From Arthrobacter sp. H5 (lineage in GTDB: Bacteria > Actinomycetota > Actinomycetes > Actinomycetales > Micrococcaceae): 33,802 nucleotides of DNA. The DNA lies in assembly GCF_000520595.1 (NCBI RefSeq), contig NZ_KI915034.1:47804-81605 (forward strand). The letters run 5' to 3'. The notes under the pieces were generated by a model. It worked only from the letters and a program-made list of their open reading frames with translations. It made no database searches and had not been told where the DNA came from. Numbering within the stretch: the first letter of the stretch is position 1; the number at the start of each line of letters is the position of its first letter. Below, one piece after another: positions 1 to 33,802 of this stretch. The position numbers were made by a program, and so were the translations under genes.

Positions 1-118
1 GGTCGGCAGGCACCGACCGCGCAGGCGAGGCGGGCGTCGTCGTTGGGTTGTCCTCCTGATCGCGGTCGGGGAGGGTGGCCGTGTTGCGGGGTTGCGCCGC
101 CTTCAGCCGGTCAAGCAC
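1..118 (-). CDS. Partial unrecognised CDS, N-terminal end only
   Basis: An open minus-strand frame runs off the left edge. It begins at a GTG at 118, 22 nt after the DedA stop, and reads VLDRLKAAQPRNTATLPDRD followed by a Thr/Pro/Ala-rich stretch. Codons have the high third-position GC expected of this genome. There is no clear Shine-Dalgarno sequence. An in-frame ATG at 211 would overlap dedA by about 70 nt, and its extra codons have poor third-position GC, so I prefer GTG 118. Only about 39 codons are visible. I do not recognise the protein. It would be the third gene of a run with the pseudouridine synthase and dedA. Confidence 0.35.
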   Translation of the reverse strand, partial: MLDRLKAAQPRNTATLPDRDQEDNPTTTPASPARSVPAD

Positions 119-140
119 GCTGGACTGGCCGGTGCCGGGT

Positions 141-809
141 TCACCGCTCGTCCGGGGTGGCCTTGCTGGTGGTTGGGGCAGCCGAGGGCTGGACGGAGTC
201 GGCAGGCTCATGTGTTCGTTGGACCTCTCGGCGTTGCTTGAGCGCGAAGAACGCGGCAATAATCAGTCCCACCAGCGTACCCACTCCCATGCCAAGGAGT
301 GCGCTCGCCCACATTGGGAAGCCCGTTGTTGCATCGGTGACATACCCAAGTCCCACCAGCCAGCAGGACCACAGGAAGCCGCCGATTGCCGCGAATCCGA
401 GGAACGGTCTCAACGGAAGGTTGGCGATTCCCGCAGCGGCAACGCCCGCTGTCCGTCCTCCGGGAAGGAACCTCAGTGCAACCAACCCGGCGTAAGTGGG
501 GGACTTCCCAGCCTTCTCAACTGTGTTCCGGATACCCCGGTGGATGGACCTGCCCCAGCGGAAGCGGTCCAGCCAATTAGTCAAGCGTTTGCGGAACAGG
601 AGGTACAGGACAATGTCGCCGAGCCAACTGCCCAGGGTGGCTGTGAGCAGGGAAACCGGAAGGAGCAGGCTTCCCTCCGATGAGAGCGTGCCGGACGCGA
701 TCACCAGGAATTCCGATGGCATGATGGGCGCGAAAACGTCGGCCATCACCACCACGAGTGTCACGGGGTGGAGCAGCAGCGACCATTCCGCAAGTGCTGT
801 GAGGTCCAC
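141..809 (-). CDS. DedA family membrane protein
   Basis: Encodes about 222 residues, a normal length for the DedA/SNARE-associated family. DedA proteins are inner-membrane proteins, some of which act in lipid translocation and membrane homeostasis; the substrate here is unknown. Visible features are an N-terminal hydrophobic segment ending in the PSEF-type motif (APIMPSEFLVIASG), a second segment with GSWLGDIVLYLLFRKR, a central R-F-x-PGGR motif (LRFLPGGRTAGVAAAG) typical of DedA, and two C-terminal membrane spans. The tail is hydrophilic and Ser/Thr/Pro-rich. The start is taken at GTG 809, with GGTAGG 9 nt upstream; a longer frame upstream is out-of-frame shadow of the pseudouridine synthase. 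It lies 10 bp downstream of that gene, so the two are probably co-transcribed. Confidence 0.85.
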   Translation of the reverse strand: MDLTALAEWSLLLHPVTLVVVMADVFAPIMPSEFLVIASGTLSSEGSLLLPVSLLTATLGSWLGDIVLYLLFRKRLTNWLDRFRWGRSIHRGIRNTVEKAGKSPTYAGLVALRFLPGGRTAGVAAAGIANLPLRPFLGFAAIGGFLWSCWLVGLGYVTDATTGFPMWASALLGMGVGTLVGLIIAAFFALKQRREVQRTHEPADSVQPSAAPTTSKATPDER

Positions 810-819
810 GCCTTCCAAC

Positions 820-1746
820 CTACCGTAGGGGTGCCGTTGCGGTTTCTGCGAAAGAGGACAATTCAAGTCCGCTGGTAAAGCCCGCTTGCGCACCGCTGAG
901 CGGATCGGTGAACTCGATGCTCCGTGCAAGCAACTGGAGGGGTCTGCTGTAGTTGTCCACCTGCTGGGGCTGAAGCACCGGGTAGAACGGATCATTGACG
1001 ATGCCCAAGCCCAGGCCGGCCATGTGCAGTCTGAGCTGGTGGGTCTTGCCGGTGTGGGGCTCCAACCGGTAGCGGCCGGTCTCTCCCCGCGTTCCGATGA
1101 GGCTGATGCGGGTTTCGGCGTTCGGTTCGCCGTCAACTTCCTGTGCAAGCAGGTAGGTGCGCGACTTGACGATGCGGCTGCGCACAATCCTCGGGACCTC
1201 TGCCAGCGTCGGATCGATGGCTGCCGCCGCCTCGTATTCCTTGCGGATCTGACGGTTCTCGAACAAAAGCTGGTACTTGCCGCGGGTGGATGAGTTGGTG
1301 GAGAACATGAGTATGCCCGCAGTCATGCGGTCAAGGCGGTGCATGGGAATGAGGTGGGGAATGTCCAGGTGCACCCGCAGCCGGACCAACGCCGACTCGG
1401 CGACGTACATGCCGCCGGGCGTTGTGGGCAGAAAATGGGGCTTATCAACCACCAGCAGGTCCTCATCCTGGTGCAGGATATTGATGTCCACCGGAATCCG
1501 CTGCTCAACAGGCAGCTCGCGGTAATACCAGACGAAGGTGTGCTGGTTCAGTGGAGTAGTGCGCGTCAGGCGCTCGCCGCCAAGAGCCACAACCTCGCCG
1601 CGGTCAAACCGTTCGGCGATTCCCTCCGGATTCACGTGGTCCCAGCGGTCCAGGATGTATTCCAGTGCTGTTACCCACGGGCCGTCCTCGGGCAGCCGTA
1701 AGCGCGTGGCATTGACACCATTGCGGACGGGGAGCGGGGATTGCAT
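820..1746 (-). CDS. RluA-family RNA pseudouridine synthase
   Basis: Encodes 308 residues. RluA-type enzymes isomerise uridine to pseudouridine in rRNA or tRNA. The family core is clear: the strand leading to the active site (INILHQDEDLLVVDKPHFLP) around residue 90-110, and the catalytic motif MHRLDRMTAGIL, whose Asp is the nucleophile. The C-terminal THQLRLHMAGLGLGIVNDPFY segment matches the conserved K/THQIR-HhxxxG-PI-D-YG block. The start is ATG 1746, directly preceded by an in-frame GTG at 1749. No Shine-Dalgarno sequence is visible, and a TACCCT hexamer 6 nt before the GTG suggests a leaderless transcript. The target position cannot be assigned from sequence; an rRNA target is only the commonest case. 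Confidence 0.88.
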   Translation of the reverse strand: MQSPLPVRNGVNATRLRLPEDGPWVTALEYILDRWDHVNPEGIAERFDRGEVVALGGERLTRTTPLNQHTFVWYYRELPVEQRIPVDINILHQDEDLLVVDKPHFLPTTPGGMYVAESALVRLRVHLDIPHLIPMHRLDRMTAGILMFSTNSSTRGKYQLLFENRQIRKEYEAAAAIDPTLAEVPRIVRSRIVKSRTYLLAQEVDGEPNAETRISLIGTRGETGRYRLEPHTGKTHQLRLHMAGLGLGIVNDPFYPVLQPQQVDNYSRPLQLLARSIEFTDPLSGAQAGFTSGLELSSFAETATAPLR

Positions 1747-1844
1747 CACTGTTTAAGGGTACGCGCGTATCCAGGAGCGGAAGTTTTGTGCCTTGACCGG
1801 TTTCCCACCTGGCGGGCCACATCAGGTGCACGAAAGCTCCCGGT

Positions 1845-3752
1845 TCAGCACCCGGTAATCCGGTATAAGCGGGCCTCGCCCTCGCTGTCCACCAGCTCAA
1901 ATCCATTCTCAACCGTGAGTTCCTGCAGCCCAGGATCCACAACCCGCTCTCCCGGATGAACCGAGCTGTTCCCGAAATCAAGGACGTAGTCGACACTGAG
2001 CGCGGCCGCGGCGTCACACACAGCGGGGTTGTCCAGCAGCTCATCCAATTCGGCAAAGAGCAGTTTCCCCTCGTCCGAGGCCGCAGTGGTCCCGTACGGC
2101 AGCACCGTTGCCAGCCCAGTGTACGAATAGGACAGCGCCGCCCCCGTCAACGGGCTTCCAATCAGTACCGCTTCAGGCTCCACGTTCTCCGGCAGGCGCC
2201 TGATCAGTTCAAGCTCGTCCAGGGTCAGCAAGTGTGAATCCTCAGTGAACCGGTACTTGACGGCGGCCTCCTGAATGGCCTGCCGTGCAGCAAAGATCGG
2301 CGCCACGACTAGACCGGCAACAACCAGTACGACGGCGGCCGCTGGTCCGATCCACGCGGGCGCACCCTTCCAGCGGCCCAGGACACGGGGGCCCCGCACA
2401 CGCTCGACAAGCGCGACTCCACCGATTGAAGCAAGGATGATCCCCGCGACCGGAAGCAGGGCGCTGATCCGGAAAAAGTCGTTGTACCAGATGCCGGTCA
2501 GTGCCCACCGAAGTTCCGGAGCCTCCTTCCAATTGCCCACCACAAACAGCAGCGCCGCCACCCCATACAGCGGGATGGTCCAGCGGTGTTTGCGACGGCG
2601 CAGCACGACGACGGCGCCGATCACCGTGAGCACAGCTGCCAGGGCAGCCGCCGGGCGGCCGAGCGGAGATTGGAACAGCACGCCGATCAGTGCAGACTGG
2701 ACGTCGCCGAGCTCGTCCCAGTTAGTGTTGCGTCCCGGCCGCAGTTGCCACCACGCCACAACGACGACGGCGAGGTAGGCGATGGTGCCTAGCAAAACCG
2801 TGCGCCGTCGTCGGCCATGATGCCTGCGGAATGCCGCAGCCAGTACAAGTGGCACGCTGAGTCCTAAGGAACCAACAACTGCGGACGGATGGACAAGCGC
2901 AAGGCCGGGAAGGATGCCGATCAGCAGCACCGCGTTGCCGGTCGCCGTCAGCGGTGTTGGCTTGCCGAGGCGCAGGAGCTGAATCACTAGCCCGAGGACC
3001 GCAGGAAGCATCGCGATGGAGAGCATGAACGGATAGACAACGCCGAATTCCAACAGCAGGTACGGAAACGTGCTGTAGGCGGTGGACATCACCGCGGCGA
3101 CCAGCAGCGCGGTCCGCCTTTCGCCCGTGACCCGGCTGACCAGGAAGAGGCACCCCACGCTCCAGATTCCGGTAATCAGCACAAGGTTGACCACGTTGAT
3201 CGCCGCGGGAATCGACAGGCCGGTTGCAGACATGACTACCGAAACGACGGCGTGCCACCCGGCCGGGTAGAAGACACCGGAACGTGTGCCAAGGTATCCC
3301 AGCGTGAGCGATGAGGAGTTTGCTGTTTCGGAAATATAACGCAGAGCGTTCAGATGGAAGACATTGTCATGGGAGTGTGCAATGTTTTCGGGGCTGCCGA
3401 AGATCCACAGCAGGTACCCTGCGGTGGGAACTGCGGCGACAGCCCAGGCTGCGATGAACCAGCGGCTGTGGCCGGGCTCTCCGGTTGAAAGGTACTTGCC
3501 CCATGAGCGGCGGACCAGCCAAAGCAGCAAGCCCACAAGGATTGTCACTGCCACCACGGGGAGAACCGACCAGCTCACTCCGGTAATTGCCGCGAGCTCC
3601 GCCGCAACCACCACGGCAGTCACGCTGAAGGGTCCGGCGAGAGCGCAGAGGGTTAACCTGCGCAGACCGAGCACATATCCCCAGGCGAGCCCCGGCACAA
3701 ATACCACCAGAACGGTGACAATCAGGGCCGGGATGGTTTGATCCCAGCTCAT
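1845..3752 (-). CDS. Large multi-pass membrane protein, DUF6541-like
   Basis: Encodes about 635 residues. The N-terminal two thirds are a series of hydrophobic segments, roughly a dozen or more, starting with MSWDQTIPALIVTVLVVFVP. The C-terminal about 130 residues are soluble and contain LPENVEPEAVLIGSPLTGAA, which looks extracytoplasmic. This layout, many spans followed by an outer C-terminal domain, resembles GT-C type glycosyltransferases and the actinobacterial DUF6541 family. I assign that family from memory of its appearance, not from a search. A lipid-linked sugar transferase role is a hypothesis only. The start at ATG 3752 is supported by GGGAGG 3 nt upstream; the frame extends further but only as shadow of nei. 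It follows nei by 28 bp and may be the last gene of the lhr-nei unit. Confidence 0.6.
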   Translation of the reverse strand: MSWDQTIPALIVTVLVVFVPGLAWGYVLGLRRLTLCALAGPFSVTAVVVAAELAAITGVSWSVLPVVAVTILVGLLLWLVRRSWGKYLSTGEPGHSRWFIAAWAVAAVPTAGYLLWIFGSPENIAHSHDNVFHLNALRYISETANSSSLTLGYLGTRSGVFYPAGWHAVVSVVMSATGLSIPAAINVVNLVLITGIWSVGCLFLVSRVTGERRTALLVAAVMSTAYSTFPYLLLEFGVVYPFMLSIAMLPAVLGLVIQLLRLGKPTPLTATGNAVLLIGILPGLALVHPSAVVGSLGLSVPLVLAAAFRRHHGRRRRTVLLGTIAYLAVVVVAWWQLRPGRNTNWDELGDVQSALIGVLFQSPLGRPAAALAAVLTVIGAVVVLRRRKHRWTIPLYGVAALLFVVGNWKEAPELRWALTGIWYNDFFRISALLPVAGIILASIGGVALVERVRGPRVLGRWKGAPAWIGPAAAVVLVVAGLVVAPIFAARQAIQEAAVKYRFTEDSHLLTLDELELIRRLPENVEPEAVLIGSPLTGAALSYSYTGLATVLPYGTTAASDEGKLLFAELDELLDNPAVCDAAAALSVDYVLDFGNSSVHPGERVVDPGLQELTVENGFELVDSEGEARLYRITGC

Positions 3753-3780
3753 GGTCCTCCCGTGTTGACAGCAGCCTCCA

Positions 3781-4566
3781 TCATAACGGCGGCTGGCAGT
3801 GGGGGCAGAAGTACAGTACGCGCAGCTCCAATTCGGAGTCGCCGGTCTCGGTCCGCACCACCGGCGTTCCGCAGCGCAGGCAGCCTCGCCGGGTGCGGCC
3901 ATAGACCCAGAGCTGATCACCGCGCAGGTTGCCCGTGGTAGCCCGCTGGGAGCGGAACTTGTTGGCCTCCAGCAGCTTCTTTGACAGCTCAACCATGCGC
4001 ACCAGATTGGTGACACGGGACACCGGCGTCAGCGGGTGCACTCCGGCGAGGAAGCACAGCTCGCAGCGATAAACGTTGCCGATCCCGGCGAGGTTGCGCT
4101 GATCCAGCAGCGCGAGGCCGATGGGCCGGTACGGATCAGCCCGCAGCCGGACGAGCGCCTCCTCAGCGTCCCAGTCCGGGCCCAGCAGATCGGGTCCAAG
4201 GTATCCGACGGCGTCGTCCTCTTCGGCCTGGCGGATGACGCGGAGGAAGCCCAGCTCAAAACCGACGGCAATGGAATCAGCGGTGCCGAGAATGCACCGC
4301 GCCTTGAACGCGGGACGCCGCCATTTGCCATGTGGTGGGTAGACGTGCCAGAGGCCCTCCATCTTGAGGTGTGAATGGATACTCCACTCCGTGCCTACCC
4401 GGATGAGGAGGTGTTTGCCGCGGGAAACCACGTTCTGCACGGTTTCCCCGGTGAAATCCACTGTGGCGTAGCGGGGGACGCGGACGTCGCACCGGGTCAG
4501 GACCTTGTCCTGGAGTGCTTTGTTGAGCTCACGCGCCGCCCGCCAGACGGTATCGCCTTCAGGCAC
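3781..4566 (-). CDS. nei2: Nei/Fpg-type DNA glycosylase-lyase (endonuclease VIII-like)
   Basis: Encodes 261 residues. Removes oxidised bases and cuts the DNA backbone by beta-elimination in base excision repair. The mature N-terminus Pro2-Glu3 (V-PEGDTVWRAA) supplies the catalytic amine and the acid. The conserved Lys lies in SRGKHLLIR. The helix-two-turn-helix region contains LLDQRNLAGIGNVYRCE, and the C-terminus carries a four-Cys zinc finger (GCLRCG...FCPHC). The start must be GTG 4566 because catalytic Pro must be residue 2; the ATG further upstream is not the start. The GTG overlaps the lhr stop by 8 nt, so translation is probably coupled. Mycobacteria have the same lhr-nei neighbours (Rv3296-Rv3297), which supports the Nei2-type label. 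Confidence 0.9.
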   Translation of the reverse strand: MPEGDTVWRAARELNKALQDKVLTRCDVRVPRYATVDFTGETVQNVVSRGKHLLIRVGTEWSIHSHLKMEGLWHVYPPHGKWRRPAFKARCILGTADSIAVGFELGFLRVIRQAEEDDAVGYLGPDLLGPDWDAEEALVRLRADPYRPIGLALLDQRNLAGIGNVYRCELCFLAGVHPLTPVSRVTNLVRMVELSKKLLEANKFRSQRATTGNLRGDQLWVYGRTRRGCLRCGTPVVRTETGDSELELRVLYFCPHCQPPL

Positions 4567-7500
4567 GGATCCGCAGCCCGCGGGGAGTGGTGTAGAAGCC
4601 GGCCATTGCAAGGGCCCGGCCTACCTCCGACTCGAGGGCCGACTCACCATTGACCTTCTCGACAGCCATCTTGTCCGTGGCCCCGCGGCGGATCGCGGCG
4701 ACCAAGGCCTGCGCGGACGCCTCCAGGCTGGGTGCATCATCGGTGTAGGTGAGCATGGTTTTCCCGCCGCGCTCCACATACAGGGCAAGCTCCCCGTCCA
4801 CCAGCACCACCAATGCGCCGGCTTTGCGTCCGGGCCGGTGCCCGCCGTCGTGAGCGGGCCACGCGAGCGCGGCGCCGAAGGGATTTGCCGGGTCAGTGGC
4901 GGCAAGCGCGACGGCGGCGGGTGGCGCCTGCTGCAGCGATTCCGCACGGGCGTCGGCGCTGAAGGACCTGAGCCGGTCCACCGTCGACGGCACAGCAAAC
5001 TGGGCAGCACCCAGATGCTCAATGAAGTAGCCCCGCCGACACCGCCCCATTTCCTCCAGCCGGGACAGCACTTTGTACATCAGCCCAAACCCGCCGGGGA
5101 TACCTTCGCTGGCCACTGCTCCGCGGGTCAACACGCCGTAGCGGTCCAGTAGCAGCTCCGCTGTGGCATGCGCATGAACGGTCGTTTCGCTCTCAACGGC
5201 GGGAAGCAGGGTCCACCGCCCGGCCACCTGGGGCGGTGTGCTGCGCTGGTAGCTGCCGGCGCCGTCGTCGTTCCTTGACACGAACCGCATGCTGCTGCCC
5301 GTGAGGGACGCTCCGGGAGCTCGGCCAAGCCTGCCCAGCCGGGCGGAGCGCGCGCGGGGTGCCGGCGGGCGCTGCTTGTGCGCGGTCTTGCCACCGGCGA
5401 GGAGGGCGCGCACCGGGGTGAACGTATCATTGCCGATCCGGCCTGCCCAGACCAGGTCCCACAGAGCGTTGGTGACGGCGGAGTCGGCGGGTTGCGTATC
5501 CGACGTCAGGGATTGGACCAGCTGCCGGAAGAAGTATGCGCCGCCACCGGAGAGCAGTTCAAGCAGTTCCGCCTGCAGGGCGGAAGGTTCAAACGCCGGG
5601 TCGGGGCGCAGCGTGAGCGGTGCATTTTCGGCGAGGTGGAGCGCAATCCAGCCGTCGTTGCCGGGCAGGCTGCCGGCGCCGGACCACACCACTTCGCCGG
5701 CGGCAGTGAGTTCGTCGAGCATCGCGGGAGAATAGTTGGCCACCCGCGATCCGAGGATCAGCGGCTCCCAGGCTGACGCCGGGATCGGCACTCCCGAGAG
5801 CTGGTCAACCACCGTTGCAACGCCGTCGAGCCCGCGAAGCCCCGAACCCACATGCTGCCAGATCGGCAGGAAGCGGCCGAATGCAGCCGGATCCACTGGT
5901 TCCACCTCGTGCCGCAGCGCGGCCAGCGAGCGGCGGCGGAGCCGGCGCAGCACCTCCACATCGCACCATTCGCTGGGTGCGTGCGGGCCTATGGTTGCAG
6001 GGCGGGTGCCGTTGGGGTCCGCCGGTGCGGCTTCCGCCGGCCGGAACTCGCCCTCCACCACGCGCCCGTCGGAGGAGAGCCGCTGCAATGCGGTCACGAC
6101 GACGGCGACCCCCAGTCCCAGGCGCACTGCGGCTTCGGCGGCGGTGAAGGGCCCGTGGGTTCGGGCATACCGGCTCACGAGGTCGCCCAACGGATCGGCA
6201 ACGGGTTCGATGAACGCCAGCGGCACACCCATGGGCAGTGGAACGCCAAGAGCATCCCGGAGCCGTGCGGCATCCTCAATCGCGGCGTACCGCTCTTCCC
6301 CGGCGACGTTGACGCGCAGGGCGCGGTTGGACTTGATGAGCGTGGCAGCGAGGGTCTCCGCGTGCTCCTTCGTCGCTTGGTCGACCACCGGTGAGGCCAC
6401 CGGTGATCGACCAAGGCCGTGTTCGGCCGCGTGGAGATCCGGTTCCGCGACCTCCAGCCGCTCGCCGATTTCGACGGCGGTGAGCGGCCCGAGCAGCCGC
6501 AGCAGGTCAGCGACGCCCTCGATGCCTTTTGCCTTACGGTCCGGTGCGAGCCGCTGCAGTTCCCGCTCAGTGTCGGCGATGACCTGGGCATCGAGCAGTT
6601 CCCGCAGCTCAGCGCGGCCCAGCAGCTCATTCAGGAGTGTGGGGTCAAGCGATAGGGCCGCCGCGCGGCGCTCGGCCAGGGGTGAGTCACCCTCGTAGAG
6701 GAAGGATGCAACGTAACCGAACAGCATGGAGCGGGCAAAGGGCGAGGGCTGCTGGGTGGTAATTTCCACCATGCGCACCTCGCGGCGGTCAATCTGCCCG
6801 GCGATGTCTTTCAGGGCGGGCAGATCATAGACATCCTGCAGGCATTCGCGGACGGTCTCCAGAATGATGGGAAAGGTTGGGAACTTACGGGCCACGTCCA
6901 GCAGCTGGGCGGAACGTTGCCGCTGTTGCCACAGCGGACTCCGTTTCGTGGGATTCTGGCGCGGCAACAGCAGCGCACGGGCAGCACACTCACGGAACCG
7001 TGATGCAAACAGGGCTGAGGACCCCACCTGGGCGGTCACAATACCGTCAAGTTCCTCGGCGTCGAACAGGAAGAGTTCCGCGCCGGGAGGCTCATCCTCC
7101 ATGAGGGGTACGCGGAGCACTATGCCGTCGTCGGAGGCCATCGCGGAGCCGTCCATCCCGTACCGCTGCTCAAGCCTTGCCCCTACTGCCAAAGCCCAGG
7201 GCGCGTGGACGGGCATGCCGAACGGGCTGTGGAGGACAACCCGCCAGTCGCCCAGCTCGTCATGGAACCGCTCGATCACCAGCGTTCGGTCGTTGGGCAC
7301 AATCTCGGTGGCCTGCTGCTGGTCCCGAAGATAGGCAAGGAGGTTACCAGCAGCCCAGTCATCCAGTCCGCTCGCACGGCACCGTGCCGTTGCATCCTCG
7401 TCAGAGGCGTTGGAGAGCTCCCGGACAAAAGCGCCCACCGCCCTACCCAGTTCCACGGGCCTGCCCAGCGAATCCCCCTTCCAGAAGGGCAGCTTGCCGG

Positions 7501-9493
7501 GTTGTCCAAAGGCGGGGGACACCAGGACGCGGTCGTGGGTGATGTCCTCAATCCGCCAACTGGTGGCGCCGAGGGCAAAAACGTCACCCACCCGCGATTC
7601 GTAAACCATTTCCTCATCGAGTTCGCCGACCCGCCTACCGCCCGCCCGTGCGTCCGTCCCGGTGGCTTCCGACCCCACCAGGAACACTCCAAACAACCCG
7701 CGGTCCGGAATGGTGCCACCGGAGGTGACCGCCAGACGTTGCGCGCCGGGCCTGCCGGTGATGGTGCCCTCGACCCGATCCCAGATGATCCGCGGCCGAA
7801 GTTCCGCGAATTCGTCTGACGGGTACCGGCCCGCCAGCAGATCCAAGGTCGCCTCGAAGGCCGAACGGGGGAGTGTGGCAAAGGGGGCCGACCGCCGCAC
7901 GATGTCGAACCACTCCTCCACATCGATCGTCTCCAGTGCGACGGCCGCAACCGTTTGCTGCGCCAGAATGTCCAGCGGATTGGCTGGTATGTAGAGCGGC
8001 TCGATCTTTCCCGCAAGCATCCGCTCCACGGTCACCGCGGTGTTCACCAGGTCGCCGCGATGCTTGGGGAACAGGACACCCTGCGACACCTCGCCTACCT
8101 GATGTCCGGCCCGCCCCACCCGCTGCAGGCCGCTCGCCACCGACTGCGGCGCCTCCACCTGGACTACCAGGTCCACCGCGCCCATGTCGATACCCAATTC
8201 CAACGACGACGTCGCCACCACACAGCGCAGACGGCCGGATTTCAGGTCATCCTCGATCAGGGCACGCTGGTCTTTGGAGACGGACCCATGATGGGCTCTC
8301 GCCAGAAGCGGCTCGGCGCCTTGGGTTTGGCCCGCCTGCGCCATCATTTCGGCGGGGGTTCTTTGGGGTGGCGCGCCTGCGGTGGCCCGGAACGGCGGCA
8401 ACGAAATTCCGTTGGGCCTGGCGGCCCTAGGAACATTAAAGCCGCCTTCCTTCGGGACACCTCCGGTGCGCCCGCTCATGCCGCCTGCCGAGTCACTGGC
8501 GTTATCCGCGGCAATCCCACCGGGTCCGAAGGCTTCTTGCTCGTTGTCCGGGGAAGACCAGAGGGTTGCTGCTTCCCCGCGGTCCGCGTGGATCTCGTTG
8601 AGGCGGGCGGTCAGGCGTTCTGCAAGGCGGCGGGAGTTCGCAAAGACGATTGTGGAGTGGTTGGCCTCAATGAGGTCGACTATCTTCTCCTCCACATGCG
8701 GCCAGATGCTCGCCTGCGGAACCGGACCGCCGTCGTCGTCCGTTGCCGCCGTGCCGCCCAGCTCCGTCATGTCCTCCACCGGAACGGTGACCGTAATATC
8801 CCAGGACTTCTTCGACGGAGGAGCAACAATCTCCACCGGCGCGTTCCCGGCAAGGAAACGCGCAACCGTGTCCTTTGGCTCCACGGTGGCGGACAGCCCG
8901 ATGCGCTGGACGGGCTTGTCCAACAAAGCATCCAGCCGGGCCAGCGACACCGCCAAGTGGGCGCCGCGTTTGGTTCCTGCAACAGCGTGGACCTCATCGA
9001 CAATCACTGTGTCCACGTTGGTGAGGGTTTCCCTCGCTTTGGACGTGAGCATGAGGAACAGGGACTCGGGGGTGGTGATCAGGATGTCCGGAGGACGGCT
9101 GAGGAGAGCCCGCCGCTCGGCCTGCGATGTATCGCCCGAGCGCACTCCCACGGTGATGGATGGCGCGGGAAGATCCAACCGTTTGGCCGTTTGGGTGATA
9201 CCGATCAACGGCGAGCGCAGGTTCCGCTCCACATCAACACCGAGTGCCTTGAGCGGGGAAATGTACAGCACCCGGGTGGTCCGCTTGTCCTCTACGGGTT
9301 TGGCGATGAACCCGTCCAGCGCCCACAGGAACGCTGCAAGGGTTTTACCCGAACCGGTGGGAGCAACAACCAGCGCATTGGAGCCCGCGGCAATCGCGTT
9401 CCAGGCGCCTTCCTGCGCAGGTGTGGGCGCGCTGAATGCACCCGCGAACCATTCATGGGTGGCGGGCGTGAATTTCTCCAGCACCGACGTCAT
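4559..9493 (-). CDS. lhr: Large Lhr-family ATP-dependent DNA helicase
   Basis: Encodes about 1644 residues, a full-length bacterial Lhr (core plus long C-terminal domain). Lhr is a superfamily 2 3'-to-5' ssDNA translocase and helicase linked to DNA repair in mycobacteria. Seen in order: Q-motif region TPAQEGAWNAI (about 24-34), Walker A APTGSGKT (44-51), DEVH box (166-169), motif III LSATVEPKD, motif IV IVFANSRRLAERL, motif V SSLELGIDMGAVDLV and motif VI QRVGRAGHQ. A Gly/Ala/Pro-rich insert of about 95 residues (about 308-401) separates motif IV from the block before motif V. Residues about 1018-1047 are encoded by a palindromic repeat (separate entry). I prefer ATG 9493 (MTSVLEKFTP); an in-frame GTG at 9511 would add six residues. 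Coupled to nei by an 8-nt overlap. Confidence 0.93.
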   Translation of the reverse strand: MTSVLEKFTPATHEWFAGAFSAPTPAQEGAWNAIAAGSNALVVAPTGSGKTLAAFLWALDGFIAKPVEDKRTTRVLYISPLKALGVDVERNLRSPLIGITQTAKRLDLPAPSITVGVRSGDTSQAERRALLSRPPDILITTPESLFLMLTSKARETLTNVDTVIVDEVHAVAGTKRGAHLAVSLARLDALLDKPVQRIGLSATVEPKDTVARFLAGNAPVEIVAPPSKKSWDITVTVPVEDMTELGGTAATDDDGGPVPQASIWPHVEEKIVDLIEANHSTIVFANSRRLAERLTARLNEIHADRGEAATLWSSPDNEQEAFGPGGIAADNASDSAGGMSGRTGGVPKEGGFNVPRAARPNGISLPPFRATAGAPPQRTPAEMMAQAGQTQGAEPLLARAHHGSVSKDQRALIEDDLKSGRLRCVVATSSLELGIDMGAVDLVVQVEAPQSVASGLQRVGRAGHQVGEVSQGVLFPKHRGDLVNTAVTVERMLAGKIEPLYIPANPLDILAQQTVAAVALETIDVEEWFDIVRRSAPFATLPRSAFEATLDLLAGRYPSDEFAELRPRIIWDRVEGTITGRPGAQRLAVTSGGTIPDRGLFGVFLVGSEATGTDARAGGRRVGELDEEMVYESRVGDVFALGATSWRIEDITHDRVLVSPAFGQPGKLPFWKGDSLGRPVELGRAVGAFVRELSNASDEDATARCRASGLDDWAAGNLLAYLRDQQQATEIVPNDRTLVIERFHDELGDWRVVLHSPFGMPVHAPWALAVGARLEQRYGMDGSAMASDDGIVLRVPLMEDEPPGAELFLFDAEELDGIVTAQVGSSALFASRFRECAARALLLPRQNPTKRSPLWQQRQRSAQLLDVARKFPTFPIILETVRECLQDVYDLPALKDIAGQIDRREVRMVEITTQQPSPFARSMLFGYVASFLYEGDSPLAERRAAALSLDPTLLNELLGRAELRELLDAQVIADTERELQRLAPDRKAKGIEGVADLLRLLGPLTAVEIGERLEVAEPDLHAAEHGLGRSPVASPVVDQATKEHAETLAATLIKSNRALRVNVAGEERYAAIEDAARLRDALGVPLPMGVPLAFIEPVADPLGDLVSRYARTHGPFTAAEAAVRLGLGVAVVVTALQRLSSDGRVVEGEFRPAEAAPADPNGTRPATIGPHAPSEWCDVEVLRRLRRRSLAALRHEVEPVDPAAFGRFLPIWQHVGSGLRGLDGVATVVDQLSGVPIPASAWEPLILGSRVANYSPAMLDELTAAGEVVWSGAGSLPGNDGWIALHLAENAPLTLRPDPAFEPSALQAELLELLSGGGAYFFRQLVQSLTSDTQPADSAVTNALWDLVWAGRIGNDTFTPVRALLAGGKTAHKQRPPAPRARSARLGRLGRAPGASLTGSSMRFVSRNDDGAGSYQRSTPPQVAGRWTLLPAVESETTVHAHATAELLLDRYGVLTRGAVASEGIPGGFGLMYKVLSRLEEMGRCRRGYFIEHLGAAQFAVPSTVDRLRSFSADARAESLQQAPPAAVALAATDPANPFGAALAWPAHDGGHRPGRKAGALVVLVDGELALYVERGGKTMLTYTDDAPSLEASAQALVAAIRRGATDKMAVEKVNGESALESEVGRALAMAGFYTTPRGLRIRA
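6353..6440. repeat. REP-like palindromic element inside lhr
   Basis: An 88-bp imperfect palindrome lies within the lhr reading frame. The outer arms are GGTCTCC (6353-6359) and GTGGAGATCC (to 6440). The inner arms are CTTGGTCGACCACCGG and CCGGTGATCGACCAAG, separated by a few bases. Its left half matches the intergenic repeat at 12938-13023 in 34 of 38 positions, and the right arm also matches. The frame stays open through it and encodes about 30 residues including GRSPVASPVVDQATKE. I infer an in-frame insertion of a dispersed element, or exaptation of one. Confidence 0.7.
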
Positions 9494-9570
9494 CAATTCA
9501 TCATCTCGCACCGTTCTGACATTTTCTCAGGGCACCCTTAATGCGCGGGACAGAAACTGCCCTGGACCTC

Positions 9571-9598
9571 AGGATCGCTGTTTCGAACCGGCGATCCT
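9571..9598. promoter_or_regulatory. Inverted repeat between divergent lhr and 9697 gene
   Basis: Perfect 8-bp arms AGGATCGC (9571-9578) and GCGATCCT (9591-9598) flank a 12-nt centre containing the palindrome TTCGAA. It sits 60-80 bp upstream of lhr and about 100 bp before the divergent membrane-protein gene. There is no T-tract, so an operator is more likely than a terminator. The regulator is unknown. The rest of 9512-9696 shows nothing else clear. Confidence 0.35.
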
Positions 9599-9696
9599 AA
9601 ACCTTAGGGAAGTTTTGATGGAGGGAACCCGGCGGCGCGGGACCGTCGAGGCCACCGCGCCGCGGATTCGCACGCGGGCTGCGGTACTTTCGAACC

Positions 9697-10200
9697 ATGA
9701 GCGGCCATGTGAGCAACAACTGGGTACCGATGGCAGGCGTCGCCGTTCTGTTCACTGGAGGCGCGGTGGCGAGCCTCATCGCCGGTGAGAACACGGGCGC
9801 AGTCGCCGTGTACTTTGTGGTCAGCACTCTGGTGCTCGTGTTGCTCGCTGCGCCCTGGCTGGTGCGCAATCCGCCGGCAATCAACGCGAACACGGGCACC
9901 TACCTTGTTCTCGCCGTCGTACTGGAGCTTGGGTCGCTGCTGGGTGGTGCCATCGAATCCCTGCGCGGGCTGGGCGCCTGGGTGGTTCTGGGCATTGCCC
10001 TTGCGGTTTATGGCTGGCTTGAGCGGGGGCGTGTGATCATCACCTCGGGAGTGGTTGCGGCGATCGCCGGGGTGGGAGCCATCGCTGCGGGCCAACCGTG
10101 GCTCACTATTTCGCTTCAGCTATTTACTGCGGCGGTTTTTGCCACGGCCGCAGTCCGGTTGCGGGTGATGAGAGTCAGGCCGAAGGCTGCATCGCGCTGA
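9697..10200 (+). CDS. Hypothetical small membrane protein
   Basis: Encodes 167 residues, almost all hydrophobic, with five to six predicted membrane spans, for example GVAVLFTGGAVASLIAG, VYFVVSTLVLVLLAAPWLV, YLVLAVVLELGSLLGGAI and GAWVVLGIALAVYGWL. The C-terminal tail is basic (RLRVMRVRPKAASR), which suggests a cytoplasmic end. I recognise no family. There is no Shine-Dalgarno sequence; a TACTTT hexamer at 9685-9690 lies 6 nt before the ATG, so the message may be leaderless. It is the only plus-strand gene among minus-strand neighbours. Its last 26 bp overlap the 3' end of the lipoprotein gene on the other strand. Confidence 0.7.
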   Translation: MSGHVSNNWVPMAGVAVLFTGGAVASLIAGENTGAVAVYFVVSTLVLVLLAAPWLVRNPPAINANTGTYLVLAVVLELGSLLGGAIESLRGLGAWVVLGIALAVYGWLERGRVIITSGVVAAIAGVGAIAAGQPWLTISLQLFTAAVFATAAVRLRVMRVRPKAASR

Positions 10201-10852
10201 CGGTCATCAACACGATGCTTTCCGACGCGCAGGCCATTGATTCCTGCGCCACAATCAGCGAGTCCGTGGCTTCCGGGGGGTAGATCCGGAGCCCGGTTGC
10301 CGCTGTCAGCGAGCAGTCCCCACCGTAATTTTCCGCCCGCGTCTGCTTGAGCTCGGCAATGGCTGAGGCGCCGGGGGCGAGGAGGACCTCGGCGCCGGTA
10401 TCTCCGCGGTCGGCGGGCGCCCCTACTTGGGTACCGGAGGCATCCACAGAGGACACACCGGGGAAGCCGGACATGATGCACTTTTCGTCGGAGATGTTGG
10501 TCAGGATGAGGTTGCGGTAAACACTTCCGGCGGCCCCGCCTCCTATGGGAGATTCGACCGCACCCTCAAGCATGGCAGCGGTGCAGACGCCGTCTGCTGG
10601 CTCAGGGGTGGGTACGGGCTCGCTGGACGCGGACTCCGATGGTTCGGGTGCAGCTTCGGGCACAGCTTCGGAGGTAGGGGAAGGAGAAGGAGACGATGAC
10701 GGCGGCGCGGACAATTCACCGGACGTCGACTCCGATGGTTCCTCGGCAGATTCGGTACCCGCACCGGTTGAGCCGCACGCGGACAGGAAGACGACCGATC
10801 CGGCAAGAGCAGCGGCGGCAATCCAACGGGGCGTCTTTACACGGGGTGTCAT
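10175..10852 (-). CDS. DUF4232-type lipoprotein
   Basis: Encodes 225 residues. A short basic N-terminus and hydrophobic segment end in a lipobox with lipid-modified Cys26 (VFLSAC), so the protein should be anchored to the outer face of the cytoplasmic membrane. Next comes a long Ser/Pro/Glu-rich linker of about 65 residues. The C-terminal domain has paired cysteines (DGVCTAA..., SDEKCIMSGFPGV, GGDCSLTA, SMACASES) and the pattern SGFPGVS typical of DUF4232, a domain of unknown function common in actinobacterial envelope proteins. ATG 10852 is chosen because the signal peptide begins right after it, with AAGGG 9 nt upstream. It lies downstream of ycnI, but a strong hairpin between them suggests partly separate expression. 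Confidence 0.78.
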   Translation of the reverse strand: MTPRVKTPRWIAAAALAGSVVFLSACGSTGAGTESAEEPSESTSGELSAPPSSSPSPSPTSEAVPEAAPEPSESASSEPVPTPEPADGVCTAAMLEGAVESPIGGGAAGSVYRNLILTNISDEKCIMSGFPGVSSVDASGTQVGAPADRGDTGAEVLLAPGASAIAELKQTRAENYGGDCSLTAATGLRIYPPEATDSLIVAQESMACASESIVLMTVSAMQPSA

Positions 10853-10874
10853 AGCAACACCCTTACCCGAGGGC

Positions 10875-10924
10875 ATCCCTGCGTCAATCAGCCCGCGCGG
10901 CGAGTAGCGGATTGACGCAGGGAT
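10875..10924 (-). terminator. Strong intergenic stem-loop after ycnI
   Basis: Perfect 15-bp inverted repeat: ATCCCTGCGTCAATC (10875-10889) and GATTGACGCAGGGAT (10910-10924), with a 20-nt loop. It starts 10 nt after the ycnI stop and ends 22 nt before the lipoprotein start. No T-tract follows on the minus strand, so it may be a Rho-independent-like terminator of the weak actinobacterial type, an mRNA-stabilising stem or an attenuator. Confidence 0.6.
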
Positions 10925-10934
10925 TGTTACCTGG

Positions 10935-11654
10935 TTACGCCTTGATCTTGCGGGTGCGGAGCAGTGCAACTACGCCCGCGGCAAGACCAAGAAGGCCGGC
11001 GCCGAGCCCAACGTAACCGGCGGTTGCCGCGCCCGAAGTGTCTGTGCTCGCCGAAGCGTTCTCCAGGTCCGCAGCCTCGGCTTCGGGCTCAGCCTCAGCG
11101 CCGTGACCGCCTTCTGTATCTGCGGCCGTCAGTTCAAAGGAGGGAGCCGGTGCGTCCAGGCTGTGCGGGTCTTCGCCGCCGGCAGCAATCTCGGACCAAT
11201 CGGTCTCGCCCTCCACACAGGACTGCAGGACCGGGAAGGCGAGAGTTTCCCCGGCGCCCTCGGGAAGCTGCACTGAAAGGTCAAACTGCTGCAGGTAGCC
11301 GTCCTCCATAGGCGTTTCGGCCGTGTAGACGATCTGGCCGACGCGCTCGGTGACACTCGATCCGTTATCGAGTGTCATGGGCTCATCCAGTGTCTCGGTG
11401 ACCTTCTCCACGTTCCAGCCTGGAACAATCTCAGGTTTGGCATCGATCATGCCGTCGGGCAGGGAGATGGTGATCTTGTTGGTGGGCGAACCGTCACAGT
11501 CATGAGAAAAGCCGAAGGTCAGCAAGGAGAACGCACCTTCGGCCGTGGTGTCCGGTTTGACTGTGACGTGCGCTGCCGCTCCGGCCAGACCAAGTCCCAT
11601 CAGACCGGTGGTCGCTGCGGCTACGGTCAAGGTGCGGCGAACTGAGTTTTTCAT
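10935..11654 (-). CDS. ycnI: YcnI-family copper-binding membrane-anchored protein (DUF1775)
   Basis: Encodes 239 residues. YcnI-type proteins bind copper(II) outside the cell through a His at the mature N-terminus and probably act in copper homeostasis or delivery. Here a signal peptide of 28 residues ends in GAAA, directly followed by His29 (AHVTVKPD), the expected metal ligand. The DUF1775 body spans about 29-175 (FSHDCDGSPTNKITISLPDG, PGWNVEKVTE, AFPVLQSC). A Glu/Ala/His-rich linker (GGHGAEAEPEAEAADLE) leads to one C-terminal membrane span (YVGLGAGLLGLAAGVVALL) and a basic tail, the usual surface-anchored layout. The upstream neighbour encodes a His-rich membrane protein, which fits a copper unit. 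Start ATG 11654; GAGAGG lies 12 nt upstream. Confidence 0.9.
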   Translation of the reverse strand: MKNSVRRTLTVAAATTGLMGLGLAGAAAHVTVKPDTTAEGAFSLLTFGFSHDCDGSPTNKITISLPDGMIDAKPEIVPGWNVEKVTETLDEPMTLDNGSSVTERVGQIVYTAETPMEDGYLQQFDLSVQLPEGAGETLAFPVLQSCVEGETDWSEIAAGGEDPHSLDAPAPSFELTAADTEGGHGAEAEPEAEAADLENASASTDTSGAATAGYVGLGAGLLGLAAGVVALLRTRKIKA

Positions 11655-11677
11655 GGTGATTTCTTACCTCTCAAAGG

Positions 11678-11696
11678 TGCTGCCGCTTGGGCAGCA
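11678..11696 (-). other. Hairpin in ycnI leader
   Basis: Arms TGCTGCC (11678-11684) and GGCAGCA (11690-11696) form a perfect 7-bp stem with a 5-nt loop, located just before the ycnI ribosome-binding region and 50 nt after the upstream gene's stop. It could protect or pause the message. No regulatory ligand is evident. Confidence 0.35.
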
Positions 11697-11745
11697 GAAA
11701 TACGGGAGCGCGGAAGAGCGCATGGCGGGATGCCGGGGGATTGTG

Positions 11746-12351
11746 TCAGAGAGAGGCTGTAGCGGGCGGACCGCGGAGGGTGGGCACCACCAGGACAGGA
11801 TGCCGGTAACTGGGCCGTGAAATCGTGCGAAAACGAGGGAGTGGTGTCTGCGGGAACTGGGCAGCGAGCCCTGGCAGCGCGAAGAGCGGACGCAGCCACT
11901 GAACTGTCAGGACCAGAGCCGCTTCACCCCGGTGAAGCATGAGGGCGGTGATAACGACGGCGGCAGCATGGGCTGCGAGCATCAGCGCACCGTCGGGTGC
12001 CGCACCAGCATGTGCATGCTCCAAACCCGTGGGAGCGCAGTGAACCTGTTGCATGCCGTAGTGGCCACCCGGTGCCGGGAGGCAGGCCGTCGTCGTCGTG
12101 AGTGTGTTGAAGGCCTGGTGGAGAACAAATTGACCGATCCCGAGGATGCCCAGCACAGCGGGGAGGGAGAGCTTCCGCTGGGCCGCAACAGTGACCGCTA
12201 GGAGGGTCGCCGCGGCGAGCGCGGCGAGAATCAGCAGGCCGGGCAACTGGCCTCCACCGGCAAGGTGGGCGCCGGTTGCGAGGGACAGCACGACGACGGC
12301 GGTGGCGGACGCGCGGAGTATCCGCGCAGTCGTTCCCAAACCGGTCATCAT
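11746..12351 (-). CDS. Hypothetical His-rich membrane protein upstream of ycnI
   Basis: Encodes 201 residues with about four to five membrane spans: ASATAVVVLSLATGAHLAGG, LPGLLILAALAAATLLAVTV, SLPAVLGILGIGQFVLHQAF and ALMLAAHAAAVVITALML. A loop in the middle is rich in potential metal ligands (HYGMQQVHC followed by GLEHAHAGA), and the third span ends in FVLHQAF. A start at ATG 12351 or the adjacent ATG 12348 is set by a strong GGAGGAG. I recognise no named family. The spacing to ycnI (91 bp) and the His/Met/Cys-rich loop suggest a copper-related partner of YcnI; this is inference from position and composition. The C-terminus is Pro/Arg-rich. Confidence 0.72.
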   Translation of the reverse strand: MMTGLGTTARILRASATAVVVLSLATGAHLAGGGQLPGLLILAALAAATLLAVTVAAQRKLSLPAVLGILGIGQFVLHQAFNTLTTTTACLPAPGGHYGMQQVHCAPTGLEHAHAGAAPDGALMLAAHAAAVVITALMLHRGEAALVLTVQWLRPLFALPGLAAQFPQTPLPRFRTISRPSYRHPVLVVPTLRGPPATASL

Positions 12352-12444
12352 TTCTCCTCCACCCGCGCGTGATCTCCACCAAGTGTAGAGAATCCACAAC
12401 GCTCACACTGTATTCGCAGCCGGCCGTGCTTCGGCTCGGTCTGC

Positions 12445-12912
12445 TCACTCGTGATGATAGGGGCGGTGCCCTGCAATTTCCTGGGAGCGGTACAGCTGTT
12501 CGGCCAGAATGAGGCGCACCAGTTGGTGGGGAAAGACAAGCGGAGAGAGGGACCAGACCAGGTCCGCCCGTGCGTGGACTGCCTGGTTGACGCCGTAGGC
12601 GCCGCCGATGATCACCGTGATGGTTCTGGCGCTATCCAGCGGCTGCTGCAGCTTTGCGGCGAGACCCGGTGAGTCGAGGGCTTTGCCCCGCTCATCAAGC
12701 AGGATGACGTAATCATTGCCGTGCTTACCCGCCAGCCGGTCGAGGAGGCGGCCGGATTCCTCGTCCCGCGCAGCGTCTCCCTCGCGGGCGGAATGGGCGA
12801 TCAGCTGCCAGGAGAGGTCAAACGGCTTCTTGAGCCGCTTCTCGTAGCGGGCAATGCCCTCGGCCACCCAGGATTCGTGCTTTCTTCCGACAGCCAGCGC
12901 TCGCAATGCCAT
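12445..12912 (-). CDS. rlmH: 23S rRNA pseudouridine(1915)-N3-methyltransferase RlmH
   Basis: Encodes 155 residues, the normal size for this SPOUT-class enzyme, which methylates N3 of pseudouridine 1915 in helix 69 of 23S rRNA using S-adenosylmethionine. Clear family features are the N-terminal LRALAVGRKHESWVAEGIARYEKRL, the central VILLDERGKALDSPGLAAKL, the knot motif IIGGAYGV, and the C-terminal signature HQLVRLILAEQLYRSQEIAGHRPYHHE. The start is ATG 12912. No good Shine-Dalgarno sequence is visible. It stands alone, 94 bp upstream of the copper-unit gene, with a palindromic repeat on its 5' side. Confidence 0.95.
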   Translation of the reverse strand: MALRALAVGRKHESWVAEGIARYEKRLKKPFDLSWQLIAHSAREGDAARDEESGRLLDRLAGKHGNDYVILLDERGKALDSPGLAAKLQQPLDSARTITVIIGGAYGVNQAVHARADLVWSLSPLVFPHQLVRLILAEQLYRSQEIAGHRPYHHE

Positions 12913-12937
12913 CCGGCAAGGCTATCGGGTTGCGCTG

Positions 12938-13023
12938 GGTCTCCACGCGCTCGTTCCTCGCTTGGTCGACCACCGCCAACCTCCCGGTGGTCGACCAAGG
13001 CCCGCCAGGGCCGCGTGGAGACC
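12938..13023. repeat. REP-like palindromic element, intergenic copy
   Basis: An 86-bp nested palindrome fills the gap between rlmH and the SnoaL-like gene. Outer arms are GGTCTCCACGCG (12938-12949) and CGCGTGGAGACC (13012-13023), perfect over 12 bp. Inner arms are CTTGGTCGACCACCG (12961-12975) and CGGTGGTCGACCAAG (12985-12999), perfect over 15 bp with a 9-nt loop. It is close kin to the element inside lhr at 6353-6440. Two copies in one window point to a dispersed repeat family. Confidence 0.8.
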
Positions 13024-13026
13024 AGC

Positions 13027-13431
13027 CTACGCCCCCAGTTGCTTGAGCAGGCCTGCCTCGTCCGTGGAGCCCCAACGTTCGACGATGAGCCCGTTTTCGA
13101 AGCGCGCCACCTGAATGCCGCGCACAGCAATCCGCGTGCCCGTGGGTTCGATGCTCTGGAACTCGCCATCGTGGGTGCCGGTGATGGTGAGTACCACGGT
13201 GACGTGCTCATCATCTGCCACCAGGGCCTCGGTATTCAGTGCCGCATCGGGGAAACCGGCAAGGAACTGCACCCAGAAATCCTGAATGCCGCGGACACCC
13301 GGTGCCTGGGCTGGTGCTGGATCATGATCAACCACGTCTTCGGCGAAGACCTCGCCGAAGCGATCCACTTCGCGGTCTGCAATCAGCTGACCGAGCTTTT
13401 CCTGAGCCTGCATGTTCTGTTCGCGTGACAT
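13027..13431 (-). CDS. SnoaL-like / ester cyclase family protein
   Basis: Encodes 134 residues with the NTF2-like fold pattern of SnoaL-type proteins: an N-terminal helix, FAEDVVDHDPAPAQAPGVRGIQDFWVQFLAGFPDAAL, then strands VTVVLTITGTHDGEF, GTRIAVRGIQVARFENGLIVERWGSTDEAGLLKQLG. The D-H-D-P motif and the I-x-V-RFENGLIVE-W strand are the typical marks of this family. Many members are small-molecule hydratases or cyclases, or have no known substrate; no reaction can be assigned here. ATG 13431 follows AGGGAG at 7 nt. A near-palindromic operator lies directly upstream, so it is probably a regulated single gene. Confidence 0.82.
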   Translation of the reverse strand: MSREQNMQAQEKLGQLIADREVDRFGEVFAEDVVDHDPAPAQAPGVRGIQDFWVQFLAGFPDAALNTEALVADDEHVTVVLTITGTHDGEFQSIEPTGTRIAVRGIQVARFENGLIVERWGSTDEAGLLKQLGA

Positions 13432-13444
13432 CGATGAACTCCCT

Positions 13445-13472
13445 GTGATTGATCAGTGTACTTATCAATCAC
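13445..13472 (-). promoter_or_regulatory. Near-palindromic operator upstream of SnoaL-like gene
   Basis: Perfect 9-bp arms GTGATTGAT (13445-13453) and ATCAATCAC (13464-13472) surround a 10-nt centre in which three more pairs match, giving 12 of 14 pairs overall. It ends 14 bp before the gene's ATG and covers TACACT, a possible -10 element on the minus strand. Size and symmetry resemble TetR- or MarR-type operators. No such regulator is encoded in the window. Confidence 0.6.
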
Positions 13473-13571
13473 CTTACGGAGCTTTATGGCTGATGCAAAC
13501 CCAGTGGTAGTTGCCCGCAGAAGCCGCAACTACTGAGCGCCGCAGTCAACAGCAGTGCTCAGGTTAACGAG

Positions 13572-13618
13572 AAGAACCCCGTTAGCCCCACTCAAGGAGA
13601 GGAACTAACGGGGTTCTT
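13572..13618 (-). terminator. Terminator hairpin after tRNA-Ser
   Basis: Perfect 14-bp stem AAGAACCCCGTTAG (13572-13585) with CTAACGGGGTTCTT (13605-13618) and a 19-nt loop, starting 4 nt beyond the tRNA 3' end. On the minus strand the stem ends in a T-rich TTCTTCTC. It can also act on convergent transcription from the left. Confidence 0.75.
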
Positions 13619-13621
13619 TAT

Positions 13622-13709
13622 TGGCGGTGACGGTGGGATTTGAACCCACGTTGGCTTTCACCAAACAACATTTCGAGTGTTGCACCTTCGGCCGCTCGGA
13701 CACGTCACC
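13622..13709 (-). tRNA. tRNA-Ser (anticodon CGA)
   Basis: 88 nt including encoded CCA. The acceptor stem GGTGACG pairs with CGTCACC, followed by discriminator G and CCA (13622-13624 on the plus strand as tgg). The anticodon stem is CAACA/TGTTG with loop CTCGAAA, giving anticodon CGA, which reads UCG. The long variable arm (TTTGGTGAAAGCCAA) is the class II feature of tRNA-Ser. The T-arm is GTGGGTTCAAATCCCAC. Confidence 0.97.
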
Positions 13710-13774
13710 AACGCAGCCACTTTACCGGCTGCGGGCGGACAAGCCCAAAACGGCTTTCGGTGCGAGCGAAGCCG

Positions 13775-14281
13775 CTAGAGGTCTATGACCTCATTGGTCC
13801 CGGGATCCGGCCGGTTGCCCGTCACCAAGCCCTTGGCAATCTTGAATGCGGCCACAACCCGAGGCGAGTCCAGAGACCAGTATTCGGCGGTGTCCGCGTC
13901 AACTTTGATCAGCGCCACAGAAGGATCATCCTTGCCGTTCTCAAACCACGGCTCCACCGATGCGCTCCAGAGTTCATCGATCTTTGCGCGGTCCTTGGTT
14001 ACTGACGCCGTGCCCGTGACCGACAGGTAACCCTTGCCGCTGCTCACGGAAACGTTGACCTGCGGATTGCTGCGGACCTCATCAGTCTTCGGGGAGGGAT
14101 CGTCAGTGAAGAACCACAGGTCGCCGTCGAACTCTGTATTTTGAACCGCCAGCGGCCTGCTCACCAGCTGCCCCTGCATGTTGACAGTGGTCAACACTGC
14201 AATATCGGCGTCCTTGAGAATCTTGTGAATTTCCTTCATGCCATCCTGCTGTGAGGTCACAGTGCACACTCCTTCGCTCAT
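13775..14281 (-). CDS. Pyridoxamine 5'-phosphate oxidase-like general stress protein
   Basis: Encodes 168 residues of the split-barrel flavin-binding fold, closest in appearance to the general stress protein 26 group. The markers are IAVLTTVNMQGQLVSRPLAVQ near the N-terminus, the strand DGDLWFFTDDPSPKTDEVRSNPQVNVSVSSGKGYLSVTGTASVTKD and the C-terminal EYWSLDSPRVVAAFKIAKGLVTG. Members bind FMN or F420-like cofactors; the physiological substrate is usually unknown. Start ATG 14281; the Shine-Dalgarno region is weak (GGATCG). It is a single gene between tRNA-Ser and tadA. The C-terminal Pro/Asp-rich tail is common in actinobacterial members. Confidence 0.85.
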   Translation of the reverse strand: MSEGVCTVTSQQDGMKEIHKILKDADIAVLTTVNMQGQLVSRPLAVQNTEFDGDLWFFTDDPSPKTDEVRSNPQVNVSVSSGKGYLSVTGTASVTKDRAKIDELWSASVEPWFENGKDDPSVALIKVDADTAEYWSLDSPRVVAAFKIAKGLVTGNRPDPGTNEVIDL

Positions 14282-14342
14282 TGACGATCCAAATTAGTAA
14301 GCCTACGCACTATTTGGAGAGGATCAAAAGGCGCGGCTACTT

Positions 14343-14371
14343 CTTCACCAACGGATTGGGGGATGGTGAAG
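14343..14371 (-). terminator. Possible hairpin after tadA
   Basis: Arms CTTCACCA (14343-14350) and TGGTGAAG (14364-14371) are a perfect 8-bp inverted repeat with a 13-nt loop, about 60 nt beyond the tadA stop. There is no T-tract. It may end tadA transcription. Confidence 0.3.
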
Positions 14372-14432
14372 ATGCTCCCGAGGCTAGGCTCACGCCGTGA
14401 ACGGCACGTCCGCTGGAACGGGCGCTGAACCG

Positions 14433-14915
14433 TCAGCCGTGTCGCTGTTTCAGGAAGAAGTCCTGAAGGAGTGCCGCGCATTCCGGTTCGCGCACGCCTG
14501 GAAATACCTCGGTCCAATGGTTCAGACGCCGCTCCCGCAGTACGTCGAAGACCGAACCCGCCGCGCCCGCCTTCGGATCCCAGGCTCCGAACACCACCCT
14601 GGGTACCCTTGCCAGCACAACCGCACCGGCACACATGGCGCACGGTTCCAGGGTGACAGCCAGCGTGCACCCGTCCAGCCTCCACGTCCCGAGGGCCCCG
14701 GCTGCCTGGCGAATGGCCAGCACTTCCGCATGGGCGGTGGGGTCGCCGTCCGCTTCGCGCGCGTTCCAACCCGTGCCCAGCACCGCGCCGTCCGAACCAA
14801 CGACGACGGCGCCAACCGGCACATCCGCCGTCTCAAGTGCGCGGCGGGCCGCGTCCAATGCAAGGTCCATCCAACGGGTATGCAACGGCGTGTTGGCGTG
14901 GGGAAGGGCGGGCAT
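14433..14915 (-). CDS. tadA: tRNA-adenosine (wobble A34) deaminase TadA
   Basis: Encodes 160 residues. Deaminates A34 of tRNA-Arg(ACG) to inosine; the matching tRNA-Arg(ACG) gene is also in this window at 33374. The zinc and catalytic motifs are present: H62-A-E64 (PTAHAEVLAIRQAAG), with Glu64 as proton shuttle, and PCAMC with Cys92 and Cys95. The substrate-contact NAREADGDPT region is typical. ATG 14915 is chosen because the residues that follow (MPALPHANTPLHTRWMDLAL) match the family N-terminus. Upstream, the frame would run into upp. There is no Shine-Dalgarno sequence; TATCAT lies 7 nt before the ATG, so a leaderless message is likely. Divergent from upp with only 23 bp between starts. 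Confidence 0.94.
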   Translation of the reverse strand: MPALPHANTPLHTRWMDLALDAARRALETADVPVGAVVVGSDGAVLGTGWNAREADGDPTAHAEVLAIRQAAGALGTWRLDGCTLAVTLEPCAMCAGAVVLARVPRVVFGAWDPKAGAAGSVFDVLRERRLNHWTEVFPGVREPECAALLQDFFLKQRHG

Positions 14916-14938
14916 GATGCCAATGATACTTTTGTCCA
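14916..14938. promoter_or_regulatory. Overlapping divergent -10 elements for tadA and upp
   Basis: On the plus strand GATACT (14925-14930) lies 8 nt before the upp ATG. On the minus strand TATCAT (14923-14928 read in reverse) lies 7 nt before the tadA ATG. The two hexamers share four base pairs. Neither gene has a ribosome-binding site, so both transcripts are probably leaderless and the two promoters should exclude each other. No strong -35 element is seen for either. Confidence 0.5.
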
Positions 14939-15574
14939 ATGCGCGTATTGGTAGTCGACCATCCCCTGGTGGCCCACAAACTGACCGTCCTCCGGGACAA
15001 GAACACTCCATCCCCGGTGTTCCGGCAGTTGACCGAGGAACTGGTGACGCTGCTCGCCTACGAGGCCACCCGGGAGGTCAGGGTCCAGCCGGTGGAGATC
15101 GAGACCCCGGTCACCACCGCCACAGGAACTGGACTGGTCAAACCCACTCCGCTGGTTGTCCCAATTCTTCGCGCCGGCCTCGGCATGCTTGAGGGCATGA
15201 CCCGGCTGGTGCCAACTGCCGAGGTGGGCTTCCTGGGGATGGCCCGCAACGAGGAGACACTGGAGGCCATCACTTACGCCGAACGCCTGCCCGATGACCT
15301 GACCGGACGCCAGGTGTTTGTGCTGGACCCCATGCTCGCCACCGGGGGAACACTCCGGGAGGCGATCAAGTTCCTGTTCAAGCGGGGAGCCGCGGACGTC
15401 ACCTGCATCTGCCTGCTGGCCGCTCCGGAGGGACTGACCGCCCTGAAGCTCGAGCTTGAGGACGCAAACGTGACGATCGTGCTTGCTTCCATCGATGAGA
15501 AGCTCAATGAGAACGCGTATATTGTGCCAGGGCTGGGCGACGCCGGTGACAGGCTCTACGGCGTAGTGGGTTAA
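14939..15574 (+). CDS. upp: Uracil phosphoribosyltransferase
   Basis: Encodes 211 residues, full length. Converts uracil plus PRPP to UMP in pyrimidine salvage. The N-terminus [30 protein letters not shown] matches the family. The uracil-site segment is [19 protein letters not shown] (about 69-87), the PRPP loop is D130-PMLATGG-T138, and the C-terminal [24 protein letters not shown] is the conserved uracil-binding end. Start ATG 14939 has no Shine-Dalgarno sequence. The short pairing AGCCC/GGGCT just after the stop (15576-15591) is a weak terminator candidate. The tadA-upp divergent pair looks like a fixed neighbourhood. Confidence 0.97.
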
Positions 15575-15625
15575 CAGCCCCTAGCTGGGCTTCAAACCAG
15601 GCGTCCGCGATGTGGACTCTTTACC

Positions 15626-15658
15626 ATTGTTACTTGCGCGTAAAGGATTGTTACGTGC
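15626..15658. promoter_or_regulatory. Tandem direct repeats upstream of winged-helix gene
   Basis: ATTGTTACTTGC (15626-15637) and ATTGTTACGTGC (15647-15658) are 11 of 12 identical and spaced 21 bp start to start, two helical turns. OmpR/PhoB-class winged-helix proteins bind such same-face direct repeats. The site is about 230 bp upstream of a gene encoding exactly that kind of domain, so autoregulation is possible. The rest of the 15575-15889 gap has no gene; it contains CTG/CAG-rich sequence and a short hairpin after upp. Confidence 0.4.
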
Positions 15659-15889
15659 AATAATTCCTTGTGTGAACATCCACGCAACAGCATCTGCAGC
15701 CGCAGCAACAGCCACGGACACCATGTCCGTCACGGCATCACGCTGTTGTCGAATGCACGCGTAACGGCCTACCCCAACCCCTTACGCATTTCCTAGCCCA
15801 ACGGCGGGCTCCACTGAAGCTCCATCTAAGGCCGGGCACACCCCAGCATTCGCGCCGTGATGTCGGCACTCACCATGAGGTTGTTTAAC

Positions 15890-16732
15890 ATGACCGTTTC
15901 ATCTGGATACGTCCACATTTCCCTTCGCACTTCCCAGAACCGCGCCGGCGCCCAGCGCCCGTCCTATGGGCAGGGTCCCGCCTTTGCTCAGTACGGCCAG
16001 GTTCCGGCCAGCCAGTCCTATTCATCCAATCCGCTGCGGCAACTGCAGGCCGTGCCCACCCCGGGTGATCACCAGCCGGTTACAGCCCCGGTTGCCGTGG
16101 TCACGCCGAACGGCCTTCCCGGCCCGCAGGCAGTTTCCGGAGACACCACCGCCCGGGGGTTTGTCCTCTACGTGGCGCTGGACGAGGAAACAGCCGCTGA
16201 GCACGGCACCACGCTCAGCCGGCTGGCACAGGAAGTCCGCGCACATGTCCGGTCACTTGTTCCCGGTGCGCAAAGCCATGCCGCCGTCGCGCTGGCTCCG
16301 GCAGACGCCGTCGGCGCCGATATCGACGTCGTGCGCCAGGCACTCGGTGACCCGACCGTCAGCCGCAGGCCGCGCCCTGAGCAGGCCAGCCCAGCTCCAG
16401 CACTCCGGCCAACCGGTGTGCTTATCGACCTCTCGCGCAGGGAAGTCCACCTCGACGGCGAAACACTGAACTTGACCTTCAAAGAGTTCGAACTTCTGAA
16501 CTACCTGGTTGAAAACGCCTCCCGCACGGTCGGCCGCGAAGAACTGCTCAGCGGCCTCTGGCGCAATGCGGACGAAGTCCCCAACGAGCGCACCATAGAC
16601 GTACACATCCGACGCCTGCGTTCAAAGCTCGGCCGGCTCGCCAACACGGTACGCACGGTGCGCGGGCAGGGCTACCGTTTCTACGAGCACCCGGAGGTTG
16701 TTGTCTGGGCAGCGCCGGAGTACTCCATCTAG
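15890..16732 (+). CDS. Orphan winged-helix (OmpR/PhoB-type) transcriptional regulator without receiver
   Basis: Encodes about 280 residues. The C-terminal about 100 residues are a typical Trans_reg_C winged helix: VLIDLSRREVHLDGETLNLTFKEFELLNYLVENASRTVGREELL, then the recognition helix NERTIDVHIRRLRSKLG and the wing VRTVRGQGYRFYE. The N-terminus is not a phosphoacceptor receiver: it is a Gln/Pro/Ser-rich, low-complexity stretch (about 12-75) followed by an about 80-residue segment beginning GFVLYVALDEETAAEHGTT. So control is not by a standard two-component phosphorelay. ATG 15890 with GAGG 9 nt upstream is preferred over the in-frame GTG 15857 and ATG 15860. Single gene downstream of upp. Confidence 0.82.
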   Translation: MTVSSGYVHISLRTSQNRAGAQRPSYGQGPAFAQYGQVPASQSYSSNPLRQLQAVPTPGDHQPVTAPVAVVTPNGLPGPQAVSGDTTARGFVLYVALDEETAAEHGTTLSRLAQEVRAHVRSLVPGAQSHAAVALAPADAVGADIDVVRQALGDPTVSRRPRPEQASPAPALRPTGVLIDLSRREVHLDGETLNLTFKEFELLNYLVENASRTVGREELLSGLWRNADEVPNERTIDVHIRRLRSKLGRLANTVRTVRGQGYRFYEHPEVVVWAAPEYSI

Positions 16733-16855
16733 CCAGCGTCCTTTTGTGGGCCGCCCCTGTCTGGACTGTAAATGCTGCTGTGGCCACCTGCCTCCAGGCT
16801 GCTGTGGGTCACAGCCGGTTTCGGAAGGCCGCGGCGCCGGCGAAGGCCGCTCTTT

Positions 16856-16884
16856 TCAGGGCCAGGACAAAGGTTTGGCCCTGA
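16856..16884 (+). terminator. Possible hairpin after winged-helix gene
   Basis: Arms TCAGGGCCA (16856-16864) and TGGCCCTGA (16876-16884) form a perfect 9-bp stem with an 11-nt loop, about 125 nt beyond the regulator stop. No T-tract follows. It is one of only two structures in the 384-bp gap 16733-17116, which has no convincing gene. Confidence 0.4.
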
Positions 16885-17036
16885 GGTGATGGGCGAGCTT
16901 TGCGCCGGGCAGCTATTGGTTGGTGAATACTCTTGATCTGCACCACCTCACCCGGGGTCTTCATGCATGCGGCCACGCTGAACGTCACCAGACTTCGTGG
17001 CTGATGCAGCTAGTTCCCGGTCTGCCTCGCTGCAGT

Positions 17037-17073
17037 GTGTAGGAGCGACCCTCATCGAGGGACGCTCCTACAC
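17037..17073 (-). terminator. Long stem-loop at 3' end of the carbohydrate locus
   Basis: GTGTAGGAGCG (17037-17047) pairs with CGCTCCTACAC (17063-17073); inside, after one A-A mismatch, CCCTC pairs with GAGGG around a 3-nt loop. The result is a 16-bp, nearly uninterrupted hairpin 44 nt after the GHL10 stop. There is no T-tract, which is common for actinobacterial terminators. It works in both directions and also ends read-through from the convergent regulator. Confidence 0.6.
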
Positions 17074-17116
17074 TGATTCAGCAGTCGAGCGAAGCGCTCA
17101 CCGCAGGCGCGGTGTT

Positions 17117-19576
17117 CTACCGCTTAGGTCCTCCCTTTCCACCATGCTCTGCGTCGGCTTGCTCGGTCCAACGCTGGTACATGGCCAGATCACGGATTAG
17201 CCTGGCAGCGAAGTTCAGCTGAATCTCACTGGAGCCACGGACGATTTCAGCGGCTTTGCCGTATGCCTTCACCGCCTGATCCGTTTTGCCTTCCTCAAGG
17301 AAACGGTCCGCGCCCGCGAGTTCCTTTTCCAATTTTTTGGCTGTCTTCTCCGGTATGCAGGTACCGGTTGCGCTGCTGACGTTCCCGGAGGTCCATTGGC
17401 CGGCCTCCCGGGCGGCTGTCACCAGGTCGCTGTGCGGTGTGCGTGCCTCGGCGCGGAACACGCCTTCTTCCAGTGCCGTCGCCTGCGCAGCGGAGAGCTG
17501 GTTGTAGGCGAAAAGCGCTGCGCCGTCGGAACCCGCATCCCTGACTGCCTGGGTCTGCTCGATCAGCACGTCAGGGGTCGAGCCGCGGAACGGACCGTAA
17601 GTCGCGGTGTAGAGAAGGTTCTCATCCCCCACCGACTCGCGCATTAGTTCGGTGTCACGGGCCACGGAGGCTGCAGAGGTACCGAACGACATACCTGTGA
17701 GGACGTCGACGTACCCCCTGTCAGCCCAGTCAGCCCAGTTTTGGAACTTCTTGGCCAGACCGTCGCTTGGGTCGGGGAACACTGCTGCAGACATCTGAAT
17801 TTCCGGTGCCACTTCCAGCTGCATGTCCCGGACCTCGGCGACGAATGACGTCACCTTTTCCTCACGCCAGGCGTTCCACGTCTCCCACAGTGCATCGTCC
17901 GGAGTGAGCGTGTAGGGGTCGGTGCCGTGCTCACTGGCAAATGCATCGCGGGCGTAGTCGCTGTAGGAGAACGAGGCGGTTTCCCACGGCTGTGAGACAG
18001 GGTAACGGATGTAGTCCAGGTGTAGACCGTCAACCTCGTATTTCGTCAGGATCTCTGTGAAGACAGACTTCACATACTCGCGGGGTTCGGGCATTGCCGG
18101 GTCCACGAAGTAGTAGCCGGGCTCTTGGGAGGACGGCTGCGGGCCGGTCTTGCCCACGTCCTCACGTTCCACTGCTGCCCATTCCGGATGTGCCTCAAGT
18201 ACGGGGCCAACACCGCCGTTTTCGTTGACGGACTGCGCGCCGACAAAGAAGGTGTGGACCCAGGGGTGCAGTTCGATGCCACGCGCATGCGCTTCATCGA
18301 TCCAGACCTGCAGCGGGTCAAACCCAGCCATTTCAGGCCGTTGAGGTGCGATACCGTACTCGGTGGCTACAGCGCTGGGGTAGATGGTGTAACCCTGGAA
18401 GACGGTCTCCAGGAAGACCATGTTCACGCCTGCGGCATCGAGCTGGTCCAGGGTTGTCTCGATCTGGGCGGGTGTGGTTTCGGTGGGGCGTACCCACATG
18501 CCGCGTCCCTCCACGGGACGTGATTCGGCGGTGCGGTACCAGGCAAGTTCGGCGCTTTCGCGGGACTGTTCGGCCAGCGTGACGGACCCGTCGACATTCC
18601 CGGCGGCCGAGGCCTCTGCGGCCTGGTTCAACAGTGAGCGCGATTCCGCTGCTGCGGTAGCGGCGCCCTGCTGATCGACGATCAGGCAGCTTTCCGCGGC
18701 GGCTGTCATTGACTGTTCCGCGCGTGCCAGGGCCTGCTCCGCGCCGTACATGTAGGTGCTTTCATCGATGGTCACAGTGACGGTTGATCCATCGACGGCC
18801 ACCTTCGCTCCGAGGACTGCGTTGCTGGAGAGCCAAGCCCCGCGGCCGCCGTGTCCGGAAATAACCAGTCCGTCTGCGGGAATTTCCCTGTTGTTGCCGC
18901 CGCGTGCGGTGACGCGGCCATCTATGACGGTTACTTCGTAGCCGAAATCATTGGTTTCGGTTGTGGGACGGCCCGAAGCAGTGGTATACACGATTAGTTG
19001 TTCGCCGCCACGGCAGCCGGGGAAGCACTTCCCGGAGGCAGGGTCCACTCCTGCAGGGTGGGTTTCGACGGTGGGATCGGTGGCGTCGATTGTCTCTGTC
19101 ACGGTGCGGACCGTGAGGTCATCCAGGGTGATCAACTCCCCGGCGCGAACGTGGTCCCGGAGGAAAGTGCGCACGTCGGGTGTGCCCCCTGGTGAGGCAG
19201 ACAGCACCACTCCGTCTTCCGGGATTGCGTTATCGCCCGGGTTGGAGCAGTTGGTGAAGACGGTGCAGACGTCCAGCACCTCGTAGCTGCCTGGGTTGCC
19301 GGTCTCACGCAGCACCGCCTCGCCGCCGAACTTGTTGGTCTTCGTTGAAGGGCCGAAGTCCGGGGTGTAGAGGGCGAACATGCCGGCAGTGCGGCTGGAG
19401 GGGTTAATGGCGTCTATCGTCTGCACTGTGCCGTCTGCGGCGACCACGCGTGGTCCGGCAGGTTCCTCTGGCGGGGCCGCGACTGTGCCCGGGGCGGTCA
19501 CGATCGAGGCGAGCAGGGCGGCGGTAAGGGTGATAACGAGTGGCCACCGACGGCGGCGGTCTGATCTTTTTCGCAT
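17117..19576 (-). CDS. Secreted GHL10-type glycoside hydrolase with duplicated N-terminal module
   Basis: Encodes 819 residues. Sec signal peptide at 1-33 (RKRSDRRRRWPLVITLTAAL...AA). Residues about 44-152 and 154-272 look like two copies of one module: FALYTPDFGPSTKTNKFG matches IVYTTASGRPTTETNDFG, and AIPEDGVVLSA matches EIPADGLVISG. An Ala/Glu-rich helical linker follows (about 278-350). Residues about 353-710 are a GHL10 (DUF187) TIM-barrel domain: RGMWVRPTETTPAQI, GYTIYPSAVATEYG, the hallmark VDGLHLDYIRYP, and VDVLTGMSFGTS. The C-terminal about 90 residues are helical and charged. GHL10 proteins are predicted glycosidases, mostly without known substrate. ATG 19576 has AGGAGG 4 nt upstream. 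It follows the GH38 gene by 186 bp and has its own promoter and operator. Confidence 0.85.
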   Translation of the reverse strand: MRKRSDRRRRWPLVITLTAALLASIVTAPGTVAAPPEEPAGPRVVAADGTVQTIDAINPSSRTAGMFALYTPDFGPSTKTNKFGGEAVLRETGNPGSYEVLDVCTVFTNCSNPGDNAIPEDGVVLSASPGGTPDVRTFLRDHVRAGELITLDDLTVRTVTETIDATDPTVETHPAGVDPASGKCFPGCRGGEQLIVYTTASGRPTTETNDFGYEVTVIDGRVTARGGNNREIPADGLVISGHGGRGAWLSSNAVLGAKVAVDGSTVTVTIDESTYMYGAEQALARAEQSMTAAAESCLIVDQQGAATAAAESRSLLNQAAEASAAGNVDGSVTLAEQSRESAELAWYRTAESRPVEGRGMWVRPTETTPAQIETTLDQLDAAGVNMVFLETVFQGYTIYPSAVATEYGIAPQRPEMAGFDPLQVWIDEAHARGIELHPWVHTFFVGAQSVNENGGVGPVLEAHPEWAAVEREDVGKTGPQPSSQEPGYYFVDPAMPEPREYVKSVFTEILTKYEVDGLHLDYIRYPVSQPWETASFSYSDYARDAFASEHGTDPYTLTPDDALWETWNAWREEKVTSFVAEVRDMQLEVAPEIQMSAAVFPDPSDGLAKKFQNWADWADRGYVDVLTGMSFGTSAASVARDTELMRESVGDENLLYTATYGPFRGSTPDVLIEQTQAVRDAGSDGAALFAYNQLSAAQATALEEGVFRAEARTPHSDLVTAAREAGQWTSGNVSSATGTCIPEKTAKKLEKELAGADRFLEEGKTDQAVKAYGKAAEIVRGSSEIQLNFAARLIRDLAMYQRWTEQADAEHGGKGGPKR

Positions 19577-19609
19577 GGGACCTCCTAAGGTCACTATCAT
19601 CCTGGACCT

Positions 19610-19628
19610 ACTGGTCCGGACAAGTCAA
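19610..19628 (-). promoter_or_regulatory. GntR/DasR-like operator and -35 of the GHL10 gene
   Basis: ACTGGTCCGGACAAGT (19610-19625) is a palindrome with 7 of 8 paired positions. It matches 12 of 16 positions of the DasR dre consensus as I remember it (ACTGGTCTAGACCACT). Read on the minus strand, TTGACT (19623-19628) is a good -35 element overlapping the site, with CAGGAT 18 bp on as a possible -10. Binding here should repress. The likely binder is the GntR/UTRA protein at 27097-27810. Confidence 0.6.
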
Positions 19629-19684
19629 GGAAAACTGTGGTCCATCTCACCTTTAATTTGCCAAGATTTCTGCTCAAACCGTCC

Positions 19685-19702
19685 AATTGGTTCGTACCTC
19701 TG
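19685..19702 (-). promoter_or_regulatory. Second GntR-like site upstream of the GHL10 gene
   Basis: AATTGGTTCGTACCTCTG shares the core GGTTCGTACC (19689-19698) exactly with the site before the solute-binding protein gene at 31012-31021. Only one half is well conserved. It lies about 65 bp upstream of the promoter-proximal site, a spacing that could allow looping or cooperative binding. Confidence 0.45.
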
Positions 19703-19762
19703 CGAGAAGCAGGCACGCCAAGCAGCCGCGGGATGAACCGCGGCTGGTTGTGCTGGGTGAGA

Positions 19763-22381
19763 CTAACGGAGGATGAGGGTTTCCAGACCGTACGGCGGAA
19801 GGTCTATGTGCACGCGGCGCTCCTGTCCGATGGTTAGCGGCTTCATGATGGTTTCATCGATGCGTGCACTGTCGACCGACGTGGTCTGCTCCGGCAGCCG
19901 GACAACAGCCGACACGGCGCGCGCCGTGGGATTGGAGATCCTGAGCACCGATCCGCCGCGCGAAGGGTTCTCTTCGACCGGTTTCCAGGCCGACACGAGA
20001 GCACCCACTACTTCTGGCGCGGACTGCCGCGCGGTCTGTCCCGCGGGTGGCGGACACCCCGGTCGCAGTGCGAACGTCCGAAGCGGCGATTGGTGAAGTG
20101 CTGCGGACGCCACAAAGTCCATGGAATCCGGCCGAACGCTTTCACCAAACACCGCTGCGACATTGACGCCGATAGGGCCGATGCACTGGGCCTCGGGGAC
20201 TGCCATCATGGGGCCGGCTCCCGTGGTACGGGTGCGCAGGTCAAAGCGCGAGAGCCAACCAACGGCGCGCAGCACCGTCACGGACAGGACGGCGGAATCG
20301 GGTCGCCGGATCGCCTGGACCTCGGGCAGGCCGCGCGTCAGGAGCGCGACGGCGGAGGGTCCAGTGCCGGCGCATGCCCAGGAACTCACTGGGGCAACCG
20401 GGTGTTCTGCTTCAAACGCCGCTTCCGTTGGGAGCACTCCCAGTTCTGGACCAACAGGCCGTTCAATCGTCGACCAGTGTTGATCGGCTGTCCACGAGAC
20501 TGCTTGGACGTCGATGGGGACTTCGAAGCGCAGTCGATGATCGCGCGCCCGGTTGTCGAGCGAGATGGACCATTCGAGGCGGTCGGTGCCGGCCCATTGG
20601 GTGACCGTGATAGACAGTGGAGAATCAACAGTAGTATCGCTGCGGCTGTTGCGGTTGTCCTGAATTCCTTCTGGCAAGGTGATTGTTGCTTCAATGTTTA
20701 TGCGGGTACGCAGTGCGGTGCTGGACGCCTCCACCTGGGTGACCCGGGGCTCAATAGCCACGCCCCCGGGAATCGGATCAAAATTGTAGGTGTCGCCACG
20801 GTCGCCGTCGGAGGCAAGACGGCCAACGCCGTCGTGCATTCGTCCCGTCTCAGTGTCGTGAACACGCAGCGACGCGTTGTCGAGCACCTCGATGACAAAG
20901 CGCCCAGTGTCAATCCTCCTCGAGGGTGTCCGCTGTGGTGGCGACGCCGGTCCATCCGACAGTTCCACGCGGAATGCTTTCCACCCGAACGCCGGTACCG
21001 CGTCGGCCGCGAACGCGATGGTGTGGATGTCCGTTTCGCGGGTATCGGGGAGAAGATCGAGATCGGCCTCAAACACCTTCTCGCGGCGGGTTGACTCCAG
21101 TTCGAATGGCACATCCCGGCCGCCGTGGTCCTTCACCCGCGTCACCACGCGGCCGGGCTCGGTCACGGCGTCCAAGGTTGCGTGCCCGCTTACGGTTGTG
21201 CCCTGGCCCGAGAGCACCACGACGTCGACCTGGTCGCGTGCCGGGTCGCCGTGCTGGCGGGTGTCCACGCCCTCGGCGAGGAGGAGCCTGCGTACCAGCA
21301 GCTCCCCTGTTTCTATGGCGCGTTCAGCCCGGACGGTCGTCTGGCGGTGCACCTCGTCAGTGCTGCAGCCGCAGATCGAATCATGAGGCGCGTTCTTGAT
21401 GACAAGGTCCCAGGCATGATCCAGCAGCTCAGCGTGGGATGCAGGGGAGGTAGCCGGCCGCATCAGGTGCCGCACCAGCTGAGGTTCCGCGTAGCGTTCC
21501 AGGAGGGTCTGCGCCCTGCTGTTGGCGAGTTTGACGTACGTGCGCGCCGACAACGTTCCCGGGAGCAGGAATGTAAGGCGGTTGCCCAGCGTCCGCAGCT
21601 CGCCGCGCACCACGGGAAGCTCCCCGTCGGCCTCGCGGGCCACAGTGAAAAACTCACCCAATGTGGTCTCAACCAGGCCCACCCCAGCATCGGCTGCTGC
21701 AGCCGTACGTTCAGCCGGCGGGCGGGGCACAACGTGGTCACCGCCGTTCAGCAGCAGGAGTGGACCGTCGGGCAGCCGCTGCCGTTCGGCTTGGACGAAC
21801 TGCTTGAGCTGTACGCCGCTGGTAACGGAATCCCACAGGGTTTCCGTCTGGTGGTAGCCCTGGTTGACTGTGAACACCTCGCTGCCATCCGGGGAAATCC
21901 AGCGGAAACGTGCATGTTCCGGCGGTGCGCCGCGCCAGACCAGGGCGGTGTCCATCCCGAATCCGTTCAGCAGCCGCGGCAGGTCCGCTGGATGACCAAA
22001 GGCATCCGGAGAGTAGCCTACGGTGGAGAGTCTGCCCATCCTGTTGCCCCAGCGGCGGGCACGAAGCAGGTTCCTGACAAGATTCTCGACCGATACCAGC
22101 TGGTTGTCCGCGAGAACATGCCACGGTCCGACGGTCAGCCGGCCGGAGTTGATGTGGCCGGAGATCCGCGCTTCGAGGTCAGGGCGCACCTCCAGCACAT
22201 CGGCGAGAATGACAGTCTGGCCATCCAGGTGGAACGATGCGTAGTGTCCCTGTTCCAGGGATCCGCATACGCGCTCCACCAGGTCAACGAGCCGGCCGCG
22301 GTAGCCGTCGAACCCGCGGTACCACTCGCGGTCCCAATGGACATGGGAAATGACATGGCAGGTTTTAAGCAGTTCAGACAC
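19763..22381 (-). CDS. GH38 alpha-mannosidase, cytoplasmic
   Basis: Encodes 872 residues. GH38 enzymes are zinc-dependent retaining alpha-mannosidases. Zinc and catalytic residues are visible: HVHWDREW with His15 and Asp17, nucleophile Asp126 in GYSPDAFGHPADLP, and zinc ligand His333 in NAPHDSICGCSTDEVH. The N-terminal barrel (1-about 300), helical region and C-terminal beta domains give the normal family length. No signal peptide, so it should act on imported oligosaccharide. GTG 22381 is the start: it overlaps the epimerase stop by 8 nt and leaves the catalytic HVHWD motif near the N-terminus as in homologues; the longer upstream frame is shadow. Related bacterial GH38 enzymes also cleave mannosylglycerate and core N-glycan mannose, so linkage and substrate are open. 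Confidence 0.93.
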   Translation of the reverse strand: MSELLKTCHVISHVHWDREWYRGFDGYRGRLVDLVERVCGSLEQGHYASFHLDGQTVILADVLEVRPDLEARISGHINSGRLTVGPWHVLADNQLVSVENLVRNLLRARRWGNRMGRLSTVGYSPDAFGHPADLPRLLNGFGMDTALVWRGAPPEHARFRWISPDGSEVFTVNQGYHQTETLWDSVTSGVQLKQFVQAERQRLPDGPLLLLNGGDHVVPRPPAERTAAAADAGVGLVETTLGEFFTVAREADGELPVVRGELRTLGNRLTFLLPGTLSARTYVKLANSRAQTLLERYAEPQLVRHLMRPATSPASHAELLDHAWDLVIKNAPHDSICGCSTDEVHRQTTVRAERAIETGELLVRRLLLAEGVDTRQHGDPARDQVDVVVLSGQGTTVSGHATLDAVTEPGRVVTRVKDHGGRDVPFELESTRREKVFEADLDLLPDTRETDIHTIAFAADAVPAFGWKAFRVELSDGPASPPQRTPSRRIDTGRFVIEVLDNASLRVHDTETGRMHDGVGRLASDGDRGDTYNFDPIPGGVAIEPRVTQVEASSTALRTRINIEATITLPEGIQDNRNSRSDTTVDSPLSITVTQWAGTDRLEWSISLDNRARDHRLRFEVPIDVQAVSWTADQHWSTIERPVGPELGVLPTEAAFEAEHPVAPVSSWACAGTGPSAVALLTRGLPEVQAIRRPDSAVLSVTVLRAVGWLSRFDLRTRTTGAGPMMAVPEAQCIGPIGVNVAAVFGESVRPDSMDFVASAALHQSPLRTFALRPGCPPPAGQTARQSAPEVVGALVSAWKPVEENPSRGGSVLRISNPTARAVSAVVRLPEQTTSVDSARIDETIMKPLTIGQERRVHIDLPPYGLETLILR

Positions 22382-23108
22382 GGATGTTGTCCTCTGTGGG
22401 CGTGACGACCGATGTGCTGTGCACGAAACGGGCGGTGATGGACTGTGGGTGCGTAATTGCTGAGCCGACGACGACGGCGGTTGCCCCCAGCTGGAGGGCG
22501 GCGGCGGCGACATCGGGGGTGGCGATGCGGCCTTCAGCGAAAACGGGCACAGTGACAGCCCCTGCGAGTTCCGTGATGAGTTGAAGATCCGGCGCAGGTC
22601 CGGGACGGCTGTACGGCGTGTAACCGGCGAGCGTGGTGGAGACAATATCGGCGCCCGCTTCCGCCGCAGCGATTCCTTCCTCCGCCGTGGAGACATCCGC
22701 CATCACCAGTACCGGCGAGGTGGCCTTGAGCCGTTGAATGGTTTCCGCCAGGGTGAGACCGTCGGGACGGGACCGGCCCGTTCCGTCCAGGGCAACCACA
22801 TCCGCCCCCGCCCGCGCCACTTCCTCGGCGGCAGAGAGTGTGGGAGTGATGTAGACGCCGTTGTCGCCGACCTTCCAGAGGCCAATGATTGGGGCTGGAG
22901 TGGCGGCCCGCACGGCACGGATGTCGTCAAGGCCCTCAAGGCGCACCCCTGCCGCTCCGCCCGCGAGAACGCTGAGTGCGATTGCCACCATATGAATGGA
23001 TCCGCGCAGTGGCTCGCCCGGGTAGGCCTGACAGGAAACTATGAGTTGACCCCTCAGACGGTCCAGGATGGAGGCTTGCAAATTGACCGCTGAGGATGGG
23101 TCAGACAT
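22374..23108 (-). CDS. nanE: Putative N-acetylmannosamine-6-phosphate 2-epimerase
   Basis: Encodes 244 residues, a TIM-barrel enzyme that converts ManNAc-6-P to GlcNAc-6-P. Typical signature pieces are GQLIVSCQAYPGEPLRG (20-36), Lys79 in PIIGLWKVGDNGVYITPT, DGTGRSRPDG (108-117) and the phosphate and Glu192 region VFAEGRIATP. The expected catalytic Lys and Glu are therefore present. The second position of the usual KRD motif is altered (KVGDNG), which could mean a modified substrate. No sialic-acid lyase, sialidase or sialic-acid transporter gene is in the locus, so the entry point would be ManNAc itself rather than sialic acid. Start ATG 23108 overlaps the previous stop by 8 nt. Confidence 0.88.
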   Translation of the reverse strand: MSDPSSAVNLQASILDRLRGQLIVSCQAYPGEPLRGSIHMVAIALSVLAGGAAGVRLEGLDDIRAVRAATPAPIIGLWKVGDNGVYITPTLSAAEEVARAGADVVALDGTGRSRPDGLTLAETIQRLKATSPVLVMADVSTAEEGIAAAEAGADIVSTTLAGYTPYSRPGPAPDLQLITELAGAVTVPVFAEGRIATPDVAAAALQLGATAVVVGSAITHPQSITARFVHSTSVVTPTEDNIRV

Positions 23109-24666
23109 GGTGTTTCTCCGTAACGGTGGATTCTGTATTGATACTGTTCAGGGCACCTTCCGGCCAGGCCAGGGGAGCTCCGCGGGCGGTCAGCCGGATC
23201 CGTACCTCTTCCAGGAGGTTCACGGTTTCAACTACGCGGCGGGGTGTGGCCCCGGTACCGATGCTCACTGAGGCGATGATGCCGGCCGCCTCTCCGATGG
23301 CCCATTCACCGGGCTGCAGCCGGTAAGCGGCGGCAGCGACCTGCGTCGCAGCCAAGTTCTTTGCACCCATCACAAGGTTTTCCGGGCCCACCCCGGCAAC
23401 CGGGACCAGTGCGCTGGCGGGAATCTGGAAGGGTGCCGTTTCGCTGAACACGGTCGCGGTGTAGCCGACGCGTGGGTGCAGATCCGTGTGATACCAAGCG
23501 ATACCCACGGAGTCCGGTATTGACGGTGCGAAACCATCAGGACCAGGCCGCAGGTCATGCCAAGTCACCGGTTGTGGGTTTGCCAGACGCCTGGATTCGC
23601 GCACATACGGTGTCTCCGCCAGCCCGTCCGGGGTGCCGCTGATTTCGGGGGCAAGCCGGAGTTCTGGGTACCCACAGCTGCCCCCCAGCGGTCCGGGTCC
23701 GTCTTCCGGGTCTCGCGGGACCTCGGTACGCAACCAGTGAACGAAGGCCAGAGTAAGGTCCCTTGCTTCCTGTTTGGCGCGCACGGGGTCTGCCACGAGT
23801 CCACGGCGGCGGTAGTCATTGCCCGCCCAATTGATGATGGCCGCCTCCGGTTTCCCTGATGCCGCCGTGCGGATTCGCCGGTACTCCCAGAACGGCGGCT
23901 TACCGTCGGGTCCGTCCCGGAAGAACCGGTAGCGATGGATCTGCCCGTCCCAGCCGTCAAGATCCAGGGAAAATGGCTGCCAATCCCTCATCTGGTCATA
24001 GCCTTCCGGCGCTTCCCCCAAGGGCAAGGGCTGTGCTTCACGGACCACCGCTGCTACCCAGGTGAACGACTGCTCAGCTCCCCGATCCGGGCGTCCTGGA
24101 ACGGCATCCGGCTCACCATAGGCGTCAGAGCCCTCCGATCCGATGATCCACCTGGTATCCGTCAGTGGCAGAAGATCGCCGAGGTCGGTGGCGTCAATGT
24201 AGACGGCCGCGGTGACGCGCAGCAGCGCCCCGTCAATGGTCTGCAGCGAAACGGCCTCGATCCGTGAACCGCTCTGCTCAGATTTCACCGGCGTGTGTTG
24301 GAGCCGGATCTGGATCCGCCCGGAGTCGACGTGTTCCTGAAGCATGCCCTGGAGCACCTGCAGTCCCACGAGCGGTTCGAAACAGACTCTGCTGACCCAG
24401 CCCTCTCCGGGATTGGCGGTGCCGCCGGAGGATTCACGGACCAGATCCCGGAAACTGCGGTAGCTGGCTGTCACGCCGGTTGATTCCACCAGTGGGTGCT
24501 CATCGAGCGGAGAGGTGAGCTGAGAGCTCACCTGCCCTCCGATCATTGATTCTTCGGCCGTGAGGATCACCGACCTGCCAGCGTCCGCGGCGGCCAGCGC
24601 CGCGGCGATACCACCCAATCCACCACCTATCACGGCCACATCTGCTGAAAGTTCGACTGGCGTCAT
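23101..24666 (-). CDS. FAD-dependent oxidoreductase (FAD_oxidored family)
   Basis: Encodes 521 residues. The N-terminal dinucleotide fold VAVIGGGLGGIAAALAAADAG (Gly14-x-Gly16-x-x-Gly19) is followed by the Glu-containing strand SVILTAEESMIGGQVSSQ, the pattern of the PF12831 FAD-dependent oxidoreductases. Other family features are VYIDATDLGDLLPLTDTRW and a C-terminal FAD-contact block SALVPVAGVGPENLVMGAKNLAATQVAAAAYRL. No signal peptide, so cytoplasmic. Members occur in many polysaccharide-use clusters, but I know no proven reaction for this type; sugar oxidation before or after glycosidic cleavage is a guess. ATG 24666 overlaps the DUF4127 stop by ATGA; its own stop overlaps nanE by 8 nt. Confidence 0.85.
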   Translation of the reverse strand: MTPVELSADVAVIGGGLGGIAAALAAADAGRSVILTAEESMIGGQVSSQLTSPLDEHPLVESTGVTASYRSFRDLVRESSGGTANPGEGWVSRVCFEPLVGLQVLQGMLQEHVDSGRIQIRLQHTPVKSEQSGSRIEAVSLQTIDGALLRVTAAVYIDATDLGDLLPLTDTRWIIGSEGSDAYGEPDAVPGRPDRGAEQSFTWVAAVVREAQPLPLGEAPEGYDQMRDWQPFSLDLDGWDGQIHRYRFFRDGPDGKPPFWEYRRIRTAASGKPEAAIINWAGNDYRRRGLVADPVRAKQEARDLTLAFVHWLRTEVPRDPEDGPGPLGGSCGYPELRLAPEISGTPDGLAETPYVRESRRLANPQPVTWHDLRPGPDGFAPSIPDSVGIAWYHTDLHPRVGYTATVFSETAPFQIPASALVPVAGVGPENLVMGAKNLAATQVAAAAYRLQPGEWAIGEAAGIIASVSIGTGATPRRVVETVNLLEEVRIRLTARGAPLAWPEGALNSINTESTVTEKHHV

Positions 24667-26156
24667 GGGTGTTTCTCCAGAGTAAGTTCGATTTCGAAAG
24701 TTCTTCGCCAGGGCAGGACCAGGCTCTCCGGGGCGATCCTGATTCCCTCTAATCCGGGCCGTTCGAGCACACGGCTGAGCCGTTCCTCGGCTCGTTGCAG
24801 TACAGGGTTCCGGGTGTCATGTGGGGAAACGGAATCATGCAGCGTCGGGTCGGATCCCAGTTCCGCCCGCACGCGGGCACGTTCCACTGACATCCAGCCG
24901 TAGTCCTCCACCACCCTCCGCGCCATGGCGAGCGATGCCTCGTCCGGGTTGTAGGTTCCGGCGCTGCGACCAGCCCAAGCAGCGGTCAACTGTGCGGCGA
25001 CCGTGCCGACGGTGTTCCCCGCGGTATTCCAGGCCGCGAAGCTGCTCAGCAAGGGCCACGCAACCGCGGTATCGAGCGCGCTGATCAGTGCGGGATCCGC
25101 GCCGTTGGGGCGGTGAACGTCTGCCAAGCCGACGACGACAGCTTGGTCCGCGGCGTCTATCACCAGTTTCGCCGTGGCGGCCGCGAAAGCGTGGTCGAGG
25201 TGATGATCCGGCGCCACGGCCCAGTCCGCGTGTGGGGTGCGCGCCGCTTCCGGAGGATGAATAACCATCACGGCGTCCCAACGTCCGGCGTTGACCTGCC
25301 CGAAGTCGGCGTGCCCGCCGGCGGATTCGATCTGCCGACGGATTGTTTCGTAAACCGGGGCCGATTCGTAGGGTGCTACCCGGTTAAGGGCTTCAGGGTC
25401 CGCGCAGAGCACTCCAATGCGCGGAGCGCTGGCGGAGAGGATTTTCAGGCAGGTTCTGGCCACGAGTACAGCGCCGATTTCGTCAGCGCCCGGTTGTACC
25501 CGCGCGCGGTCCCCGAGCTCGAGCCTCGCTACCCAGGCTTCCAAGGCGTGCTGATCAGTTGCGGACAGGGACTGCTCGGCGGCGTCGTCGATGCCAATGA
25601 CCAGCCGGTCGATCACCTTCCTGCCCGCCAGATCGATGGCCGCGAGGGCCAGGGTGTGCTGGCGCATCCTGCGCGCCAGCCAGTCGCGCCGGACATCTTC
25701 TGGCACTGCTTCGCGGGCGTGCTCCACACCGACTCCAGTGCAGAGGGCAGCCGAGAGGTGGTGCAGGGCCGGGCCGTGGGGATTCCAGTAGTCAGGTTCT
25801 TCCATGGCGTCCAAGGAATCCGGCGTCCGCGGAACGAGCATGAAAGCGTACACGGATGCACCGGGTCGTTCCAACGCCGACCATCGTCGCAGAACCTCGG
25901 GGATGGACTCCTGGCCGATCCGCGAAGGGATCAGCCCGCCGAACCCCAGGCCTTCAAGCGAAACCACGAGATGGGATGATTCACTTTCCTGGGTATCCAG
26001 CCAGTCCATCAGCGCTTGGGCGTTACCGGGCTGTCGGACCTGCGGCAGAGCGGTCGCGGGCGGCAGAACACATTCCAGGCCAGCGATGCGGGCAATGCCT
26101 GCCGCAAGCTGAGTGCAGACCGGTCGTTCATCGAGCGGTACGAGTGCGATTCTCAT
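24663..26156 (-). CDS. DUF4127 family protein, function unknown
   Basis: Encodes 497 residues, the usual family length. I recognise DUF4127 from its conserved blocks: MRIALVPLDERPVC at the N-terminus, LVVSLEGLGFGGLIPSR (63-79), VIGIDDAAEQ with Asp190-Asp191, QPGADEIGAVLVAR (221-234), AAWNTAGNTVGT (374-385) and the C-terminal LPWRRTFEIELTLE. The acidic, Asn and Arg residues in these blocks look like a buried active site, but no reaction is established. No signal peptide and no membrane span, so it is cytoplasmic. It sits between the ROK kinase and the oxidoreductase, with ATGA overlaps on both sides, which ties it firmly to the sugar pathway. Confidence 0.88.
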   Translation of the reverse strand: MRIALVPLDERPVCTQLAAGIARIAGLECVLPPATALPQVRQPGNAQALMDWLDTQESESSHLVVSLEGLGFGGLIPSRIGQESIPEVLRRWSALERPGASVYAFMLVPRTPDSLDAMEEPDYWNPHGPALHHLSAALCTGVGVEHAREAVPEDVRRDWLARRMRQHTLALAAIDLAGRKVIDRLVIGIDDAAEQSLSATDQHALEAWVARLELGDRARVQPGADEIGAVLVARTCLKILSASAPRIGVLCADPEALNRVAPYESAPVYETIRRQIESAGGHADFGQVNAGRWDAVMVIHPPEAARTPHADWAVAPDHHLDHAFAAATAKLVIDAADQAVVVGLADVHRPNGADPALISALDTAVAWPLLSSFAAWNTAGNTVGTVAAQLTAAWAGRSAGTYNPDEASLAMARRVVEDYGWMSVERARVRAELGSDPTLHDSVSPHDTRNPVLQRAEERLSRVLERPGLEGIRIAPESLVLPWRRTFEIELTLEKHP

Positions 26157-27100
26157 CGATGCCCTTCTGCGGCAAGAGGCGCGTTCATGCGCGGGCCGCG
26201 GCCGCGTGCGGTGCAGCTGGCACCTACCGCGACCGCTGCGTTTCCGAGCATGGACTCTTCAATACGGAGCTGGCCAATGGCCGGGATCGTGACAGCATTG
26301 GCGGCGGTGCGGACGCGTTCGAGCCATCTGGCTCCCAGACGGGCCACGCCGCCTCCAAGGACGATAACGTCCGGATCAAGCACGTTTGCAATGGACCCCA
26401 GGCCCGCGCCGAGTGCGTCGGCGCCCTGATCCAGCACCGCGTGGGCGGCGACGTCGCCGGTGCTGGCTGCATGTGCGACGTCGCGCAGGGTTTCCGCGGC
26501 GCGTCCCAGCTCACGATATCGTTCGGTCATCGCCGTGCCGGAGGCCACGGCTTCCAGATGTCCGTACTTGCCGCAGGGGCAGAGCCGGCCCTCAGCGCCG
26601 GGGATGAGTACATGACCAATGTGCCCGGCTGCGTAGGTGGCGCCGCAGTGGATGGTGCCCCCGATAATGAGGGCACCCCCGATTCCGGTGCCGGCGGTCA
26701 CTCCGAGGACGGTGCTGGCGCCCCGGCCGGCACCGTACAACCACTCAGCCAGGGTGAATGCCTGCACGTCATTAACTACTTGTACCGAGGCGTTGGGGAA
26801 GGCTGCCTTAAAGGCTGCCTGAACGTCCGTTCCCTGCCAGCCCGGCAGCGCCGTGGTGGCGGAGAGCACCCGCCCAGTCGAGTGGTCGATCACCCCGGCA
26901 GCGCCAACGCCAACATGGTCAATGCGGTGGTCCCCCGCCGCGGCGAGGGCGAGCTCCACTGCACTCGCCAAGACAGCATCTGCACCGTCCGAAGCGGGGG
27001 TGGGTAGTTCGTGGCTGGGGCCGGGGTCGCCGCCCTGGATCAGCGCGGCGATGGTCTTGGTTCCGCCAATATCAACTCCCAGCGATGGTTCCGGAGTCAT
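26153..27100 (-). CDS. ROK family sugar kinase
   Basis: Encodes 315 residues. The ATP-phosphate motif is LGVDIGGTKT (Asp10). The catalytic Asp111 is in VVNDVQAFTLAEW, the second phosphate loop is VTAGTGIGGALI, and the zinc motif is GH160...C174-P-C176-GKYG-H181-LEAVASG. The consensus zinc motif has Cys where His181 stands. NanK, the ManNAc kinase, is a ROK protein, and the epimerase in the same operon uses ManNAc-6-P. So ManNAc is my preferred substrate; glucose, mannose, GlcNAc or an N-acetylated disaccharide product are alternatives. No helix-turn-helix domain, so it is an enzyme and not a ROK repressor. Start ATG 27100 overlaps gntR by ATGA. Confidence 0.9.
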   Translation of the reverse strand: MTPEPSLGVDIGGTKTIAALIQGGDPGPSHELPTPASDGADAVLASAVELALAAAGDHRIDHVGVGAAGVIDHSTGRVLSATTALPGWQGTDVQAAFKAAFPNASVQVVNDVQAFTLAEWLYGAGRGASTVLGVTAGTGIGGALIIGGTIHCGATYAAGHIGHVLIPGAEGRLCPCGKYGHLEAVASGTAMTERYRELGRAAETLRDVAHAASTGDVAAHAVLDQGADALGAGLGSIANVLDPDVIVLGGGVARLGARWLERVRTAANAVTIPAIGQLRIEESMLGNAAVAVGASCTARGRGPRMNAPLAAEGHR

Positions 27101-27810
27101 CGCCTCCGAGCCTTTTCCACTGTGACATGAAAGTCATACCGGTCCGCACGGTAGAGGCTTTTCGCCTGTTCAACCGCCCGGCCCTGCGCATCAGCGGTGA
27201 CCCGGGAGACTGCCAGAGCAGGGGAGTGCGGTGGGACTTCAAGCAATCCGGCCTGCTCCTTTGTCAGCACGGTCGCCTGGATGGTTTGAGACGCCGTGAC
27301 AGGGCCCCTGCCTATACCTTCGAGGTACTCGTAGAGGGACGCGTGTTCACCGAGCCGAAAATCATCGGGCACCAGGTCGGCCGATATACATACGTTCTCC
27401 AAACACATGGGCAAGTCATCCGCCGTACGCACCCGCTGGATGTGTACCACTGGTGCGCCGGGCGAGATATTCAGCACGCTCGCGGTGGTGGCATCCGCTT
27501 CGATCCGGTGCATTTCCGCGGACCGTGAGCCCGGTTCCATGCCTCGCGAGCGGATGTCTTCACTGAACGACGTGAGGGTGAGGGACTTCGTGATCTTCGC
27601 GCCGTCTGATACGAATGTTCCCGCCCCGTGTACCCGGTAGACCAGGCCGTCATCGACCAGCCTGGTCAGGGCCTCGCGGACAGTCATCCGGGAGAGTCCG
27701 TACCGGGCCATCAACTCTCTTTCACTGGGCAACGCGGCATGGGCATTGAGCCCATTGCTGATCATCTGCTCCAGCTCGGTGCGCAGGATCTCGTACTTTG
27801 GTGCGCTCAT
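27097..27810 (-). CDS. GntR/HutC-family regulator with UTRA domain
   Basis: Encodes 237 residues. The N-terminal winged helix (about 1-70) contains LPSERELMARYGLSRMTVREALTRLVDDGLVYRVHGAGTFV, the classic GntR pattern. The C-terminal UTRA effector domain (about 80-235) has GSRSAEMHRIEA, LNISPGAPVVHIQRVRTADDLPMCLE, SLYEYLE and ASQTIQATVLTKEQAGLL, similar to the DasR/NagR subgroup that senses amino-sugar phosphates. Likely effectors are GlcNAc-6-P, ManNAc-6-P or a pathway intermediate; this is inference. Binding sites with a GGT-N4-AC core lie upstream of both transcription units of the locus. ATG 27810 overlaps the permease stop by ATGA; the longer frame upstream is shadow. Confidence 0.92.
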   Translation of the reverse strand: MSAPKYEILRTELEQMISNGLNAHAALPSERELMARYGLSRMTVREALTRLVDDGLVYRVHGAGTFVSDGAKITKSLTLTSFSEDIRSRGMEPGSRSAEMHRIEADATTASVLNISPGAPVVHIQRVRTADDLPMCLENVCISADLVPDDFRLGEHASLYEYLEGIGRGPVTASQTIQATVLTKEQAGLLEVPPHSPALAVSRVTADAQGRAVEQAKSLYRADRYDFHVTVEKARRR

Positions 27811-28715
27811 CCCTTGATTCCCCCTTCTCCGACGCCGCGGAAGAACCACCTCTGCAGCCCGAAGAAGAGCAGCAGCAGCGGGATCACGGCGATCATGGTT
27901 CCGGCCGCCACCACGCGCTGATTGCTGGTGAACGTGCCGGAAAGATATTGAATACCCACCGTAAGCGTGTAATTGTCTGGATTCTTCAAAATCACCAGCG
28001 GCCACAGGAAATCATCCCAAGCGAATACGAAGGCGAAGATGGCCACTACAACAAGGGACCCGCGCACCGATGGAAGCGCGACCCGCAGGAAGCGCTGCCA
28101 GTCCGAGGCGCCGTCGATCATGGCGGCCTCCTCGATTTCACGCGGGAGGGCCTGAAAGGCGGTGCGCATGATCAGGATGGAGAGCCCCGTGGCAGCGGCC
28201 GGAAGGATCACTCCAAGCAGGCTGTCGACGAGGCCCAGTGAACGCGAGGTCAAAAAGACCGAGACCATGATGACCTCAAACGGGATGATGATTGTGGCTA
28301 AGAACAGCACGTCCACAAGTGTCCGGCCCCTGAATTTCATCCGTGCCAGCACGTATCCCGCCAGCGACGCGAAAATGCAGTTCAACACGGCGGAGGATGT
28401 GGCAACGATGAGTGAGTTGCCGATGTAGCGGAAAACCGGAATGGTCTCCGCCACTGCCGTGTAGTTCTCGATTGTTGGTTGGTTGGGGAAAGGGTTCGCG
28501 GTGAAAATTGACTCCGTCGGACCCTTGATGGAGGTGCCGAACTGCCAGATGAACGGTCCAGCGAGGAGAATGAACATAAAGATCAGCAACGCGTAGCGGA
28601 TGGCGTAGTCGACGGCCTTCCGTCGGGTTCGGGAGGCGCTCTTCCGGTGCGGAGGATTCTTCCCGTTTGATCCGGCTGACCGGGACGTGGCGTTGTGTGT
28701 TGCCATGGTGCTCAT
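27807..28715 (-). CDS. ABC sugar permease, MalG-type
   Basis: Encodes 302 residues of a carbohydrate-uptake class 1 permease. A 35-residue basic Ser/Arg-rich cytoplasmic N-terminus precedes six membrane spans (YALLIFMFILLAGPFIWQF, SLIVATSSAVLNCIFASLAGYVL and so on). The EAA loop is EEAAMIDGASDWQRFLRVALP, which docks onto the ATPase. The PFPNQPTIENYTAV segment after span 1 is typical for MalG-type subunits. It pairs with the permease just upstream through an ATGA overlap. No ATPase gene is present in the locus, so a shared MsiK-type ATPase encoded elsewhere is expected, as is common in actinobacteria. Confidence 0.93.
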   Translation of the reverse strand: MSTMATHNATSRSAGSNGKNPPHRKSASRTRRKAVDYAIRYALLIFMFILLAGPFIWQFGTSIKGPTESIFTANPFPNQPTIENYTAVAETIPVFRYIGNSLIVATSSAVLNCIFASLAGYVLARMKFRGRTLVDVLFLATIIIPFEVIMVSVFLTSRSLGLVDSLLGVILPAAATGLSILIMRTAFQALPREIEEAAMIDGASDWQRFLRVALPSVRGSLVVVAIFAFVFAWDDFLWPLVILKNPDNYTLTVGIQYLSGTFTSNQRVVAAGTMIAVIPLLLLFFGLQRWFFRGVGEGGIKG

Positions 28716-29590
28716 CGCAGCTGCTCCGATCTCTGCGACCGCAGGTAGAGGATTGAGAAGCCGATGGTCAGGACAAAGAGTGCCAGGCTCATGGCCGAGG
28801 CGTAGCCGATTTCGCCGCTGAGGCCAAGGCCCACTTCGCGGATTGTGTAGACAAGGCTGCGTGCCTGACCGCCGGGTCCGGCGCTGCCGTTGCTGATCAC
28901 AAATATTTCAGCGAAGACCTTCATCGAGGCGATGGCACCCAGCAAGCCCACAAGGAACATCGTCGGCCGCACACCGGGCATGGTGATGGACCAGAACCGG
29001 CGCCCGCCACCCGCACCGTCCACCTGGGCCGCTTCGTGCAGTTCCTTGGACACATTCCCAAGCGCCGCCAGATAAATGACCATGTAATAGCCCAGCCCCT
29101 TCCACACGGTGACCAGCATGCAGCTGAGAAGCAGCAGCGAGGTGTCTGTCAGGAAGGGCAGTGGTTCCTGGACGATACGCAGCGCCTGAAGGACACCATT
29201 CACTGCGCCGTCCGAGGACAGAAGCCAGCTCCAAATCAGTCCCACCACCACCATTGAGGCAACTACCGGTGAGTAGAACACGGAGCGGAAGAATCCGATG
29301 CCTGGGATGTTGCGTTCAACCAATACTGCCAGCAGCAGCGGAAGAAGCATCAGAAGTGGAACGACAACGACGGCGTAGAGAACCGTGTTGCGCACCGATG
29401 TCCAGAACTGTGGGTCCTGAGCGAGTGATGTGAAATTGTCCAACCCATTGAAGGTTCCACCGCCCAGCGTGGTGGCATCGGTGAAGGCTAGAACAATGGT
29501 GTTCAGGAAGGGGCCGAGGTGAAACAGGAAGGCGATGACGAGCGCCGGTGCCAGAAACAGCCAGGGCAGCCATCTGTACTGGGCTTTCAT
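28712..29590 (-). CDS. ABC sugar permease, MalF-type
   Basis: Encodes 292 residues with six membrane spans: LPWLFLAPALVIAFLFHLGP, VLYAVVVVPLLMLLPLLLAV, MVVVGLIWSWLLSS and others. The EAA loop is KELHEAAQVDGAGGGRRFWSITMPGV. The TTLGGGTFNGLDNFTSLAQDPQFWTSVRNT segment between the first spans is the normal periplasmic-side region of this subunit. It forms a heterodimer with the next gene product. Start ATG 29590 lies 66 bp after the binding-protein stop, with a hairpin in between; the stop overlaps the next start as ATGA. Confidence 0.93.
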   Translation of the reverse strand: MKAQYRWLPWLFLAPALVIAFLFHLGPFLNTIVLAFTDATTLGGGTFNGLDNFTSLAQDPQFWTSVRNTVLYAVVVVPLLMLLPLLLAVLVERNIPGIGFFRSVFYSPVVASMVVVGLIWSWLLSSDGAVNGVLQALRIVQEPLPFLTDTSLLLLSCMLVTVWKGLGYYMVIYLAALGNVSKELHEAAQVDGAGGGRRFWSITMPGVRPTMFLVGLLGAIASMKVFAEIFVISNGSAGPGGQARSLVYTIREVGLGLSGEIGYASAMSLALFVLTIGFSILYLRSQRSEQLR

Positions 29591-29626
29591 TTCCGTTCTC
29601 TTTTCCGTGTGGCTGGAGCAGGATGC

Positions 29627-29650
29627 AGGGGCGGCACCACGGCCGCCCCT
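29627..29650 (-). other. Intra-operon hairpin after the binding-protein gene
   Basis: AGGGGCGGC (29627-29635) and GCCGCCCCT (29642-29650) form a perfect 9-bp GC stem with a 6-nt loop, 6 nt beyond the binding-protein stop. In the direction of transcription no T-tract follows; the T-run is on the other side. It therefore more likely stabilises the binding-protein message or causes partial termination, giving more binding protein than permease. Confidence 0.6.
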
Positions 29651-29656
29651 TTTTCC

Positions 29657-30958
29657 TTACTTGGCGGTGATTGCGTTGGCCTCTGTGACGGCTTCGTCGA
29701 GGGCTTCAGCCGCTGTCAGTTCGCCGTTCATCGCGAGTTGGATCTTGCCGATGACGGCGGACTTCACCCGGTCATCGAATTGCACGGGTACTAGGTTCTG
29801 AGCGTTCTCGAGCTGCTCCGCGGCAATGCGGCGGGCTTTGGTTTCCACGGTGCCGTCTGAATCGTCGGTGAAGTAGGGATCCTCCAGGGCTTCGGTGACT
29901 GAAGGGAAGATGGTCACGATCTTGGAGAATTCCAGCTGATTTTCGGCGTTGGTCATGTACTCGGCAAACTTGAGGGCAGTGGCCTGGTTGTCACTGGTCT
30001 TGGGTACGAGCAGTCCCATGACCGACACATTGGTTGGTCCGCCTTCGCTGGTAATTTGTGGTCCCACATCCGTTGATTCGGCGATGGCCGGTGCGTTTTC
30101 CTCGATAATGGAAAGGAAATTGGCACCCGATGGGAACAGGGCGACCTGTGCTGCCTGGTATGCCTCGGTTTCCTTGGTGTGATCCTGTGTCAGCGAGTCG
30201 GAGGGGAAGACCCCGTCTTGGTAGAGATCGATCAGGGTCTGTACATACGCTTCGGCCTCAGGCGTATTGAAGGCCCATTCCGTTCCTTCCTCGTTCATCA
30301 GTGGCACGCCAAGACGAGCGAGGTCGGGGATGAAACGGTTCTCCAACGCTGGGTGCATGCCATAGAAGTCCCCGCCCTCTTCAGTCAGAGTGCGTGCGGC
30401 TTCAAAGAGCTCATCATAGGTGGCCGGGGGCTGCTCTGGATCGAGCCCTGCTTCCTTAAACATGGCCTTGTTGTACATGGTCACCTCGGAACTCAGGTAC
30501 CACGGGAAACCGAACGAGCCCTCTTCGCCGGGCACCTGAAACGCGTCCCATGCACCTGCCACGTAGATGTCACGCAGTTCAGGAACGACCTCTTCCAAAT
30601 CCACGAAGGCGCCCTGCTCTTCAAGTGGCTGGGCAAAATTTGGGTTCAGGTTGATAACATCCGGAAGTGTGCCGGCCTGTGCGTCGGTGGAGATTTTCTC
30701 CTGGGCGCCATCGAACGGAACATCAATCCAGTTCACCGTGGTGTCTGGATACTCCTCCTCGAAGGTATCGATGACACCCTCGATGTACTCGGTGAAGGTG
30801 GGCTTAAGCTGCAGAGTGGAGAACGTGATCTCCCCTGCGATTTCACCACCGGCGGCGGGCTCCCCGCTGTCAGGAGTGGCAGGCCCAAGCCCGCATCCGG
30901 TCAGGCCGATAACAAAGACACTTGACACCGCAAGGACTATTTTGGAGGACTTCTTCAT
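29657..30958 (-). CDS. Extracellular sugar-binding lipoprotein (ABC family 1)
   Basis: Encodes 433 residues. Signal peptide with lipobox LTGC, lipidated Cys22 (KKSSKIVLAVSSVFVIGLTGC), followed by an acidic Gly/Pro linker. The body shows family 1 binding-protein features: EGVIDTFEEEYPDTTVNWIDVPFDGAQEKI, AQAGTLPDVINLNP, the hinge FGFPWYLSSEVTMYNKAMFKEAGL and FAEYMTNAENQLEFSK. The ligand cannot be read from sequence; an oligosaccharide of moderate size fits the intracellular GH38. ATG 30958 with GGGAG 8 nt upstream is chosen over an upstream TTG. First gene of the operon, behind the promoter that carries operator-like sites. Confidence 0.93.
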   Translation of the reverse strand: MKKSSKIVLAVSSVFVIGLTGCGLGPATPDSGEPAAGGEIAGEITFSTLQLKPTFTEYIEGVIDTFEEEYPDTTVNWIDVPFDGAQEKISTDAQAGTLPDVINLNPNFAQPLEEQGAFVDLEEVVPELRDIYVAGAWDAFQVPGEEGSFGFPWYLSSEVTMYNKAMFKEAGLDPEQPPATYDELFEAARTLTEEGGDFYGMHPALENRFIPDLARLGVPLMNEEGTEWAFNTPEAEAYVQTLIDLYQDGVFPSDSLTQDHTKETEAYQAAQVALFPSGANFLSIIEENAPAIAESTDVGPQITSEGGPTNVSVMGLLVPKTSDNQATALKFAEYMTNAENQLEFSKIVTIFPSVTEALEDPYFTDDSDGTVETKARRIAAEQLENAQNLVPVQFDDRVKSAVIGKIQLAMNGELTAAEALDEAVTEANAITAK

Positions 30959-30993
30959 TGACTGTGCTCCCAATGCATGTGAGGGACGGTTAG

Positions 30994-31025
30994 AGTGATG
31001 TAGATCAAAGTGGTTCGTACCAATT
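30994..31025 (-). promoter_or_regulatory. Promoter region of the carbohydrate operon: GntR-like and CRP-like sites
   Basis: AAGTGGTTCGTACCAATT (31008-31025) is a palindrome with 7 of 9 matching pairs and the TGGT-N4-ACCA core of DasR/NagR-type operators. Overlapping its left edge is AGTGATGTAGATCAAA (30994-31009), which resembles a CRP/GlxR site (GTGA-N6-TCAA). On the minus strand TTGGTA and TACATC could be -35 and -10 with 15 bp between them, with the GntR-like site lying across the promoter. The region 30959-31214 contains no gene. Confidence 0.55.
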
Positions 31026-31214
31026 TACCTATTGTGGCGCAGCTAAACCCCGCAGTCAAGGGCTTCAATCTAACAGGACCGGACCATTAGGGTTGGATAG
31101 CCCAACCTCTTGATCTCGACAGCGACTGCTGAAAGCACCGTCGAAAACGTCGCCCGCCGCCGGGTCGCATTAACCCATCGCCCAGAACTGAGACAGGCCT
31201 CTAGGATGGGTGGC

Positions 31215-31739
31215 ATGTCCTCCCATCACCTGAAGCGGCTCATGCTGCTGCGGCACGCCAAGTCCGACTGGCACTCGGATGTTCCCGATCATGAGCGGCC
31301 GCTCAGCTCCCGCGGGCATCGTGATGCGCCCCTGATGGGTCAATGGATGGTGGAGAACGACGCCGTCCCGGACTTGATTCTTGTGTCCTCCGCACTGCGC
31401 GCGCGCCAGACCTGCACCTGGGTCTGCAAGGAACTGGGAGAGAAGGCGCCGACCCCAAAGCTTGAAGATGGGCTGTATGCGGCATCGGCGTCGTCAATCC
31501 TCGCGCTGATCAACCACGTTCAGGAAACGGTGACCAGTCTGCTGGTCATCGCCCATCTGCCTGGCGTGCAGAACCTGGCGATGCAGTTGGCCTCCACTGA
31601 CTCTTCCGAGGATGCGGTGGTTGACCTCGCCTCCCATTACCCCACCGCCGGGCTCACGGTCATGCGCCACGACCTCTCCTGGGCGGAGCTTGACCGACGC
31701 GACGCCGAGGTCACCGATTTTGTGGTGCGGCGGGCCTAA
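31215..31739 (+). CDS. sixA: SixA-type phosphohistidine phosphatase (histidine phosphatase superfamily)
   Basis: Encodes 174 residues. The RHG-type catalytic motif is MLLRHAKSDW (His14 forms the phosphoenzyme), followed by PLSSRGHRDAPLMGQWM, SSALRARQTC and the second active-site His in LLVIAHLPGVQNL. The short length and RHAKS motif are typical of SixA, which removes phosphate from histidine of phosphotransfer proteins in E. coli; the substrate in actinobacteria is not settled. ATG 31215 is preferred, with AGGATGGG just upstream; ATG 31206 is an alternative. Divergent from the carbohydrate operon; no functional link is evident. Confidence 0.87.
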   Translation: MSSHHLKRLMLLRHAKSDWHSDVPDHERPLSSRGHRDAPLMGQWMVENDAVPDLILVSSALRARQTCTWVCKELGEKAPTPKLEDGLYAASASSILALINHVQETVTSLLVIAHLPGVQNLAMQLASTDSSEDAVVDLASHYPTAGLTVMRHDLSWAELDRRDAEVTDFVVRRA

Positions 31740-31744
31740 CTGCG

Positions 31745-31815
31745 ATCGACTCTCCCCAAGGTGACGCTCTGAGGACGTTTTTTGGTCTGAGAAGGGCCAT
31801 TTGGGGAGAGTCGAT
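31745..31815. terminator. Bidirectional inverted repeat between convergent genes
   Basis: ATCGACTCTCCCCAA (31745-31759) and TTGGGGAGAGTCGAT (31801-31815) are perfect 15-bp arms. The 41-nt loop holds a second, weaker pairing (CTGAGGAC with GTCTGAG) around a run of six T. It lies between the convergent sixA and disulfide reductase stops. It may serve as terminator, but its size and nested symmetry also resemble a dispersed miniature repeat. Confidence 0.6.
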
Positions 31816-31824
31816 GGGGGTGGG

Positions 31825-33240
31825 TCATAAGCCGTACTGCTCCAGCAGACGCAGCCACACCTCACTGATCGTTGGGTACGCGGGCACTGCATGCCACAGG
31901 CGGTTCAGAGGCACCTCACCGGCAATCGCGATGGTTGCCGCGTGCAGTAGCTCCGCCACGTCGGGTCCGGCAAAGGTGACACCCACCAGCACCTTGCGGT
32001 CCTCATCCACCACCATCTGGGCCCAGCCCATGTAGCCGTCAGAGTGCAATGCTGAGCCAGCCACTGCGATCTTCAGAGACGTTTCGCTGACATTGATTCC
32101 GTCTTTCTCTGCCTGCTGGACGGTTCTGCCCGCCATGGCGATTTCCGGATCCGTGAAAACCACCTGGGGGACCGCATAGTGGTCCGCGGTGGCGGCGTGG
32201 CTGCTCCAATCCTCGGCGGTACCCTTCAACGTGCCGTTGGCCCGGGCGGTAATCGCGTCACCGGTGATGCGTGCCTCGTACTTTCCCTGATGGGTCAAGA
32301 GCACTTTCCCTGCCGCGTCGCCCACGGCGTAGAGCCAGTCGTGTCCTACCACCTGGCCAGAGCTGTCCGTTTCAAGTCCCCTGGGGTCGAGCTGCAGGTC
32401 CTCCAGCCCCAGATTGTTCAGCGCGGGTCGCCGTCCGGTCGAAACGAGCAGCTTTTGCGAAACCACTGTGTCGCCGCCCTGCAGGGTCACGCTGAATGTG
32501 CCGTCAGCAGATCGCGAGACAGCTGCAGTCTCAGTGTGCAAAAGCATCTTCACGCCGTCTTCCTTCAGCGCATCTTCCACAAGCCTGGACGCTTCAGGGG
32601 GATAATTCCCCAGGAGACCGCTTCGGGCGATCAGCGTCACGGTTGAACCCAGGCGGGCAAACGCCTGGGCAAGTTCGGCTCCGGCCACGCCCCCGCCCAG
32701 CACCGTGAGGCTAGCCGGGATCTCGCTGGCGGCGGTGGCCTCCCGTGTACCCCAAAAGTCCAGTTGGTCCAGGCCGTCGATGGGCGGTGTCACCGGGGCG
32801 GAGCCGGTGGCGAGAACGACGGCGTGACGCGCCGTCAGCTGCGTGGCGCCGTCGTCGGTGGTCACCTGGACCTGCCGTTCGCCGGTGAGATGGGCGCGGC
32901 CGCGGAGGAAAGTGATTCCGGTGTCCTTGACCCAGTCGACCTGGGAGGAGTCATCCCAGTTGGAGGTGAACTCGGTGCGGCGTTCCAGGACCTTCTGCGC
33001 ATTGAGCGAGCCGGTGACGGCTTCGCGCGCGCCTGCGACGGATTGGGCGCCGTGAAGCGCGGTTCCCGGGCGAAGGAGCGCTTTGGACGGCATACACGCC
33101 CAGTATGAGCACTCGCCCCCCACAAGATCCGATTCGATGAGGATGGCGGAGAGGCCGCCCTGCACCACCCTGGCCGCTGCGTTCTCTCCGACAGCGCCGG
33201 CCCCGATCACAATTACGTCAGTGGTTTGCTCAGTAGTCAT
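31825..33240 (-). CDS. NAD(P)/FAD-dependent disulfide oxidoreductase (Lpd/mercuric-reductase type)
   Basis: Encodes 471 residues, the normal family length. FAD fold DVIVIGAGAVGENAAARVV (about 8-26), redox disulfide C44-SYWA-C49 in GGECSYWACMPSKALL, NAD(P) fold TVLGGGVAGAELAQAFARLGSTVTLIAR, second FAD block LYAVGDAAGK, and the C-terminal dimer domain ending in HAVPAYPTISE with the His450-Glu460 dyad. The Cys-x4-Cys spacing is correct, but the usual GGTC is GGEC, typical of an actinobacterial subgroup with no defined substrate. It is not next to pyruvate or 2-oxo acid dehydrogenase genes, so dihydrolipoamide is not assured. ATG 33240 has CAGGGA directly upstream. Confidence 0.9.
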   Translation of the reverse strand: MTTEQTTDVIVIGAGAVGENAAARVVQGGLSAILIESDLVGGECSYWACMPSKALLRPGTALHGAQSVAGAREAVTGSLNAQKVLERRTEFTSNWDDSSQVDWVKDTGITFLRGRAHLTGERQVQVTTDDGATQLTARHAVVLATGSAPVTPPIDGLDQLDFWGTREATAASEIPASLTVLGGGVAGAELAQAFARLGSTVTLIARSGLLGNYPPEASRLVEDALKEDGVKMLLHTETAAVSRSADGTFSVTLQGGDTVVSQKLLVSTGRRPALNNLGLEDLQLDPRGLETDSSGQVVGHDWLYAVGDAAGKVLLTHQGKYEARITGDAITARANGTLKGTAEDWSSHAATADHYAVPQVVFTDPEIAMAGRTVQQAEKDGINVSETSLKIAVAGSALHSDGYMGWAQMVVDEDRKVLVGVTFAGPDVAELLHAATIAIAGEVPLNRLWHAVPAYPTISEVWLRLLEQYGL

Positions 33241-33321
33241 TCCCTGAGCTTGGCACCGGGTTGGGCGTTGGGCAACCCTTGAAGGCGCACCCTGACTGTG
33301 CCGATTCTCGACGCGGCAACG

Positions 33322-33363
33322 AAAAACCGGCCCCAACCTCGGCAGAGTTGCCTGGCTGGAGCC
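33322..33363 (-). terminator. Rho-independent terminator of tRNA-Arg
   Basis: On the minus strand GGCTCCAGCC pairs with GGTTGGGGCC (with three G-U pairs), followed by GG and TTTTT. The arms are 33354-33363 and 33329-33338, and the T-run is 33322-33326. It starts 10 nt beyond the tRNA 3' end. This is the only hairpin in the window with a clean T-tract in the right direction. Confidence 0.7.
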
Positions 33364-33373
33364 GATTTAGCAG

Positions 33374-33449
33374 TGGTGCGCGCGAAGGGATTCGAACCCC
33401 CAACCTTCTGATCCGTAGTCAGATGCTCTATCCGTTGAGCTACGCACGC
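33374..33449 (-). tRNA. tRNA-Arg (anticodon ACG)
   Basis: 76 nt including encoded CCA. Acceptor GCGTGCG pairs with CGCGCGC (one T-G pair), discriminator A, then CCA at 33374-33376. The D-arm is AGCTCAACGGATAGAGC, the anticodon stem TCTGA/TCAGA with loop CTACGGA gives anticodon ACG, and the T-arm is TTGGGGGTTCGAATCCCTT-like. A34 of this tRNA is the substrate of TadA, which is encoded at 14433-14915. Confidence 0.97.
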
Positions 33450-33556
33450 AATATTGATCACCCACAAATGGGGTTTTCGCAAGGCCGTTTGGCCGTAGAC
33501 AACTTTACAACCATCCGGGAGGTAATCCTAATTCGATAGTCAAGACCGTTCGAGAC

Positions 33557-33584
33557 TAGACCGGTCTACGTGACCTTAATCACA
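33557..33584 (+). promoter_or_regulatory. Palindrome and CRP/GlxR-like site upstream of the last gene
   Basis: TAGACCGGTCTA (33557-33568) is a perfect 12-bp palindrome. It abuts CGTGACCTTAATCACA (33569-33584), which matches the CRP/GlxR pattern TGTGA-N6-TCACA in 9 of 10 defined positions. The sites lie about 150-170 bp before the ATG at 33732. The surrounding 33450-33731 is AT-richer than the rest of the window and contains no gene, as expected for a control region. Confidence 0.5.
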
Positions 33585-33731
33585 TAAAAGTTCACCGGAC
33601 TGTCCAACTTCGCCGTATTCTAGCTAATTTTGTGCATCTGCGCCGGCGAGAGGCAGCGAAATTTGCTGCAGATCACGCGTTCCCGACCCCTAGCATCGTT
33701 ACACACCATCCACCCAATGAAGGGAAGAGAA

Positions 33732-33802
33732 ATGGGCGATCCCGTACGACAGTTGGTCCTCGACACTGTGGACTCTGATCAGAGCCACGCATCGGCGGCT
33801 CC
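33732..33802 (+). CDS. Partial unrecognised CDS, first 23 codons
   Basis: The frame opens at ATG 33732 behind a purine-rich AAGGGAAGAGA and runs off the right edge. It begins MGDPVRQLVLDTVDSDQSHA. There is no signal peptide in what can be seen. Too short to assign. The long regulated-looking upstream region suggests a carbon-controlled gene. Confidence 0.55.
   Translation, partial: MGDPVRQLVLDTVDSDQSHASAA

Follow-up and report, generated by a model that had tools for sequence, protein, structure and literature searches.

An in-frame dimer of a CCGGTG-tagged REP-type repeat in the lhr gene of Arthrobacter sp. H5

Our findings show that the 88-bp palindrome inside lhr of Arthrobacter sp. H5 (genome G000; 4.33 Mb in 104 contigs) is a dimer of a REP/REPIN-type repeat family. 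The explanation that in our view very probably holds overall is a mobile REP-type family, one dimer of which sits in frame in lhr and which is kept in tolerant loops. The window analysed is a stretch of 33,802 nt (contig C72, positions 47804-81605) in which lhr, coding for a large helicase-related protein of 1650 aa, occupies 4559-9511 on the minus strand. Its REPIN-like dimer (6353-6440, with no strand assigned) holds two hairpin units with their tags inward, a 39-nt unit of the G/C type that is sense to lhr (6353-6391, minus strand; PVVDQATKEHAET) and a 40-nt unit of the A/T type that is antisense to it (6400-6439, plus strand; DLHAAEHGLGRSP). A second dimer of 86 bp, equally unassigned to a strand, is intergenic (12938-13023). 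Both elements are real and lie where the initial annotation had placed them, and its description of nested palindromes with near-identical left halves stands up as well: the left halves match at 90% over 39 nt (the right halves at 76% over 49 nt, flank included) and the plus strands fold at -55.8 (lhr element) and -59.0 kcal/mol (second dimer). Each element consists of two inverted unit copies of about 40 nt, joined head-to-head and tag to tag, and the dimer ends are near-perfect inverted repeats (GGTCTCCACGCG/CGCGTGGAGACC). The second dimer lies 3 bp past the stop codon of a SnoaL-like gene (13027-13431) and 25 bp ahead of where a downstream SPOUT methyltransferase gene starts (12445-12912), which we take to be rlmH; both genes are on the minus strand. 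A plus-strand open reading frame across this dimer (12721-13428; cluster C72:60741) passed our codon score without a Pfam match and was rejected, as it also overlaps two opposite-strand genes that have Pfam matches.

Other genomic copies of the element are plentiful. Blastn with the lhr element and a few flanking bases returned 87 matched pieces from G000 at E<=10, some of them one place counted on both strands; a half-unit profile gave 110 matches on the G000 stretches that were fetched, and a covariance model of the half unit, built from 38 units with the two lhr units among them, found 94 units at E<=0.05. These group into 65 clusters, namely 24 with inverted units, four same-orientation pairs and 37 single units, and tandem partial copies are present in many arrays. 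TTGGTCGACCA occurs 37 times as opposed to six times for its reversed control. The unit consensus reads CCGGTGRTCGACCAA, apical hairpin, GCGTGGAGAYC; that is, a 5' tag (usually CCGGTG) is followed by an imperfect hairpin, GRTC-GA-CCA...TGG-A-GAYC, whose apical stem varies, over a length of 39-42 nt, many units being exactly 39 or 42 nt long. The tag is CCGGTG in 49 of 53 full units of G000 (CCGGGG or CCGGCG in the other four) and in all 54 full units from two further genomes, G066 and G063. Units of about 40 nt in 94 copies agree with what is called a REP (a short palindrome of roughly 20-40 nt in many copies, mostly between genes), since only eight of the 65 clusters pass a two-flank in-gene score, calls that come from the codon score on both flanks rather than from annotation and with gene ends partly resolved; the 24 inverted clusters agree with what is called a REPIN (inverted REP pairs). 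The GTAG or CGTC at one end that marks the GTAG/CGTC superfamily is missing from the G000 repeat.

The hairpin is supported by covariation, two of five measures excepted. Using a structure that had been chosen by reading the very units then scored, 91.0% of cells are paired versus 76.8% after shuffling and the covariation score is 0.348 versus 0.126, values that none of 500 shuffles reached. The two exceptions are pairs with changes on both sides (6 versus 5.0 in shuffles, reached by 96 of 500) and further pair types (11 versus 11.9, reached by 469 of 500), which show no excess; of the apical pairs, two do not form in 13 and 14 of the 38 units. The outer R-Y pair alternates between A-T (35) and G-C (30), with two mixed cases among the 67 pattern-fitting matches of the 110 in G000, and is Watson-Crick in 54 of 54 full units of G066 and G063; the lhr dimer combines one A-T unit with one G-C unit.

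The lhr frame stays open across the palindrome, as had been proposed, and the REP supplies 29 codons of it (6353-6439, minus strand) for the peptide DLHAAEHGLGRSPVASPVVDQATKEHAET. Of the roughly 30 residues placed at 1018-1047 by the initial annotation, the size is borne out by these 29 whole codons and the position shifts to 1025-1053 of the 1650-aa frame if numbering starts at the GTG at 9511; with the ATG at residue 7 as the start it becomes 1019-1047, close to the earlier figure. The insert is absent from the Lhr of the nearest relatives: the distance between the anchors LLGPL and NRALRV is 108 nt in the seven nearest genus relatives (G002, G004, G018, G022, G023, G025, G034) versus 186 nt in G000. 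Among named Lhr loci the closest ones come from Arthrobacter, which makes the organism a member of the Micrococcaceae and of Arthrobacter broadly taken. With copies elsewhere and relatives that lack the segment, the overall interpretation of a protein-coding REP-like palindrome in lhr has thus come through. Across the genus, the loop between the anchors measures 108-333 nt in 29 rows (G000 plus 28 relatives; those of 50 given that passed the anchor-motif filter) and the longer loops of other species look Ala/Pro/Asp-rich. Since the net gain over the seven nearest relatives is 26 aa, though the REP encodes 29, the element cannot be regarded as cleanly inserted at a fixed site.

As for its place in the protein, the best match to PF23236 (WH2_Lhr) covers profile positions 1-49 at Lhr residues 971-1019 and has a second stretch besides, so winged-helix domain 2 is split in the G000 protein. 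PDB 7LHL is matched on both sides of the insert, the stretch that corresponds to the insert region being chain residues 941-953. In an AlphaFold2 model of residues 890-1215 (53 sequences, mean pLDDT 82.1) a helix at 1012-1017 precedes the insert and another at 1045-1060 starts inside its last nine residues; block-mean pLDDT along the insert is 68/55/77 compared to about 97 alongside. As modelled, the insert is mostly a low-confidence loop or turn inside winged-helix domain 2.

lhr is not the only such host in G000. Further internal in-frame copies occur in gcvP (14 aa), acs (14 aa plus a degenerate copy) and xfp (13 aa) and in an XdhC-like, a GH32 and a glycosyltransferase gene. These seven hosts derive from the eight scoring clusters minus C72:60741 and C28:147521 (the latter set aside on low codon scores) plus the glycosyltransferase, which was added by hand, as its cluster failed the two-flank score and its N-terminal part is without Pfam support. 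Comparison with orthologues supports four of them (lhr, gcvP, acs, xfp), judged on sequence, and leaves the other three as in frame. In each of the four, the element is in frame, the host genes are unrelated and the orthologues lack it, which is how Rickettsia-type elements are recognised. No REP peptide was seen in gcvP, acs or xfp among the rows from 13 genus relatives aligned for each, one xfp row (G009) being masked at that place and some rows being possible paralogues (acs rows G001 and G011 at 57% identity; xfp rows G005, G008 and G010 at 65%). Net gains over relatives amount to 5-11 aa for the 14-aa REP in gcvP (7 over G002, 10 over G004), 21-27 aa in acs and 1-8 aa for the 13-aa REP in xfp (1 over G004). 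They can fall below the REP length because relatives carry loop residues of their own there, which suggests that the loops are variable and that the REP partly replaces native sequence; for the small gains in gcvP and xfp, no clean empty site is seen among the relatives, and either native residues were lost or the loops drifted. Comparison with PDB entries shows no clean insertion for the GH32 and XdhC-like genes, which are classed as in-frame only (in the GH32 gene, G000 C83:72965-73105, two REP units sit at the expected start of a partly matched C-terminal domain). Several other candidates were not retained. Frames for dapA, an M24 peptidase and a biotin carboxylase, read by eye, have REPs only upstream of the recognisable part. 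In argH (named by Pfam) the REP possibly lies only before the start, and in a GH1 glucosidase and an ABC transporter gene it sits at the 3' end. All six are uncounted.

If the units are translated, the way in which they are read ought to be constrained, and this is what we see. Among 34 full in-gene units, 18 are read in sense-0, seven in sense-1, four in anti-0, five in anti-1 and none in sense-2 or anti-2, so uniform phase use is rejected (chi-square p 2e-7; units within one gene are not independent). The 34 include two full lhr units of G066, one of them weak (E 0.024), and exclude a further strong one that misses the full-length rule by one base. All 107 full units are stop-free in sense-0; in sense-2 a stop occurs in 26 of 53 (G000) and 17 of 54 (G066 plus G063); anti-2 is nearly always open (stops in 1 of 53 and 0 of 54) yet unused, and its peptide contains Trp. 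Lengths of single units point the same way, being divisible by three in 13 of 14 cases in genes versus 32 of 55 outside (one-sided Fisher p 0.012), or 4 of 4 versus 17 of 33 for G000 alone. The phase bias is strong, as would be expected if the peptides are translated and filtered.

Beyond G000, no units at E<=0.05 were found in 37 other genomes of the genus, with up to 150 first-look candidates scored per genome. In a scan of 149 genomes of the taxonomic family (44 candidates per genome and stricter filters, so counts are lower bounds) the covariance model matched seven genomes from five of 32 genera: G000, G063, G066, G154, G170, G114 and G196. From G066 and G063, which represent two genera other than that of G000, we sampled a subset of the matches, 40 stretches (26 and 14, respectively) with 48 clusters, in which in-gene cases passed the same codon score as in G000 and hosts were named by NCBIfam and Pfam. 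Above the curated cut-offs, hosts are hrpA, smc and ileS in G066 and ileS (two sites), purL, treY and gcvP in G063; below the NCBIfam cut-off, mostly because the stretch is cut, are mfd, lhr, an acyl-CoA-ligase fusion, an E2 acyltransferase and a TPP enzyme in G066 and smc in G063. In the E2 acyltransferase and the TPP enzyme the insert falls between Pfam domains; a thioesterase-like and an alpha/beta-hydrolase host of G063 were named by Pfam, the insert of the latter being just before the domain and so near the N-terminus. In G063, REP copies also lie at a gene end just before gatB (locus L339, C14), an initial candidate that was dropped before the phase count because of this position.

Several of these hosts recur at the same loop: lhr in G000 and G066, gcvP in G000 and G063, and smc and ileS in G066 and G063, with the smc insert read in different phases in the two genomes. 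Four shared host pairs compare with 0.06 expected from a length-weighted simulated null and 0.17 with squared lengths (P for at least four, 7e-7 or 3e-5), a null that is post hoc, assumes a length distribution and ignores permissive loops. In an Lhr tree of 70 rows, made by a quick method and with several long branches including that of G063, G000 groups with eight insert-free rows of its own genus (support 100), and G066 and G063 fall outside the 34-row clade that holds this genus (99). Mapped onto this tree, the repeat, henceforth family A, needs five changes, at least four of them forced by starred branches, and so was gained several times or lost many times. Four of the seven genomes (G154, G170, G114, G196; one to nine scored copies each) match unbroken through the lhr loop. 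In lhr of G063 (L395), a stretch of 176 aa stands against 66 or fewer in G000; it is without family A and has Gly-Ser-Ala repeats as well as another palindrome (GGTAGCCCGTTGCAAGGGGCTACC) whose pattern was not found in 14 other G063 stretches. By blastn, the lhr dimer had no match in plasmids nor the second dimer in phages; a 16-nt pattern present in 47 viral contigs was in no case accompanied by a unit at E<=1e-4 and was taken as chance.

The same Lhr loop also holds a different, shorter repeat in other lineages. In Pseudarthrobacter albicanus it contains CCGGTGGTTGAGCCTGTCGAAACC in frame, read as PVVEPVET, and variants of it are in the same loop of Pseudarthrobacter sp. GA104 and Arthrobacter sp. 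Soil762 (loci L135, L137 and L147 for this family B). Allowing up to three mismatches to a 22-nt core, Soil762 has eight copies in 250.8 kb (two in lhr, six elsewhere), P. albicanus two in 50.7 kb (both in lhr) and GA104 one, in lhr, in 400 kb sampled of 4.77 Mb, where a stricter pattern gave none; the reversed control core gave none in all three. The Soil762 copies show the A-T/G-C exchange known from family A, and the tag and outer stem common to both families are seen directly, from which we infer that A and B may be one superfamily. A tentative extension of this, which we put forward as doubtful rather than probable, is that an undescribed actinobacterial CCGGTG REP superfamily made up of two or more families, A and B among them, inserts itself again and again, each time independently, into the same loops of Lhr, GcvP, SMC and IleS across genera, is read in a preferred phase (P-V-V-[DE]...V-E-T) and would thereby keep supplying proteins with new linkers, perhaps with a target preference for these loops.

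We know of no enzyme for the CCGGTG REP family. A REP-associated tyrosine transposase (RAYT), which the initial annotation had suggested might accompany the element, did not turn up: with PF01797, G000 has no match over the cut-off (the best, at 12.1 bits, falls over a BPD_transp_1 permease gene and was rejected) and there is no Y1 transposase at E<=0.01 in the 38 genus genomes, G000 included. Of the genomes that carry the REP, seven in all, G154 alone has a TnpA above the PF01797 cut-off, and G066 has an IS605-type locus (L234, C12) with an 18.1-bit TnpA remnant beside TnpB (OrfB_IS605); no REP at E<=1 occurs within the 3 kb fetched around either TnpA locus. According to the available part of one report, PF01797 covers RAYTs only in part (PMC6006769), so absence by this profile counts for little. 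We suppose that a small, non-autonomous and mobile element underlies the spread of the family, probably moving as a single-stranded hairpin that would have served as substrate for an HUH/Y1-type enzyme, which may now be lost, diverged or supplied in trans. Such single-stranded DNA transposition is the mechanism we rank first, while giving it a little less than an even chance. In the accessible sections of a study on E. coli, REPs are described as a 5' tetranucleotide plus an imperfect hairpin with a conserved mismatch that TnpAREP needs for activity; the GTAG tag and the bulge matter there, and other groups tolerate tag changes (PMC8266576). A tag plus an imperfect hairpin with conserved mismatches is what our family resembles by analogy, albeit with a different tag and stem.

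Alternatively, recombination or break repair could copy REPs into breaks or between loops, replacing native residues and without a dedicated transposase. Net gains below REP length in gcvP, lhr and xfp, the lack of a RAYT by PF01797 and tandem partial copies in many arrays speak for this; a tag with an imperfect hairpin, however, is just what TnpAREP reads in E. coli (PMC8266576, available part), and the spread between genera is patchy, so to our minds this route is unlikely. Less likely still is a MITE-type element, in which the dimer would be the mobile unit and be moved through its ends (GGTCTCCACGCG/CGCGTGGAGACC) by the DDE-type transposase of another element: near-perfect inverted as the ends are, single half units make up 37 of 65 clusters and same-orientation pairs another four, and what is conserved is the tagged hairpin together with its A-T/G-C exchange. 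We see equally little prospect for domestication, that is, an lhr insert kept for a function such as a DNA-contacting loop or a translation-slowing mRNA hairpin. Recurrence in lhr, gcvP, smc and ileS loops and a modelled insert that runs into a helix of the winged-helix domain would fit with it, but even where this REP is missing the loop differs in length and sequence among members of the genus, and permissive loops account for the recurrence without function. That there was no insertion at all, and a loop hypervariable in the genus merely diverged or expanded natively to resemble the repeat, is hardly credible and already refuted by whole-unit matches elsewhere in G000; the 88 bp hold two complete tagged units (59.7 and 54.6 bits in the family covariance model) and blastn finds other genomic places independently of that model.

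Returning to mobile REPs in tolerant loops, genic insertions would survive only where the loop is exposed and tolerant, the frame is kept and the peptide is hydrophilic. The unit may be preadapted to genic life, with sense-0 stop-free in 107 full units and many units of 39 or 42 nt. The loop in Lhr winged-helix domain 2 would be such a tolerant place, and this would explain two REP families there in separate lineages.

Intragenic REPs as such are in print for many species. The accessible part of the work by Di Nocera et al. (2013) on GTAG/CGTC REPs describes short palindromes, often head-to-head dimers and some of them in frame, with inserts of 20-30 aa making up over half of the total, frequent hosts among genes for DNA synthesis and repair, and different REPs at about the same site in recB of two Xanthomonas species; its phylum lists, as available, are without Actinobacteria, and for M. 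tuberculosis it mentions REP-like sequences without conserved tags (PMC3733652). Our elements share with these the short in-frame palindromes and the dimers and differ from them by the CCGGTG tag and a host from the Actinomycetota. Rickettsia palindromic elements, too, are in frame within unrelated genes, as one partly available source has it, and are about 150 bp long (PMC10969869), unlike the unit of 39-42 nt here, a comparison made by description. The suggestion in the initial annotation of a Rickettsia precedent that is rarely reported in actinobacteria therefore needs amending: absence of the phylum from the available lists (PMC3733652) agrees with it, but intragenic REPs are known well beyond Rickettsia. 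The inverted REP pairs are shared with REPINs of RAYT systems (PMC3116915, in its accessible part), in contrast to which there is no RAYT by PF01797 here, and in-frame REPs inside tnpAREP genes, as the available text describes them (PMC6006769), likewise keep the frame, whereas the hosts here are housekeeping and repair genes. A RepRanger table, as far as its accessible part goes, includes Arthrobacter livingstonensis (PMC12306157), and among the matches listed from open-licence literature there is no description of the CCGGTG family or of REPs in Lhr. What is new, then, is the CCGGTG family, the phylum and the recurrence at the same loops across genera. Protein-coding palindromes are thereby extended to Actinomycetota by a family whose tag differs and for which no transposase has turned up as yet. 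Insertions into matching loops of matching proteins in separate lineages amount to natural replicates, with which one can ask whether insertions are merely tolerated, or targeted or useful, and which bacterial protein loops accept foreign peptides.

Two minor observations concern other repeats. At G000 C22:15423-17289 (L115), a tandem duplication of about 0.9 kb lies beside an N run and has partial REP copies at its junctions; it is either an assembly artefact or a REP-mediated duplication. Within the window, an imperfect 40-nt direct repeat (78%) is present at 10620-10755 in a gene for a DUF4232 protein.
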